Shown one piece after another: positions 1 to 64,000 of a stretch of 64,000 nt of DNA. The stretch is from positions 1-64,000 of the forward strand of contig CAIZRK010000013.1 of the NCBI GenBank assembly GCA_903935355.1, read 5' to 3'. The number at the start of each line of letters is the position of its first letter. Position 1 is the stretch's first letter. Position numbers and translations under genes: made by a program. The stretch comes from an uncultured beta proteobacterium (GTDB lineage Bacteria > Pseudomonadota > Gammaproteobacteria > Burkholderiales > Burkholderiaceae). Under the pieces are notes generated by a model that did not search any database, was not told the DNA's origin, and saw nothing but the letters and a program-made list of their open reading frames with translations.

Positions 1-1649
<1,649 letters not shown>

Positions 1650-1661
1650 TTAGATACCGAA

Positions 1662-1952
1662 TTACTTCTGTACTACAGCCATGATGTCTTCTTCGCGCAT
1701 GACGAGAAGCTCGTCGCCATCGACCTTGACTGTTTGACCAGCATATTTGCCAAACAGCACGCGGTCGCCTACTTTGACGTCTGGTGCATTTAACTTACCG
1801 CTGTCATCACGCTTGCCTGGACCTACTGCCAAAACTTCGCCCTGGTCAGGCTTTTCAGCAGCAGCGTCAGGGATGATGATTCCAGATGCAGTTTTTGATT
1901 CTTGATCTAAACGCTTGATGATTACGCGATCATGTAAAGGACGCAGATTCAT
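1662..1952 (-). CDS. groES: Co-chaperonin GroES, 10 kDa subunit
   Basis: The 96-residue protein is of normal GroES length and starts [14 protein letters not shown]. It has the GIIIPD mobile-loop region near residues 24-29 and ends in the expected ILAVVQ-like beta strand (IMAVVQK). It caps the GroEL ring. A strong Shine-Dalgarno (AGGAGAAGGA) sits directly before the ATG. It is the first gene of groES-groEL and is the direct target of the CIRCE element upstream. Confidence 0.98.
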
Positions 1953-2062
1953 TCCTTCTCCTATGTTTGTAAGTGTTAACTAATTAAAAAACCGATATAA
2001 ATCAATATGTTACAATCTCCTATCCAGAATACTATGGGGATTTAAATACTTGCAAACCCGTT

Positions 2063-2089
2063 TTAGCACTCGTGTCTAGGGAGTGCTGA
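2063..2089. promoter_or_regulatory. CIRCE element (HrcA operator) of groESL
   Basis: The sequence reads TTAGCACTC, then nine bases, then GAGTGCTGA. The known CIRCE consensus is TTAGCACTC-N9-GAGTGCTAA, so there is one mismatch in 18 defined positions. It lies between groES and its TATAAT box, covering the predicted transcription start, which is the usual place for HrcA repression. The hrcA gene is not in this window. Confidence 0.93.
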
Positions 2090-2118
2090 TTATATAGGTG
2101 CGTATTGCTAAATTTCAA
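2089..2118 (-). promoter_or_regulatory. Sigma70-type promoter of groES-groEL
   Basis: On the minus strand, TTGAAA (2118-2113) and a perfect TATAAT (2094-2089) are separated by 18 bp. The start point would fall near 2083, inside the CIRCE repeat, leaving a leader of about 130 nt before groES. A CCCCAT motif further down (2039-2034) resembles a sigma32 -10 box, but no well-spaced CTTGAAA accompanies it, so heat-sigma control is uncertain. Confidence 0.75.
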
Positions 2119-2141
2119 GGGCACGATCGCCATAAATTCTT

Positions 2142-2219
2142 TAAGGACTTAACGCCTTCTTATAATGGGGGAATGGCGCGTAGGATAATTCCTACAGATA
2201 AATCCGCCTTAAGTCCTTA
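2142..2219. repeat. 11-bp perfect inverted repeat enclosing a 6-bp hairpin, upstream of the EAL-like gene
   Basis: TAAGGACTTAA (2142-2152) is exactly complementary to TTAAGTCCTTA (2209-2219). Between them lies a second perfect hairpin, GTAGGA-TAAT-TCCTAC (2180-2195). A TATAAT box at 2161-2166 also lies in between, so the element could be a pair of operator half-sites around a promoter or part of a folded leader RNA. It covers most of the untranslated stretch 2098-2271 if translation starts at 2272. Confidence 0.5.
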
Positions 2220-2271
2220 CAACCCCGATCCGAGCTGCCTAAACTGGGCATTCAATGATTGGAGATTGCTG

Positions 2272-3126
2272 ATGAGCCCGAAATCCCGGCTTTATACGCT
2301 TGTAAAGACATGGAAGAACAAACCCTTCCAAGAGGTTCGCGATGCCTGTGGCGAACCTTGGCTTGGCTTAAGTAGCCAAGCCCGTGAAGAACATGAATCC
2401 TGGTCCAAGCGCCAAGCGATTAGCAACGAACCCATTTTTAACGCTGAGGGAACAAAACTGACCGGCTCTTTATTTAGACCTTTACTCGGCTCTAACGATA
2501 CGCAGCTTTTGCGTTTATTTATGGAAGGCCTAGATACGATTTCCTACTGGTATCGTAGCGGGCGATTTATTCCTGGTATTTTGTCAGTGCCTAGCCGCGT
2601 GATGTCATCAAGCCATTGCATTGATGCGCTTAGCGATCTCATTCTTAACTCTCGCCTACCAGTAGGCTTAGTAAATCTAGGTATCTACCAACTGCCAGAT
2701 CCTAATTTGGAAGATGCCTGTAAAGAAGGTTTATTACGCCTTAGAAGACTAGGGGTGTTAATCCATTTAATACAATTTTCTGGTACGACCCAAGAAATAC
2801 GTTGGTTAGAAGAAATGCAATTAGAAGCCATTCATCTAGATATTAGTCAGTTTCGCTCCAAAGAACTTCCTACTGATCTAATTTTAGAGACGCAAAAAAT
2901 GCAAGCCCAAATTTATGCGAGCAATATCACCCTTGTTAGGGACTTAGAAAATGCCGCACTGTTACATGTGGACCATAGTTATGGCGGACTTATGATGCCG
3001 CCAGTCAGTCGACACCAAATCTTACACATTAGCGACAGTCGTATCGCTAAAGCAATTTTTTCGCTGCACCCACAAAAAACCACAATGGAGATAAACAATG
3101 AGAATGCGCGTGATGTTGGTAGATGA
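2272..3126 (+). CDS. Degenerate EAL-domain protein, BvgR-like
   Basis: From 2272 the product is 284 residues. This start has GGAGA six bases upstream; a longer frame opens with GTG at 2098 but has no good ribosome site and would run through the inverted repeat. The chain follows the EAL fold in order: EPIFNAEGTKLTG in place of the Q-P-I strand, a segment like SVNLS (GILSVPSRV), then HLIQFSG where DDFGTG is expected, then LDISQF for K-I-D-x-F. The EAL glutamate (now SLF), the DDFG aspartates and the EGVE glutamate are all missing. It should therefore not cleave cyclic-di-GMP and more likely acts by protein contact. Its end overlaps the response regulator start by 29 bp. Bordetella BvgR, next to bvgAS, is a known EAL-family regulator. 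Confidence 0.7.
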   Translation: MSPKSRLYTLVKTWKNKPFQEVRDACGEPWLGLSSQAREEHESWSKRQAISNEPIFNAEGTKLTGSLFRPLLGSNDTQLLRLFMEGLDTISYWYRSGRFIPGILSVPSRVMSSSHCIDALSDLILNSRLPVGLVNLGIYQLPDPNLEDACKEGLLRLRRLGVLIHLIQFSGTTQEIRWLEEMQLEAIHLDISQFRSKELPTDLILETQKMQAQIYASNITLVRDLENAALLHVDHSYGGLMMPPVSRHQILHISDSRIAKAIFSLHPQKTTMEINNENARDVGR

Positions 3127-3721
3127 TCATCCAGCTATGCTGATGGCACTAAAAGGTATGATGCAAGATGAGTTATTTTTTGAAATAGCAGGAGAGGCTA
3201 AGAATGGAGAGGAATGCCTAAAAACCATTAAGAAGGTGAACCCTAATATGGTGATCCTTGATATAGACATGCCAAAAACAGATGGTTTTGATGTGATTCG
3301 GCGCATCGCAATTATGTACCCACATATTGGGATATTAGTCCTATCTAGCCTAGAAGAATCTGTCTATGGAGGCAGAGTTCGCTCGCTAGGTGCCCATGGT
3401 TTTGTCAACAAAACTGCGGGAACAAAAGTAATTTTATCCGCCTGTGTTGCAGTCTCTCAAGGCTATAGCTTCTTTACACATGGTAAAAAAGGGAATACCT
3501 CATTAAGCGATCACGACAAGTTGGCGCAAATTTCTGATCGAGAATTACAGGTCTTGAAATACCTTGGTAAAGGAAATAACAACCAGCAGATTTCTGACTT
3601 ACTACACATCAGTCATAAAACGGTTGCCACCTATAAGACGCGAATTTTTGATAAGTTAGGCATTAATAATATTGCCGATCTTATCTTGTTCTGTCGTATT
3701 AATCGCATTTTCGAGGGCTAA
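3098..3721 (+). CDS. Response regulator, NarL/FixJ (BvgA/EvgA) type
   Basis: The 207-residue protein has an N-terminal receiver domain with the acidic pair D9-D10, the phospho-acceptor D55 in LDIDMP and the conserved lysine in the NKTAG segment near residue 105. A LuxR-type helix-turn-helix follows from about residue 143 (SDRELQVLKYL, then ISHKTVATYKTRIFDKL). It should bind DNA as a dimer once phosphorylated by the kinase encoded 8 bp downstream. The ATG at 3098 is preceded by GGAGAT. Translation is probably coupled to the EAL-like gene, whose last 29 bp it shares. Confidence 0.9.
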   Translation: MRMRVMLVDDHPAMLMALKGMMQDELFFEIAGEAKNGEECLKTIKKVNPNMVILDIDMPKTDGFDVIRRIAIMYPHIGILVLSSLEESVYGGRVRSLGAHGFVNKTAGTKVILSACVAVSQGYSFFTHGKKGNTSLSDHDKLAQISDRELQVLKYLGKGNNNQQISDLLHISHKTVATYKTRIFDKLGINNIADLILFCRINRIFEG

Positions 3722-3729
3722 CACTGAGC

Positions 3730-6171
3730 ATGCATCGATTCATTTTGAATGGTTCGCTAATTTTCTGCATATTAACAGGGGGAGTGGCACACTCAACCCC
3801 CTTTAACAAGACGGAAATGGAATGGATCGATGCTCATCCGGTAGTTCGTTTTAGCATTCATGAAAAATATGCCCCTTATCTTAATGCTCCAAGCCATCCT
3901 ATTGAAGGTGGCGTTTTTCTATCACTACTCTTGCAGTTAGGAAAAATCACTGGCCAGCAATTTGTTCCTCGATGGAGAAAATCTGACCATGAAGGTCTCA
4001 AGCAATTAGCCAATGGCGAAGTAGATTTCATAATTGATCCGCCAGAAATTACTGATCGGGTGCTCCAATTTGGCTCACTATCTGAATCTATTTTTTGGGG
4101 ATACGATGTCATCGTTACCACCAAAGAAGCTACTCCGATTAACCCATTAAAAGTAGCCTATTTCGACCGAGGGTTAGAAAACCCTCCCTTACCCAGTAAA
4201 GCACAAAAAAAGGCTTTGACTTACCCAGACCAAGCCTTCCAATCGCTCTTAAAACAAGATATTGATGCCTTGGTAATGCCCATCCGTTTGGCTCATCAAC
4301 TGATTAAGCGCTCTGCTGGGACGAATCTTCAGGTTGATGGTTTATATAATCGCAAACCTTTTGCTTATCGCTGGCTAATCTCCTTTGAAGATGCTCCCCT
4401 ACACCATGTTCTTGAACATTTTCTCAAAAGACTTGACCCCATAGAATCTCGTAAGTTATTTGCATTTGATGAGATTGACCCTATTGCTCCGCCCCCTAAT
4501 CCTCCATCGATGGTCTTGCCCTGGGGTTTTTCTCTGCTCCTATTTATTACAGGTGGGTGTATTGCTTGGCGCTTACAAAGAAAATATTGGCAACAAAAAC
4601 AAAAGACGGTTGAATTAATCGCCTCAAAAGAAATAGCAGAAAAAGCGAATGCAGCCAAATCTGCCTTTTTAGCAACGATGAGCCATGAAATCAGAACGCC
4701 CATGAACGCAATTTTAGGAGTTCAGGAGTTACTGCTTAATAGCGCCCAATTTCCAAATAATGAAAAGCCCTTACTAAAAAGTGCACATGCCTCAGCAGAG
4801 TCACTCCTTAGCATGCTCAATCAAGTACTGGATCTGTCAAAAATTGAGGCTGGCAAACTGACTCTCAATTTAGAACCATGTAGTCTTGAATGTTTAATTA
4901 CAGATATTCATTGCGCATTCTCAACCGTTGCCGATAAGCAAAAATTAACTCTCCATACTTCGACCGATCCTAGGATCGCTGAAGTGTTAATGATGGATTC
5001 TTTACGCCTAAGACAAATCCTGCAAAATCTGCTGAGTAATGCTATTAAATTTACTGATCAAGGCGACATCTATTTTTCTATTACTGTTCTCGCTGATGAT
5101 CATGCTGGGCAACTCATCGAATTTAGAGTAATCGATACGGGAATTGGTATGGGCACGGAACAAATTGCGCTTGCACTTCAAGCCTTTGAGCAAGTTCCAT
5201 CTGCGGCAGAATTGCGTAGCAGCGAACAACAAAGGGGTACAGGCTTAGGCTTAACAATTACCAATCATTTGATCGATTCTATGAATAGTCACCTCTACTT
5301 TGAAAGTGCCCCAGGTTTTGGAAGTAATGTCCATTTTTCTGTTGCCTTCCCAAGAACTAGTGTTGCTGCGATACGTACTTTGGGAGAAAAAGCTTTTGCT
5401 TCACCCCTCAGAAAGTTCATGCGCAAAAGGGGTTCTCAGGGCGAAGGCCTCATTCAGGCATTAGTAGTTGAAGATCATCCTGCGAGCCGACAAATTCTTT
5501 CTCTGCAACTAGAAGTCTTAGGTATCCAAGCAGCGGTCTGTGAAGATGCCAACAGAGCACTGCAATTACTAGGAGAACGTCGTTTTGATCTCATGTTGAC
5601 TGATCATTCCATGCCAGGAATGCAGGGTTCTGAGTTGGCAAAAAAAATACGCAGCAAGGGACATCGCGATCTCATCATTATTGGCGTAACCGCAGATATT
5701 TATGCATTAGATGCACGTCATCAATTTTTATCCGCCGGTATGAATGGGGTACTCATTAAGCCCTTAAGCCTGCAAACCCTTGAAAATGAACTCTTGCGCT
5801 ATTTCATAGCAAAGGATGTCGATCTAGAGAAAGAGACGGCAGAATACTCATTTGAAGCTTTCTCAAATTTATTAAGGGATGACCCCAAGCAAATACACCT
5901 CATCCTAGATGAAATCCAGCAGGTACACGATGATGTACTACTGGAATTAAGCTCACCTGAGATGCCCCTATTAGATGATATGCAATTTAAAAGCCTAGTT
6001 CATAAGGTAAAAGGTGGTGCTCAACTCATCAATGCCAAGTCACTCATTGCCTCCTGTCAGGAGCTTGAAAAGGATGGGGACCTAAGAGCCCAGATTCAAC
6101 AATTTTCCGCCCTATTAATAGCAGAGAATCGGAGAATTACCGAATATAAAGAGAAGAGCTCCGGCCAATAA
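3730..6171 (+). CDS. Hybrid sensor histidine kinase, BvgS/EvgS type, with one periplasmic binding domain
   Basis: The 813-residue protein has a signal or anchor segment (residues 1-22), one periplasmic solute-binding-like (SBP_bac_3/Venus-flytrap) domain (about 30-250), a transmembrane helix (261-283), a HisKA domain with H319 in SHEIRTP, an HATPase domain (N437, DTGIGM from 469, GTGLGL from 503), a receiver domain with D625 and a C-terminal HPt domain with H758. This gives a complete His-Asp-His relay to the partner regulator. Bordetella BvgS has two flytrap domains and a PAS domain; here one flytrap is present and no PAS domain is visible between membrane and HisKA. The ligand cannot be told from sequence. 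Confidence 0.92.
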   Translation: MHRFILNGSLIFCILTGGVAHSTPFNKTEMEWIDAHPVVRFSIHEKYAPYLNAPSHPIEGGVFLSLLLQLGKITGQQFVPRWRKSDHEGLKQLANGEVDFIIDPPEITDRVLQFGSLSESIFWGYDVIVTTKEATPINPLKVAYFDRGLENPPLPSKAQKKALTYPDQAFQSLLKQDIDALVMPIRLAHQLIKRSAGTNLQVDGLYNRKPFAYRWLISFEDAPLHHVLEHFLKRLDPIESRKLFAFDEIDPIAPPPNPPSMVLPWGFSLLLFITGGCIAWRLQRKYWQQKQKTVELIASKEIAEKANAAKSAFLATMSHEIRTPMNAILGVQELLLNSAQFPNNEKPLLKSAHASAESLLSMLNQVLDLSKIEAGKLTLNLEPCSLECLITDIHCAFSTVADKQKLTLHTSTDPRIAEVLMMDSLRLRQILQNLLSNAIKFTDQGDIYFSITVLADDHAGQLIEFRVIDTGIGMGTEQIALALQAFEQVPSAAELRSSEQQRGTGLGLTITNHLIDSMNSHLYFESAPGFGSNVHFSVAFPRTSVAAIRTLGEKAFASPLRKFMRKRGSQGEGLIQALVVEDHPASRQILSLQLEVLGIQAAVCEDANRALQLLGERRFDLMLTDHSMPGMQGSELAKKIRSKGHRDLIIIGVTADIYALDARHQFLSAGMNGVLIKPLSLQTLENELLRYFIAKDVDLEKETAEYSFEAFSNLLRDDPKQIHLILDEIQQVHDDVLLELSSPEMPLLDDMQFKSLVHKVKGGAQLINAKSLIASCQELEKDGDLRAQIQQFSALLIAENRRITEYKEKSSGQ

Positions 6172-6211
6172 AGCTAGATAGCCATGGCAGCATCCGTCCT
6201 AGGTTTATCCT

Positions 6212-7765
6212 ATGGCAATGCGTAAGTGCTATTTACCATCTTTATCCTTGATTTTCTGCCTGCTGTGCACTCTAAGCGCTCCAGTGATATCTGCAGACCT
6301 CATCTCCCAAGAATCGGCTTTGCAGTATATTCCGAAGGCAGTTGCATTGAGTCTGGATAAGAACCAAATCCCTAAAGAATCCATTAGCATTTCTGTGGTG
6401 GAGATTGAACTAGGGCGCCCTGGAAAAAGTATCAGCAAAACACAGGTAGATTGGCGCGCAGACGCAGCTATGAACCCCGCCTCAACCATGAAGATCCTAA
6501 CGACTTTAACTAGCTTAGATATGCTCGGTCCGCAATATCGATGGCGCACTAATCTATTTACCGATGGCGTCATACGTCAAGGATTACTTAAAGGCAATAT
6601 TTATCTCCAAGGCACGGGGGATCCTAAGCTGATTCCTGAGGAATTAGCGAAGATGATGAAGGCATTGAAAAACTTAGGCATCGGGAAAATAGATGGTAAT
6701 TTAATTTTTGATCGGAGTGCTTATGCCTCTAGTGTGATGGAACACAATACGATCGATGGCGAATCTCTGCGTGCCTATAATGTCCCGCCCGATCCTCTGC
6801 TCTATGCATTTCGAACGATCTCCTTTGTACTTGGAAAATCCCGCACAGCAGATTTTATCGACATTAGTTTTACCCCGGCACTCTCACAACTTAAAGTGCT
6901 CAATCAAATGCAATTGATTGATACACCCTGTGATAACTGGAAAACTGGCATTCGCTTTAACTTAGATCCCGAAGCTGGTAATACAAGTACCACTCAATTA
7001 CTCAATGCCCAGTTCTCGGGTGTATTCCCCAGTCAGTGCAGAAGTGTTAACTACAATGTGGTTGCCTTAGATGCTAATACCTTTTTAACTCAAGGATTTA
7101 CTGCAGCATGGGAACTAGCAGGGGGGAGCTGGGTAAAGCCTCCTACTGGTAAAGACGGGGTGGTGCCCATTACCGCAAGACCCCTGCTTCAATTTGAAGG
7201 AATCAATCTTGCAGATGATGTGGTAGATATCAATAAGTACTCCAATAATGTCATGGCTCGTCAATTATTATTGACCTTAGCCTTAGAAAAAATGGGAAAA
7301 CCTGCCACCACTGAAAATGGTAATCTAGTAATTCAGAGTTGGCTTAAACAAATGGGGATGCAATTTTCAGGTCTAGTCATTGAGAATGGCTCAGGTTTAT
7401 CACGCAATGAAGCTATTTCTGCTGAGCATATGAATGACCTCTTAGTACTTGCACGCAATCTTCCTATAGCTGAAACGTTTTACAACAGCCTACCTATTGC
7501 CGGTACCGATGGCACTATGAGAAATCGACTCATGACTCAGTTGAGAAAATTTCTTCATCTCAAGAAAAAGCCTGAGGCTAGAATTAAAACTGGCTCACTA
7601 GCCGATGTCAGAGCCATCTCTGGCTATGTAATTAGTAAATCAGGAAAGATGTACGCTGTAACGTCATTCATAAACCATCCCAATGCTTGGAGAGGTTTAG
7701 AGGCTCATGATCAACTACTCACGTGGTTAATTGAGGATGGTCCAGAACCTAAGCAAGCTCGCTGA
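6212..7765 (+). CDS. dacB: D-alanyl-D-alanine carboxypeptidase/endopeptidase, PBP4 family (peptidase S13)
   Basis: This periplasmic penicillin-binding protein trims peptidoglycan peptides. The 517-residue product has a signal peptide (cleavage likely after the VISA stretch near residue 28) and the three active-site boxes: S91-T-M-K94, S344-N-N346 and K459-T-G461. The S13-specific insertion between the first two boxes fits the length. A second in-frame ATG at 6218 is possible. The last 55 bp overlap the end of convergent tsaC, so both C-termini are encoded by the same DNA. Confidence 0.93.
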   Translation: MAMRKCYLPSLSLIFCLLCTLSAPVISADLISQESALQYIPKAVALSLDKNQIPKESISISVVEIELGRPGKSISKTQVDWRADAAMNPASTMKILTTLTSLDMLGPQYRWRTNLFTDGVIRQGLLKGNIYLQGTGDPKLIPEELAKMMKALKNLGIGKIDGNLIFDRSAYASSVMEHNTIDGESLRAYNVPPDPLLYAFRTISFVLGKSRTADFIDISFTPALSQLKVLNQMQLIDTPCDNWKTGIRFNLDPEAGNTSTTQLLNAQFSGVFPSQCRSVNYNVVALDANTFLTQGFTAAWELAGGSWVKPPTGKDGVVPITARPLLQFEGINLADDVVDINKYSNNVMARQLLLTLALEKMGKPATTENGNLVIQSWLKQMGMQFSGLVIENGSGLSRNEAISAEHMNDLLVLARNLPIAETFYNSLPIAGTDGTMRNRLMTQLRKFLHLKKKPEARIKTGSLADVRAISGYVISKSGKMYAVTSFINHPNAWRGLEAHDQLLTWLIEDGPEPKQAR

Positions 7766-8790
7766 AGCCGATCTCGGACACCATCCCATTTCTCGCCAGC
7801 TGGAGGTTCAGGAAACAAAATTAAATCCCAGCCCTGTTGATCTAGATCTCGCAAAGAACGATATAGGCGACTAGCAAAGAGAGTGCAATCACTTGGAATA
7901 ATTACTTCCTCAAAATGAGCCGAAGGATGCCCTTCGTGACTTAATGAAGAATCAGAGTCCCAAACCGCTACCGCAACCCGAGACTTAATATCTGGGAACT
8001 CACTTAATGCATCTAGCACTCTACCTGGTGAGTACATCCTTAAGGGCGTATTTGGGGCGTAATGTGCATGCAAGCTTCCAGATACTCTTGGCAAAGAAGC
8101 AGCCTCCTTATTTTCATTCATATCAGTAGGCTGATATATCTTCATACCCGTCTTAGTAAAAATTTCACTAGGAGTGATTAGGCCTGGCCTTAGGAGAACA
8201 GCTCGATCCCCAGAGGATAAATCGATGATGGTTGATTCAATGCCCACCTCACAATCGCCACCATCTAGAACCATTAAATTGAGGATTCCCTCAAACTCAC
8301 TACGCACATCAGCCGCGCTGGTAGGAGAAACTTTTCCAAAACGATTAGCTGATGGCGCTACCACTCCGCCTTTAAATTTACGCAATAGTTCTTGAGCAAG
8401 AGGATGTGATGGGGCTCGAATGGCTACCGTATCCTGACCGCCAGTTAATTCATCTAAGACACTTTTATCTTTTTTAAAGACCAAAGTTAAAGGTCCTGGC
8501 CAAAATGCATTGATGAGTTTGAGGGCATCCTCAGATAAATCCCGAACCCAGGGACTGACTAATGCCGTCCAATCAATCTGAATTTGGTCATATTTGTCTG
8601 GGGCCGCTAGATGAACGATGAGCGGATGAGAAGCTGGACGTCCTTTGGCACTAAAAATCTTTTGTATGGCGTGTGGGTTTGTGGCATCAGCACCTAAGCC
8701 ATAAACGGTTTCTGTTGGAAACGCAACCAAACCCCCTTTACGTAAAGTGTCTACTGCTTCATCAATTACGGTGGAACGATGAGTGGGCAT
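7711..8790 (-). CDS. tsaC: L-threonylcarbamoyladenylate synthase, long Sua5 form
   Basis: The enzyme makes threonylcarbamoyl-AMP from threonine, bicarbonate and ATP for the t6A37 modification of ANN-decoding tRNAs. The 359-residue length, with a YrdC domain first (FPTETVYGLGAD, SAKGRPASHPL, APSAN) and a C-terminal Sua5 domain, marks the long type rather than short TsaC. It is the last gene of the minus-strand run and starts 4 bp after purK. The 3' end overlaps dacB by 55 bp. Confidence 0.93.
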   Translation of the reverse strand: MPTHRSTVIDEAVDTLRKGGLVAFPTETVYGLGADATNPHAIQKIFSAKGRPASHPLIVHLAAPDKYDQIQIDWTALVSPWVRDLSEDALKLINAFWPGPLTLVFKKDKSVLDELTGGQDTVAIRAPSHPLAQELLRKFKGGVVAPSANRFGKVSPTSAADVRSEFEGILNLMVLDGGDCEVGIESTIIDLSSGDRAVLLRPGLITPSEIFTKTGMKIYQPTDMNENKEAASLPRVSGSLHAHYAPNTPLRMYSPGRVLDALSEFPDIKSRVAVAVWDSDSSLSHEGHPSAHFEEVIIPSDCTLFASRLYRSLRDLDQQGWDLILFPEPPAGEKWDGVRDRLQRACLGSGPSSINHVSS

Positions 8791-8794
8791 CAGC

Positions 8795-9979
8795 TTAAGG
8801 CTCGATCCCTAATTCACTTGCTACAGCGGCGCAGTTTTGACGCGCTTGGTTGATCGACTCACCTAAGCAATTCACATGACCCATCTTGCGCCCCATGCGC
8901 GGCACAGTTTTGCCATAAAGATGCAATTTTGCATCAGGATGAGACAACACTTTATCCCAGGCAGGTTCTTTAGCGAGGTCCTCGCTGCCCTCAAACCACA
9001 GATCGCCCAATAAATTGAGCATAGAGACAGGTGCTAATAGCCGAGTATCACCCAAAGGTAATCGCGCCATGCTTCTTACTTGTTGCTCAAACTGGCTACT
9101 CACACAAGCATCCATCGTGAAATGACCAGAATTATGGGGGCGTGGAGCGATTTCATTTGCAACAATGTCACCATTCTTTAAGATAAAGAACTCAATACAC
9201 AAGACCCCGACGTAATCGATCTTACATATCAGCGCTTTTGCGGCCTCAATAATTTTTTTCTCTTGCAAGGGCTTTAGTGATGGTGCTGGGACAGTGGAGG
9301 TATGCAAAATACCATTGCGATGAATATTTTGAGAAACGGGATACGCAACTACTGCGTCGTCATACCCTCGAACCACTAGGGCTGACACTTCAAAATCTAA
9401 ATCCATCCGCTTTTCAAGCACACAGGGCACTCTGCCAAACTCATTCCAAGCAGCCAATAAATCATTCACAGTGTCAAGGTTCATTTGCCCTTTACCGTCA
9501 TACCCCATACGAGCAGTCTTCAAGATTGCTGGAAATAGCTCAACTGGTGCATGTTCAACATCAGCCTCACGCTCAATCACACAGTGCGGGACTGGCCCAA
9601 TATTCGTCTCAACCTTCCAGGTGGCTAGGAATTTTTTCTCAGCAACCCGATTTTGAGCTAATGAAACACAGCTACTCCGAGGGGCAACAAATACTCCCAA
9701 AGATTCGAGTTCATCTAGCGCCTGAGCGGGTACATTTTCAAATTCTGTGCTGACGCTAGCGCAAAGGGATGCCATCTCTTTTAAGGCAACTAAATCAGTG
9801 TATTGAGCATGGATAAATTTCTCAGCAATAGATCCTGCAGGACTATCTAAATCAGGGTCTAAGACGCAGACTTTATATCCCATTGCTTGAGCGGCCTGAG
9901 TAAACATCCGACCCAATTGACCGCCACCGAGTATGCCTAAATACGAGCCCGGCAAAATGGGCGCTAAACGATCTACCAT
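8795..9979 (-). CDS. purK: N5-carboxyaminoimidazole ribonucleotide synthase
   Basis: PurK carboxylates AIR to N5-CAIR using ATP and bicarbonate in purine synthesis. The 394-residue protein starts with the ATP-grasp family's GILGGGQLGRM motif and keeps the grasp core (KTARMGYDGKGQ near residue 150) and the metal/ATP motif NEIAPRPHNSGH. It lies 3 bp after purE, which uses its product. Confidence 0.96.
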   Translation of the reverse strand: MVDRLAPILPGSYLGILGGGQLGRMFTQAAQAMGYKVCVLDPDLDSPAGSIAEKFIHAQYTDLVALKEMASLCASVSTEFENVPAQALDELESLGVFVAPRSSCVSLAQNRVAEKKFLATWKVETNIGPVPHCVIEREADVEHAPVELFPAILKTARMGYDGKGQMNLDTVNDLLAAWNEFGRVPCVLEKRMDLDFEVSALVVRGYDDAVVAYPVSQNIHRNGILHTSTVPAPSLKPLQEKKIIEAAKALICKIDYVGVLCIEFFILKNGDIVANEIAPRPHNSGHFTMDACVSSQFEQQVRSMARLPLGDTRLLAPVSMLNLLGDLWFEGSEDLAKEPAWDKVLSHPDAKLHLYGKTVPRMGRKMGHVNCLGESINQARQNCAAVASELGIEP

Positions 9980-9982
9980 GAA

Positions 9983-10477
9983 TTAATATCCTGGTAAGTT
10001 CATAGAGCGCGCAGCATCCGATTGCTTTACACGAAATGCCTCTAACTGCTTGGCTAAATTTTCATCATGCAAAGCTAAACCTGCAATCACATGTAAGGCC
10101 GCATTGGCTGCACCTGCCTCACCAATGGCAAAAGTAGCTACCGGAATACCTTTAGGCATCTGCACAATCGAATACAAAGAATCTTCGCCACGAAGGTATT
10201 TGCTAGCCACGGGAACCCCATAGACAGGAATAATCGTTTTTGAGGCGAGCATACCTGGCAAATGGGCTGCACCACCAGCACCCGCAATGATGGCCTGCAA
10301 GCCATTAGCGCGGGCATTTTCTGCATACTGAAACATATCATCAGGCATGCGATGGGCAGAAAGAACTTTGGCTTCATGAACGATGCCAAATTGCTCCAAC
10401 ATCTGGGCGGCGTGCTGCATTGTTTCCCAATCTGAATTGGACCCCATCACTATCCCAACTATTGGCTTCTTGCTCAT
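9983..10477 (-). CDS. purE: N5-carboxyaminoimidazole ribonucleotide mutase
   Basis: PurE converts N5-CAIR to CAIR. The class I signature is visible: GSNSDWETM at the N-terminus, SAHRMPDDM and [12 protein letters not shown] place the start at 10477 (MSKKPIVG), which has GGAG six bases upstream; the frame extends four codons further to a TTG at 10489, but that would swallow the ribosome site. The protein is 164 residues. It sits between purC and purK. Confidence 0.95.
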
Positions 10478-10530
10478 TGACCTCTCCAAAAACCTGAATC
10501 CCTTAAATAAGACACTATTATCCCAGTCTT

Positions 10531-11430
10531 TTATTCTTGGGTTAAGCGAGTTAAGGCTTCACGATACTTTTGGGCTGTTTGCTCAATCACTTCTACGGGC
10601 AATGTGGGTGCTGGGGCAGTTTTAGACCAAAGCTTCCCATCAACCATTGCCGTTTCTAGCCAATCACGTACAAATTGCTTGTCGTAAGAGGGGGGATTAG
10701 CGCCCACATAATAGGTTTCAGCAGGCCAAAAACGAGAAGAGTCTGCAGTCAGGATCTCATCCATTAGGACTAACTGCCCTGTACCATCTAAACCAAATTC
10801 AAACTTGGTATCTGCAATGATGATTCCGCGAGTAGCAGCAAATTCAGAGGCCTCTTTATAAAGACGAATACTGACCTCCCGAATTTCATTGGCAAGCTTT
10901 TCACCAATCATCTCGATCACTTTATCAAACGAGATGTTTTCATCATGCTCACCCATTTCCGCTTTAGCGGCAGGGGTAAATATAGGCTCTGATAACTTTT
11001 GCGCATTCTCTAGTCCATCTGGTAAAGCAATTCCACAAACTGTGCCCGTTTCTTTATAGTCTTTCCATGCACTACCAGCTAAGTAACCACGCACCACTGC
11101 TTCAACTAAAATTGGCTTCAACCGTTTTGCCACTACCGCACGACCTTGGACTTGAGAAACTTCATCGGCAGTAACTACTGTAGTTGGATCAATCCCCGTT
11201 AAATGATTGGGCACGACTGCGGCTAATTTATCGAACCAGAAATTCGCCATTTGATTAAGCACTACGCCTTTTTCAGGAATGGGCTGGCCCATCACAACAT
11301 CAAATGCAGATAAACGGTCCGTCGTAATCATTAATAACTTGTCATCGCCAAGTGCATAAACATCACGCACTTTTCCTTTGGAAAGCAAAGGCAGAGACTG
11401 AATAGAGGTAGCATACAAAGCAGACATCAT
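10531..11430 (-). CDS. purC: Phosphoribosylaminoimidazole-succinocarboxamide synthase (SAICAR synthetase)
   Basis: PurC joins CAIR and aspartate with ATP to give SAICAR. The 299-residue protein has the family motifs [20 protein letters not shown] at the N-terminus, [12 protein letters not shown] and FEFGLD in the C-terminal half. It is close to the longer (about 300 aa) form usual in betaproteobacteria. The start lies 4 bp after the fba stop, and two consecutive ATG codons are available. Confidence 0.96.
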
Positions 11431-11434
11431 GAAC

Positions 11435-12499
11435 TCATTTCACAATCTGAGCAAGTTCACCGCTCTTATAGCGCTCTGCCATTTTCTCTAAAGAAATTGG
11501 CAGAATTTTAGATGCTTGGCCAGCAGAACCAAAAGCATTAAAGCGAGCGATGCACACTTTCTTGGCAGCTATACGCGCTGGCTTTAAGTAATCCCGTGGA
11601 TCAAACTTGTCTGGGTTCTCAAATAAATAGCGCCGTATTGCACCAGTCATCGCCAAACGAATATCAGTATCAATATTAATCTTACGCACACCAAACTTAA
11701 TTCCCTCTTGAATTTCTTCTACGGGAACGCCATAGGTCTCTTTCATATTACCCCCGAATTCTCGAATCTCTGCGAGTAACTCTTGGGGCACGCTAGATGA
11801 TCCATGCATTACCAAATGGGTATTCGGTATGCGTTTATGAATTTCTTTAATCCGCTCAATTGCTAAAATATCGCCAGTAGGCTTTTTAGTAAATTTGTAA
11901 GCCCCATGGCTTGTACCAATAGCAATAGCTAAAGCATCGCACTGGGTTGCCTTAACAAAGTCAGCAGCTTGTTCAACGTCAGTTAATAACTGCTCACGAG
12001 TCATCTGACCATCAGCGCCATGACCATCTTCTTTATCTCCTTGCATCGTTTCGAGCGAGCCCAGTACACCAAGCTCGGCCTCTACAGTTACTCCGATCGA
12101 ATGTGAGAACTTCACCACTTCTCTAGATACATCTACGTTGTATTCATAACTCGCAACCGACTTTCCATCTGACTCGAGCGAGCCATCCATCATCACGCTA
12201 GTAAAGCCACTCTTAATTGCTGCCATACACACAGCCGGGCTCTGACCATGATCTTGATGCATGACTATGGGAATGTGAGGATAGGCCTCAACTGCTGCAG
12301 AAATTAGATGGCGTAAGAAGGCCTCGCCAGCATACTTACGCGCACCAGCAGAGGCTTGCATGATGACTGGTGAATCTGCCTCATTAGCCGCTTCCATGAT
12401 GGCAGTTACTTGTTCTAAGTTATTAACATTAAATGCAGGTAAGCCATAACCGTTTTGGGCGGCATGGTCTAAGAGTTGTCGTAAAGATACTAAAGCCAT
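11435..12499 (-). CDS. fba: Fructose-1,6-bisphosphate aldolase, class II, Calvin-cycle subtype
   Basis: The zinc aldolase splits fructose-1,6-bisphosphate in glycolysis and works backwards in gluconeogenesis. In its 354 residues one sees the catalytic and zinc motifs: HQDHG near residue 80, [10 protein letters not shown], and HGSSSVP. The length and the DPRDYLKPA tail match the CbbA-type class II aldolases of proteobacteria. It follows pyk after 70 bp and precedes purC by 4 bp. Confidence 0.95.
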
Positions 12500-12569
12500 A
12501 GTGTTCTCTTAATTCTCTTAATGCTGAGTAGATAAATAATTAATTAAAAATAGTCGGAAAGAAGGCGGC

Positions 12570-14006
12570 CTATTTCACATGAATAATCTTCAGGGTATTG
12601 GTACCGCCTGGCTCACCCATGGGCTCCCCCGAAGTTAAAACAACAATATCGCCTTTTTTTACTGCCCCCAATGCTTTCATACAACCCTCAACTTCTTGAA
12701 GGGCTGCATCACGCTCCTTGGTGTAATCCAATCCAATAGGAAATACATTACGGTAGGTACTCAAAGCACGCTGCGTAGCAATCTTAGAGGTCAAAGCGAA
12801 GATCGGGACATGGATATTGTGACGACTCATCCAAATAGCTGTTGAACCTGAATCTGTCAAAGCGGCTATAGCATCTGCATTTAAATGGTGTGCAGTAAAT
12901 AAAGCCCCCAAGGCGATGGTTTGATCAATCCGAGAAAATGTTTTATCTAAAAAGTCAGTATCTAATTTCACACGATCTGATTTTTCGGCTGCCACACAAA
13001 TCTCTGCCATCGCTTTAATAGTTTGCACAGGATATAGACCAGCAGCAGATTCAGCAGATAACATTACTGCATCAGTACCATCTAAAACTGCATTTGCCAC
13101 ATCGCTTACTTCCGCGCGGGTAGGAACGGGTGCATTAATCATGGACTCCATCATTTGCGTAGCAGTAATCGTAAATTTATCAGCCTCTAGAGCTAAGCTG
13201 ATCATGCGTTTTTGCAAAGCAGGTACTGCGGGGTTACCAACTTCGATTGCTAAATCTCCGCGAGCAACCATAATGCCGTCACTCTGGGCAATAATGCTAG
13301 CCAATGCCTCAGGTTCAATTGCTTCAGCGCGCTCTACCTTAGCTATAGTCTTTACTTTGCCAACGCCATATTTAACGCTAGCAGCATCAGCTAGTTTGCG
13401 TGCATAAGCCATATCAGCACCATCTTTAGGAAAGCTAATGGCTAAAAAATCTACACCCATCGCAATCGCAGCATCTAAGTCAGAAATGTCTTTTTCTGTT
13501 AGCGCTGGAGCGGTCAGACCACCACCCGCGCGATTAATTCCTTTATTATTTGAGAGAGGGCCACCTTGTTCTACCCGAGTAAAGATTTCTCCACCTTGAA
13601 CGCTCTCAACTAGCAATACCACTAGGCCATCATTTAATAATAGGCGATCACCCGATTTGACATCCCTAGGAAGTTCTTTGTAATCTAGACCAACACGATC
13701 TTGATTACCTAATTCACAAGCCACATCCAAAATAAATTGTTCGCCTTCTTTTAAAAGAATTTTGCTATCGACAAACTTACCAACCCGAATTTTTGGCCCT
13801 TGAAGATCAGCCATAATGCCAATCTCTTTGCCTACTTCAGCGGAGATACTGCGAACTAGATTGTGACGTGCTTGATGATCGGCAACAGTGCCGTGCGAGA
13901 AATTCATGCGTACCACATCAACCCCAGCTCGAATCATGTCCCGTAAAATTTCGGGCTTTTCTGAGGCAGGTCCTAAAGTCGCAATGATTTTAGTAGCTCT
14001 TAACAT
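12570..14006 (-). CDS. pyk: Pyruvate kinase
   Basis: Pyruvate kinase makes pyruvate and ATP from phosphoenolpyruvate and ADP. The 478-residue protein shows TKIIATLGPAS and MNFSHG at the N-terminus, KVER (catalytic lysine region), GIMVARGDLAIE and the TATQMMESM motif of the active site. The C-terminal allosteric domain is complete. It starts 2 bp after the pgk stop, so the two glycolytic genes are translated together. Confidence 0.97.
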   Translation of the reverse strand: MLRATKIIATLGPASEKPEILRDMIRAGVDVVRMNFSHGTVADHQARHNLVRSISAEVGKEIGIMADLQGPKIRVGKFVDSKILLKEGEQFILDVACELGNQDRVGLDYKELPRDVKSGDRLLLNDGLVVLLVESVQGGEIFTRVEQGGPLSNNKGINRAGGGLTAPALTEKDISDLDAAIAMGVDFLAISFPKDGADMAYARKLADAASVKYGVGKVKTIAKVERAEAIEPEALASIIAQSDGIMVARGDLAIEVGNPAVPALQKRMISLALEADKFTITATQMMESMINAPVPTRAEVSDVANAVLDGTDAVMLSAESAAGLYPVQTIKAMAEICVAAEKSDRVKLDTDFLDKTFSRIDQTIALGALFTAHHLNADAIAALTDSGSTAIWMSRHNIHVPIFALTSKIATQRALSTYRNVFPIGLDYTKERDAALQEVEGCMKALGAVKKGDIVVLTSGEPMGEPGGTNTLKIIHVK

Positions 14007-14008
14007 AT

Positions 14009-15220
14009 TTAATCTTTCGCTCTTTCTATAAGCACTGCAAAGGCCGGCAAGGTTTTACCTTCCAAAAACTCAAGGAAGGCACCGCCTCCAGTGGAGATGT
14101 AATCCACTTGATTCTCAATTCCATATTTAGCAATTGCCGCTAAGGTATCACCACCACCAGCAATCGAGAATGCGGGTGAATGCGCAATGGCTGCAGCCAA
14201 CATTTTGGTGCCCCCACCAAATTGATCAATTTCAAATACACCGAGGGGGCCATTCCATACAATCGTTCCTGCATGTGCAAGCATAGTAGATAAACGCGCC
14301 GCTGTCTTTGGCCCAATATCCAAAATCATGTCGTCTTCCGCGACTTCATCTGCTGATACTCGATTTGCTCGCGCTAGAGGGGAAAGTTCGTTTGCTACCA
14401 CTACATCCTCAGGAATGGGTACATGGGCACCACGCTTTTCCATGATCTCCATAATTTCGAGGGCTTGATCTACCAAGTCTGGCTCTGCCAATGATTTGCC
14501 AATAGGCAAGCCTTTTGCCAACATAAAGGTATTGGCAATACCACCGCCAACAATGAGCTCATCCACTTTATCTGCCAATGCTTTTAAGATAGTAAGTTTT
14601 GAGGACACCTTAGAACCAGCAACAATTGCCACCAATGGACGTTTTGGACAAGCCAAAGCACGACTCAAGGCATCAAGTTCAGCGGCCATTAAAGGGCCAG
14701 CGCATGCAATCGGAGCAAACTTAGCCACTCCATAGGTTGTCGCTTCGGCACGATGCGCCGTCCCAAAGGCGTCATTGACATACACATCGCAAAGAGCAGC
14801 AATCTTTTTTGCCAACTCATCACTGTTCTTTTTCTCGCCCACATTCAAGCGGCAATTCTCTAGAAGAACTAACTCCCCTGGTTTAACCTCAAATTCGCCG
14901 TCTACCCAATTACTAATCAAAGGGACTTTACGATTTAAGAGGGTAGCAATTCGATCGGCCACAGGAGCTAAACTATCTTCAGGCTTAAATTGGCCCTCGG
15001 TTGGACGACCTAAGTGAGAAGTCACCATCACGGCAGCTCCAGCATCCAAACACATCTGCATTGCTGGCATAGAGGCGCGGATACGGGTGTCTTCCGTAAT
15101 GTTGCCCGCATCATCTTGTGGCACATTGAGGTCAGCACGGATGAAAACCCGTCTTCCCTTCAAAAGCCCAGATTCGGCTAATTCACTTAATCGTTTAACT
15201 TTAAATAAGGATTCCGGCAT
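14009..15220 (-). CDS. pgk: Phosphoglycerate kinase
   Basis: This kinase transfers the acyl phosphate of 1,3-bisphosphoglycerate to ADP. The 403-residue protein has the N-terminal [12 protein letters not shown] motif, [10 protein letters not shown], the nucleotide segment VAGSKVSSK and the C-terminal GGGDTLA motif. It heads the minus-strand run pgk-pyk-fba-purC-purE-purK-tsaC, so the run's main promoter should lie in 15221-15408. I could not pick out a convincing -35/-10 pair there. Confidence 0.97.
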
Positions 15221-15408
15221 TTGGATAGATAAATAAGGTAGTTTAGGAGGAATGCTCCATTCTAAATCGTCTGGAAGAACTCACCCCAAAGGAATTACCC
15301 TGCCTGCTCTACAATGAGAGCTTGGACGCATACCAAGCTAGAAGCCTTAAAACTTGCTGGCTCGGCGCCCCGATTAACCTGATTTAACAGACATAAAAGG
15401 TAGAAAAA

Positions 15409-16332
15409 ATGTCGATGTCCGACCGCGATGGCTTTATTTGGTCCGATGGGAAGCTTATTCCCTGGCGTGAAGCCAATATTCATGTGCTAACCCATAGTCT
15501 TCACTACGGCATGGGCGTATTCGAAGGCATCCGCGCCTACAAAACCCCTCAAGGCACTGCCATTTTTCGCCTTCCTGAGCACGTGAAACGCCTATTTAAT
15601 GGAACAAAGATTTTCCAGATGAATATGCCTTACAGCAAAGAAGAGATTACTAGCGGGATTATTGAGGTGGTGAACAGCAATCAGCTTGAATCATGCTACA
15701 TTCGCCCAATTATCTTTATTGGCTCCCAAAAACTAGGAATTTCGCCTAAAGGCAATACGATTCACACGGCGATTGCTGCCTGGGAATGGGGGGCTTATTT
15801 GGGGGAAGATGGCCTGAATAAAGGTATTCGGGTTAAAACCTCTTCGTTTACTCGCCACTTTGTCAATTCCTCCCTTGTGCGCGCCAAAGCATCGGGCTAT
15901 TACATTAACTCCATTTTGGCTAATCAAGAAGTTACTGCCAATGGCTACGATGAAGCCTTATTGCTCGATACCGAAGGTTATGTTTCCGAAGGTTCTGGTG
16001 AAAACATTTTCATGGTGAGCGAAGGAATTGTATATACCCCTGACCTAGCCTCTTGCCTAGATGGCATTACACGTGATTCGATTATCGAGATCGCGAAAGA
16101 TCTTGGTTATGAATTGCGTGAGAAGCGCATTACACGTGATGAAGTCTATTCTGCAGATGAGGCTTTCTTTACCGGTACTGCAGCTGAAGTGACGCCTATT
16201 CGAGAATTAGACGATCGCACTATTGGCGATGGCAAGCGTGGCCCTATCACTGAGAAGATTCAGAAAACCTATTTTGATGCTGTCTACGGTAGAGACGACA
16301 AATACAAGTCGTGGCTTACTTACGTAAAGTAA
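15409..16332 (+). CDS. ilvE: Branched-chain amino acid aminotransferase
   Basis: IlvE transfers amino groups between glutamate and branched 2-oxo acids, the last step of valine, leucine and isoleucine synthesis. The 307-residue fold-type IV PLP enzyme has the N-terminal HYGMGVFEGIRAY motif, the PLP lysine in the SSLVRAKASGYY segment (near residue 165) and the EGSGENIF motif. It faces away from pgk across 188 bp. A second in-frame ATG lies two codons downstream. It starts a plus-strand run that reaches 18721. Confidence 0.95.
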   Translation: MSMSDRDGFIWSDGKLIPWREANIHVLTHSLHYGMGVFEGIRAYKTPQGTAIFRLPEHVKRLFNGTKIFQMNMPYSKEEITSGIIEVVNSNQLESCYIRPIIFIGSQKLGISPKGNTIHTAIAAWEWGAYLGEDGLNKGIRVKTSSFTRHFVNSSLVRAKASGYYINSILANQEVTANGYDEALLLDTEGYVSEGSGENIFMVSEGIVYTPDLASCLDGITRDSIIEIAKDLGYELREKRITRDEVYSADEAFFTGTAAEVTPIRELDDRTIGDGKRGPITEKIQKTYFDAVYGRDDKYKSWLTYVK

Positions 16333-16344
16333 AAGGAATTGATA

Positions 16345-16533
16345 ATGAGTCAAGCTCAAGTAGTGATGATCAATGGCAATGATTTGCCTTTGCATTGCCC
16401 CACCAATCAAACCCCGAGCTGGAATTCACATCCACGGGTATTTTTAGACCTTGCTAAAACGGGTTACGCAAAATGTCCTTATTGCGGCACGGAATATCAA
16501 CTCATTCCCGGTACAGAGCCCCACGGCCATTAA
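16345..16533 (+). CDS. CHCC-type zinc-finger protein
   Basis: The 62-residue protein carries one metal site with the order C18, H29, C44, C47 (the last two in CPYCGTEY), the zf-CHCC pattern also found in the mitochondrial complex I subunit NDUFS6. AAGGA precedes the ATG at 16345. It follows ilvE by 12 bp, an arrangement common in betaproteobacteria. Its role in bacteria is not established; a part in metal-centre or complex I assembly is only inference from the eukaryotic relative. Confidence 0.88.
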   Translation: MSQAQVVMINGNDLPLHCPTNQTPSWNSHPRVFLDLAKTGYAKCPYCGTEYQLIPGTEPHGH

Positions 16534-16538
16534 GCCTA

Positions 16539-16563
16539 TTGAGCATCCCATAGGGGTGCTCAA
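16539..16563 (+). terminator. Terminator-like hairpin between the zinc-finger gene and waaF
   Basis: TTGAGCATCCC (16539-16549) pairs with GGGGTGCTCAA (16553-16563) over 11 bp including one T-G pair, around an ATA loop. The T run after it is short (TTT), so it may only partly stop transcription or may protect the 3' end of the upstream message. It ends 14 bp before waaF. Confidence 0.6.
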
Positions 16564-16577
16564 TTTGGATCAATGAC

Positions 16578-17615
16578 ATGCACCGTATTCTGATTATTGC
16601 CCCTAACTGGATTGGTGATGCTGTCATGTCCCAACCCTTATTGGCAAGTATCAAGGCTGATCATCCCCTCGTTCAAATTGATGTACTAGCTAGTAAATGG
16701 GTAGCTTCTATTTACCGAGCCTGTCCACAAGTTAATCAAGTAATTGAAGCTAACTTGGAACATCGACAGCTTCAATGGAAAATGCGAAAAGAATTAGCCA
16801 AGCAAATTCAGGCTAAACAATACGAAGCATCTTTTGTTCTTCCCAATAGTTTTAAGTCTGCCCTCATTCCTTGGCTCGCCCATATCCCATTTCGAATCGG
16901 TTATCGTGGCGAGATGCGCTTTGGCTTGATTAACTGTTCACTAAACAACCCCAGTAAAGTAAATCGACCACCAATGGCGCAACACTATCTTGCGCTTTCC
17001 TCACTGCTAGAGCCTAAAACCCCACTCCTAAACTTGAACTTGGCTAATCCTAGCTTGCAAGTTACTGATACAGCCAAGCAATCGGTAACTCTTAAATTGG
17101 GCAAGCTTGGCATTGACCAACAAGCTATTTATGTTTTATGCCCAGGCGCTGAATACGGCCCAAGCAAGCGTTGGCCAACAGAGCATTTTGAGACGCTTGC
17201 TAAAACCCTTATGGCTAGTGAGGCAAACTCTCACATCATCCTCCTAGGAAGCAAAGGAGATCATGCTCTTGCTCAGAATATTAATACCCAATCTAAAGAT
17301 CACCCCCATCTTCATAACTGGTGTGGAGAAACCTCTTTAGACGAAGCAATTGCTTTAATTAGCATGAGTAAAGCCATGGTTAGCAATGATTCAGGTCTCA
17401 TGCATATTGGTGCAGCCTTACATATTCCTCAGGTAGCGATTTTTGGCTCTAGTGACCCCCTTCATACACCCCCGCTATCTGATAAAGCCAAAGTAGTTTG
17501 GCTTCATTTACCTTGCAGTCCTTGCCACAAAAGAGATTGCCCTTTAGGGCATCTCAAATGCTTAAAAGATATTCTGCCTGAAAATGTATTTAGCATTATT
17601 CAAACTCTTGCATAA
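16578..17615 (+). CDS. waaF: ADP-heptose--LPS heptosyltransferase II
   Basis: WaaF adds the second heptose to the inner core of lipopolysaccharide on the cytoplasmic face of the inner membrane. The 345-residue GT9-family protein has the N-terminal ILIIAPNWIGDAVMSQPL motif, the PGAEYGPSKRWP nucleotide-sugar motif in the C-terminal domain and SNDSGLMHIGAAL near residue 270. gmhB at 47997, a gene for making the heptose donor, is also in this window. Confidence 0.93.
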   Translation: MHRILIIAPNWIGDAVMSQPLLASIKADHPLVQIDVLASKWVASIYRACPQVNQVIEANLEHRQLQWKMRKELAKQIQAKQYEASFVLPNSFKSALIPWLAHIPFRIGYRGEMRFGLINCSLNNPSKVNRPPMAQHYLALSSLLEPKTPLLNLNLANPSLQVTDTAKQSVTLKLGKLGIDQQAIYVLCPGAEYGPSKRWPTEHFETLAKTLMASEANSHIILLGSKGDHALAQNINTQSKDHPHLHNWCGETSLDEAIALISMSKAMVSNDSGLMHIGAALHIPQVAIFGSSDPLHTPPLSDKAKVVWLHLPCSPCHKRDCPLGHLKCLKDILPENVFSIIQTLA

Positions 17616-17648
17616 GCTATAGCACCCTAAAATACCAGAAAGCGAGCT

Positions 17649-18083
17649 ATGCCCAACCTTGCCAGACTCTTTCATAACCCTGATGAAGTAGTAGATGCCT
17701 TGCGTGAATCCTTAAAACATCGTGATGTAAAAGGGGTGTTGGCAATTTGGCTAGATGATGACTCTATTACATGCGTTCTGCCAGAAGGGCAGCGCCTTAG
17801 TGGCCATACAGAAATCCGCGCTGGTCTTGAACGCTTACTAGCCAAGCAGGCACTCTTTTTGGAGCCAATTGCATGCATTAGTCACTCAGTCTTGGGAGCG
17901 GCAATTTATGACACCACCGAAGCAGTCCACCTAAGAGCAGATCAAATTGAAGCTGAGTTCTTTTTAAATATTACCCTTGTCTTACTGCAAGATAGTCAGG
18001 GGTGGCGCATTGCACATTTACATGCTAGCCATTCAACTGAGGAAACTTTTGATGCCCCCTCAACGGCACACGGCCTGCACTAA
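17649..18083 (+). CDS. NTF2-like (SnoaL/ketosteroid-isomerase fold) protein
   Basis: The 144-residue protein has the layout of small NTF2-like domains: an N-terminal helix pair (DEVVDALRESLKHRDVKGVLAIW), a turn with GHTEIRAGLERLL, and a closing beta sheet with WRIAHLHAS. No signal peptide is visible. Such domains bind small ligands or act as isomerases; the substrate cannot be inferred. It lies 33 bp after waaF and 23 bp before another small gene and probably shares their transcript. Confidence 0.72.
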   Translation: MPNLARLFHNPDEVVDALRESLKHRDVKGVLAIWLDDDSITCVLPEGQRLSGHTEIRAGLERLLAKQALFLEPIACISHSVLGAAIYDTTEAVHLRADQIEAEFFLNITLVLLQDSQGWRIAHLHASHSTEETFDAPSTAHGLH

Positions 18084-18106
18084 TTATCATTAAAAATGAT
18101 TCCCCA

Positions 18107-18721
18107 ATGGATCAAAGAGTACTACTGTCACTAGTTGCGTGGCCTAATGTCCCCCATTGTTTTGGCTGGCTTGCATTAGATCGTCGTGGGCAATGGCGAA
18201 TGCGTGATGAATATGCCAGGGCAAATACACTACCCGGCAAAGTCATTGAACATGTTCTCTTAAAAGACTACATCTCTAGAAACTATGCCTGCGATAGTTC
18301 TGGAAGATACTTTTTCCAAAATGGTCCACAACGGGTTTTCATCACACTAGATGCCACGCCCTGGATAGTGCATATCTCACCGAGTAATACCTCCATGCAA
18401 CTTCTGACACAATGTGACACAGCCATTGAGCCTTATGGCGCACTGAGCGATGAGCGAGGCAATATTTATATCCATGGGCTCATTAAGCAAACGATCAATG
18501 AAAACACCGATAACGATCGATTCATACAAAAAGAGAGTTTGAGTATTGCCTTATTGCTAGACCATGACCTAGGGCTGTTTACGGATTTAGCAAAACTTCA
18601 TGAAGAGGCCTGTAGCTTTAGAGGGTCTTGGAATTGGAATGGCCAAGAGTTAGCGATTGAACCAATTCACTCTAAAGATCTAAGTACCCGCTTTCGCTTC
18701 ATAAAAAATCCAAGCAACTAA
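18107..18721 (+). CDS. Conserved hypothetical protein, about 200 residues
   Basis: I do not recognise a named family with confidence. The 204-residue protein has no signal peptide or membrane helix. It starts MDQRVLLSLVAWPNVPHCFG, alternates short beta-like stretches, and contains a DUF-like central part with GRYFFQNGPQRVFI and a glycine-asparagine turn (DERGNIYIHGLI). Codon use and spacing fit the operon ilvE to here. The last 4 bp overlap the convergent M48 protease gene. Confidence 0.6.
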   Translation: MDQRVLLSLVAWPNVPHCFGWLALDRRGQWRMRDEYARANTLPGKVIEHVLLKDYISRNYACDSSGRYFFQNGPQRVFITLDATPWIVHISPSNTSMQLLTQCDTAIEPYGALSDERGNIYIHGLIKQTINENTDNDRFIQKESLSIALLLDHDLGLFTDLAKLHEEACSFRGSWNWNGQELAIEPIHSKDLSTRFRFIKNPSN

Positions 18722-20436
18722 CTAGGGGTTTTCCTGCCCTGCTCTTTAAGCTCATCTTGATACTGTCTTTGCATTTCTCGAAGACGTGCGTCAATACTCG
18801 AGCCCTGATAAAAATCAGCAGCGCCTGATGCTCTAGCAATTTTTAATTGCTCTATAGCCGAAGGCCAAGCGCCCTCCAAAGCATATTTTTCGCCTAGAGC
18901 GTAATGCCGCATGGGTACATTTTTAGCTTGATCATAGGCATTAGAAAGCATGGTCCACCAAACCACTTCATTGGGCTGGGATCTAGTACGTGCTTTAAGC
19001 CAAGTGATCGCATCGTTAGTCCGGCCTAATTTGAGGTACGCATTCATCATGGCAGCACCCGCAGCATAAGATTGAGGGTAGGCTTGTAAAGTAGCTTGCG
19101 CTATTCGTAAGGCATCTTCATTTTTACCTTTAGCTAGTGCTATCTCTGAAGCGGTAATATCTAATGAAAGACTTTGCCTCAGAATGGGAGAGCCTGGAGC
19201 ACTCACGCTATTGGCAAGATTGCGCGCTTGCTGCAAATGGGTTTCTGCTTGATCGATCCGTCCCTGCTTTTGAGCAATGAGTGCAAGGCCATAAAAGCCC
19301 TCCATCTGCTTGCCAACTACAGCTTGCTTGCTTAGCCCCTCAAAAGTATTTTTCAGGTCATACATACCGCTCGAAGAGCCTGATTGCTCCATCCTGGCGC
19401 GGGCTTTAATAAAATAAAACTCTACTGCCGTAGGTGTATTTCTGGTGGGGACATTGCGTGCTCGGTCTTGCATGTCTGCAATTCGATCGGTGGTTAAGGG
19501 GTGGGTACGAACATAGGATGGCACACCACTATCCATAATTCCGGTTGCTTTTTGTAAGCGCTGAAAAAAGCCGGGGGCGCCGTTCACATCGTAACCACTT
19601 GCTGCCAAGATCTGAAATCCGATCCGATCTGCCTCACGTTCCGCATCTCTTGAATAAGACAATTGATTATTTACAGCTACAGCTTGACCACCCTGTATTA
19701 AGCCAGAAGCGGCACTAGGATTGCGTGAGGCTGCTAATGCCCCAAGCAAAATGCCTGCTAAAGCAATCATTGTATTAGTGGCTTGCTGGTCCATTTGACG
19801 TGCTAAGTGCCGCTGTAAAACGTGGCCTGTTTCATGGCCCATGACCGAAGCTACCTCTGAGTCTGATTCAGCGCTTGTCAGTAAACCCGTATGAAATCCG
19901 ATGAACCCACCAGGGAGTGCAAATGCATTAATACTGCTATCTTTCACAGCAAATACTTCAAAGTTATATGCTCCACTCCCTTGTTCATTTGCACCCCCTA
20001 ATTGCAGCTTTTTAGCAGCTTGCAATAAACGTCGCTCCATATGGTTTAAAAAATCATAAATAGGCAAGTCATTGGAGTAATCGGGGTCTGGCCGAATCTG
20101 ACGCATGATCATTTCGCCATACTTCTTCTCATCTAAGCGGCTTAAGCTATCCCCCCCAGGATCACCCATATCGGGCAACACAAAGCTAGGTTGAGTCAGA
20201 CTCTGAGGACGTGCAGGCAAATTAGAAGATCTAGCCTCGGGAGATTGCACAGCTCTGCCCAGATTTTGCAAGGCAGCTGAATCCCCCTGGACCGAGACAT
20301 CGCCAGCGATTGTCGAACTAGCTTGGCCAGCAGCATAAACTGAGCCAACACTAGGTAGACCCATTGCCAAAATGAGCTGACAAGCTAAAAATCGATGAAA
20401 TAAAGAGGGGTAATTTATTATCTTTTGCACTTCCAT
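18718..20436 (-). CDS. Periplasmic M48 metalloprotease with TPR repeats, BepA-like
   Basis: The 572-residue protein has a signal peptide (N-terminal 35 residues ending VYAAG), an M48 zinc protease domain with H201-E-T-G-H205, the third ligand glutamate in [11 protein letters not shown], and a C-terminal half built of TPR-type helices. This is the architecture of BepA (YfgC), which helps assemble and quality-control outer-membrane proteins such as LptD. lptD itself is at 52529 in this window. It is divergent from moaC with only 23 bp between start codons. Confidence 0.9.
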
Positions 20437-20459
20437 CCCTATATGGTAAAACTTATCTC

Positions 20460-20936
20460 ATGAACAAACTCACTCATTTTGATGATAGCGGTCAAGCCCA
20501 CATGGTTAATGTGGGTGATAAACCCAATACCCACCGGATTGCGATTGCCACCGGTAGGATTACGATGCTCCCTGAAACCTTCAAAATGATCGAGTCAGGA
20601 AGTCATAAAAAGGGGGATGTCTTAGGTATTGCCCGAATTGCAGGTATTTTGGCATCGAAGAGAACGTCTGATCTGATCCCGCTCTGCCACCCTTTAGCGC
20701 TATCACATGTTAGTTTGGAATTCATACTAAATGAGAAAGATAGCAGTATCTGCTGCCAAGTCAGAGCAGAAACCACAGGCCCTACTGGAGTTGAAATGGA
20801 AGCACTCACCGCAGTCCAAATCACCCTACTCACCATCTACGATATGTGCAAAGCAGTAGACCGAGGCATGGTGATGGGCGATGTGAAGCTACTGGAGAAG
20901 AGTGGTGGCAAGTCTGGTGAGTGGAAGACAACGTAA
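20460..20936 (+). CDS. moaC: Cyclic pyranopterin monophosphate synthase
   Basis: MoaC acts with MoaA to turn GTP into cyclic pyranopterin monophosphate for molybdenum cofactor. The 158-residue protein is of standard length and carries [13 protein letters not shown], the core active-site segment, then [13 protein letters not shown] and the [14 protein letters not shown] tail. It stands alone here; no other moa or moe genes are in the window. Confidence 0.96.
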
Positions 20937-20991
20937 TAGTTAATTTAGCTCCCTCATAAACTGAACCTCTTAGCTTGGACTGGGTATCGAA

Positions 20992-21015
20992 CTTTGGTGA
21001 GATAAGCTCACAAAG
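20992..21015 (+). terminator. Possible weak terminator after moaC
   Basis: CTTTG-G-TGAG and CTCA-CAAAG can pair over 9 bp with one bulged G and an ATAAG loop. It lies in the 95-bp gap between convergent moaC and the pilin gene. There is no clean T run after it, so the call is tentative. Confidence 0.3.
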
Positions 21016-21031
21016 ATTACTACCTTTCCTT

Positions 21032-21544
21032 TCATTCATCTAGCCTGCACTCTGATGGCAATAGTTGGGCCGGAATATTATTTGCTGATACACGACAGGA
21101 CCAGCCGCCCGCCCAAGTAGATCCTTCAGGCTTTGATAAATTAAGCGGTGTAGGCAGGGCAGCATCTGGCTCGTTAGTTGGTATGAGATGCAGGGTATTT
21201 TTTCCTTCGGGTGTAACGGTAATCTGATAATCAATTGCGATTCCACCAGATGGCATGATTTCAATTAATTTCACGCTACGAGTGGGTATAAAGGTAAACG
21301 AGTGATAAGTGGCTTCGTCCATAGACATGGTTCCTCGAGTGGCAAATGCTTCCGTAACCGCTATCTTGGCACTAGAAGATAAATTCATGCCCTCAACGAT
21401 ACGACTACGAGCAATGTAATTTTGGTATTGCGGTACCGCTACAGATACCAAAATGCCAATAATCGCTACTACCACCATCACTTCAATTAAGGTAAATCCA
21501 GAGTCTGCTTGGCTCTGATGTTGCTGTTTCATTTCAACTTGCAT
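21032..21544 (-). CDS. Type IV pilin-like protein, orphan gene
   Basis: The 170-residue protein has a class III prepilin signal: a 16-residue leader ending in G16, then FTLIEV with Glu at +5, then the hydrophobic stretch VVVAIIGILVSVAVPQY. A cysteine pair near the C-terminus could close the usual D-loop. The ATG at 21544 has AGGAG nine bases upstream; the inner ATG (residue 5) has none. The leader is long and contains acidic Asp at -2, unlike the usual short basic PilA leader. No pilus assembly genes are adjacent, so it would rely on machinery encoded elsewhere. Confidence 0.88.
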   Translation of the reverse strand: MQVEMKQQHQSQADSGFTLIEVMVVVAIIGILVSVAVPQYQNYIARSRIVEGMNLSSSAKIAVTEAFATRGTMSMDEATYHSFTFIPTRSVKLIEIMPSGGIAIDYQITVTPEGKNTLHLIPTNEPDAALPTPLNLSKPEGSTWAGGWSCRVSANNIPAQLLPSECRLDE

Positions 21545-21618
21545 ATTGTCTAACTCCTGAGGTGTAATACCCCATCATCGAGCCTAAACCTTTCAATTTC
21601 AAGGTATCTAGGAGTCAG

Positions 21619-21645
21619 AAAAGCCGGCTTTGTTTGCCGGCTTTT
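21619..21645. terminator. Rho-independent terminator between terC and the pilin gene
   Basis: AAAAGCCGGC-TTTGTTT-GCCGGCTTTT forms a perfect 10-bp stem with a 7-nt loop. It lies 21 bp past the end of the minus-strand TerC-family gene, with T tracts on both sides, so it can act in both directions but serves mainly that gene. It separates the gene from the pilin gene on the same strand. Confidence 0.88.
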
Positions 21646-21665
21646 TTCTTTTACGCTGTCAGAAA

Positions 21666-22373
21666 CTACGCAGCGTGTTTTTTTGCATTCCTTTTCTTCA
21701 TGATGGTGCCAATCACGATTACCAGCACCACCCCAATTACTTCAAAGGCTAATTTAGCGTCGCCAAGGGCAGCCTGAATACTATCTTTAATTGCTGGGTC
21801 ATCAACCAACATACCTCCGGCCAATAGTCCAAGTAAGCCAGCGCCCAAAGTAATGATGATGGGGAAGCGCTCCATTACCTTCAAAAGCATCGTGCTACCA
21901 AAGATGATCAGCGGAATAGACATGGCTAAGCCAATGATGAGGAGTAAAAGTCGGGTTTCTTCTGGGCCCTTTTGTGCAGCAGCCGCAACCGCAATAACGT
22001 TATCTAAGCTCATTACTAGATCGGCAATCAAGATTGTACGAATAGCGCCCCAAATATTGGACTCCGCCTTCATATCCTCTTCACCTTCACTATCAGCCAA
22101 TAGCTGAACGCCAATATAAACCAACAAAATGGCGCCAATTAATTTTAAATAAGGAAGTGTCAATAACTGCAATGCAGTCACTGTCAATACGACGCGCAAA
22201 ATAATGGCGGCCGCACTACCCCAAAAAATTGCTTTCTTTTGCTGACTTGGCGGCAAATTGCGTGACGCCAAAGCAATCACTACTGCGTTATCGCCTGATA
22301 ACAAAATATTAGCCACGATGATTGAGAGTAGAGCCGCCCAAAACGTAGCATCAGAAAATGCTGAAAAATCCAT
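21666..22373 (-). CDS. TerC-family integral membrane protein (YjbE type)
   Basis: The 235-residue protein has about seven membrane helices and the two TerC signature segments SGDNAVVIAL (near residue 26) and MSLDNVIAVAAA (near residue 120), whose aspartate-asparagine pairs are thought to bind metal in the membrane. Family members export manganese or are linked to metal and tellurite resistance. No manganese riboswitch is visible; the upstream gap is only 81 bp and holds the sucD terminator. Confidence 0.88.
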   Translation of the reverse strand: MDFSAFSDATFWAALLSIIVANILLSGDNAVVIALASRNLPPSQQKKAIFWGSAAAIILRVVLTVTALQLLTLPYLKLIGAILLVYIGVQLLADSEGEEDMKAESNIWGAIRTILIADLVMSLDNVIAVAAAAQKGPEETRLLLLIIGLAMSIPLIIFGSTMLLKVMERFPIIITLGAGLLGLLAGGMLVDDPAIKDSIQAALGDAKLAFEVIGVVLVIVIGTIMKKRNAKKHAA

Positions 22374-22421
22374 ATTGTCTCCGTACTTTTTTATGTTTTA
22401 ACTACACTACAGGGAACTATA

Positions 22422-22450
22422 AAAGGCATGCTAGATTACAGCATGCCTTT
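22422..22450 (-). terminator. Rho-independent terminator of sucCD
   Basis: AAAGGCATGC and GCATGCCTTT pair over 10 bp around a 9-nt loop. On the minus strand it begins 5 bp after the sucD stop codon and ends in a T run (CCTTTTATAG). Confidence 0.88.
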
Positions 22451-22454
22451 TTGA

Positions 22455-23348
22455 TTACAACATGGCTTTTAATAAAGCAGCCATTTCTGACGGATTTCTT
22501 GTTACTTTAAAGCCACACTCTTCCATAATGGCAAGCTTGGCATCAGCGGTATCCGCACCACCAGAAATCAATGCGCCAGCGTGGCCCATTCGCTTTCCAG
22601 GGGGCGCTGTGACACCAGCAATAAAGCCAACAATGGGTTTGTTCATATTCTCTTTGCACCAAAGGGCTGCCTCGGCCTCATCTGGACCACCGATTTCACC
22701 GATCATGATGACAGCATCAGTTTCTGGATCTTCGTTGAACATTCTCATGATGTCAATGTGCTTCAAACCATTGATTGGATCACCACCAATACCAACTGCA
22801 GTAGATTGACCTAAGCCAATTGAAGTCAACTGACCCACTGCTTCATAAGTTAAGGTGCCTGAACGGCTTACCACACCAATACGACCTTTTTTATGGATAT
22901 GGCCTGGCATGATGCCGATCTTAATCTCTTCTGGAGTGATGATGCCCGGGCAATTTGGTCCGAGCAAGAAAGTTTTCTTACCGCCAGCAGCTTCTTTTGC
23001 TGTCATCTTATTGCGCACTTCCAACATATCACGCACTGGAATGCCTTCAGTAATACAGATCACAAAATCAAGGTCAGCCTCTACTGCCTCCCAAATTGCT
23101 GCTGCTGCGCCAGGAGGCGGAACGTAAATAACAGAAGTTGTCGCGCCAGTTTGTGCAGCAGCCTCTTTCACAGACCCAAAAATAGGAATGTTAAAAATAG
23201 ACTCGCCTGCTTTTTTAGGGTTTACGCCCGCAACAAAACAATTCTTACCATTTGCGTACTCTTGGCATTTTTCAGTATGAAACTGACCCGTCTTACCAGT
23301 AATACCCTGTGTTATGACTTTGGTATTTTTATTAATCAAAATAGACAT
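22455..23348 (-). CDS. sucD: Succinyl-CoA synthetase, alpha subunit
   Basis: SucD with SucC interconverts succinyl-CoA and succinate with formation of ATP or GTP in the citric acid cycle. The 297-residue protein has the CoA-binding N-terminal part ([14 protein letters not shown]), the [10 protein letters not shown] motif and the phosphorylated histidine H256 in [10 protein letters not shown]. It lies 15 bp after sucC and is followed by a clear terminator. Confidence 0.97.
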
Positions 23349-23363
23349 ATTGAAATTCCTTGA

Positions 23364-24533
23364 TTATTTGTTTTTGGCAACAGCTGCTACTACCTTAGTA
23401 GCAGCTTCAGCCATTGAATCGGCGCTAATAATTGGCAAACCAGAGTCCGCAAGAATCTTCTTGCCCAACTCTTCGTTTGTACCCTTCATGCGCACAACTA
23501 AAGGCACAGTTAAATTCACGGCCTTACATGCTGTAACCACACCGTCAGCAATCACATCACAACGCATGATGCCGCCAAAGATATTAACCAAAATCGCTGC
23601 TACGCTCTTGTTCTTGAGCATGATCTTAAATGCTTCCGTTACCTTCTCCGCCGTAGCTCCACCACCTACGTCTAAGAAATTCGCTGGTTCACCACCGAAT
23701 AACTTAATGGTATCCATGGTGGCCATTGCCAAGCCGGCGCCATTGACTAAACAGCCAATATTGCCATCTAATGAAATGTAAGCAAGGTCAAACTTAGAGG
23801 CTTCAATTTCAGCAGGGTCTTCCTCATCAATATCTCGGTAAGCGACGATTTCTGGGTGACGATATAAAGCATTAGGATCGAAATTAAATTTAGCATCAAG
23901 CGCTTTAATCTTGCCGCTACCTTCAAGAATCAATGGGTTTATCTCAACCAAAGAAGCATCGGTATCCCAATAGGTTTTGTATAAATTCTTAAATACTTCA
24001 CTCGCCATTGGAATTGATGCTTCTGGAACGCCGATACCTTTAGCAATAATGATGCAATCAGTATCTGTTAAGCCAATCAATGGATCAACAAATACTTTAA
24101 TAATTTTCTCAGGCTGAGAATGGGCAACCTCTTCGATGTCCATACCGCCTTCACTAGAAGCCATGATCACATTTTTCTGAGTGCCGCGATCAGTCACGAT
24201 ACTAAAGTAGTACTCTTTTTTAATATCTGCGCCATCTTCAATTAAAAGACGATTTACTTTTTGACCTGCTAAACCAGTTTGATGGGTTATGAGTTGCATG
24301 CCCAAGATTTCTGAAGCGTATTTTTTAACTTCATCCATGCTTCTTGCCAACTTCACGCCGCCACCCTTACCGCGACCGCCCGCATGAATTTGTGCTTTGA
24401 CGACCCATACAGGTCCACCCAATTGTTCAGCGGCTTTAATTGCCTCATCAACGCTAAATGCAGGTATGCCATTTGGAACAGGCACATTAAATTGGCGCAG
24501 AAGTTCTTTGCCTTGGTACTCGTGAATTTTCAT
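23364..24533 (-). CDS. sucC: Succinyl-CoA synthetase, beta subunit
   Basis: The 389-residue ATP-grasp protein starts [13 protein letters not shown], has the [16 protein letters not shown] nucleotide loop, the metal-binding EINPL motif near residue 200 and [11 protein letters not shown] in the C-terminal CoA-ligase domain. It is the first gene of sucCD. In the 189-bp gap upstream a TTGACA box is visible on the minus strand (24594-24589), but no good -10 accompanies it. Confidence 0.97.
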
Positions 24534-24722
24534 AATTACTCCCGAAACGGTGTCTTTTTTAGCAAGCGATGAGGGTTAATAAAGCCAGTGTCAACTTCAA
24601 TCTTCTATCCATTCTTGAAATTGCTAAATTAAGCTAAATAGAATAAATGTGAGGATTAGACCGACCTTATAAGTCTATCATGTTGCAACGCGGCATTTAC
24701 TATATTACGATCCGTAATTGCC

Positions 24723-25256
24723 CTAGTGAGGGCGGCCGGCGATTACCTTAGAGATGACTTCAGAACTAAAGCCCTTAGACGCCAAAAAACGGTATTGTCG
24801 GGCACGTTCTTTCTGCTCCCGTGCTAGCACCCCGAATTTCCTGAGCCAAAGCTCCTGCGCCCTCTGATGCTCTGTTTCTTTTAAGGCCTTAAGGAGATCT
24901 TCCGTCTTGGAAGAATCTACTCCGGCACGTTGTAATTCATCTTGTATTTTTCGTATACCAAACCGCTCACTTCTACGACGAACTAAGGCCTGTGCGAAAC
25001 GCTCATCAGAAAGCCAGCCTCGGGCCTCAAAATCATCTAAAACTGCCTCAATTTGCTCTGAAGGGCCATGGGCTGGCGCTAGCTCTTGCGCCTCTCCAAG
25101 CCTAGCAAACTTTGCGGAACGCGCCAAGGACTCAGCTAACTTTGCTCCTAGGGTCTTACGACTGTATTCTCGGACCGACAAAAGGCGCAAAGCCCGAGCT
25201 TTTAGACTCGGGCTTTGTTTGGCGTTATTTTTAATTTTATCGCCTAACTCTGACAT
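24723..25256 (-). CDS. recX: Regulatory protein RecX
   Basis: RecX binds RecA filaments and limits their activity. The 177-residue protein is basic and helical, with RALRLLSVREYSRKTL near the N-terminus, GWLSDERFAQALVRRR in the middle and the tail repeat YRFLASKGFSSEVISKVI, all typical. It begins 4 bp after recA. A perfect terminator-like hairpin lies inside its codons 14-23 and may hold RecX synthesis below that of RecA. Confidence 0.93.
   Translation of the reverse strand: MSELGDKIKNNAKQSPSLKARALRLLSVREYSRKTLGAKLAESLARSAKFARLGEAQELAPAHGPSEQIEAVLDDFEARGWLSDERFAQALVRRRSERFGIRKIQDELQRAGVDSSKTEDLLKALKETEHQRAQELWLRKFGVLAREQKERARQYRFLASKGFSSEVISKVIAGRPH
25188..25217 (-). terminator. Terminator-like hairpin inside the start of recX
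   Basis: CAAAGCCCGAG (25188-25198) is exactly complementary to CTCGGGCTTTG (25207-25217), giving an 11-bp GC-rich stem with an 8-nt loop. Reading in the recX direction it is followed by CGCCTTTTG, a short T run. It codes at the same time for residues 14-23 of RecX. Partial termination here would separate recA from recX output. Confidence 0.6.
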
Positions 25257-25260
25257 GAAG

Positions 25261-26349
25261 TTATTCGACCTCTTCTTCGCTGATCACATCACTCACTACA
25301 GCAGTACCTGCCTTAACCCCTAGCTTTGCGCGAATCTTCGCCTCAATATCTTGAGCTATCGCTGGATTTTCTTTTAAGAACTCACGAACATTATCTTTAC
25401 CCTGTCCAATGCGATCACCGTTATAGCTATACCAAGAACCCGCTTTCTCAACTAGGTCAGCTTCAACGCCCATATCAATAATCTCACCTTCTCTTGAGAT
25501 ACCAGCACCATACATGATGTCGAAAATAGCTTCACGAAATGGTGGAGATACTTTATTTTTTACCACCTTGACTCGAGTCTCATTGCCAACAATCTCATCG
25601 CCTTTTTTGATGCTACCAATCCGACGAATATCTAACCTCATAGATGCATAGAACTTTAAGGCATTACCACCAGTAGTGGTTTCTGGGGAACCAAACATGA
25701 CACCAATCTTCATACGGATCTGATTGATAAAGATGACTGTGGTGTTTGTGCGTTTAATAGCACCAGTCAATTTACGTAGAGCTTGGCTCATCAAACGGGC
25801 TTGTAGGCCGGGCAAAGAATCGCCCATATCACCTTCGATCTCAGCTCTTGGAACCAATGCTGCCACTGAGTCAATCACGATCAAATCAATCGACCCCGAT
25901 CGCACTAAGGCATCCGCAATTTCCAATGCCTGCTCACCCGTATCTGGTTGGGAGATTAAGAGGTTATTCACATCAACACCTAAGCGAGATGCGTATTGAA
26001 CATCTAGGGCGTGCTCGGCATCAATAAATGCACAAGTGCCGCCTAATTTTTGCATTTCAGCAATAGCATGAAGAGTTAAGGTTGTCTTGCCTGAAGACTC
26101 AGGACCGTAAATCTCAATCACGCGCCCGCGCGCCAAACCACCAACTCCCAAAGCAATATCCAAACCAAGGGAGCCACTAGAAACCACCGCAATGTCTTGA
26201 TTTATCTCTGCGTCACCCAATCTCATGATTGAGCCTTTGCCAAATTGCTTCTCAATTTGCGCCAAGGCTGCTGTTAACGCCTTTTGCTTGTCTCCGCTCA
26301 TTCCTTCAAACTCTGATGAGGCTGATTTTTTCTTTTCATCCAAGGCCAT
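25261..26349 (-). CDS. recA: Recombinase RecA
   Basis: RecA forms filaments on single-stranded DNA, drives strand exchange and triggers LexA self-cleavage. The 362-residue protein contains Walker [10 protein letters not shown], Walker [11 protein letters not shown], and loop regions [20 protein letters not shown] and [22 protein letters not shown]. The tail is acidic (SEEEVE). It is directly controlled by the LexA box at 26420-26439 and co-transcribed with recX. Confidence 0.99.
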
Positions 26350-26419
26350 TTTTTATTCCTTTTCGCTATGTATTGGGCTATTTCCCGAAGTTTCTGAAGC
26401 TTTCTTACTGCTTAGGAGT

Positions 26420-26439
26420 TACTGTATATAAAAACAGTA
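26420..26439. promoter_or_regulatory. LexA-binding SOS box of recA
   Basis: TACTGTATATAAAAACAGTA matches the LexA consensus TACTG-(TA)5-CAGTA at every fixed outer position, with CTGT-N8-ACAG at the core. It overlaps the spacer and -10 of the recA promoter, so bound LexA would block RNA polymerase. Confidence 0.95.
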
Positions 26440-26449
26440 CTATTTGCAA
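26421..26449 (-). promoter_or_regulatory. Sigma70 promoter of recA-recX
   Basis: On the minus strand TTGCAA (26449-26444) and TACAGT (26426-26421) are 17 bp apart. The LexA box covers the downstream part. The leader to the recA ATG is about 65 nt. Confidence 0.75.
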
Positions 26450-26488
26450 GCTGCTTTTTATAGGAAATTACGGATTTGTGCATAGGCC

Positions 26489-27001
26489 TTATTCGATAGG
26501 TGTCTGATTCCAGTAAAAGAATAAAGGGAGGGCTATCGCCCAGATGATTGCAATCACTACTAGACCCCCTAATTGGCCATTAGGGCCCCAAGCACCAGCA
26601 CCCATCTGAATGCCAGCTTCGTACGATATAGGGCCAAAAATAGCGCCTAAAAAGGCTCCCAGAATAGGCTTACCCTTCAACCAAGATAAAGAGCCATTGA
26701 CAGTACTAGCAACTAAAGCCCATAGAGCCCACATCCATACCGGTGATAAATAAACACTAGGCCAAGCATCTTGAAAGCTTAAAAAGCCTAAATTAGCAAT
26801 AAGTGTGTCCGCAATCACTCCGGCTATAACTGCCTTTGCTAATAACTGAAACTCCAATAAGGGTGAAGATGATCGCCAAACATGAAAAGCGAGATAGCCC
26901 AAAGTGGCCAGCACTGCCCAAAAGACTTGGTGATTGGCAGCCCCGATGACGCAAGCAAACCAGCCAGCCTGGAAGAGCACAAAATTCCAAAATTTAGCCA
27001 T
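26489..27001 (-). CDS. DUF2878-type inner-membrane protein
   Basis: The 170-residue protein is mostly hydrophobic, with about five predicted membrane helices, and starts MAKFWNFVLFQAGWFACVIGAAN, which I recognise as the DUF2878 pattern. No catalytic motif stands out. It lies upstream of the recA promoter on the same strand but is separated from recA by the SOS box. The function is unknown. Confidence 0.75.
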   Translation of the reverse strand: MAKFWNFVLFQAGWFACVIGAANHQVFWAVLATLGYLAFHVWRSSSPLLEFQLLAKAVIAGVIADTLIANLGFLSFQDAWPSVYLSPVWMWALWALVASTVNGSLSWLKGKPILGAFLGAIFGPISYEAGIQMGAGAWGPNGQLGGLVVIAIIWAIALPLFFYWNQTPIE

Positions 27002-27066
27002 CTAACAAACCCAAGCTATACCGCTTATGAAAAAGGCCACTGCTGGTCGGCAATGGCCTCTTGATT

Positions 27067-27143
27067 TGGTGGCGAATCAGGGATTTGAACCCCGGACCTG
27101 CGGATTATGATTCCGTCGCTCTAACCAGCTGAGCTAATTCGCC
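27067..27143 (-). tRNA. tRNA with CAT anticodon (tRNA-Met, elongator; tRNA-Ile2 not excluded)
   Basis: The 77-nt gene folds into a full cloverleaf: acceptor GGCGAAT/ATTCGCC, D stem GCTC/GAGC, anticodon loop ATCATAA with CAT at 27109-27107, variable loop AGGTC, T stem CGGGG/CCCTG and loop TTCAAAT, discriminator A and an encoded CCA. The top anticodon-stem pair is A-C (27-43), a mismatch. A CAT anticodon is shared by elongator Met and the lysidine-modified Ile2 tRNA, and I cannot fully separate them by eye. The acceptor stem starts with a paired G1, so it is not the initiator type. Confidence 0.93.
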
Positions 27144-27152
27144 GAACTGGTA

Positions 27153-27181
27153 ATTGTAAATGATCATGGGGCGCCTGTCTA
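27153..27181 (-). promoter_or_regulatory. Promoter of the tRNA(CAT) gene
   Basis: On the minus strand TAGACA (27181-27176) and TACAAT (27158-27153) are 17 bp apart. The expected start is about 3 nt before the tRNA 5' end, leaving a very short leader for RNase P. Confidence 0.75.
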
Positions 27182-27221
27182 AATCGGCATGAGGAAATTG
27201 AGCGCTTGAGACAGTCAGCCT

Positions 27222-27632
27222 TCACTTTATTTGAAAAATGCTCACTGTCTCATCTCGGTTAAAGCGGACATAAACCTCAATTTTGTTAGCTAAAAATAGC
27301 TTCTTGAGCACCTCATCCTTATTTTCAAAGGTAATAGCAGTTTGCTCTGGGTAACGAGAAAAAGGATCGCTCATCACATCTACTACATTCCCATCAATCT
27401 TTATTTGCCTAATAGAGCGCTTATAAAGGCGGTCTGGCTGAATAAATATCAGGCGCTTCACATACTTATCAAGCACTAGCTTCTGACCCTGATCATTGGT
27501 CTTGTAGTAGTAAACCAACTCATCTTTGCCATTAGTAGTGAGGTCGCGCTCCTCGTCCCATTTAGCAAATGCGGTCTGATTTACTAAAATACCGAGTCCT
27601 ATAGCTAGTAATACCTTATAAAGGCGCATCAT
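27222..27632 (-). CDS. Small exported protein of unknown function
   Basis: The 136-residue product has a signal peptide (MMRLYKVLLAIGLGILVNQTAFA) and a mature part of about 113 residues with alternating beta-like stretches (DELVYYYKTNDQG, KLVLDKYVKRLIFI, KIEVYVRF). No cysteines or known catalytic motif are visible, so a periplasmic accessory role is the most that can be said. AAGAAAG lies just upstream. It is divergent from the MOSC gene across 58 bp. Confidence 0.65.
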   Translation of the reverse strand: MMRLYKVLLAIGLGILVNQTAFAKWDEERDLTTNGKDELVYYYKTNDQGQKLVLDKYVKRLIFIQPDRLYKRSIRQIKIDGNVVDVMSDPFSRYPEQTAITFENKDEVLKKLFLANKIEVYVRFNRDETVSIFQIK

Positions 27633-27690
27633 TTACTTTCTTCGCAATTAACTTTTATTGATACTTTGATCTTATCAGCCATCTAATCTT

Positions 27691-28302
27691 ATGCGCCTCT
27701 TATCCATTTCCTCTGGCAAAGTTGCCCCCTTATTTGGGTCTCACCACCCCAACTACTCGATAGTTGCCTCGGCCATCTATAAACAATCTATTAGTAATCT
27801 AGAGACGCCAGCCCCTATAGAAATCACCAGACTTGGCATTAAGGGTGATGAGCAGGCTGATTTAAGCGTTCATGGCGGTATTGAAAAGGCAATCTATGTT
27901 TATCCAATCGAACACTATGCTTTTTGGAATGAACTTCTTGAGCGAGAAACAAAGCAGCCAGTTAATCTTGCGCTAGGTGCTTTTGGAGAAAACTTCACTA
28001 TTGAAGGCCTCTTAGAAACCGAGGTCTTTGTCGGTGACGGCCTGATTATTGGTGAGCTGGAATGCTCTGTAGTCAAATTGCGTGAACCCTGCTTTAAATT
28101 CAATGCCAAGATGGGCTATAACGGTGCTGCAAAGGCAATGTTGCAGTCAGGAAAAAGTGGCTGGTATTTACGGGTAAATCAGGTGGGGACTGTATCAGCA
28201 GGGGCAAGCATACAGCTAATTTCTGGCAAGAGAGATACTTCTATCGCCGATCAGAATAGATCTCTTTTGAAACGCGGCAATCAAAATGATTTGTGGGAAT
28301 AA
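27691..28302 (+). CDS. MOSC domain-containing protein (YiiM-like)
   Basis: The 203-residue protein has the MOSC pattern: LGIKGDEQADLSVHGGIEKAIYVYP near residue 50, NLALGAFGENFTIEGL near 95 and the conserved cysteine C134 in KLREPCFK. MOSC domains take part in molybdenum-cofactor sulfur chemistry; YiiM-type proteins also reduce 6-hydroxyaminopurine with an electron-transfer partner. moaC is 7 kb away and not linked. A terminator follows directly. Confidence 0.9.
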   Translation: MRLLSISSGKVAPLFGSHHPNYSIVASAIYKQSISNLETPAPIEITRLGIKGDEQADLSVHGGIEKAIYVYPIEHYAFWNELLERETKQPVNLALGAFGENFTIEGLLETEVFVGDGLIIGELECSVVKLREPCFKFNAKMGYNGAAKAMLQSGKSGWYLRVNQVGTVSAGASIQLISGKRDTSIADQNRSLLKRGNQNDLWE

Positions 28303-28334
28303 AAAAACCCGACCACTAAGTGATCGGGTTTTTT
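28301..28334. terminator. Bidirectional terminator between the MOSC and MHS transporter genes
   Basis: AAAAAAACCCGA and TCGGGTTTTTT pair around an inner CAC-TAA-GTG stem with one C-A mismatch. A and T runs on both flanks allow termination from either side of this convergent pair. Confidence 0.85.
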
Positions 28335-28369
28335 ATTTATTGCAGACTAAAGCTTCTTAGTCGAACTTC

Positions 28370-30040
28370 TTAGTCACGTGCATAGATATCTACGTCTTTT
28401 GTCTCTTTAACAAAGAGTGTACCGATTACCAATGTCATTGCAGCAATGATGATTGGATACCACAGACCGTAGTAAATATTACCGTTTTGCGCTACCAAGG
28501 CAAAGGAGATCGTTGGCAACAAGCCACCGAACCAACCGTTACCAATATGGTATGGCAAGGACATGGATGTGTAACGAATGCGAGTTGGGAACATCTCAAC
28601 TAACGCTGCCGCAATTGGGGCATAAACCATCGTTACATAAATCACCAAGATCACTAGAAGCAACACAACCATCGGGATATTGATTTCAGCTGGATTTGCT
28701 TTGGCTGGATAGCCTGCAGCATTAAGCGCCTCACGAATTTCTTTTTTGAACTTCGCATCTGCTGCTTTAGCATCAGCTGGTGGAATACCTTTGGAGGTAT
28801 AGCCATCAATGATAGTGTCGCCAATTTTCACTTGAGCAACTGTACCAGCTGGACCAGGAATAGTGGAGTAGCTAGCTGAGTTGGTTGCCATCACCTGCTT
28901 AGCAATGTCGCAAGAGCTAGTGAACTTCACAGTACCTGTTGGGTTGAACTGGAATGAACACTCTGCTGGATCAACAGTGATAGATGCTGGTGAATTTGCC
29001 ATTGCCTTTTCCAAAGCAGGGTTAGCAAAGTGAGTTAAACCATTGAAAATTGAAACTGGAGTGTTAGGAATGTACGTAATGATTGCTAACAAGAGGCCAG
29101 CCATGATCACTGGTTTACGGCCAATTTTGTCAGACCAGGAACCGAAGAAAATAAAGAATGGGGTACCTAGAACTAACGCACCTGCAACCATCAAGTTTGC
29201 TGTCTTTGCGTCAACCTTTAATACTTGGGTGAGGAAGAACAACTCGTAAAACATACCGCAATACCAAACTACACCTTGACCAGCAACCAAGCCGAACAAT
29301 GCCAAGATAACAATCTTCATGTTCTTCCATTGACCGAATGATTCTGTCAAAGGTGCTTTAGATAACTTGCCCTCCTCTTTCATCTTCTGGAAGGCAGGTG
29401 ATTCAGCCATGGATAAGCGAATCCACACAGAAATACCTAACAAGACGATTGAGAGAAGAAATGGTACTCTCCAGCCCCAAACTTCAAAATCTGGGCCAGT
29501 CACTTCACGAGTAAATAAAATGACCATTAAAGAGAGCAAAAGACCTAAAGTAGCTGTGGTCTGAATCCAAGAGGTATAAGCACCGCGCTTATTACGAGGC
29601 GCATGTTCTGCCACATAAGTCGCTGCACCACCATACTCGCCACCTAAAGCCAAACCTTGCAATATGCGCAAGGAAATCAGCATTACAGGAGCAGCAATAC
29701 CGATAGTGCCGTAGGAAGGTAGTAGGCCCACAATAAAGGTTGCCGACCCCATGATCATGATTGTGACCAAGAAGGTGTACTTACGACCGATCAAATCACC
29801 TAGGCGACCAAATACGATAGCGCCAAATGGGCGAACAATAAAACCGGCAGCAAAAGCTAATAAAGCAAAAATGAATGCAGAGCCTTCATCAAGGCCTGAG
29901 AAGAATTGCTTGGCAATAATCGCAGCCAATGAACCGTAAAGATAAAAGTCGTACCACTCAAACACCGTGCCCAGAGAAGAGGCAAAAATAACCTTGCGCT
30001 CTCCAGCTGACATTGGTGCTGCTTTAGTTGATGTTGACAT
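28370..30040 (-). CDS. MFS transporter, metabolite:H+ symporter (MHS) family, with large inserted loop
   Basis: The 556-residue protein has the MHS family start (GTVFEWYDFYLYGSLA), the loop motif GRLGDLIGRKYT, RILQGLALGGEYGGA and the second-half motif GSWSDKIGRKP. Family members (ProP, KgtP, ShiA types) are usually about 430-450 residues. Here a hydrophilic segment of about 110 residues with two cysteines (roughly residues 337-449) lies between the ninth and tenth helices, probably on the periplasmic side. The substrate cannot be named. AGGAG precedes the ATG. Confidence 0.88.
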   Translation of the reverse strand: MSTSTKAAPMSAGERKVIFASSLGTVFEWYDFYLYGSLAAIIAKQFFSGLDEGSAFIFALLAFAAGFIVRPFGAIVFGRLGDLIGRKYTFLVTIMIMGSATFIVGLLPSYGTIGIAAPVMLISLRILQGLALGGEYGGAATYVAEHAPRNKRGAYTSWIQTTATLGLLLSLMVILFTREVTGPDFEVWGWRVPFLLSIVLLGISVWIRLSMAESPAFQKMKEEGKLSKAPLTESFGQWKNMKIVILALFGLVAGQGVVWYCGMFYELFFLTQVLKVDAKTANLMVAGALVLGTPFFIFFGSWSDKIGRKPVIMAGLLLAIITYIPNTPVSIFNGLTHFANPALEKAMANSPASITVDPAECSFQFNPTGTVKFTSSCDIAKQVMATNSASYSTIPGPAGTVAQVKIGDTIIDGYTSKGIPPADAKAADAKFKKEIREALNAAGYPAKANPAEINIPMVVLLLVILVIYVTMVYAPIAAALVEMFPTRIRYTSMSLPYHIGNGWFGGLLPTISFALVAQNGNIYYGLWYPIIIAAMTLVIGTLFVKETKDVDIYARD

Positions 30041-30249
30041 CAGAAGCTCCTAACAATTTTTATAGAAAATTAACAACGAGGCAATTATGCTTTGAAAAAA
30101 AGCGAAGAAATCCACTACTTAGGGTAATTCCCCATCAAATCGAATCGGGGTTTTCCCGAAAAATGCCAAAAGTGGGTGACTTAATACAACATCTTGGATA
30201 CTTTGTGACAAATAGCCACATTCTTAAATAGAAAACTGGAAAAATAACC

Positions 30250-31848
30250 ATGCAACAAAAGTGGGGAATTAGAGGAATGGCGGTAGCTCCCCACTCCCTC
30301 GCATCGGAATCTGCATTAGCTATTTTGCGAGAGGGCGGCAATGCCCTAGAAGGCATGATTGCAGCGGCGGCCACTATCGCGGTAGTTTACCCCCACATGA
30401 ACTCTATAGGTGGTGACTCCTTCTGGGTCATTCATGCCCCAGGAAGAGCTATGGGTGCAATTGATGCCTGTGGTGCAGCCGCTGGTCTTGCAACTAAGCA
30501 GTGGTATGCAGAACGAGACATCACTAAAGCCATACCTTTTAGAGGTGCACTGGCAGCCAATACTGTTGCGGGAACAGTTTCAGGGTGGGGGGCAGCGTAC
30601 CAACTGTCCAAACAAGGCTTGAGTGGGAAAATCCCTTGGTCGCGCTTATTAGCTGATGCAATTTACTATGCCAAAAACGGTGTACCTGTAAGCCATAGCC
30701 AATCTAGCCTGACTGAAAAGAAGCGTGATGAACTGAGTACCATCCCTGGATTTTCACAAACTTTTCTAGTCGACGGCAAAGCGCCAGTTGTTGGCAGCAT
30801 CTTTAAACAAGAGCGGCTTGCTAAAACCTTGCAGCAAATTTCTAAAAAAGGCTCAAAGGATTATTACCGCGGTGATTTAGCCAATCTACTGGCAAAAGAA
30901 TTAACCGACCTAGGCAGCCCCCTCAGAGTAAGTGATCTGCAGCGTCATCATGCCAAGCTTATAGATCCTCTAGAGTTAAAGCACAGCATGGGCAATATTT
31001 ACAACATGACACCGCCAACACAAGGCCTTGTATCTTTGATGATCCTAGGCATCCTAGATCAACTTAATTTAAAACGCTTTAAGGTGGATAGTGCGCAATA
31101 TATTCATCACTGTGTTGAGGCTACTAAACAGGCTTTTATGGTACGCGATCAATTTGTCACCGATCCTGCTTATATGAAAAAAAATGCTCAGTCATTTTTA
31201 GCGCCTACTTTCTTAAAAAAACTAGCGAAGAATATTAATCCACAAAAAGCCTTACCTTGGGGTCAAGGACATGGTCCTAGCGACACCATTTGGATGGGGG
31301 TAATTGATGGTGATGGCAACAGCGTTTCTTTCATACAAAGTATTTATCATGAGTTTGGATCGGGCATTGTGCTTCCTACTTCAGGCATCAATTGGCAAAA
31401 CAGGGGATGTAGTTTTTCTTTAGATCCAAAAACGCTTAACCATCTTGAGCCTTACAGAAAACCGTTTCACACACTCAATCCAGCACTAGCACTGCTTAAA
31501 GGGGGAAGCTCCATGGTGTATGGCACGATGGGCGGAGACGGGCAGCCGCAAACACAATGCGCCCTCTTTACGCGCATAGCCACGTACGGACTAGATCCAC
31601 AAGATGCGATTAGTCGCCCACGTTGGTTGCTAGGTCGAACTTGGGGGCAAACTAGCGACAGCTTAAAAATAGAGTCGCGCTTTAGCCCTTGGATTGCGAA
31701 GGAGCTCTATGGCATGGGTCATGAAATAGAAATGCTCGATTCTTTTGATGAAACCGTAGGGCACGCTGGTTGCATTATTCGTGAGCCCTCAGGCACACTT
31801 CATGGTGGCTGGGATCCTCGGAGTGATGGAGCAGTTAGCGCGTTTTAG
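30250..31848 (+). CDS. Gamma-glutamyltransferase family protein, no signal peptide
   Basis: The 532-residue Ntn-hydrolase precursor has GLVSLMILGILDQ and the nucleophile region SDTIWMGVIDGDGNSVS, where T346 would become the N-terminus of the small subunit after self-cleavage. FGSGIVLPTSGI and the GTMGGDGQPQ motif follow. No signal peptide is present, so it is probably cytoplasmic, unlike E. coli GGT. The residues after T346 (I-W-M instead of T-H-Y) differ from classical GGT, so the substrate may not be glutathione. The end overlaps the convergent TRIC-like gene by 14 bp. Confidence 0.85.
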   Translation: MQQKWGIRGMAVAPHSLASESALAILREGGNALEGMIAAAATIAVVYPHMNSIGGDSFWVIHAPGRAMGAIDACGAAAGLATKQWYAERDITKAIPFRGALAANTVAGTVSGWGAAYQLSKQGLSGKIPWSRLLADAIYYAKNGVPVSHSQSSLTEKKRDELSTIPGFSQTFLVDGKAPVVGSIFKQERLAKTLQQISKKGSKDYYRGDLANLLAKELTDLGSPLRVSDLQRHHAKLIDPLELKHSMGNIYNMTPPTQGLVSLMILGILDQLNLKRFKVDSAQYIHHCVEATKQAFMVRDQFVTDPAYMKKNAQSFLAPTFLKKLAKNINPQKALPWGQGHGPSDTIWMGVIDGDGNSVSFIQSIYHEFGSGIVLPTSGINWQNRGCSFSLDPKTLNHLEPYRKPFHTLNPALALLKGGSSMVYGTMGGDGQPQTQCALFTRIATYGLDPQDAISRPRWLLGRTWGQTSDSLKIESRFSPWIAKELYGMGHEIEMLDSFDETVGHAGCIIREPSGTLHGGWDPRSDGAVSAF

Positions 31849-32464
31849 TAATAAACAATTTAGGCACACGCAGGTCCCAACGTATGGCGGCTGAGCGTAA
31901 TCCGAAAATAGCTAGCATGCAGATTGCTGATCCCTGTAGCGAGTATTGCGGGAAAAAATTCAGAATCAAAACATAAATACAGCACCCTAAGGTTACTGGA
32001 ATAGCATATAACTCATGGGACATTAATAAGGTTTTTTTGCCTGCCAAAATATCACGTAAAAGGCCCCCACCAATGGCCGTTACTAACCCTAATATTACTG
32101 GCGCAACGGGCAAACCAAAATCTAAATTCCATGCCTTATCCACACCTTGAATACCAAACAAAGCTGCTCCTAGTCCGTCGATATAAAGCATGCATCTATA
32201 AATTTGTGGTTGAGTAAAAAAGGATTCAGCAACAAATGTCAGCACACAGGCGCCCAAGGCAACCCAGATATAAACTGAAGATATGGACCAAAAAGCGGGC
32301 ACATCCAAAATAATGTCTCGCAAAGTACCGCCGCCAATGGCAGTAATTACCCCGAGCACCAAAATACCAAAAAGGTCAACGCCACGATCCGCAATAGCCA
32401 ATACACCCGTAACTGCAAATGCTACGGTAGCAATAATGCCAATCCAAAAATGAATCTGATCCAT
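31835..32464 (-). CDS. TRIC/UPF0126-family membrane protein (YicG-like)
   Basis: The 209-residue protein has seven predicted helices in two repeated halves, each with the glycine-rich motif: ITAIGGGTLRDII near residue 40 and VTAIGGGLLRDIL near 130. This is the pattern of bacterial homologues of trimeric intracellular cation channels. It probably passes monovalent cations or small metabolites. It is a single gene, with a 14-bp convergent overlap with the GGT-family gene. Confidence 0.9.
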   Translation of the reverse strand: MDQIHFWIGIIATVAFAVTGVLAIADRGVDLFGILVLGVITAIGGGTLRDIILDVPAFWSISSVYIWVALGACVLTFVAESFFTQPQIYRCMLYIDGLGAALFGIQGVDKAWNLDFGLPVAPVILGLVTAIGGGLLRDILAGKKTLLMSHELYAIPVTLGCCIYVLILNFFPQYSLQGSAICMLAIFGLRSAAIRWDLRVPKLFITKTR

Positions 32465-32544
32465 AACGCTCAGTCTAAATCACTCTTACTACAAGCCATT
32501 GAAGTCCTTAATATACTGAGGGTATTGACTAGAAGGATTCCACA

Positions 32545-33225
32545 ATGAAAATGCAGCTTTATAGCTTCTGGCGCAGTTCTGCCGCCTTCCGTGTTCGTAT
32601 AGCCTTAAATCTAAAGGGCTTAGACTATGAAGTAATTCCGGTGCACCTCAATAAAAACGGGGGCGAACAATTGCAATCTGAATATGCCCAGAAAAACCCG
32701 ACTCGATTAGTACCCCTCTTGATTGATGACAAACAGCCTATTCATCAATCACTTGCCATCATTGAATACCTTGAAGAGATCCACCCTAACCCCCCCTTAT
32801 TACCAATCTCGCCCATAGACCGAGCATGGGTGCGCTCTCTTGCCATGGATATTGCAGCAGATATCCATCCAATTAGTAATCTGCGGGTGTTGCGTTATTT
32901 AGTGAAAAAGTTGGAAATTAGCGTCAAAGATAAAGATGCCTGGTATCAACATTGGATAGCGCTAGGACTGGAGAGTCTTGAAAAACAACTTTGCTCTGAA
33001 CCTAGAGTTGGTAACTTTGCTTTTGGCAACCAGCCGGGCTTAATAGATATTTGCCTGGTACCGCAAATCTTTAATGCGTGCAGTGCACAGATGGATGTGA
33101 GGCCTTATCCAACGCTAATGAGAATCTTTCATGAGTGCATGAAACTACCAGCATTTATCGATGCCGCTTGGGAAAAACAAATCGATGCCCAGGGATTAAA
33201 CCCCCTTACTCCACCACAAGAATAA
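32545..33225 (+). CDS. maiA: Maleylacetoacetate isomerase / zeta-class glutathione S-transferase
   Basis: The enzyme isomerises maleylacetoacetate to fumarylacetoacetate with glutathione in tyrosine and aromatic breakdown. The 226-residue protein has the zeta motif SSAAFRVRIALNLKG; the first Ser pair is kept while the Cys of the eukaryotic SSCS motif is Ala, as in many bacterial members. NPTRLVPLLID and QSLAIIEYLEE complete the thioredoxin-fold domain. No other aromatic degradation genes are nearby. The 3' end overlaps the AEC carrier gene by 30 bp. Confidence 0.88.
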   Translation: MKMQLYSFWRSSAAFRVRIALNLKGLDYEVIPVHLNKNGGEQLQSEYAQKNPTRLVPLLIDDKQPIHQSLAIIEYLEEIHPNPPLLPISPIDRAWVRSLAMDIAADIHPISNLRVLRYLVKKLEISVKDKDAWYQHWIALGLESLEKQLCSEPRVGNFAFGNQPGLIDICLVPQIFNACSAQMDVRPYPTLMRIFHECMKLPAFIDAAWEKQIDAQGLNPLTPPQE

Positions 33226-34125
33226 AGATAGCGTGACTAAAGAGCCTACTGTAGTAATGAGTACCACTCGAGAAATAATCCTGCCATCTGCGTTGTAATA
33301 CTGAGCCAACATAAATGGTCCTGTCCCAGTAGGCATTGCACTTAAGAGCACCACCGCACTGACCCATAGGGTTGGTAATTCTAGGACTGGCCCTGCAATA
33401 CACCAGGCAAGCATTGGCTGAATAATCAGTTTGGCAAAACTGATTCCCCATGCCTGCTGGGGAGCTGACTTTTCTTTTTGCATCAGAAATAAGCCAATGG
33501 ATACCAAAGCACATGGGGTTGCTGCGTCTGCTAAAAATGAAATTACTTGTGCGATAGGATCGTAAAGAGTCAAACCGCTTGATGACCACAATAAGCCTAC
33601 AACTGGGGCAATCATCAATGGGTTTGTACAAAGCGACTTGCTTGCACTCCAGAAAATTTCATGGGATTTTTTATGAGATAAGATCCCTATCTCGATTAAT
33701 ACCGTGGCTAAAGCAAACATCACAAAAACAATAAAAGTGGCAATGATTGCTGGCGCTAAACCATCTTGACCCAAAGCAAGCACGCATAAAGGAATGCCCA
33801 TATATCCCGTATTTGAATAGGAGGCACTTAAACCGGCAAAGCTCGCAGCAGCTAAATCACGTTTGTGATACCAAGTCACTAGCAGTATGAGAAGAAAAAC
33901 TACTAAACAACTAAGAAAAAAGGCTGCTATAAAGCCTGGCTGCCACAAGGTCTCCCAAGTACTGTTAGAGGCAAAGCTAAACAATTGGGCAGGCAATGCG
34001 AGCCATACGACAAAGCGATTAAGCTCGGTTGAGGCATTTTTACCAAGCTTACCCGTCCTAGCGCAAATATAGCCAATCAGGATTAGGGCAAAAACGGGAA
34101 GAACGATATTAAATACGTAGAGCAA
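33196..34125 (-). CDS. AEC-family (auxin efflux carrier-like) transporter
   Basis: The 309-residue membrane protein has ten likely helices in two halves, with ASYSNTGYMGIPLCVLALG near residue 105 and PCALVSIGLFL near 205, typical of AEC/malonate-type carriers. The start is a TTG at 34125; no ATG is available near the N-terminus. It follows the gamma carbonic anhydrase gene by 17 bp on the same strand. The substrate is not evident; bacterial relatives move dicarboxylates or other small organic acids. Confidence 0.85.
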   Translation of the reverse strand: MLYVFNIVLPVFALILIGYICARTGKLGKNASTELNRFVVWLALPAQLFSFASNSTWETLWQPGFIAAFFLSCLVVFLLILLVTWYHKRDLAAASFAGLSASYSNTGYMGIPLCVLALGQDGLAPAIIATFIVFVMFALATVLIEIGILSHKKSHEIFWSASKSLCTNPLMIAPVVGLLWSSSGLTLYDPIAQVISFLADAATPCALVSIGLFLMQKEKSAPQQAWGISFAKLIIQPMLAWCIAGPVLELPTLWVSAVVLLSAMPTGTGPFMLAQYYNADGRIISRVVLITTVGSLVTLSLFLWWSKGV

Positions 34126-34142
34126 TGGAGAGCAATCTCTAA

Positions 34143-34667
34143 TTAAGTTATCTGCTTAAGCGTCTTTTGATAGCGCTGGGCATTTTGTACGTAGCGATCT
34201 GCGATCTCTTTCATGCCGGAAATTTGATCGGGCGTTAGCATCTTTACTACTTTTGCAGGGGATCCTAAAATCATGGCTCCATCGGGGAATTCTTTACCTT
34301 CAGTTACTAAGGAAGCAGCGCCGACTAAACAGTTTTTACCAATCTGCGCACCATTTAAGATAACGGCACCAATTCCAATCAGACTCCCATCACCTATCTG
34401 ACACCCGTGCAACATCACTTGATGGCCAACTGTGACGTGTTTACCAATGATCAGTGGGTAGCCCAAATCAGTGTGCAAGATGGAGGCATCTTGCACATTA
34501 CTGCCCTCACCAATCTGAATCAGATCATTATCGCCACGGACAACTACCTTAGGCCACACGCTGGCATTTGCATGAATCTCAACCCTGCCAATGACTTCAG
34601 CGCTTTGGGCAACCCAAGCCCCAGCAGCGAGCTGCGGAGCAATTCCATCTAGTTCAAATATAGCCAT
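34143..34667 (-). CDS. Gamma-carbonic anhydrase-like hexapeptide-repeat protein (YrdA type)
   Basis: The 174-residue protein forms a left-handed beta helix from hexapeptide repeats and carries the metal histidines in the segments [12 protein letters not shown] and [13 protein letters not shown]. The N-terminal [17 protein letters not shown] is diagnostic. YrdA-like proteins often lack measurable carbonic anhydrase activity, so the catalytic role is uncertain. It lies between amtB and the AEC carrier, all on the minus strand. Confidence 0.9.
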
Positions 34668-34702
34668 AAGCCATTATAGGTAATGGCTCTAAATTAAACA
34701 GC

Positions 34703-35905
34703 CTACCAATTGGGCTCGCGATCTGGCGTGGAAGAAATCCGGTGCACACTTAAATCAGCTCCCTCATATTCTTCTTCTTGTGACATCCGAATGCCTAACG
34801 CTAGCTTTAAAAGGCCATAAACTACAAAACCGCCGACTAAAGCTATCCCCACACCAAGCGCACTACCTATTAACTGTCCGGTAAAAGTGACGCCCCCAAT
34901 TCCACCCAAGGCTTTACTTCCAAAGATGCCGGCTGCCAAACCACCCCACAGACCACATAAACCATGCAATGGCCAAACGCCTAATACGTCATCAATTTTC
35001 CAACGGTTCTGCACCAAGGTGAACATATAGACAAAAAGAGTCCCAGCAATCAGCCCTACCACTAATGCCCCCATCGGATGCATTAAGTCAGAACCAGCAC
35101 AAACGGCAACTAAACCTGCTAGAGGGCCGTTATACGTAAAACCAGGGTCATTTCGTCCAGCCAACCAGGCAGCTAAAGTGCCGCCCACCATCGCCATCAA
35201 AGAATTCATCGCAACTAAGCCACTAATTTTGTCGATGGTTTGGGCGCTCATCACATTAAAACCAAACCAACCTACCGCCAAAATCCAAGCGCCCAATGCT
35301 AAGAAAGGAATGCTTGAAGGCGGATGGGCTGCAATATTGCCCTCCTTGGTGTAACGGCCACGGCGAGCACCCAACAGCAAAATTGCCGGTAAGGCAATCC
35401 AGCCTCCAACAGCATGAACCACGATGGAGCCAGCAAAGTCGTGGAATTCTTCTCCCGTAAGGCCTTTGATCCAGACTTGAATACCATAATGCTGATTCCA
35501 GGCAATGCCTTCGAAAAAGGGATAAACAAAGCCCACCAAGATAAATGTAGCAATCAACTGGGGATTGAACCTAGCACGCTCAGCAATGCCACCAGAAACA
35601 ATCGCAGGAATAGCAGCTGCAAAAGTGAGCAGGAAAAAGAACTTCACTAACTCATAGCCGTTTTTTTCAGCTAGCAACTCTGCTCCGGAGAAAAAATTTA
35701 CTCCATAAGCAATGCTGTAACCAATAAAGAAGTAGGCGATTGTAGAAACAGCAAAATCTACCAAGATTTTGACCAAGGCATTAACTTGGTTCTTTTTGCG
35801 CACGGTGCCTAACTCCAGAAAGGCGAAACCAGCGTGCATTGCTAAAACCATAATGGCACCTAGCAAGATAAATAAAGCATCACTACCTGATTTAAATGAT
35901 TCCAT
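34703..35905 (-). CDS. amtB: Ammonium transporter, AmtB family
   Basis: AmtB moves ammonium across the inner membrane. From 35905 (MESFKSGSD) the protein is 400 residues with eleven predicted helices. The pore histidine regions IVVHAVGGWIA and WPLHGLCGLWGG and the phenylalanine-gate segment are present. The chosen ATG has AGGAGA seven bases upstream; a frame extension to 35935 has no such site. No glnK gene is adjacent, unlike many bacteria. An NtrC-like palindrome lies at 35970-35986. Confidence 0.93.
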   Translation of the reverse strand: MESFKSGSDALFILLGAIMVLAMHAGFAFLELGTVRKKNQVNALVKILVDFAVSTIAYFFIGYSIAYGVNFFSGAELLAEKNGYELVKFFFLLTFAAAIPAIVSGGIAERARFNPQLIATFILVGFVYPFFEGIAWNQHYGIQVWIKGLTGEEFHDFAGSIVVHAVGGWIALPAILLLGARRGRYTKEGNIAAHPPSSIPFLALGAWILAVGWFGFNVMSAQTIDKISGLVAMNSLMAMVGGTLAAWLAGRNDPGFTYNGPLAGLVAVCAGSDLMHPMGALVVGLIAGTLFVYMFTLVQNRWKIDDVLGVWPLHGLCGLWGGLAAGIFGSKALGGIGGVTFTGQLIGSALGVGIALVGGFVVYGLLKLALGIRMSQEEEYEGADLSVHRISSTPDREPNW

Positions 35906-35969
35906 AGCAATTTCTCCTGATATTTTTTGCATCATTATGGGGAATCAATGAATCCTTCTTAGGGCAAGA

Positions 35970-35986
35970 TGCACTAATTTAGTGCA
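35970..35986. promoter_or_regulatory. NtrC-like palindrome upstream of amtB
   Basis: TGCACT-AATTT-AGTGCA is a perfect 6-bp inverted repeat with 5-bp spacing, close to the known NtrC site TGCACC-N5-GGTGCA. It lies about 65 bp upstream of the amtB start and about 57 bp upstream of the divergent secreted-protein gene. I did not find a convincing sigma54 promoter (GG-N10-GC) for either. Confidence 0.6.
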
Positions 35987-36042
35987 ATTCATGGCTAAGC
36001 ATATGGTTTATGATGGAGTTACATACACCCAAGGGAGAACCC

Positions 36043-36405
36043 ATGAAAAAAGTCTTAGTTGTTTTTGCAGCGCTCAGCGCATTTTGTGGCTTTGCTCAGG
36101 CACAAGAAAAAATTCAGGTACTGAGTACCCAAGAGCTCACGACCGTTTGCAAATTGCCAGCAAGCCCTGAGTCTCGTAGTTTTTGTATTGGCTATACAAC
36201 CGCCATTTATGACACCTACTTAGCTACTCGCCATCCACAGCGTGCCAAGCCATTTATTTGCGTAAAACAACCAGCTCCTACACGTGACGAGCTGATTAGT
36301 GAGTATGTGAAATTTACGCAAGCCAATCAGCAATTGTCGGATAAGCCTGCAGCTGGCGTGTTCTTGGGATTCTTAGCCTCACGCTTTCCTTGCGCCAGAA
36401 AATAA
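36043..36405 (+). CDS. Rap1a/Tai-like secreted small protein
   Basis: From 36043 (MKKVLVVF) the product is 120 residues, with GGGAGA before the ATG. It has a signal peptide ending AQA and a mature domain with four cysteines: C near residue 37, SFCIGYTTAIYDTY, FICVKQP and a final FPC. That spacing is the pattern of the Rap1a/Tai immunity-protein family of type VI secretion. No effector or secretion genes are adjacent, so an immunity role is not supported here; many family members are orphans of unknown role. Confidence 0.75.
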   Translation: MKKVLVVFAALSAFCGFAQAQEKIQVLSTQELTTVCKLPASPESRSFCIGYTTAIYDTYLATRHPQRAKPFICVKQPAPTRDELISEYVKFTQANQQLSDKPAAGVFLGFLASRFPCARK

Positions 36406-36450
36406 ATCGGGCAAACTTAGGCAATTCAACAAATATAAGGAACAGTTGAT

Positions 36451-36738
36451 ATGAAAAAAATTATCGCCATAACAGTAGCAACCTTGGCTATCGCCGGTTG
36501 CTCCAACATGAGTAATACCGAGCAACGTACTTTATCGGGTGCTGGCATCGGCGCTGCCGCTGGTGCAGTCGGTACAGCTATTTTCCACGGCAACCCAATT
36601 TGGGGTGCAGTTGGTGGCGCAGCAGTTGGCGCTGCATCCGGTTATGTTTATGATGCCTACAAGAAAAATGAAGGCGCAAACTACAATGCAGGATATAACG
36701 CTGGTAAAAACAATCAACCAGCCAAAGCGCCTAATTAA
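36451..36738 (+). CDS. Glycine-zipper lipoprotein
   Basis: The 95-residue product has a lipoprotein signal peptide (lipobox LAIAGC, Cys at residue 17) and a glycine-zipper segment with repeated GxxxG spacing (GAGIGAAAGAVGTAIFHG, then GAVGGAAVGAASG). The polar tail is rich in Asn and Lys. Proteins of this sort sit in the outer membrane or periplasm and are often induced by envelope or osmotic stress. It follows the Rap1a-like gene by 45 bp and is followed by a terminator. Confidence 0.85.
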   Translation: MKKIIAITVATLAIAGCSNMSNTEQRTLSGAGIGAAAGAVGTAIFHGNPIWGAVGGAAVGAASGYVYDAYKKNEGANYNAGYNAGKNNQPAKAPN

Positions 36739-36778
36739 TTACTGTAATTGTGTGCTTTAAGCTTTAACAGTCTGCAAC

Positions 36779-36819
36779 AAAAAAACCCAGCTTGTATTGA
36801 AATACAAGCTGGGTTTTTT
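36779..36819. terminator. Bidirectional terminator between the lipoprotein gene and htpG
   Basis: CCCAGCTTGTATT and AATACAAGCTGGG form a perfect 13-bp stem with a 2-nt loop, flanked by seven A on one side and six T on the other. It serves the convergent plus-strand lipoprotein gene and minus-strand htpG. Confidence 0.95.
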
Positions 36820-36846
36820 ATTTAGCTTAATTCTTTCCCAGTCAGT

Positions 36847-38748
36847 TTAAGCAAGCAGTAGCTGATTAATTCGCTTCACAAAACTAGCGGGATCATTTAA
36901 CTGCCCACCTTCGGCCAATACCGCTTGGTCAAAAAGAACATTGGTCCACTCATCAAATTGCTTGTCATCGGATTTCAACCTCAGAAGTAAAGGGTGCTCC
37001 GGATTAATTTCCAAAATAGGCTTACTATCTGGAGCTTGCTGCCCTGCCGCTTTTAGCATGCGCAATAAATTGCCAGACAGCTCATTTTCATCAGCTACTA
37101 AACACGCTGGGGAGTCTGTTAATCGGAAAGTGACGCGTACATCCTTCACTTGGTCGGACAATACCGTTTTCATATGATCGAGTAGATCTTTGAAATTCTT
37201 TTCAGTCTCTTCGTGCTCTTTCTTTTCCTTTTCATCACTCAAACTACCTAAATCTAGGCCACCCTTAGCAACCGAAGTCATTTGCTTGCCATTAAACTCA
37301 GTAAAGAAAGACAGCATCCATTCGTCTACCCGATCCGAAAGTAACAATACTTCAACGCCCTTTTTGCGGAAAATCTCTAAGTGAGGGCTATTTTTTGCAG
37401 CATTAAAACTATCGCCAGTAACGTAATAGATCTTGTCTTGGCCCTCTTTCATCCGCATTGCATAATCAGCCAAAGAAACTATTTGATCGGCAGAGTCAGT
37501 ATGCGTACTAGCAAAACGTAAGAGCTTTAAGATCCGCTCTTGATTTACTTGATCTTCCCCAACACCCTCTTTTAGCACTTGTCCAAATTGGGTCCAGAAA
37601 GTGCGATATTTTTCCTTCTTTGTCTCATCCTCACTATTAGCTAGGTCCTCAAGCATGCTAAGCACACGCTTAGTGGAGCTTTCACGTATCGCCTTCACAT
37701 CGCGTGACTCTTGCAAAATTTCACGAGAAACATTTAAAGGCAAATCAACCGAATCAATTACACCTGTAACGAAACGAAGATACATTGGCATTAACTGCTC
37801 TGCATCATCCATGATGAAGATGCGCTTTACGTACAACTTAATACCGCCTCGCTTATTACGATCCCACAAATCAAAAGGGGCCCTAGCAGGGACGTATAGC
37901 AATTGAGTAAATTCACTACGGCCTTCCACTCGATTTAATGAGAAACACAATGGGTTTTCATAATCGTGGGAAAGATGTTTGTAAAAATCGTTGTATTGCT
38001 CTGGTGTAATCTCAGATTTAGAACGCGCCCACAAAGCACTTGATTGATTGATGCTCTCTAGTTCATCTTGAATGACGTGCTCTTTCTTTTCCTCATTCCA
38101 CTCTTCCTTATTCATTAATATAGGCAATGAGATATGGTCTGAGTATTTACGAATGATTGACTTTAATTTATAGCTTGAGAGGAAGTCTTCCTCACCTTCA
38201 CGCAAATGCATAGTAATAGAAGTGCCACGTGCGGGACGATCTATAGTCTCCACGGTAAATTCGCCTGAGCCATCAGACTCCCAGCGCACACCATCTGAAG
38301 CTGGCAACCCAGCATGGCGGGTTTCCACCGTAATGCGATCAGCAACAATAAAGGCAGAGTAAAACCCAACACCAAACTGCCCAATCAAGGCGGCATCTTT
38401 TTGCTGATCGCCAGATAGTTTTGAGAAAAACTCCTTAGTTCCAGAGCGAGCAATCGTGCCCAAGTTAGAGATGACCTCATCACGACTCATGCCAATACCA
38501 TTATCAGAAATAGTCAGGGTTCGCTTTTCCTTGTCAAAACTGACTGCAATTTTGAGATCAGGATCATCCCCATACCAATCTGGATGTGCAATACCCTCAA
38601 AACGAAGCTTATCTGCAGCATCTGATGAATTAGAGATGAGTTCACGCAAGAAGATTTCTTTGTTGGAATACAAAGAATGAATCATCAATTGCAATAGTTG
38701 CTTTACTTCGGCCTGAAAACCTAAGGTTTCTTTGCTAGCTACAGTCAT
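36847..38748 (-). CDS. htpG: Chaperone HtpG (Hsp90)
   Basis: HtpG is the cytoplasmic bacterial Hsp90. The 633-residue protein has the GHKL ATPase domain with [27 protein letters not shown] and [11 protein letters not shown], then middle and C-terminal dimer domains. A near-consensus sigma32 promoter lies just upstream at 38813-38785, so it should be strongly heat-induced. Confidence 0.98.
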
Positions 38749-38784
38749 ACTAATACCCTCTAAATAAGTGTTCTTAACCCCCTG

Positions 38785-38813
38785 TATATGGGGTTCATTT
38801 TCTGAATTTCAAG
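38785..38813 (-). promoter_or_regulatory. Sigma32 (RpoH) heat-shock promoter of htpG
   Basis: On the minus strand CTTGAAA (38813-38807), then 13 bp, then CCCCATATA (38793-38785). Both boxes and the spacing agree with the known sigma32 consensus. The leader to the htpG ATG is about 30 nt. Confidence 0.88.
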
Positions 38814-38834
38814 ATGGGCATAGTGCTTTAAAAT

Positions 38835-39245
38835 TTAAGCAGAAGGTGGTTTAGACACCTTCTGGCCAATAGGTAATTCAGCCCTCTTCCATGCGCTAAA
38901 GCCGCCCTCAAGATGACACACCTCAGGGACACCCATCCTTTGCAGCACTTCCGTTGCCAAGGCAGATCGCCAGGCAGATCCGCAATAGAGCAGTAAGCGC
39001 TTGCCTTCCCCAAAAATAGGCTTGTAATAAGGGCTTTCAGGATCAACCCAAAATTCCAACATTCCTCTAGGGGCATGCAAGGCATTGGGAATCATCCCAT
39101 CACGCTCAAGCTCTCTGACATCTCGGATATCCACAAATACAGTATTTAAGTCGTCCAAGAGTAATTGGGCCTGCTCTAAAGGCACCGTCTCAATTTGAGC
39201 CATGGCTTGCGCGATCAACTCTTGATAGCCTAGTTTCAATTTCAT
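38835..39245 (-). CDS. Rhodanese-like domain protein
   Basis: The 136-residue single-domain protein has the rhodanese start (VFVDIRDVRELERDG) and the catalytic loop with C88 in LLYCGSAWRSALA, followed by LEGGFSAWKRAELP. It could carry sulfane sulfur between partners. I use the ATG at 39245, which has GGAG six bases upstream; the frame extends one codon to a TTG. It lies upstream of htpG but is outside its sigma32 promoter. Confidence 0.9.
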   Translation of the reverse strand: MKLKLGYQELIAQAMAQIETVPLEQAQLLLDDLNTVFVDIRDVRELERDGMIPNALHAPRGMLEFWVDPESPYYKPIFGEGKRLLLYCGSAWRSALATEVLQRMGVPEVCHLEGGFSAWKRAELPIGQKVSKPPSA

Positions 39246-39327
39246 CAAAATCTCCTAATTTACTGACATTATTGTCTATTAATCGTAAGCCTATTTGCTC
39301 CAAGAGACAGCCTGATAATATGTCTGA

Positions 39328-40590
39328 ATGAACTTTACCCCTACAGAACTTGGCGCAACTATTATTTTCACAATAGCCATACTTCACACCTTTTGCACTT
39401 CTTATTTTGAGGTGCTTGCAAAAAACTCACCTAGGCATGCTGGCTTATGGCATTTACTAGGCGAAGTGGAGATTGTTTTTGGCTTTTGGGCGGCTATCTT
39501 AATAGTCTACATTGGATTTATCAATGACTTAACGACAGCAAAAGACTATGCCAACAAGCGCAACTTCACCGAACCCCTATTTGTATTTGCCATTATGGTA
39601 GTTGCTGGAAGTAAACCCATTTTGTATATCTCCACTCAAATATTGCACACCATTGGAAAGGGCTTGCAGCTTTTACTCCATGTGCGCAGTGCCCCTGTTC
39701 TTTATTTTTTAACATTAGGCCTGACACCCCTCATAGGATCGCTGATCACCGAGCCAGCGGCAATGACCTTGGCTGCCTTTTTATTACGCGATCTTGTTTA
39801 CAAACATCCATGCTCTAAAGCATTGCTGTTTGGTACGCTCGGGGTACTTTTTGTCAATATTTCAATTGGCGGAACACTGACTAACTTTGCCGCCCCGCCC
39901 GTCCTCATGGTGGCTAGCACATGGGGCTGGAGCTCGGCATTCATGTTCGCCAATTTTGGCATTGAATCATGTGTTGCCATTGCTATAAATGCGCTGGGCG
40001 CTACGCTGCTCTTTCATCATCAACTAATTGAGCCAGAACTTGTAAAAGAAAAATCCAGAGTACCCCTAACGGTCATCTGTATGCACTTATTATTCTTAGT
40101 GGGCGTAGTCCTATTTGCGCATGACCCCATCATTTTTATGTGGATACTGCTCTTTTTTATTGGCTATACCATTGCGTATCCAATGCACCAAAGCCCACTC
40201 ATTTTGAAAGAGGCTCTCTTGGTCGGGTTTTTCTTGGGTGGATTGGTAGTCTTAGGCGCATTACAAGGATGGTGGTTGCAGCCAATTTTGCAAAACATGA
40301 GTCCAACAGCGGTGTTTTATGGCAGCTTAGCCCTCACAGCCATTACTGATAATGCTGCCTTAACTTATTTAGGGTCCTTAGTAACGGGTACCTCCCCTGA
40401 ATTTAAGCTTGCCTTAGTCGGTGGCGCAGTTGCTGGGGGAGGATTAACGGTGATTGCAAATGCCCCTAACCCAGCGGGTATTGCCATTTTGCGCAGCTAT
40501 TTCCCTAATGGCGCAGTCTCAGCGCTATATTTGCTCCTAGGGGCATTGCCGCCCACTCTCGTAGCTATTCTGGCCTATCGCCTGATGTAG
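39328..40590 (+). CDS. Putative Na+/H+ antiporter (Na_H_antiport_3-like)
   Basis: The 420-residue membrane protein has about eleven to twelve hydrophobic helices. Conserved-looking polar motifs inside the membrane are LITEPAAMTLAAFLLRD, GGTLTNFAAPPVLMVA and TAITDNAALTYLGSLV, which resemble ion-transporter-superfamily antiporters; I recall the bacterial 'putative Na+/H+ antiporter' family with this layout. It is divergent from the rhodanese gene. Ion specificity is not shown by the sequence. Confidence 0.75.
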   Translation: MNFTPTELGATIIFTIAILHTFCTSYFEVLAKNSPRHAGLWHLLGEVEIVFGFWAAILIVYIGFINDLTTAKDYANKRNFTEPLFVFAIMVVAGSKPILYISTQILHTIGKGLQLLLHVRSAPVLYFLTLGLTPLIGSLITEPAAMTLAAFLLRDLVYKHPCSKALLFGTLGVLFVNISIGGTLTNFAAPPVLMVASTWGWSSAFMFANFGIESCVAIAINALGATLLFHHQLIEPELVKEKSRVPLTVICMHLLFLVGVVLFAHDPIIFMWILLFFIGYTIAYPMHQSPLILKEALLVGFFLGGLVVLGALQGWWLQPILQNMSPTAVFYGSLALTAITDNAALTYLGSLVTGTSPEFKLALVGGAVAGGGLTVIANAPNPAGIAILRSYFPNGAVSALYLLLGALPPTLVAILAYRLM

Positions 40591-40648
40591 TAAAGCTTAT
40601 GCCGTAAAATCAGCGCTTCGCCCCCAGCTATAAACCTGAGAACGGCAT

Positions 40649-41992
40649 ATGAAAAAGCTCTACATCAAAACCTTCGGCTGTCAAATGAACGAGTATGACT
40701 CGGGCAAAATGGCCGACCTCCTCCATGCCAATGAAGGCATGGTAATGACAGACAGGCCCGAAGATGCAGACCTCGTGCTTTTAAATACTTGCTCGATTCG
40801 TGAAAAAGCGGAAGATAAGGTCTTTTCTGATTTAGGCCGTTTGCGCGAACTCAAGAAAATCAATCCGAATTTATTAATTGGGGTTGGTGGCTGCGTAGCT
40901 AGTCAAGAAGGTCGGCAAATTATCAGTAGAGCGCCCTATGTGGATGTGGTCTTTGGTCCACAAACTTTACATCGCTTGTCTGACTTGCTAGCGCAACGCC
41001 GTGAGACCGGTAGAGCGCAAGTAGATATTTCTTTTCCTGAGATTGAAAAGTTTGACCACCTACCCCTCTCACGTCAAACACGAGGCTCAGCCTACGTATC
41101 GATCATGGAAGGCTGCTCTAAATATTGCAGTTACTGTGTAGTACCTTATACCCGTGGTGAGGAAGTTTCCCGCCCTTTTGATGACGTTCTTACCGAAGTG
41201 GCCAATCTTGCATCGCAAGGCGTTAAAGAAATTGTATTGCTTGGGCAAAACGTTAATGCCTACTTAGGAAAAATGGGAGGTACAAAAGAGCTTGCAGATT
41301 TCGCACTCCTGATTGAATACATTGCCGAAATTCCAGGACTTGAACGCATTCGCTTTACTACCAGCCATCCTAAGGAATTTACCCAGCGCTTAATTGATGT
41401 GTATGCCAAAGTACCGAAGTTGGTGAGCCATTTACATCTCCCCGTGCAGCATGCATCTGATTCAATACTATCTAGTATGAAGCGTGGCTATACCGCCTTG
41501 GAATATAAAAGCATTATTCGCAAAATGCGCGCTGTCCGCCCTGACCTTACACTGTCGAGTGACTTCATCGTTGGATTTCCCGGAGAGTCGGATGCAGATT
41601 TTGAGAAACTACTGACAATGGTGCAAGACCTGCATTTTGATAACAGCTTTTGCTTTATTTTTAGTGCGCGCCCAGGTACCCCGGCAGCCAATCTCTTTGA
41701 CGATACCCCTTACGAAATTAAACTACAACGCTTGCAAACATTACTTGCTTTAGTGGAATCTCAGGCTAATCAGATTAGCCAAAATATGCTGGGCAATACT
41801 GAACGTGTATTGATTGAAGGTTTAGCAAAAGATGGTGTTAACTTACAAGGCCGAGCTGCTAATAATCGCGTCATTCATTTTTCAGTACCCGCTCAAGATA
41901 TTGATTCTTTAATTGGACAGATGGTTGATGTTCAGATTACTGAGGTATTAAATTACACTCTTCGCGGCGAGTTAGTTTTTGCACATGCCTAG
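40649..41992 (+). CDS. miaB: tRNA-2-methylthio-N6-dimethylallyladenosine synthase
   Basis: MiaB adds a methylthio group to i6A37 of tRNAs. The 447-residue protein has the N-terminal cluster cysteines in [24 protein letters not shown] and GGCVASQEG, the radical-SAM cluster in [16 protein letters not shown] and a C-terminal TRAM domain. It starts the plus-strand run miaB-ybeY-corC-lnt, whose order is conserved in gammaproteobacteria and betaproteobacteria. Confidence 0.97.
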
Positions 41993-42464
41993 CCTAACTA
42001 AACCCAAGCTTCTGCCAAGTCTCAAATTGGTGATTGAAATTCAAACTACCAGCACCGCTATTAAGCAGTCATTGGCTAGCATAGCTTCATCGGTACTCAT
42101 GAAGAAATGGGTAAAAGAAACCATTACTCAAGGCGGTACGATTACCCTACGTTTTGTTAATGCCGCCGAAGCAAAAACACTGAATTTCGCCTTTCGAAAA
42201 AAAGATAAGCCGACTAATGTCTTGACCTTTATCTATGAGCTCACTAAAAAAACAGTCGCTGCCGATATCGTTTTTTGTCTCCCAGTAATCAAAAAGGAGG
42301 CTCGCGAACAGGGTAAAGAGTTGCAGGCACATCTTGCCCATCTCATTATTCATGGATGCTTGCATGCCCAAGGACTTGATCATAGGAACGAAAGCGATGC
42401 CCAGAAAATGGAAAAACAAGAAGTCAAGATCTTGAAATCTCTCGGTTTTAATAACCCCTACTAA
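41985..42464 (+). CDS. ybeY: Endoribonuclease YbeY
   Basis: YbeY is a zinc-dependent RNase needed for 16S rRNA 3' maturation and ribosome quality control. The 159-residue protein ends in the metal motif [12 protein letters not shown] choose the ATG at 41985, overlapping miaB by 8 bp; a TTG two codons earlier is possible. A PhoH-like gene, often between miaB and ybeY, is absent here. Confidence 0.93.
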
Positions 42465-42527
42465 GAAATTTAAAGCCACCAACCCTATATTCACTAAAAT
42501 TACTTTTTTCTAAGCTATTCTTGTCAT

Positions 42528-43379
42528 ATGCCTGACCCCAAAAAATCCCTACTAGAACGCCTAGCTGACTTTGTAACCCCTCAGCCCGTCAATCCTTCTG
42601 CACTTCGCCAAGAACTGATTGATACCTTAAGAGAAGCGCAAATTGAAGGTTTAATTGATGCTGATGCCCTCTCGATGATTGAGGGAGTATTTCAGGTGGG
42701 GCAACTATGCGCACGAGATATCTTGGTACCTAGAGCCCAAATTGACTGGATCGATATCAACCAAGCTCTTCCAGAAATTATTAAAAGCGTGATCGCCGCT
42801 GCCCATTCTCGTTTTCCAGTATTTGAAGGTAGTCGCGACAACGTGATTGGCACCCTCCTAGCAAAAGATCTTTTGCGCCATTCATCTGAAAAAGATTTTC
42901 AAGTGCGAGATTGGTTGCGCCCCGCAGTCTTTATTCCCGAATCAAAACGTTTGAGTGTTTTATTGCGCGATTTTAAAGATAATCGTAACCACCTAGCCAT
43001 CGTGGTAGATGAATACAGTGGCGTAGCTGGCATCATTACGATTGAAGATGTGCTTGAGCAAATTGTGGGTGACATTGAAGATGAGCACGATGTTGATGAA
43101 GAAGCAGATAATCTGATTTCTTTGGATAACGGGGATATTCGTGTAAAAGGCATTACTGAGTTAGAGCAATTTAATGACGCCTTAGGTACTCAGTTTGAGC
43201 TCGAAGATGTTGAAACAGTTGCTGGTTTAGTTATTCAGCATTTGGGACGCGTGCCAAAAATTGGTGAGCGCATTCAAATTGACGGAATTGAATTTGAAGT
43301 ACAACGTGCAGACCCAAGACAAATTCATATTTTGTTAGCGCGCCAACTCTCCAAAAAATCTGACAAAGACTTATCTTGA
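42528..43379 (+). CDS. corC: CorC/HlyC-type CBS-domain protein
   Basis: The 283-residue cytosolic protein has two CBS domains (about residues 55-185, with RAQIDWIDI and FPVFEGSRDNVIGTLLAKDLL then VVDEYSGVAGIITIEDVLEQIVG) and a C-terminal transporter-associated domain (FELEDVETVAGLVIQHLGRVPKIGE). E. coli CorC (YbeX) is linked to magnesium efflux and ribosome metabolism. The gene overlaps lnt by 4 bp. Confidence 0.93.
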   Translation: MPDPKKSLLERLADFVTPQPVNPSALRQELIDTLREAQIEGLIDADALSMIEGVFQVGQLCARDILVPRAQIDWIDINQALPEIIKSVIAAAHSRFPVFEGSRDNVIGTLLAKDLLRHSSEKDFQVRDWLRPAVFIPESKRLSVLLRDFKDNRNHLAIVVDEYSGVAGIITIEDVLEQIVGDIEDEHDVDEEADNLISLDNGDIRVKGITELEQFNDALGTQFELEDVETVAGLVIQHLGRVPKIGERIQIDGIEFEVQRADPRQIHILLARQLSKKSDKDLS

Positions 43380-44905
43380 CTAATCGGGTTACGCGCAAGC
43401 TTGATCGTACCCTGCGCTTATTCCTTCTATTTTTCTTAGGCGCCCTTTTAGCCGGTGTAGCTGAACTCCCCTACGGTGGATGGATTCAGATTCCAGTTTT
43501 AAGTCTCATTTTCTTTTTACTAAGTAATAATAATTTTGGCTCTCTGCAATCTCATTTTCTTTTAGGGATAGCTTTTGGCCTAGGCTACTTTGTTCTTGGG
43601 CTTTGGTGGACCTATATAAGCCTTCATGATGTGGGCGGTATGAATGTACTACTTTCTGGTATGGCCGTTTTCTTGCTTGCTGGATACATGGCACTTTATT
43701 TTTCTTGCGCTAGTCTTGCTATTCCACTTTTTAAACGTGCCCCCCTAGCAGGTCTTTTACTAGCGGCAAGCTGGGTAGTAATTGAATATCTTCGCGGAAT
43801 CATCTTTACTGGTTTTCCTTGGATGGGTTTAGCCGAAGCCCAAGTCAATGGCCCATTTGCTTCTATAGCGCCGTATTTAGGTGGTCTGGGTTGCACCTTT
43901 ATGGTTGTATGGGTTTCATGGCTAGCACTTTCCCTACAAAAAAACTTCAAGACAACAAGTCTCTTGATTATTTGTTTAGTCGGTCTTAATCAGCTCCTAA
44001 GCACTTGGGTCTTTACTAAGCCTATTGGCGATCCCCTAGGTGTAGAGCTCATCCAAGGTAATTTTGCCCAAAGTTTAGTTTTCAAGCCAGAGGGTATGCT
44101 CTTGCAAATTGAGTTTTATAAATCGAAGATGCTTGATTCCAATGCAGATCTCGTAGTTTCTCCAGAAACCGCTTTGCCTTGGCCAGAGCCAAACATCCCT
44201 CTAGGTACGCTTGAGAACTTACAAGCCTTCGCTAGCTCTAAGAAGACTTTTCTACTATTTGGCATCCTTGGTAGACACTTCAACCCTTTGGATGGCAGAG
44301 AATTTTCCAATAGAGCCCTTGGCCTTAGTCCAACAAACCCACCCTATCGCTATGACAAATCTCACCTCGTTCCTTTTGGAGAATTTATTCCGCCTGGATT
44401 TCATTGGTTTGTAAATGCATTTAGCGTCCCGTTAAGTGACTTTTCACGTGGCTCACAAGATCAACCATTCTTTTTAATTAATAGAGAAGGACAATCTTCG
44501 CTCTATGCGGCCATCACTATTTGCTATGAAGATGTATTTGGAGGTGAGCTCGCTACTCGTTTACGCACTAGTCAAGAGCCTGCCAATCTTCTAGTCAATA
44601 TGACTAACTTAGCTTGGTTTGGAGCTTCTCAGGCGCCCACTCAACAATTACGCCTCTCTCAACTACGCTCTCTAGAAACCGGGTTGCCAGCAATTCGAGC
44701 CACAAATACGGGAATAACCGCAGTACTAGGTCCCGATGGCAAAGTAGTGGCGCAATTGCCCCCATTTACACAGGGCACCCTGAGCGCCTTAGTGCAGGGC
44801 CATTCTGGCAAAACACCGTTTGTCCAGTGGGGAAATATCCCTATTTTGGGCATTTCCTGCCTCTTGTTGATTTTTGGACTGATTCGTCAAAAACGTTTTA
44901 AATAG
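43376..44905 (+). CDS. lnt: Apolipoprotein N-acyltransferase
   Basis: Lnt adds the third acyl chain to lipoproteins in the inner membrane. The 509-residue protein has an N-terminal bundle of six or more helices and a nitrilase-fold periplasmic domain with the catalytic triad E264 (SPETALP), K328 (YDKSHLVPFGEFIP) and C383 (TICYEDVFGG). The start is a TTG that overlaps the corC stop (TTGA); no ATG is available before the first membrane helix. Confidence 0.95.
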   Translation: MTNRVTRKLDRTLRLFLLFFLGALLAGVAELPYGGWIQIPVLSLIFFLLSNNNFGSLQSHFLLGIAFGLGYFVLGLWWTYISLHDVGGMNVLLSGMAVFLLAGYMALYFSCASLAIPLFKRAPLAGLLLAASWVVIEYLRGIIFTGFPWMGLAEAQVNGPFASIAPYLGGLGCTFMVVWVSWLALSLQKNFKTTSLLIICLVGLNQLLSTWVFTKPIGDPLGVELIQGNFAQSLVFKPEGMLLQIEFYKSKMLDSNADLVVSPETALPWPEPNIPLGTLENLQAFASSKKTFLLFGILGRHFNPLDGREFSNRALGLSPTNPPYRYDKSHLVPFGEFIPPGFHWFVNAFSVPLSDFSRGSQDQPFFLINREGQSSLYAAITICYEDVFGGELATRLRTSQEPANLLVNMTNLAWFGASQAPTQQLRLSQLRSLETGLPAIRATNTGITAVLGPDGKVVAQLPPFTQGTLSALVQGHSGKTPFVQWGNIPILGISCLLLIFGLIRQKRFK

Positions 44906-44962
44906 CTATTTGCTTACGTCCTCCACGAGCCATGTAAAATCAAGGGCTTAGCTAGGTTAATC

Positions 44963-45856
44963 ATGCTTACTTTTCAGCAAATTATTCTCAAACTCCAAGA
45001 TTACTGGGACCAACAAGGTTGCGTCCTATTGCAAGCTATCGACCTTGAAGTCGGAGCAGGTACATCCCATACAGCTACTTTTTTACGTGCCATTGGTCCT
45101 GAGCCATGGAAAGCTGCCTACGTACAACCCTCTCGAAGACCTAAAGATGGGCGCTATGGTGAGAATCCCAACCGACTCCAACACTACTATCAATATCAGG
45201 TTGTACTCAAGCCTGCCCCAGAAAATATTCTAGAACTGTATCTAGGCTCTCTTGCTGCTCTAGGGCTAGACCTACAAAAAAACGATGTTCGCTTTGTTGA
45301 GGATGACTGGGAGAACCCAACACTTGGGGCTTGGGGTCTTGGCTGGGAGGTCTGGTTAAACGGTATGGAAGTAACGCAATTTACGTATTTCCAACAAGTC
45401 GGTGGTCTTGATTGCAAACCTGTGCTTGGTGAAATTACCTACGGCATCGAGCGCTTGGCCATGTATATTCAAAACTGTTCCAACGTTTATGATCTGGTCT
45501 GGGCTGAAGGCATCTCTTATGGTGACGTGTATCACCAAAACGAAGTGGAGCAGTCTAGCTATAACTTTGAACACTCCAATACCGATCTGCTCTTTGCTAA
45601 CTTTAGCAATTATGAAAGCGAGGCAAAACGCTTAATGGAAGTTCCGCTTGCCCTGCCCGCTTATGAAATGGTTCTCAAAGCAGCGCATACCTTTAATTTA
45701 TTAGATGCCCGTGGCGCTATCTCGGTTACTGAACGCGCAGCCTATATTGGTCGCATTCGTAATCTTTCTCGTGCTGTAGCTCAAGCCTACTTTGAGTCTC
45801 GAGAAAAGTTGGGTTTCCCCATGTGCCAACGCCTAGCTAACACATCTGGGTCTTAA
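44963..45856 (+). CDS. glyQ: Glycyl-tRNA synthetase, alpha subunit
   Basis: GlyQ carries the class II active site that activates glycine. The 297-residue protein starts [15 protein letters not shown] and contains [15 protein letters not shown] and the [17 protein letters not shown] motif, all typical of the alpha2-beta2 bacterial form. It is 5 bp upstream of glyS. Confidence 0.98.
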
Positions 45857-45861
45857 AAAAG

Positions 45862-48000
45862 ATGAGTACACCCCATTTTCTTGCTCAGCCAGCTAATTTA
45901 TTGATTGAGGTATTTACAGAAGAGCTGCCCCCTAAATCCTTACGTCGTTTAGGTGAGGCTTTTAGTGACGGTATCTACACATCATTAAAGGCCGCCGGTC
46001 TTTTAAATGCAAGTTCGACATCAAGCAGTTATGCCACTCCGCGTCGTTTAGCAGTGCTAGTAAGTGATGTCTTAAGCCAAGCCCCCGATTACCCTGTACG
46101 TGAAAAGTTATTACCGACCAGTATTGCATTTGACGCACAAGGCCAAGCAACCGCTCCATTACTAAAAAAATTAGCGGCATTGGGTTATCCCGATCTAGAC
46201 TTAAGCAGCTTAGAGAAATCAGGCGAAGGCAAAAATGAAGCGCTCTTTTTAAACGTCATTGCCAAAGGCGGCACACTTCAAGCTACCGCCCAGACTGCGC
46301 TAGCGCAAACATTGGATAAGCTACCTATTGCGAAAATGATGCATTACCAAGTGCTTCAAAAAAATGGTCAGCTAGCTGAGGTGGAATTTGCGCGACCTGC
46401 GCATCGCATCATCGCCCTTCATGGTGACCAGATATTACCTATCAGCGCGCTAGGCATTGATGCTGGTAATCAGACTGAAGGTCATCGCTTTTTAGCACCC
46501 GGAGTGATAACGATTCAATCGGCTAATCTATATGAAGCTGCCTTACAAGCTAAAGCAAAGGTGATGCCTAGCTTTGATCAGCGCCGCGCTTTTCTCGAGA
46601 CCGCATTGTTAAAAGCTGCTGGGGATGATCTGGTATTGATGCCAGATAGTTTGCTAGACGAAGTTACGGCTTTAGTAGAATGGCCGGCAATTTATGAATG
46701 TCACTTTGATCAAGAGTTCTTGGAGGTGCCTCAAGAGTGCTTGATTTTAACGATGCAAACCAATCAGAAATACTTTGCTTTAACTGATAGTCAAGGTAAA
46801 TTGCGTAATCGCTTTCTGATCGTTTCTAATATTGAAACTAATCAACCAGAAGCGATTATTTCCGGAAATGAGCGTGTGGTTCGCCCCCGTCTATCCGATG
46901 CACGCTTCTTTTTCAAACAAGATCAAAAACGTCCTTTAGCTTCTCGAGTAGCCGATTTAGGTAAAGTGGTTTATCACAATCAGCTAGGCAATCAGCACGA
47001 TAGAATGAAGCGAGTGCAGGCAATTGCGGCTAGTATCGCAAAACTATTAAACGCTGATCAAACTCTTGCTAGCCGAGCTGCAGAGATAGCAAAAACTGAC
47101 TTACTAACCGATATGGTTGGCGAGTTTCCTGAGTTACAAGGCATCATGGGGCGCTACTATGCCCATCATGATGGCGAACATTCTGAAGTGGCCTTTGCCT
47201 GTAGTGAACATTACATGCCACGGTTTGCTGGCGATGCTTTACCTCAAACCCAAACTGGCACTATCCTTGCGCTTGCCGATAAATTAGAAACATTGATTGG
47301 CATATGGGGTGTTGGCTTAGCCCCAACTGGTGACAAAGACCCATATGCACTACGTCGACATGCCTTGGGTATTTGCCGGCTTCTTCTAGAAAAAAATCTT
47401 GCTTTAAATTTACCTGAGTTAATCACCTTAGCTCGTAAGCAATTTCCCCAGCAAGAAGTGCAAGATAAGGCACTGCCAGAAGATATTTACATCTTCATCA
47501 TTGATCGCTTACGTGCTTATTTGCGCGAACAGTCAGTTGCTGGCAAACCCTTTACTAGCGCAGAAATTGATGCGGTCTTGAGCCAATCTCCAGCCCAGTT
47601 AAATGATTTAATAGATCGCTTAAGCGCTTTGCGTGAATTTAATGCACTGGCAGAAGCTCCTCAACTTGCAGCTGCCAACAAGCGGATTAGTAATATTCTG
47701 AAGAAAACCAACACTGCCATTCCGACAATCTGCTCAAGCAAAGTATTATTAGATCCCGCTGAAATTTCACTGTATCAAGTACTTGAAACGATTACACCAG
47801 CACTTAGTTTGGCTTATGAGAAGCGTCAGTTTGTGGAACTTTTAAAAACACTGCTAACCTTAAGTAAACCAATCGATCAATTTTTTGCTGATGTCATGGT
47901 GATGGATCCCAGCCCAAAGTTGCGTGATAACCGCCTAGCCCTCTTGCAGCAACTTCACCAGAAAATGAATCTGATTGCCGATCTCGGCAAATTAGCATGA
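45862..48000 (+). CDS. glyS: Glycyl-tRNA synthetase, beta subunit
   Basis: The 712-residue subunit binds and edits tRNA-Gly with GlyQ. It begins with LLIEVFTEELPPKSL, has the segment ECLILTMQTNQKYFALTD near residue 295, and the HD-like part GIMGRYYAHHDGE. The C-terminal anticodon-binding domain is complete. The last 4 bp overlap gmhB. Confidence 0.98.
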   Translation: MSTPHFLAQPANLLIEVFTEELPPKSLRRLGEAFSDGIYTSLKAAGLLNASSTSSSYATPRRLAVLVSDVLSQAPDYPVREKLLPTSIAFDAQGQATAPLLKKLAALGYPDLDLSSLEKSGEGKNEALFLNVIAKGGTLQATAQTALAQTLDKLPIAKMMHYQVLQKNGQLAEVEFARPAHRIIALHGDQILPISALGIDAGNQTEGHRFLAPGVITIQSANLYEAALQAKAKVMPSFDQRRAFLETALLKAAGDDLVLMPDSLLDEVTALVEWPAIYECHFDQEFLEVPQECLILTMQTNQKYFALTDSQGKLRNRFLIVSNIETNQPEAIISGNERVVRPRLSDARFFFKQDQKRPLASRVADLGKVVYHNQLGNQHDRMKRVQAIAASIAKLLNADQTLASRAAEIAKTDLLTDMVGEFPELQGIMGRYYAHHDGEHSEVAFACSEHYMPRFAGDALPQTQTGTILALADKLETLIGIWGVGLAPTGDKDPYALRRHALGICRLLLEKNLALNLPELITLARKQFPQQEVQDKALPEDIYIFIIDRLRAYLREQSVAGKPFTSAEIDAVLSQSPAQLNDLIDRLSALREFNALAEAPQLAAANKRISNILKKTNTAIPTICSSKVLLDPAEISLYQVLETITPALSLAYEKRQFVELLKTLLTLSKPIDQFFADVMVMDPSPKLRDNRLALLQQLHQKMNLIADLGKLA

Positions 48001-48569
48001 GCTCTAGCTCTAATAAACTAGTGATTCTTGATCGCGATGGTGTGATCAATGAAGATCGGGACGATTATGTTAAATCTTGCGCAGAATGGGTTCCTTTGCC
48101 TGGCAGCTTAGAGGCCATTGCCCTACTTAATCAAGCCGGTTATCAAATTGCGATTGCCACCAATCAATCTGGCTTAGCGCGTGGCTACTTCAGCATCAAC
48201 GATCTACATGCCATGCATAGCAAAATGGAAAAGCTGCTAAAACCATTGGGCGGTCATGTAGATAGCATCTTCTTTTGCCCTCATGTTGATGCCAGCGGCT
48301 GCGATTGCCGTAAACCTCAACCTGGGCTCATGAAAGAAATTGCATTAAGGTATAAAAAAAATGACAGCACTACACCGCTCCTAGGAGTGCCAATTGTGGG
48401 CGATTCTTTACGCGACCTTCAAGCTGGCATCGTACTAGGCGCCACTCCTCATTTAGTATTAACTGGAAAAGGCAAGCAAACCTTGGTAAAAGGAAATTTA
48501 CCAGAAGGTACACATATTCATAAAGATTTAATGGCGTTTGCTAATGCGCTTTTAAAAGATAAGGTTTAG
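47997..48569 (+). CDS. gmhB: D-glycero-beta-D-manno-heptose 1,7-bisphosphate 7-phosphatase
   Basis: GmhB removes the 7-phosphate in ADP-heptose synthesis for lipopolysaccharide. The 190-residue HAD phosphatase has the nucleophile motif DRDGVIN, ATNQSGLARGYF, the zinc-binding loop CPHVDASGCDC and the second acidic motif VGDSLRDLQAG. It sits between glyS (4-bp overlap) and plsC. waaF at 16578 uses the ADP-heptose this pathway produces. Confidence 0.94.
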   Translation: MSSSSNKLVILDRDGVINEDRDDYVKSCAEWVPLPGSLEAIALLNQAGYQIAIATNQSGLARGYFSINDLHAMHSKMEKLLKPLGGHVDSIFFCPHVDASGCDCRKPQPGLMKEIALRYKKNDSTTPLLGVPIVGDSLRDLQAGIVLGATPHLVLTGKGKQTLVKGNLPEGTHIHKDLMAFANALLKDKV

Positions 48570-48576
48570 AGCACAC

Positions 48577-49314
48577 ATGATTTATCTACGATCTTCCCTT
48601 TTCGTCCTTTTTTTACTGATCTTTACACCGATCTGGTCAGTGCTATGTATCTTGGTTTTTCCCTTTCTGAACCCTGAAAATCGCTACCGTTTTATTGGCC
48701 TGTGGAATAAGGTTGTCATTTGGATATTGCAGCCCCTTTGTGGAATTCGTTATGAATTTCGGGGGATGGAGAATATGCAAGCAGTTTTAGATCAACCTGT
48801 AGTTGTTCTGAGTAAACATCAATCTGCTTATGAAACGATTGCCTATATTGCTTTACTGCCAAAACAAGTTTGCTTTGTCTTTAAACGAGAATTACTCTGG
48901 ATTCCGTTCTTTGGCTGGGCTTTGGCTTTACTAAAAATGATTCACATTAATCGCAATAGCAAAGAAACTGCTGCGCTCTCTGTAGTCGGTCAAGGGCGCA
49001 AGCGCTTAAGTGAGGGTAAATGGATTTTGCTGTTCCCAGAAGGAACTAGAACTGGCACAGGGACCCATCAACCCTATAACAAAGGTGGCGCTAGACTTGC
49101 AAGCGCTACTGAAGCGATGGTCATTCCGATTGCCCATAATGCGGGTCGGTGCTGGCCTAAAAATAGTTTTCTAAAATACCCTGGTACTGTTATTTTTTCA
49201 ATTGGTCCTGCCATCAACTCTGTTGGAAAAACTGGCGGACAATTGCATCAAGAGGTTGAAAAATGGATTGAAGCCGAAATGCGAGTGATAGATCCAAAGG
49301 CCTATAAAGCCTAA
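48577..49314 (+). CDS. plsC: 1-acyl-sn-glycerol-3-phosphate acyltransferase
   Basis: PlsC acylates lysophosphatidic acid to phosphatidic acid at the inner membrane. The 245-residue protein has an N-terminal membrane helix and the four acyltransferase blocks: SKHQSAYET (block I), the RELLWIPFFGW region, LFPEGTRTGTG (block III) and VIPIAHNAG. Block I reads H-x4-E rather than the textbook H-x4-D. The 3' end overlaps convergent rsmA by 4 bp. Confidence 0.93.
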   Translation: MIYLRSSLFVLFLLIFTPIWSVLCILVFPFLNPENRYRFIGLWNKVVIWILQPLCGIRYEFRGMENMQAVLDQPVVVLSKHQSAYETIAYIALLPKQVCFVFKRELLWIPFFGWALALLKMIHINRNSKETAALSVVGQGRKRLSEGKWILLFPEGTRTGTGTHQPYNKGGARLASATEAMVIPIAHNAGRCWPKNSFLKYPGTVIFSIGPAINSVGKTGGQLHQEVEKWIEAEMRVIDPKAYKA

Positions 49315-50090
49315 GCTGATAAGATCTTAGCCCACTCTATATAGCGCTCCACCGAAATATCCTGGGCACGCGCTGTTAATTCAGGCTCGCTTAATGAAAG
49401 TCTTTGAGCATAAGCAGATAAGTTTGTCCGAAGCATTTTTCTTCTCTGAGAAAAAGCTGCTGCAACTACTTTCTCTAAAGCATGCCACTGCTTTTCATTC
49501 AAACTAAAATCTTTTCGTGGAATCATTCGCACTACTGCTGAATTTACCTTGGGTGCAGGTTCAAATGCTTCTGGCGGAACCTCTAAAACTAACTCCATGT
49601 GATAGCGTGCTTGTAACATCACAGAGAGCCTGCTGAACTCTGAACCCCCAGCCTTAGATACCATGCGCTCAACGACTTCGGCTTGCAACATGAATATCTG
49701 CTCATCAATAACAGCCGCTGCAGATACCAAATGAAACAGCAGTGGCGAAGAAATGTTATAAGGCAAATTACCAACTACTTTGCATAGGCCACTATTTTCT
49801 GGGCCAGATTTTGCCCATGCCAGAAAATCAAACTTAAGAGCATCTCCCTCAATTACCCTTAAACCTTTGAGGCTTTCTTGATTCCAATACGCAACCAAAT
49901 CTCGATCAATCTCCAAAAGATCCAAGTGATCCAGATTGCCCAATAAGGGCTTAGTCAGAGCGCCTAGGCCTGGGCCAATTTCAATCACATGCATATTTGC
50001 AGTAGGGTTGATTAAGGCAATAATCGAATAAATGACTCCAGAATCTTGGAGAAAATTTTGTCCAAAACGCTTGCGCGCGCGATGCATCAT
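49311..50090 (-). CDS. rsmA: 16S rRNA (adenine1518/1519-N6)-dimethyltransferase
   Basis: RsmA (KsgA) dimethylates two adenines near the 3' end of 16S rRNA, a late checkpoint in 30S assembly. The 259-residue SAM methyltransferase has RKRFGQNFLQD at the start, IEIGPGLGALT for SAM binding and the catalytic NLPYNISSPLLF. It overlaps pdxA by 4 bp and is the last gene of lptD-surA-pdxA-rsmA. Confidence 0.97.
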   Translation of the reverse strand: MMHRARKRFGQNFLQDSGVIYSIIALINPTANMHVIEIGPGLGALTKPLLGNLDHLDLLEIDRDLVAYWNQESLKGLRVIEGDALKFDFLAWAKSGPENSGLCKVVGNLPYNISSPLLFHLVSAAAVIDEQIFMLQAEVVERMVSKAGGSEFSRLSVMLQARYHMELVLEVPPEAFEPAPKVNSAVVRMIPRKDFSLNEKQWHALEKVVAAAFSQRRKMLRTNLSAYAQRLSLSEPELTARAQDISVERYIEWAKILSA

Positions 50091-51106
50091 GCGCTTGCTT
50101 TCTTGGAGTGCACTGCTAATTGATAAGCTAAGCGAAGAGACTCCAACATACTGCCGGAGTCTGCGATACCTTTACCAGCAATATCAAGCGCGGTGCCATG
50201 ATCAACTGATGTCCTAATAATGGGCAATCCTAAAGTTACATTTACTCCCCCACCAAACGTGACAAACTTAAATGGTGCAAGTCCTTGATCATGGTACATA
50301 GTGATAAATGTATCTACGTCTTCTAAAACCTCGGCATCAAACAGAGTATCTCCAGGATAAGGCCCGCTGACATTAATACCCAAATCTTTAGCCAATTCAA
50401 TCGCCGGAGCAATCACTTCAATCTCTTCACGACCCAAATACCCCGCCTCGCCTGCATGCGGATTAAGTCCAGCCACCCGAATAACCGGGCTAGGAATACC
50501 AAATAGATTCCGCATATCTTGGTCAACTATTTGGATAGTTTCTAAGATATGTATTTGATTTAAAGCTGCAGGCACCTCCTTTAAAGGGATGTGGGTTGTC
50601 ACCAATGCCACTCTGAGATGGGTATGTTTATTTAGACCCAGAAAGCCTGTGGGTAACACAGCACACAACATCATGACGACATGATTTACGCCACATCGCT
50701 GCGCCAGATATTCAGTATGGCCTGTAAAAAAACTGTTAGCGGTTGTAACTGCATCGTTAATCACACTCTTTTGAACTGGTGCGGTCACCATTGCATCAAA
50801 ACGTCCATCTAAGCAACCATCAATAGCAGTATTGAGCATGGTTAAGATATATGGAGCATTAACGGGGTTTAACTGGCCAGCAATGACTGGTGCCAAGAGT
50901 TTGACTGGCTCAATGCGTAGTCTATTAAATACCGCCTCGTTTACTGTCGGCAATGTGCATATAGCCGGATCACCAATTAAGGTGATGTGAGCGCTAGCTT
51001 GTTCACTTAAAAAGGTGATTGCAGCTGCAACAGATACCTCTGGACCAACACCCGCTGGTTCGCCAGAGCTAATAACTAAATTAACGAGGTCCGGTTGCGG
51101 GATCAT
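50087..51106 (-). CDS. pdxA: 4-hydroxythreonine-4-phosphate dehydrogenase
   Basis: PdxA oxidises 4-phosphohydroxy-L-threonine in pyridoxal phosphate synthesis. The 339-residue protein starts with VISSGEPAGVGPEV, has the metal-binding GHTEYLAQ and MYHDQGLAPFK histidines and RTSVDHGTALDIAG. Its start overlaps the end of surA by 26 bp, more than is usual, and no later start would keep the N-terminal strand. Confidence 0.96.
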   Translation of the reverse strand: MIPQPDLVNLVISSGEPAGVGPEVSVAAAITFLSEQASAHITLIGDPAICTLPTVNEAVFNRLRIEPVKLLAPVIAGQLNPVNAPYILTMLNTAIDGCLDGRFDAMVTAPVQKSVINDAVTTANSFFTGHTEYLAQRCGVNHVVMMLCAVLPTGFLGLNKHTHLRVALVTTHIPLKEVPAALNQIHILETIQIVDQDMRNLFGIPSPVIRVAGLNPHAGEAGYLGREEIEVIAPAIELAKDLGINVSGPYPGDTLFDAEVLEDVDTFITMYHDQGLAPFKFVTFGGGVNVTLGLPIIRTSVDHGTALDIAGKGIADSGSMLESLRLAYQLAVHSKKASA

Positions 51107-52532
51107 CAGCGTTAATAATCTTCACCGTAGCGGTATCACGCAATTCACGCATCCAATCTTGATAAGCTTGCTCGAATTTACGCTCACGTATAGCAGCTCT
51201 GGCAAATTGACGCTGCTTCTCTAATGTTAATTGTGCCTCGCGTCGCTCTAGAACCTGAATTAGATGCCAACCAAATTCTGTTTTAACAGGATTGCTGACT
51301 TCTCCAATTTGCAAACGGTTCATAGCTTGGTCAAACTCAGGAACTAAATCGCCAGGCCCCATCCAACCTAGATTACCGCCATTAGCAGCAGACCCATCTT
51401 CAGAGTATTTTTTTGCTAATTCACCAAAATCAGCCGTCTTAACGCGCACTTGATCGCGATAACCCGCCAAGCGTCTTTCTGCGTCTTGATCTGATAAGCC
51501 AGCCCGGCTTCGCAACAAAATATGGCGCGACAGCGTCTGTGTCACCATAATATTTTGAGGGGTTGTTGGTACAGATTCTGGTGGTGCTTGCTGCACTTCG
51601 GGTGCACCAGCAACTAAAGCCCTGCGATCTAAGACCTTAAGCACGTGATATCCAGCAGGACTCTTCACCACCGCATTGGCTACTTGTCCGCTACCCGTAT
51701 TACGAATGGCTTCATAAAATAATTGTGGCAAACGATCAGGGGTGCGATAACCCAACTCTTGAAACTTAATTTTTGGATTGTCTTTTGCTGCGATTGAACC
51801 TAATTGCAAGAAGTCAACTTCGCCACGCGCTTCTCGCAATAGCGCCTCTGCTTTTTTCTTGGCCTCAGCTTGCGCTCCTGCACCTGCATTAGCATCAGCA
51901 GGAATAAAGATTTGTGCAACATCAATTTCTTCTGGGGCACCCTTTACAGCAGGAACTGAGCGAGGAGTCCCGCCGCCTGACATTGCACGATTACGGTCGG
52001 TAATGAAATTATCAATTTCTGCATCGGAGATTTTAATCTTGCCCTCTACCTCACGCTCACGATAACGGCTGATCACAATATCATCACGCAACATCTGCCG
52101 ATAGCGCTCGTAACTACTTCCAGTAGCTTCAATCTTTACCTTCAATTCAGCAAGATTCAATTTATTTTTTGCAGCAATATCTCCAATGATTCTATCTAAC
52201 TCTTTATTGGTAATAATGACACCGTCTTGTTCTGCATTTTGCAATTGTATTTTTTCAAGGATTAACCGCTCCATCACCGTCTTACGCAAGGTAGGACCAT
52301 CAGGCAGTTTTGTGCCTTGCTTTTGTAATGCAGCAATACGATCATCAATTTCTTTACGGGTAACGTAGCCCGTATTGACTACTGCTGCTACCCCATCAAT
52401 ATTTCGTATTTTATTATCAGTGCTAATAGGCGTTTTAGAGCTATCTTGCGCAAAAGCAAAACTTGATAACAAAGTTGCACCCGCCAATAGGATAAAAGCA
52501 AGCGTTTGTCTGTCTATATTCCTACGCGTCAT
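51081..52532 (-). CDS. surA: Periplasmic chaperone / peptidyl-prolyl isomerase SurA
   Basis: SurA escorts outer-membrane proteins, including LptD, through the periplasm. The 483-residue protein has a signal peptide ending SSFAFAQ, an N-terminal chaperone domain, two parvulin domains (about residues 195-300 and 325-435, the second with HILLRSRAG, GGNLGWMGPGDLVPEFDQAM and FGWHLIQVLERR) and a C-terminal helix. It is 4 bp overlapped with lptD, its best-known client. Confidence 0.95.
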   Translation of the reverse strand: MTRRNIDRQTLAFILLAGATLLSSFAFAQDSSKTPISTDNKIRNIDGVAAVVNTGYVTRKEIDDRIAALQKQGTKLPDGPTLRKTVMERLILEKIQLQNAEQDGVIITNKELDRIIGDIAAKNKLNLAELKVKIEATGSSYERYRQMLRDDIVISRYREREVEGKIKISDAEIDNFITDRNRAMSGGGTPRSVPAVKGAPEEIDVAQIFIPADANAGAGAQAEAKKKAEALLREARGEVDFLQLGSIAAKDNPKIKFQELGYRTPDRLPQLFYEAIRNTGSGQVANAVVKSPAGYHVLKVLDRRALVAGAPEVQQAPPESVPTTPQNIMVTQTLSRHILLRSRAGLSDQDAERRLAGYRDQVRVKTADFGELAKKYSEDGSAANGGNLGWMGPGDLVPEFDQAMNRLQIGEVSNPVKTEFGWHLIQVLERREAQLTLEKQRQFARAAIRERKFEQAYQDWMRELRDTATVKIINADDPATGPR

Positions 52533-55060
52533 TGATAGTTCTCATATGTTGAAGGTGGTATAGGCTTAGAAGTAGGCATATATCCGGGAACATTTAGCTT
52601 CATGATATCAACTGGATTGCTTCCAGCGCTACCAAAGCCCCTAAATTCTATTTGGAAGAGCACTTGGGTGGTGGTAATTTGGGTGGTATTCATCACCTGA
52701 GAGTAGGCACCACGAAAGGTCCAGCAATCTCGCATCCACTCTAAAGCTACTAGGGTATTTAAGGTTTTGGTGGTTAAAGCGTCATAACCCCAACGGCCCA
52801 ATACTGATACTTCTCGAGTTATCGGCCATTGCCCAGAGATGTTGTACTGGTCAGTGGTGGTTTGAGCTAAAGTACCTGTGGAATTGTTTTGTATGGAAGG
52901 CTGGGTTGGGGGAGACCAAACATTGCGATATCCAAAGTTCAAGCTTCTACCAGGGGTGGGTCGCCAGCTCCCGCCTACAGTCGTTTGCACAAACTTGTTT
53001 AATTGGGTGTTGTATTGCCCAAACATATCAGCACTAAAGTTACCGAGCAAACGCACTGAAGCGGAGCCCAGGGTATCTGAATAGGTGGTTGGGTTGGCAA
53101 TCGTGCCATTTAAACCGACCCGCTGCCCTGTAAGGTCTTGACGTTGAGCCACGGTCACATTTGCTCGCTCTGCCCCTGTATTGGCCTCAATCATACGGCT
53201 CGTAATGCCGCCGGTTATCTTATTATTATCCGCTATTCGATCATTACCAACAAAGGTATTTTCACTAAAGATTTGACTCACGCCAAAGCCGGCATCGGCA
53301 GTATCAAATAAAGGGGTATTAGCCTGACTTTGGAATGGGGTGAACACATAAAATGCCCTTGGCTCCATGGTGAGCAACATATCCCGCCCAAAGAAACCTT
53401 TTAGCTCAGCCGCCTCTCTTTCAAAGGCCAAGCCAGAATCCAAACTAAACGTTGGTATGGTGAAGCCTTGGGCTGGTGGAGTGCCGTTATTGGCGGCAAA
53501 GGGGGTGGCATTGTAGGTATTTGACTGAAAACTCACTTTTGGGGTGATGTAGTAGCCCGGAGTAATTTTCGGCAAAGACATGGCACCCTTCACTACCGTT
53601 CTATCGGCTTGACTATAAGCGCCAGGGGCTGTAGCAGCTAAATTACTCTGTATGTTGTATGCAAAACGGGTGTAATCCGTTGAAAAAGTGGTGACTGGAC
53701 CTGTTGGTAATGCTAGATACTTACCGCTTGCATCTGAGACTGTGGGCGTAAGTAGGCTACTGTAACTCGCATTTACATTGGGCAAAATATTGTATGGAGA
53801 TTGCACAGTTACCGTAGGATCTGGTTGCAAGGTCTGAAAGGTTGTCGCTTTTGCAGAAACATTCCAGTTGCCCAAACCGCCCGTCAAATTTTTCATCGTT
53901 CCAATCTCTTGGCGGAACTGGTTAGTGACAGCACCAGCAATACTTTGAGAAAAGTCCGTGGGGTACAGATTGTCTGAGACGCGAGCGACGTTCGCATATC
54001 CCGTCCAAGAGCCCGGCAAAGGTATTCCGCCAGGTCCTAGTCCGCCAGTAAAGGATTGACGCTGCTGCCAGTCGTAACGCCAGCGATCCGTACCTGCTTT
54101 CTTATCATAAGGCAAGTAATCTCCCCCTATCGTGCCAGTATATAAAGGGTCTAAAAATTGGTATTTGGCCCCTAGTTGAACACCCCGTTGACCCATGACT
54201 CGAGGGATTAAAAGTAAATCTCGATTGGGCGCAATATTGACGTAATACGGCTGAGTTACATCAATCCCGTTATTGGAGTTATAACCAGCTACTGGTGAAA
54301 GTATCCCGGAGCGACGCTGACTCGTAGTGGGCAAGCTGAAGTACGGAGCATAGGCAATTGGCACATCAAAAAACCGCATCACACCATGTGTTCCAACCAT
54401 CTCTTTTTGTTCATTATCAATTTCTAGCGTGTTGGCCGTGAAATACCAATCTAAATTTTCAGGAGTGCAGGTGGTATAGGTCGCTTTGTCAAAAACAAAT
54501 ACATCAGAATTTTCAATCGTTAATTTTTTCGCATTACCAGTGGCACGATTATCTCGAAGCTCATAAGTAAGCGTTTCCATTTCACCTTCACGTGCATCGA
54601 CTTTAAACTTGGCCTTTGGCCCTTTAAAGGTGGCATTACCTTTTGATAGCTCTGCATTGCCCACTAAATTTGCTACATCAGAATCTGGATCATATTTAAT
54701 TTCATCAGCCTTCATCACTGCCCCATTACGGCGAATTTGTGCGCGCCCTTTTAAACGCATTTCGCGATCAACGATTCCATCAATCGAATCGCTTGAGGTA
54801 AATGTCAGCGCCTTACCATCAGCAATCGGTTGACCAACCCGTAATTGATCGTCTAATTTAAGAACCGTTACCCCACCACGATCTGGTATTAAAACCGTAT
54901 TTTGTGCTTTATTGGGATCGCTTAGGGCAGGCAAAGGAGCGGGTGCTTGGGCAACAACTGAGGGAGCAAATTGCGACAATACAACCCCCATCATGAAGCG
55001 CAGGGTGACAGCTAAAAAAAGAGGGGCGCAAAAGCCGGCGCGACGGCGATAATGACTCAT
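52529..55060 (-). CDS. lptD: LPS-assembly protein LptD
   Basis: LptD is the outer-membrane beta barrel that, with LptE, places lipopolysaccharide on the cell surface. The 843-residue protein has a signal peptide (about the first 39 residues), an N-terminal OstA/LptA-like jellyroll with GDAEYD-type repeats (RNGAVMKADEIKYDPDSD), and a long barrel with many tyrosine-ended strands. The ATG overlaps the possible first ATG of divergent amgK by 9 bp. A TATAAT box on the minus strand at 55083-55078 could serve it. Confidence 0.95.
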   Translation of the reverse strand: MSHYRRRAGFCAPLFLAVTLRFMMGVVLSQFAPSVVAQAPAPLPALSDPNKAQNTVLIPDRGGVTVLKLDDQLRVGQPIADGKALTFTSSDSIDGIVDREMRLKGRAQIRRNGAVMKADEIKYDPDSDVANLVGNAELSKGNATFKGPKAKFKVDAREGEMETLTYELRDNRATGNAKKLTIENSDVFVFDKATYTTCTPENLDWYFTANTLEIDNEQKEMVGTHGVMRFFDVPIAYAPYFSLPTTSQRRSGILSPVAGYNSNNGIDVTQPYYVNIAPNRDLLLIPRVMGQRGVQLGAKYQFLDPLYTGTIGGDYLPYDKKAGTDRWRYDWQQRQSFTGGLGPGGIPLPGSWTGYANVARVSDNLYPTDFSQSIAGAVTNQFRQEIGTMKNLTGGLGNWNVSAKATTFQTLQPDPTVTVQSPYNILPNVNASYSSLLTPTVSDASGKYLALPTGPVTTFSTDYTRFAYNIQSNLAATAPGAYSQADRTVVKGAMSLPKITPGYYITPKVSFQSNTYNATPFAANNGTPPAQGFTIPTFSLDSGLAFEREAAELKGFFGRDMLLTMEPRAFYVFTPFQSQANTPLFDTADAGFGVSQIFSENTFVGNDRIADNNKITGGITSRMIEANTGAERANVTVAQRQDLTGQRVGLNGTIANPTTYSDTLGSASVRLLGNFSADMFGQYNTQLNKFVQTTVGGSWRPTPGRSLNFGYRNVWSPPTQPSIQNNSTGTLAQTTTDQYNISGQWPITREVSVLGRWGYDALTTKTLNTLVALEWMRDCWTFRGAYSQVMNTTQITTTQVLFQIEFRGFGSAGSNPVDIMKLNVPGYMPTSKPIPPSTYENYQ

Positions 55061-55093
55061 AGTTCCAGACCCGCCTTATTATACGAATCGACC

Positions 55094-56089
55094 ATGATTG
55101 ACTCTCGCTTAGACACCCTCCGTAATTGGCTAATAGGCCTCAAACCTAGCTGGCAGTTAGATCTCCTCACTTTAGCCCCTGCCTCGGCAGATGCCAGCTT
55201 TCGACGTTATTTTAGGGTTGAGTCAAAAAACCCTGATTTTGGGACTTTCATTGTGATGGATGCCCCACCCCAACATGAGCCCTTAGATGCCTTTATTCTG
55301 GTTGATGGATTATTCGCTGCGGCCGGTCTAAACGTCCCTCAAATTTTGGAACAAAACCTTGCTGATGGCTTTCTCTTGCTCAGTGACTTGGGCAATAAAA
55401 CTTACTTGGTAGAACTCAATAATGAAACTGCAGATCACCTCTATCAAGATGCTACCTATGCTTTAGTGCAAATGCAATTAGCAAGCAAACCAGATGTCTT
55501 GCCAAACTATGATCAAGCACTCTTGCAACGTGAATTAGATTTATTCCCCGAGTGGTACTTGCAGAAACATTTACATATCGAATTAACAGAACTGCAAAAT
55601 TCTCAAATCAAACAAGCGTTTGAACTCATTATTCAAAACAACCTATCTCAGGCAAAAGTCTACGTCCATCGTGACTTTCATTCACGCAATCTCATGGTAA
55701 CTAAGAAAAATAATCCTGGAGTACTCGATTTTCAGGATGCGGTCTATGGACCAATCACTTATGATGCGTCCTCTTTATGGCGCGATGCTTATATTGCATG
55801 GCCAGAAGAAAGGGTGATTGATTGGGTGATTAAATTTTGGGAATCTGGTCGTAAAGCAGGGCTGCCAATGCTAGATGATTTTGGTCAATTTTATCGTGAC
55901 TTTGAATGGATGGGATTGCAACGTCACCTTAAGGTGCTAGGTATTTTTGCAAGGCTTTATCATCGTGATGGCAAAGACGCTTATCTCAAAGATATCCCCT
56001 TGGTATTGCAATACGCCATTACTACTGCGAATCGCTATATTGAATTAAAACCTCTAGCGCGAATTTTAGAATCCACTCGCATTACCTAA
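55094..56089 (+). CDS. amgK: N-acetylmuramate/N-acetylglucosamine kinase AmgK (aminoglycoside phosphotransferase fold)
   Basis: AmgK phosphorylates N-acetylmuramic acid at C1 so that recycled peptidoglycan sugar can be returned to UDP-MurNAc. The kinase has the Brenner motif HRDFHSRN and the metal aspartate in LDFQDAVYGP, with murU directly downstream as expected. I give the ATG at 55094 (331 residues); an upstream ATG at 55052 would give 345 residues and run into the lptD start. Neither start has a clear ribosome site. Confidence 0.85.
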   Translation: MIDSRLDTLRNWLIGLKPSWQLDLLTLAPASADASFRRYFRVESKNPDFGTFIVMDAPPQHEPLDAFILVDGLFAAAGLNVPQILEQNLADGFLLLSDLGNKTYLVELNNETADHLYQDATYALVQMQLASKPDVLPNYDQALLQRELDLFPEWYLQKHLHIELTELQNSQIKQAFELIIQNNLSQAKVYVHRDFHSRNLMVTKKNNPGVLDFQDAVYGPITYDASSLWRDAYIAWPEERVIDWVIKFWESGRKAGLPMLDDFGQFYRDFEWMGLQRHLKVLGIFARLYHRDGKDAYLKDIPLVLQYAITTANRYIELKPLARILESTRIT

Positions 56090-56090
56090 A

Positions 56091-56816
56091 ATGACTCAGA
56101 GCGCCACCTTAATTCCACCCCCCTGTCTCTTGCTTGCAGCAGGTAGAGGTGAGCGCATGCGTCCACTAACTGATGAGCTGCCAAAACCCCTGCTGCTGGT
56201 TAACAATAAATCTCTGCTAGCTTGGCATTTAGAAGCTCTCGCAAAGGCGGGAATCAATAAAGTGGTGATTAATCATGCGTGGCTAGGACAAAAGATCGAA
56301 GAGACCCTAGGTAATGGCAATCAATATGGACTCAAAATCACCTACTCTCCCGAAAAAAAGGCCTTAGAGACAGCAGGGGGCATTCGCAAGGCGCTTCCTT
56401 TGATAAATCCAAGCGATTATTTTTTAGTAATCAATGGCGATGTCTTTTGCCCGAATTTTCCGATCTTTGAGCTGATTGACAAACTAGTTGCGATTCGAAA
56501 GAATCCAAATACCCTGTTGGCTCACTTAGTCATGGTCCCAAATCCCATTGCACACCCTGCTGGGGACTTTTATCTCAAAGATTCTCAGATCTCTGATCAT
56601 CCCTTAGATGGTGCTGAAAAGCTGACTTTCTCGGGCATCGGCCTGTATCACCAAAGCCTATTTAAACAACTAGAATTAGATATTCCTGTAAAGCTAGCGC
56701 CTCTACTAAGAGAGGCAATGGCTGAAAATAGGGTCTCTGGTGAAAAATATACAGGACCATGGCACGATGTAGGGACGCCCCAACGATTACAAGAGCTCAA
56801 TGCAGCAAATGAATAA
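56091..56816 (+). CDS. murU: N-acetylmuramate alpha-1-phosphate uridylyltransferase MurU
   Basis: MurU makes UDP-MurNAc from MurNAc-1-phosphate and UTP, skipping the fosfomycin-sensitive MurA step. The 241-residue nucleotidyltransferase begins LLAAGRGERMRPLTDELPKPLL, the sugar-nucleotide signature, and has VINGDVF for metal binding. It begins 1 bp after the amgK stop. A glucose-1-phosphate thymidylyl-type enzyme would look similar, but the amgK pairing decides the call. Confidence 0.88.
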   Translation: MTQSATLIPPPCLLLAAGRGERMRPLTDELPKPLLLVNNKSLLAWHLEALAKAGINKVVINHAWLGQKIEETLGNGNQYGLKITYSPEKKALETAGGIRKALPLINPSDYFLVINGDVFCPNFPIFELIDKLVAIRKNPNTLLAHLVMVPNPIAHPAGDFYLKDSQISDHPLDGAEKLTFSGIGLYHQSLFKQLELDIPVKLAPLLREAMAENRVSGEKYTGPWHDVGTPQRLQELNAANE

Positions 56817-58182
56817 TATCAATACTTACCAAGAACGCAGACTAGCATTAGCAAAGCAGATTCAAGCTAATACTGGCCGTGGGATCGCTATCCTCACTAC
56901 AGCCCCAGAAACTCCCCGTAACCGAGATAGTGAGTTCCCCTATCGCCATGACAGTGATTTTTTCTACCTTACTGGCTTTGAGGAACCTGGCGCCACATTA
57001 GTCATGCAGGTAAAGAGCATTGGCAACAAGCTAGATCTAAAATCCCATCTTTTTTGCAGGCCAAAAGATCTGGAACGCGAAATTTGGGATGGCATTCGCT
57101 TAGGACCAGAAGTGGCCCCTCAGACATTAGGTGTGGATTACGCTCATAGCAATCAGGATTTAGATACTAAGCTTAGTGAGTTATTGGCAGATCAAGAAGC
57201 TGTATATATTCGCCTTGCTCAAAGCGCTGAGTCGGATCGTCGCTTACGCCACTGGATGAAGCAAGTTCGCAAGCAAACTCGCGCTGGAGTTAATCCACCA
57301 TCAGAATTGCATGATGTTGAGGCCCTTATTCATGAGATGCGTTTATTTAAAGACGCACATGAAATTGGCATCATGCGTGCTGCTGCTGCCATTTCTGCCC
57401 GTGCCCACATCCGCGCAATGCAAACCTGCAAACCCGGTATGCGTGAATACCAGCTCGAAGCAGAACTACTTCACGAGTTCCGCTATAGCGGCGCGCAAAG
57501 TGTGGCTTACAACAGCATCGTTGCTGGGGGTGCTAATTCCTGCATTCTTCACTACCGCGCTGGCTCTACCGAGTTACGTAGTGGTGAGCTTTGTTTGATT
57601 GATGCAGGATGCGAGCTCGATGGTTACGCATCTGATATCACTCGCACATTCCCTGTAAATGGTAAGTTTACCGGGCCGCAACGTGCCATATATGACATCA
57701 CACTAGCAGCGCAAGAGGCGGCAATTGCGGTAACGAAATCTGGCAATACATTTATGCAGCCCCATGAAGCAGCGCTCAAGGTATTAACACAAGGCCTACT
57801 GGATGAAAAGCTGCTCAAGTTAACTGAATTTGGCTCACTAGCGAACGCTATTGAGGCTGGTGCTTATCGACGTTTTTATATGCACCGCACCTCACATTGG
57901 CTTGGCATGGATGTACATGATGTCGGCTCTTATCGCGAACCACTAGCTACAGAAAAAAATGCTTTGGATGAAAAACCATGGCGCGTATTAAAGCCTGGTA
58001 TGGTCATCACGATTGAGCCTGGTCTTTATGTGCGGCCAGCAGAGGATGTAGATGAAGCGTTTTGGAATATTGGCATCCGGATTGAAGATGATGCTGTTAT
58101 TAATGAATCTGGTTGTGAGTTGATTTCTCGTGGCGTACCAGTCAATGCTGATGAAATCGAAGCCCTGATGAAAAATAATTAA
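56800..58182 (+). CDS. pepP: Xaa-Pro aminopeptidase
   Basis: The enzyme releases N-terminal residues before proline. The 460-residue M24B protein has an N-terminal creatinase-like domain (EFPYRHDSDFFYLTGF) and a pita-bread domain with metal ligands in LIDAGCELDGYASDITRTF, HRTSHWLGMDVHD, IEPGLY and GIRIEDD. It overlaps murU by 17 bp if the first ATG is used, or 8 bp with the ATG at 56809. Confidence 0.94.
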   Translation: MQQMNNINTYQERRLALAKQIQANTGRGIAILTTAPETPRNRDSEFPYRHDSDFFYLTGFEEPGATLVMQVKSIGNKLDLKSHLFCRPKDLEREIWDGIRLGPEVAPQTLGVDYAHSNQDLDTKLSELLADQEAVYIRLAQSAESDRRLRHWMKQVRKQTRAGVNPPSELHDVEALIHEMRLFKDAHEIGIMRAAAAISARAHIRAMQTCKPGMREYQLEAELLHEFRYSGAQSVAYNSIVAGGANSCILHYRAGSTELRSGELCLIDAGCELDGYASDITRTFPVNGKFTGPQRAIYDITLAAQEAAIAVTKSGNTFMQPHEAALKVLTQGLLDEKLLKLTEFGSLANAIEAGAYRRFYMHRTSHWLGMDVHDVGSYREPLATEKNALDEKPWRVLKPGMVITIEPGLYVRPAEDVDEAFWNIGIRIEDDAVINESGCELISRGVPVNADEIEALMKNN

Positions 58183-58195
58183 TACGCACTCAAAA

Positions 58196-59350
58196 ATGTC
58201 CACAGAGAACTATGATATTTTGATTCAAGGGGGTGGGCCAGTTGGCCTAGCCTGCCTAGCTTGGTGTTTACAAAAGTTTCCAAAAGTAAAAATACTTTTA
58301 CTAGATCGCAATCCCATCAATGATGCTGATTTAGTAGCAGCTGACAGTAGAGGAATTGCGCTTTCTCACGGCAGCAAAATCTTACTTGATACGATTAATG
58401 CATGGCCGACGCAATGTGCTGATATTCACCGCGTACATGTTTCACAAGCGGGGCGGTTTGGTCGCGCACTCATGACCCGCGAAGAACTCAAGCAAGATGC
58501 TTTAGGCCATATCATCCGCTATCGTGATATACACCTCACGCTTCGTAAGGCATTGAGAGCCATTCAATTAGATCATCCCAACTTTAAATGGCATCACATT
58601 GATGCAAATACGCCATCTAATGAAATCAAAGCAAAGTGCATAGTGCATGCAGAAGGTGGTTTATTTAAAAAGCAAGATTGGGTTGAATCTGGTCGTGACT
58701 ATCAACAGTCAGCCCTAGTTGGCTTAGTTGAGGTTAAAGATGCAACGCCCCATCAAGCTTGGGAGCGATTTACCTCCGAAGGCCCTTTAGCAATTTTACC
58801 AAGTCACTATGGTCCAAATATTCTCAATCTAGTTTGGTGCGGCTCCCCACAATCTTCTCAAGCGCGACTGCAATTGAGTGAGGTAGATTTTCTGAAAAGC
58901 CTACAAGCAGAATTTGGCTCACGTATTGGTCAGTTTCTAAAAATACAAGATCGTCGGATTTATGAATTAGGGCTAAATTACCGCAAAGAGATCGTCCATG
59001 GCAATGAGGTCTGGATTGGTAATGCCGCTCAAACATTGCACCCCGTTGCAGGACAAGGGCTCAATCTAGGCTTGCGAGATGCCTATCTTTTGGCTGAAAA
59101 GCTCAGCATGCTCTTTTCAAAGACAGAATGCGCAACAGCGGCAGATATTTTCCAAACGCTTGAAGAATACGCTTACAGCCGCAAAATAGATCGGCGCACC
59201 ACCATCGGCCTCACGGATTTAATGGCAAGAGTTTTCACCTCAAACTTTTTACCAATCGTATTAGCTCGTGGTCTCGTTTTATCCACTCTCCAGTGGCTTC
59301 CCCCTGCTAAGACAGCCTTAGCTCGCCAAATGATGTTTGGGCGTCGTTAA
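58196..59350 (+). CDS. UbiH/UbiF/VisC-family FAD-dependent monooxygenase
   Basis: The 384-residue flavoprotein has the N-terminal dinucleotide motif GGGPVGLA and the family signature GNAAQTLHPVAGQGLNLGLRDA near residue 280, matching hydroxylases of ubiquinone synthesis. Which ring position it hydroxylates cannot be told from one member; the location after pepP is the usual place of ubiH, so UbiH is the likeliest identity. It starts 13 bp after pepP. Confidence 0.88.
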   Translation: MSTENYDILIQGGGPVGLACLAWCLQKFPKVKILLLDRNPINDADLVAADSRGIALSHGSKILLDTINAWPTQCADIHRVHVSQAGRFGRALMTREELKQDALGHIIRYRDIHLTLRKALRAIQLDHPNFKWHHIDANTPSNEIKAKCIVHAEGGLFKKQDWVESGRDYQQSALVGLVEVKDATPHQAWERFTSEGPLAILPSHYGPNILNLVWCGSPQSSQARLQLSEVDFLKSLQAEFGSRIGQFLKIQDRRIYELGLNYRKEIVHGNEVWIGNAAQTLHPVAGQGLNLGLRDAYLLAEKLSMLFSKTECATAADIFQTLEEYAYSRKIDRRTTIGLTDLMARVFTSNFLPIVLARGLVLSTLQWLPPAKTALARQMMFGRR

Positions 59351-59417
59351 GGGGCTTAAATCCGCCCCCAACACCCACAGTCCAGATTAATCTAGATTAC
59401 GGTATTAAATCAATATA

Positions 59418-59438
59418 TTTGCCTAATTTTTAGGCAAA
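59418..59438. repeat. 9-bp perfect hairpin in the dusB leader
   Basis: TTTGCCTAA-TTT-TTAGGCAAA is a perfect 9-bp inverted repeat in the 171-bp gap between the ubiH-like gene and dusB. It lacks a long T run after it on the plus strand, so it may be a weak terminator or an operator near the dusB-fis promoter. A palindrome, TAATCTAGATTA, lies just upstream. Confidence 0.4.
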
Positions 59439-59521
59439 ATAGGCCCCAATTGTGCTAAAGTAAAAGGTTACGTCACCTATCCACGTCACAGAATGTCTCC
59501 CACGAGCCACATACCCCGCAA

Positions 59522-60538
59522 ATGAAGATTGGCCCCCACCTTCTTGCCAATAAACTATTCGTTGCTCCGATGGCGGGAGTAACAGATCGCCCTTTTCGAC
59601 AGCTTTGTAAAAAACTTGGTGCTGGATATGCGGTATCAGAAATGATTGCTTCCAATGCCCTACTTTGGAAGAGTGAAAAAACTCAACGTCGGGCCAATCA
59701 TCAGGGTGAATTTAAACCCATCGCAGTCCAAATTGCGGGTGCTGACCCCACTATGATGGCAGCAGCGGCCAAGCTCAACGTAGCTCATGGCGCTCAAATC
59801 ATCGATATCAATATGGGATGTCCAGCAAAAAAAGTATGTCATGTTGCTGCCGGGTCTGCGCTGTTACGTGATGAGCCTCTAGTCCAGAAAATATTAGAAG
59901 CTGTGGTGCAAGCCGTAGGCATAGGCTCTGACGCAGTGCCAGTTACGCTAAAGATTCGTACAGGCTGGGATCGCGAACATAAGAATGCTATGGCTATAGC
60001 GCAGTTGGCAGAAAAGATCGGCATCTCCATGCTCACTGTTCATGGTCGTACTAGGGCGGACCTATATCACGGTGAAGCGGAGTATGAAACTATTACCGCC
60101 GTCAAAAATAGTGTGGGTATTCCGGTGGTGGCTAATGGGGATATCACTACCCCCGAAAAAGCAGCATTTGTATTACAAGAAACCGGGGCAGATGCCATCA
60201 TGATTGGCCGTGCGGCTCAAGGTCGACCTTGGATCTTTCGAGAGATGAACCACTACCTCCAAACTGGAGGTAAGCTTCCCACACCAGAAATCAGTGAGAT
60301 TCAATCCATTATGAATACCCACCTGCTAGATCACTATGAATTCTATGGTGAATATATTGGCCTGCGGACCGCTCGCAAACATATTGGCTGGTACTGTAAG
60401 GGTTTGCGAGATTCGCATGCCTTTCGCCAAAGAATGAATACGGCCGATGATTGCAAAACCCAATTGCAAATGGTCAATGATTTTTTCGATGAAATGAAAT
60501 CCCATTCTGACCGCCTGCTATTTTTAGAAGCAGCCTAA
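59522..60538 (+). CDS. dusB: tRNA-dihydrouridine synthase B
   Basis: DusB reduces uridine in the D loop of tRNAs with FMN and NADPH. The 338-residue protein begins with the FMN-barrel segment LFVAPMAGVTDRPFR, and has the catalytic cysteine in MGCPAKKVCHVAAGSALL and the barrel end DAIMIGRAAQGRPWIF. It is followed at 20 bp by fis, the conserved dusB-fis pair. Confidence 0.96.
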   Translation: MKIGPHLLANKLFVAPMAGVTDRPFRQLCKKLGAGYAVSEMIASNALLWKSEKTQRRANHQGEFKPIAVQIAGADPTMMAAAAKLNVAHGAQIIDINMGCPAKKVCHVAAGSALLRDEPLVQKILEAVVQAVGIGSDAVPVTLKIRTGWDREHKNAMAIAQLAEKIGISMLTVHGRTRADLYHGEAEYETITAVKNSVGIPVVANGDITTPEKAAFVLQETGADAIMIGRAAQGRPWIFREMNHYLQTGGKLPTPEISEIQSIMNTHLLDHYEFYGEYIGLRTARKHIGWYCKGLRDSHAFRQRMNTADDCKTQLQMVNDFFDEMKSHSDRLLFLEAA

Positions 60539-60558
60539 CTTTTATCTTTAATTGATCC

Positions 60559-60798
60559 ATGACAAATAAACACCCCATTACCGAATGTATTGAGACGCAA
60601 TTACAGCGCTATCTAGATGATCTCAAAGGTACACCACCCTCCGATCTATACCAAATGGTCTTAGAGGTTGTTGAAAAACCGATGCTAGAGTTAGTCATGC
60701 AACACGCCAAACAAAATCAATCCTTAGCTGCGCAATATCTTGGTATTAATCGCAATACCCTACATAAAAAATTAGTGGGGCATCAGCTTTTAAAATAA
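60559..60798 (+). CDS. fis: DNA-binding protein Fis
   Basis: Fis is a small nucleoid protein and activator of stable-RNA promoters. The 79-residue protein is a little shorter than the 98-residue E. coli form but has the dimer helices and the C-terminal helix-turn-helix NQSLAAQYLGINRNTLHKKL. It is coupled to dusB, and purH follows after 67 bp. Confidence 0.94.
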   Translation: MTNKHPITECIETQLQRYLDDLKGTPPSDLYQMVLEVVEKPMLELVMQHAKQNQSLAAQYLGINRNTLHKKLVGHQLLK

Positions 60799-60865
60799 CG
60801 CTTCAGATTCACTTAAACCTAAATCTTGACCTCCTTACTATCGCTTTTTTACCTACCAAAACCTT

Positions 60866-62446
60866 ATGATCCGTACAGCCCTCCTTTCCGTTTCCGATAA
60901 AAATGGCATTGTGCCTTTTGCAAAAGCACTTCATGAACAGGGGATTAAATTACTTTCTACGGGCGGTACTGCAAAACTCTTGGCTGAAAATAGCTTACCA
61001 GTAGTAGAAGTATCTTCATTAACTAAGTTCCCAGAAATGCTCGATGGTCGCGTAAAAACATTGCATCCCATGGTGCATGGCGGTTTACTTGCTCGCAGGG
61101 ATTTTCCAGAACACATGGCGGCATTAAAAGAGCATGGTATAGATACCATCGATATGCTCGTGATTAACCTTTATCCTTTTAATGAAACGGTAGCCAAAGA
61201 AAATTGTTCGTTTGAGGACGCAGTTGAAAACATTGATATTGGTGGGCCAGCAATGCTTCGCGCTGCTGCTAAAAACCATCAAGATGTCACCGTACTGATT
61301 TCTCCTGAAGACTATGCGCCAGTATTGGCGGAGATGAAAGCTAACAACAACACGGTCTCATATAAAACTAATCTAGGTCTAGCTAAAAAAGTATTTGCTC
61401 ATACTGCTCAGTACGATGGTGCAATTGCAAACTACTTAAGCTCATTGGGCAACGATTTAGATCACCAAGCGCGCTCACCTTTTCCAGAAACACTACACCT
61501 TGCTTTTGAAAAAGTACAAGAGATGCGGTATGGTGAGAACCCACATCAATCAGCTGCTTTCTACAAAGATATCTATCCCATTGAGGGTGCGCTTGCTAAT
61601 TACAAACAGCTGCAAGGTAAAGAGTTGTCCTACAACAATATTGGCGATGCTGATGCCGCATGGGAATGTGTAAAAAGCTTTAGAGGTAATGCTGGGGGCG
61701 TAGCTGCTTGCGTGATCATAAAGCATGCCAATCCCTGCGGCGTAGCCGTTGGTGCCACAGCCCTTGAAGCCTATCAAAAAGCATTTAAAACGGATCCAAG
61801 CTCAGCCTTTGGTGGCATCATCGCACTCAATGTGCCATGTGATGGCGCTGCGGCAGAGGCTATTTCTAAACAGTTCGTGGAAGTACTGATTGCCCCAAGC
61901 TTTAGTGATCAAGCAAAAGCGATCTTTGCTGGCAAGCAAAATGTTCGATTGCTAGAGATTGCGCTAGGTACCGCTTTTAATAATTTCGATTTTAAACGCG
62001 TGGGTGGCGGTTTGTTAGTTCAATCACCAGATGCTAAGAACGTTCTAGAAAATGAAATGCGTGTAGTTAGCAAACGTCTACCGACTCCAAGCGAAATGCA
62101 TGACATGATGTTTGCTTGGCGCGTTGCCAAATTCGTGAAATCTAATGCCATCGTGTATTGCGCTAATGGGATGACACTCGGTATTGGTGCCGGCCAAATG
62201 AGCCGCGTAGACTCTGCGCGCATGGCAAGCATTAAGGCCGAGAATGCTGGTTTAAGCCTTAAAGGTTCTGCGGTAGCGAGTGATGCTTTCTTCCCATTCC
62301 GTGATGGTCTAGATGTAGTCGTCAATGGCGGGGCAAGCTGCGCCATTCAACCAGGTGGAAGTATGCGTGATGATGAAATCATTGCAGCGGCTAATGAGCA
62401 TCAGATTGCGATGATCTTTACTGGCATCCGTCATTTCCGCCATTAA
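60866..62446 (+). CDS. purH: Bifunctional AICAR formyltransferase / IMP cyclohydrolase
   Basis: PurH performs the last two steps to IMP. The 526-residue protein has the N-terminal MGS-like cyclohydrolase domain ([34 protein letters not shown]) and the C-terminal formyltransferase domain ([37 protein letters not shown]). purC, purE and purK of the same pathway are at 8795-11430. Confidence 0.98.
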
Positions 62447-62476
62447 TTTACTTACAAAGCAGAAAATACCATCCCC

Positions 62477-63004
62477 ATGCGCTGGATAGGAATCGACCCA
62501 GGTCTCAGAACAACGGGTTTTGGTGTGATTGATGTTGATGGGCAAAAACTGACTTATGTTGCCTCTGGGACAATTGAAAGCGGTGATCCGGCTAAGGGCC
62601 TGCCAGAACGCTTGGGCACCCTCTACGCTGGTGTAAAAGAAGTCTTAGAGACCTATCTTCCCGAGGCAGCGGCGATTGAAGAAGTTTTTCTCAATGTCAA
62701 TCCTCGATCTACCCTAATGCTTGGACAAGCTAGAGGGGCAGTCATTGCAGCGCTAGTTTCTGAAAATCTTTCGGTTGCCGAGTACAGTGCGCTTCGAGTA
62801 AAGCAATCGATTGTGGGGACAGGTCGAGCTACTAAGCCCCAAGTACAAGAAATGGTAAAGCGCTTACTTCGCTTGAGTCGCGCTCCCGGAACGGATGCGG
62901 CAGATGCTTTAGGGGTGGCTATTTGCGCTGCACACCATGCCCAAGTTCCGAAGGTAACGACTACAGTACTAGCATCTAAAAAGCGGAGTAGGTCGCTTTC
63001 ATAA
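62477..63004 (+). CDS. ruvC: Holliday junction resolvase RuvC
   Basis: RuvC cuts Holliday junctions as a dimer. The 175-residue protein has the acidic catalytic residues in [15 protein letters not shown] (D7), AAIEEVFLN and [12 protein letters not shown]. It starts ruvC-ruvA-ruvB. No LexA box is visible in the 30-bp gap upstream. Confidence 0.97.
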
Positions 63005-63044
63005 GCAACCCTCAATAACAATACAAACAGGTTAAGATCTTTAT

Positions 63045-63626
63045 ATGATTGGTCGCATTCAAGGAACTTTAGTTTCCATTCATCCTCCCAGACTATTGGT
63101 TGATTGCCAAGGGGTAGGCTATGAGATTGACGTTCCCATGAGCACTCTTTACCAGCTGCCAGAAATAAATCACCATATCACTTTGCTTACCCATTTTCAG
63201 GTTCGTGAAGATGCTCAGCAACTCTTCGGTTTTGCTACTGAGACTGAACGCGAAGCATTTAGACAGCTCATCAAGATTAGTGGTGTTGGTTCCCGTACAG
63301 CCCTCGCAGTACTCTCAGGCATGAGTGTGCCTGAATTAGCGCAAGCGATAACCATGCAAGAAGCAGGGCGACTTACCAAAGTTCCCGGTATCGGCAAAAA
63401 GACTGCTGAACGACTTTGTCTAGAACTCAAAGGCAAGTTGGCGCCAGACCTAGGGATTATTGCCGGCAAGACAAATGTCATTGAAGCGACTAGCGAAGTT
63501 CTGCAGGCACTTTTAGCTCTTGGCTATTCAGAAAAAGAAGCTCTACTAGCGCTTCAGCAAATCCCCCCTGACTGCAATGTATCTGATGGTATTCGAAGCG
63601 GTTTGAAGTATTTATCTAAGGCTTAA
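63045..63626 (+). CDS. ruvA: Holliday junction DNA helicase subunit RuvA
   Basis: RuvA binds the four-way junction and loads RuvB. The 193-residue protein has the N-terminal OB fold ([11 protein letters not shown]), two helix-hairpin-helix motifs ([15 protein letters not shown] and [17 protein letters not shown]) and the RuvB-binding C-terminal domain ([16 protein letters not shown]). Confidence 0.98.
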
Positions 63627-63647
63627 GAGAAGCACTACACTTGCAGC

Positions 63648-64000
63648 ATGGCAATACATACTGAAGATCTGAGCTCTATACCTGAAGATTTACCGGAGGG
63701 TGATTCTGCCCGCATTGTGAGTGGGGCAGCAGGCAATGCTGAGGCTGTTTTTGAAAGGGCTTTGCGCCCCAAGCAGCTCGATGAGTATGTAGGTCAAACC
63801 AAGGCGCGCGCCCAGCTAGAGATTTTCATTAGCGCCACCAGAGCTCGCCAAGAAGCACTCGATCACGTTCTCTTATTTGGTCCTCCAGGTCTTGGTAAAA
63901 CCACCCTAGCTCACATTATTGCCAGGGAGCTAGGTGTCAACCTTCGCCAAACGAGCGGCCCCGTATTGGATAGACCTGGTGATCTTGCCGCTATCCTGAC
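63648..64000 (+). CDS. ruvB: Holliday junction DNA helicase RuvB (5' part; cut by window end)
   Basis: About 117 codons are present, starting [10 protein letters not shown]. The segment [20 protein letters not shown] and the Walker A loop [15 protein letters not shown] are typical RuvB. It follows ruvA by 21 bp. The exact start is uncertain because no clear ribosome site precedes the ATG. Confidence 0.95.

Follow-up and report, generated by a model that had tools for sequence, protein, structure and literature searches.

Three closely spaced genes on the forward strand occupy positions 2272 to 6171 of the window, i.e., the whole 64,000-nucleotide stretch of Polynucleobacter DNA analyzed here (contig CAIZRK010000013.1). 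The first gene of the apparent operon (2272..3126, 284 aa) encodes a protein with the EAL fold and without the catalytic residues, here called EAL-like, the second (3098..3721, 207 aa) a NarL/EvgA-type response regulator with D55 as the phospho-acceptor position, and the third (3730..6171, 813 aa) a hybrid sensor kinase. A gene which we take to be dacB-like (6212..7765, forward strand) starts 40 bp 3' of the kinase gene and flanks the operon in most of the Polynucleobacter loci surveyed, and the divergent upstream neighbor (1662..1952, reverse strand) is presumably groES. Between groES and the operon lies a CIRCE element, the operator of HrcA (2063..2089), with one mismatch to what we assume to be the consensus, TTAGCACTC-N9-GAGTGCTAA; at the search tolerance of up to three mismatches, a match occurred in three of 100 shuffles of the window. 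The Rfam search of the window gave nothing besides one tRNA, and tblastn in plasmids gave no match.

The three-gene BvgAS-like switch is conserved in freshwater Polynucleobacter. The original prediction had suggested that the three genes are produced together and that their co-occurrence should be surveyed in relatives. The EAL-like gene was found to adjoin the regulator and kinase genes throughout the genus with short or negative spacing, which supports co-production. The 29-bp overlap of the EAL-like and regulator genes, also part of that prediction, is indeed present, but it is the state of the window and not the conserved one among the relatives: it arises because an A-run (3074..3079, forward strand) is one base shorter than in relatives, so that the C-terminal tail of the EAL-like gene is frame-shifted.

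The kinase comprises a periplasmic Venus-flytrap domain (approximately 18-245), HisKA (309-375), HATPase (423-539), REC (578-687) and Hpt (749-793, a match below the Pfam cut-off). The flytrap is of the BvgS/EvgS type (EvgS 6.6e-11, BvgS 8.9e-7), and the best solved relatives of both flytrap and regulator come from the Escherichia coli EvgAS system (EvgS, 9ilw, 6.6e-11; EvgA, 5f64, 2.4e-32). The EvgS chain was matched twice, i.e., it has tandem flytraps, whereas residues 18-245 are the single flytrap-sized region of the window kinase. We know of no EAL partner of EvgAS. No PAS family matched the kinase up to E 10.

Upstream of the operon there is an inverted heptad, GTAGGATAATTCCTAC (2180..2195, 14-bp core 2181-2194), with two mismatches to TAGGAAATTTCCTA. 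Judged by its sequence it is a BvgA-type operator, and we propose it as the operator through which the response regulator may control its own operon. Nine of the operon promoters listed had no operator near -91 (L065, L066, L071, L072, L075-L077, L079, and L080). The second conserved site precedes an HTH_17 gene beside sucA, where the best site had the same position in all 27 loci, those of L355 and L356 being no better than shuffles (45/200 and 60/200, respectively). In the own genome this site is identical to the primary BvgA site of fhaB as given in the available part of the source (PMC7250471). According to the same partial source, the spacing of BvgA dimers places a second heptad 22 bp downstream (PMC7250471), and such a heptad is exact in the own HTH_17 promoter. 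As a general feature it was rejected: the mean mismatches out of seven at this offset were 4.66 for the EAL-like gene promoters and 3.52 for the HTH_17 promoters, the overall means being 4.92 and 4.98. A looser operator search of the own genome gave 54 hits vs. 95 in the reversed control and so does not define a regulon on its own. Apart from the conserved pair of sites, seven near-matches were inspected, five of them intragenic, one at a gene start and one 112 bp upstream of a presumably IscR-like gene; a further exact core match (L254) was intragenic. Other genomes have additional exact matches, and eight of these (L321-L328) are found at or slightly past the 3' end of a gene which we take to be ligase-like, close to the next gene.

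The sites might instead belong to the HTH_17 regulator, which would control itself and the operon, leaving the response regulator with other targets. The constancy of the HTH_17 site would fit this, as would its occurrence in four genomes (G012, G030, G122 and, with three mismatches, G066) though the operon promoter there is without a site. We nevertheless regard it as unlikely, given the BvgA form of the operators, the identity to the fhaB site and a regulator that is EvgA-type with a similar recognition-helix region, the comparison having been made with EvgA. BvgA-type operator sequences thereby extend to a pair of promoters that are conserved genus-wide, in bacteria that are not known for virulence.

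The predicted combination of an EAL-fold protein without catalytic motifs, a NarL-type regulator and a His-Asp-His kinase was confirmed, as the domains were found and 12 of the 14 catalytic and metal-binding positions of phosphodiesterases differ in the window protein, with the alignment around the EAL motif uncertain. Lost are the Q of YQP, both D of DDFG, the K of KID and the Q of QGY. The EAL TIM-barrel fold (PF00563), for which the original prediction had proposed a check, was recovered; relatives were needed for the placement because the window protein alone had no match in Pfam and NCBIfam, and its best match in PDB had E 0.23. The stretch ahead of the barrel is only about 50 residues long, and Response_reg did not match the window protein or 24 members. 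A putative amphipathic N-terminal helix was dropped, its moment not exceeding that of many shuffles. The EAL-like protein is enzyme-shaped with its active site lost, and it probably acts via partner binding instead. In the degenerate EAL regulator YdiV and, as far as the available account goes, in BluF, the EAL fold serves protein binding without catalysis; to our knowledge, both have other partners and are not encoded with a phosphorelay kinase.

By analogy with a proposal for BvgR, the protein could be a c-di-GMP receptor, the pocket being kept for binding without cutting and the signal passed to the regulator or kinase. Consistent with this are the retained fold, the R of LLRW in 17 of 24 aligned proteins (the alignment is uncertain at that spot) and GGDEF proteins in 128 of the 186 genus genomes; they occur in 118 of the 171 genomes having the EAL-like gene, so that c-di-GMP could still be bound there. 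The residues lost from the window protein argue against a receptor, as do the own genome, where no GGDEF, HD_5 or PilZ match was found (at 94.1% completeness a gene may be missed), and 39 of 144 high-quality genomes that have the gene but no GGDEF match. This makes a receptor very unlikely.

The EAL-like gene, present in 171 genomes of the 186-genome genus set, is broken in five with open regulator and kinase genes and is therefore accessory: nonsense mutations were found in G085 and G025 (a MAG), a frameshift in G111 and several breaks in G032, and in G041 an insertion splits the gene from its promoter, the start being lost. Very unlikely, too, is that the gene is a slowly decaying phosphodiesterase relic kept only for its position before the regulator, whose translation would depend on it; these breaks and the short overlaps, which could couple translation, would agree with that, but dN/dS is 0.06-0.12 over six pairs, 47 residues are invariant across 40 proteins and the frames are intact in divergent clades at 24-30% identity. 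In the own genome the regulator is unusually fast-evolving (82% vs. 94% identity). The EAL-like gene does not share this speed, a pattern that does not point to tight co-evolution. When 398 family and 399 order genomes were searched with profiles, hits outside the genus were no better than 1.2e-15 and lay mostly in long open frames; a short EAL protein from outside the genus (G299) was rejected, having retained EAL motifs and no adjoining regulator or kinase.

We consider it fairly probable that the locus encodes a positively autoregulated BvgAS/EvgAS-type phosphorelay that includes an EAL-fold partner of its own without enzymatic activity. The flytrap kinase would sense a periplasmic signal, and phosphate would pass His-Asp-His to the regulator, as suggested by the domains and residues seen. 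The phosphorylated regulator would bind, and presumably activate from, the conserved inverted heptads upstream of its operon and of the HTH_17 gene. The EAL-like protein, whose translation immediately precedes that of the regulator, would neither make nor break c-di-GMP; it may bind a pathway protein and tune the output, most likely as a restraint, like BvgR and RocR3 in their own pathways. With slightly less than even confidence, we suggest a BvgR-like protein that is wholly c-di-GMP-independent and dedicated to the regulator or kinase as its partner, within a Bordetella-type phosphorelay having a near-identical operator and a very small regulon (the own operon and the HTH_17 regulator). If so, streamlined freshwater bacteria, some without detectable c-di-GMP enzymes, keep such a module.

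Bordetella bvgASR likewise has a non-catalytic EAL protein near a phosphorelay kinase and a NarL-type regulator, and an inverted-heptad operator (PMC7250471). In the parts of the sources available, BvgR is without 12 of 13 residues, and bvgR is downstream of and convergent with bvgS, with its own BvgA-bound promoter (PMC11537037, PMC7250471, PMC12805831), whereas the Polynucleobacter gene is first and co-directional. BvgS is described in the literature with tandem flytraps and a PAS domain, unlike the window kinase. The predicted likeness to Bvg thus holds for the flytrap, regulator type and operators but not for gene order and orientation, flytrap number or PAS. Bordetella also has c-di-GMP enzymes, in contrast to the own genome, where none was found, and the available text of a 2025 review calls the mechanism of BvgR (phosphodiesterase, c-di-GMP effector or protein partner) an important open question (PMC12805831). 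With such a gene directly before the regulator and kinase, and some members without a detectable c-di-GMP enzyme, the genus makes the c-di-GMP-independent reading testable in free-living freshwater bacteria.

In Pseudomonas Roc systems (RocS1-RocA1-RocR; RocR3), as far as the accessible part of the source describes them, an unorthodox kinase, a NarL-type regulator and an EAL protein are encoded together, as here, with rocA1 divergent from rocR-rocS1; RocR is a phosphodiesterase, and overproduced RocR3, its site thought compromised, still lowers output (PMC12051241). RocR and RocR3 both belong to the response regulators and have a receiver domain, unlike the Polynucleobacter protein. BvgAS-type systems occur in environmental relatives as BvgSA of Cupriavidus and B. 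petrii, where two have a separate HPt protein and the available part of the source does not mention an EAL-like gene (PMC2864759). Some of these kinases are without the periplasmic part (PMC2864759), as in divergent Polynucleobacter clades: at 16 divergent loci the kinase had no match to the flytrap part, and 11 of these kinases are 526-588 aa long.

The original prediction, three overlapping or adjacent same-strand genes headed by an EAL-fold protein without its catalytic motifs, has held up in both respects. The EAL-like gene (window 2272-3126, 284 aa), the response regulator gene (3098-3721, 207 aa) and the sensor kinase gene (3730-6171, 813 aa) all lie on the forward strand, and the first product has an EAL fold with a lost active site. 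The start at 2272 is supported because the beginning MxPKSRLY and a ggag-type ribosome site are conserved in relatives and the frame 5' of it contains stops in many of them. A 29-bp overlap of the first two genes, also predicted, is present in the window but is not the rule: among 68 measurable loci the distance from the EAL-like stop to the regulator start is -7, -4 and -1 bp in 3, 8 and 31, respectively, and +2 to +42 bp in the remaining 26. The overlap arises from a run of A close to the 3' end of the EAL-like gene (3074-3079) that is one base shorter than in loci such as L115 and L118; the difference may be a genuine indel or an artefact of the assembly.

The genome belongs to the same genus as the Polynucleobacter records matched by the EAL-like alignment (73 loci, some labelled merely as betaproteobacterial or Burkholderiaceae MAGs). 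An EAL-like homologue was found in 171 of the 186 genus genomes and in 139 of the 144 high-quality ones. Of 80 loci, one each from 80 further genus genomes, most have groES on the reverse strand followed by EAL-like, regulator, kinase, dacB, sua5 and purK, the neighbours being what we take to be these genes. The expected co-occurrence in relatives was borne out by a script tally, which counts many genomes twice: 147 of 153 loci keep all three genes together, with the regulator and kinase 3' of the EAL-like gene. The six exceptions are a locus at a contig end, counted twice (L110, L240), a frame-shifted copy, likewise counted twice (L111, L235; the regulator does come next in L111), a decaying genome (L109) and a kinase gene with a stretch read as N (L074). 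No groES was present in the approximately 3 kb fetched before the operon in L112, L330 (genome G041), L111, L121, L122, L130 and L142, and insertions may recur in the space that separates groES from the operon. In one divergent clade (L067, L069, L070, L073, L078, L080) dacB lies more than 2 kb 3' of the kinase; in L069 and L073 presumed short-chain dehydrogenase-like and lactate-dehydrogenase-like genes intervene.

The kinase has HisKA, HATPase and REC domains above cut-off and Hpt below it. Its residues 1-270 matched the BvgS flytrap weakly as a single sequence (0.013), and an N-terminal profile of 12 sequences matched EvgS (6.6e-11) and BvgS (8.9e-7). For the kinases of the 16 most divergent loci (L065-L080) the match is confined to the part behind the flytrap; 11 of them have an open frame of 526-588 aa, and the remaining five are at a contig end, split, interrupted by N or given a misassigned start by the script. 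The EAL-like gene and regulator are thus retained where the flytrap is absent. The best solved relative of the regulator is EvgA (2.4e-32). The window regulator shares on average 82.1% identity with 13 relatives, which share 94.2% inter se (78 pairs); for the EAL-like, kinase and flanking genes the same comparison differs by about 2 points at most, and the regulator alone shows lineage-specific acceleration.

The locus is a system of known kind with a familiar fold, in a genus-wide variant where a dead-EAL gene heads the operon. Probably it encodes an autoregulated BvgAS/EvgAS-type phosphorelay with a non-enzymatic EAL-fold partner. The three genes would form a single transcript, the regulator would bind the heptad sites and activate, and the EAL-like protein would bind a pathway protein and restrain output. 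Such roles have parallels in the literature: overproduction of RocR3, a Roc EAL protein whose site is thought compromised, lowers output (PMC12051241), and BvgR still regulates with 12 of its 13 active-site residues missing (PMC11537037). Among the matches listed for open-licence papers on c-di-GMP, two-component, Bvg, Evg and EAL systems, no account of the Polynucleobacter locus was found; the sole one with both Polynucleobacter and BvgS is on Cupriavidus (PMC2864759).

Alternatively, the EAL-like gene could be the relic of a decaying phosphodiesterase, which we regard as unlikely. It is fragmented in six genomes (L102, L105-L109); in five of these the kinase is broken as well, and L109 has also lost the regulator, a pattern that fits endosymbiont decay. 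In L105 (genome G032) the gene is in pieces beside an open regulator and kinase, and this copy made the relic very slightly more plausible and lowered our confidence in the phosphorelay with a non-enzymatic partner by as little. The gene is accessory, because it is also broken while regulator and kinase remain open in G085 and the MAG G025 (nonsense codon), G111 (frameshift) and G041, where an approximately 18 kb insertion between operator and gene is accompanied by loss of the start. In the six pairs compared, the EAL-like gene has a dN/dS of 0.06-0.12, the kinase 0.08-0.12 and the regulator 0-0.055.

The window's own genome (1.80 Mb, 94.1% complete) gave no EAL, GGDEF, HD_5 or PilZ match. 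Across the genus GGDEF was detected in 128 of 186 genomes (104 of 144 high-quality ones), PilZ in 51 (45 above cut-off) and EAL in 67 above cut-off or 119 at E <= 0.001, with the EAL-like gene itself accounting for part of the EAL matches. As GGDEF is present in 118 of the 171 carriers, c-di-GMP is possible in most of them; 53 of 186 genomes (39 of 144 high-quality ones) have the gene and no GGDEF match, so that it persists without detectable c-di-GMP synthesis. In some members the system is apparently independent of c-di-GMP.

Upstream regions of 23 loci, one of them too short, were aligned. The alignment revealed CIRCE (2063-2089) and, closer to the EAL-like gene, GTAGG-N4-TTCCTAC (2180-2195). 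Inverted TTTCCTA heptads are described as typical high-affinity BvgA sites in PMC4314077, and the dead-EAL operon is predicted to be preceded by an operator of Bordetella type. The pattern GTAGGNNNWTTCCTAC matched exactly in 132 of 186 genus genomes vs 19 for the reversed control, and its single match in the window's own genome is the site before the EAL-like gene. When the EAL-like promoters of 70 of the 80 loci were scanned with TAGGAAATTTCCTA for the best match between -110 and -76, it was at -91 in 37; 27 promoters had at most two mismatches (the window's own site has two) and a further 28 had three. Random windows from the same loci never had two or fewer, and three or fewer occurred in 1.0% of 3,712 windows of 260 bp and 0.09% of 18,983 windows of 34 bp (21 start positions vs 34 in the promoter range). 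The CIRCE/HrcA operator, with groES on one side and the operon on the other, is approximately 180 bp 5' of the EAL-like start, and heat-shock control could therefore reach both.

Further exact sites, seen in other genomes, pointed to a gene of the Pfam HTH_17 family that is divergent from sucA; in the window's own genome it is L361:1435-2252 (contig C39, outside the window). The C-terminal half of its product looks like a degenerate receiver. The gene was found in 27 of 28 genomes searched, and in all 27 promoters the best site within 260 bp is at -86 to -101, with 0, 1, 2, 3 and 4 mismatches in 5, 7, 8, 5 and 2; the two worst were no better than shuffles. In the window's own genome (G000:C39:27034-27047) and six others the site is TAAGAAATTTCCTA, the sequence reported in PMC7250471 for the primary BvgA site at the fhaB promoter. 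The consensus of the two promoter sets has further bases in common, and four genomes (G012, G030, G066, G122) have the site at the HTH_17 promoter and none near -91 at the EAL-like one. The window genome's own HTH_17 promoter carries another TTTCCTA exactly 22 bp 3' of the site, which is not general elsewhere. In a few divergent genomes (L312, L314; L313, L318, L329) exact sites also precede two other genes: one for a membrane protein of CNNM/CorC type, which is divergent from a TonB-dependent receptor gene, and one for a short protein that has no Pfam match.
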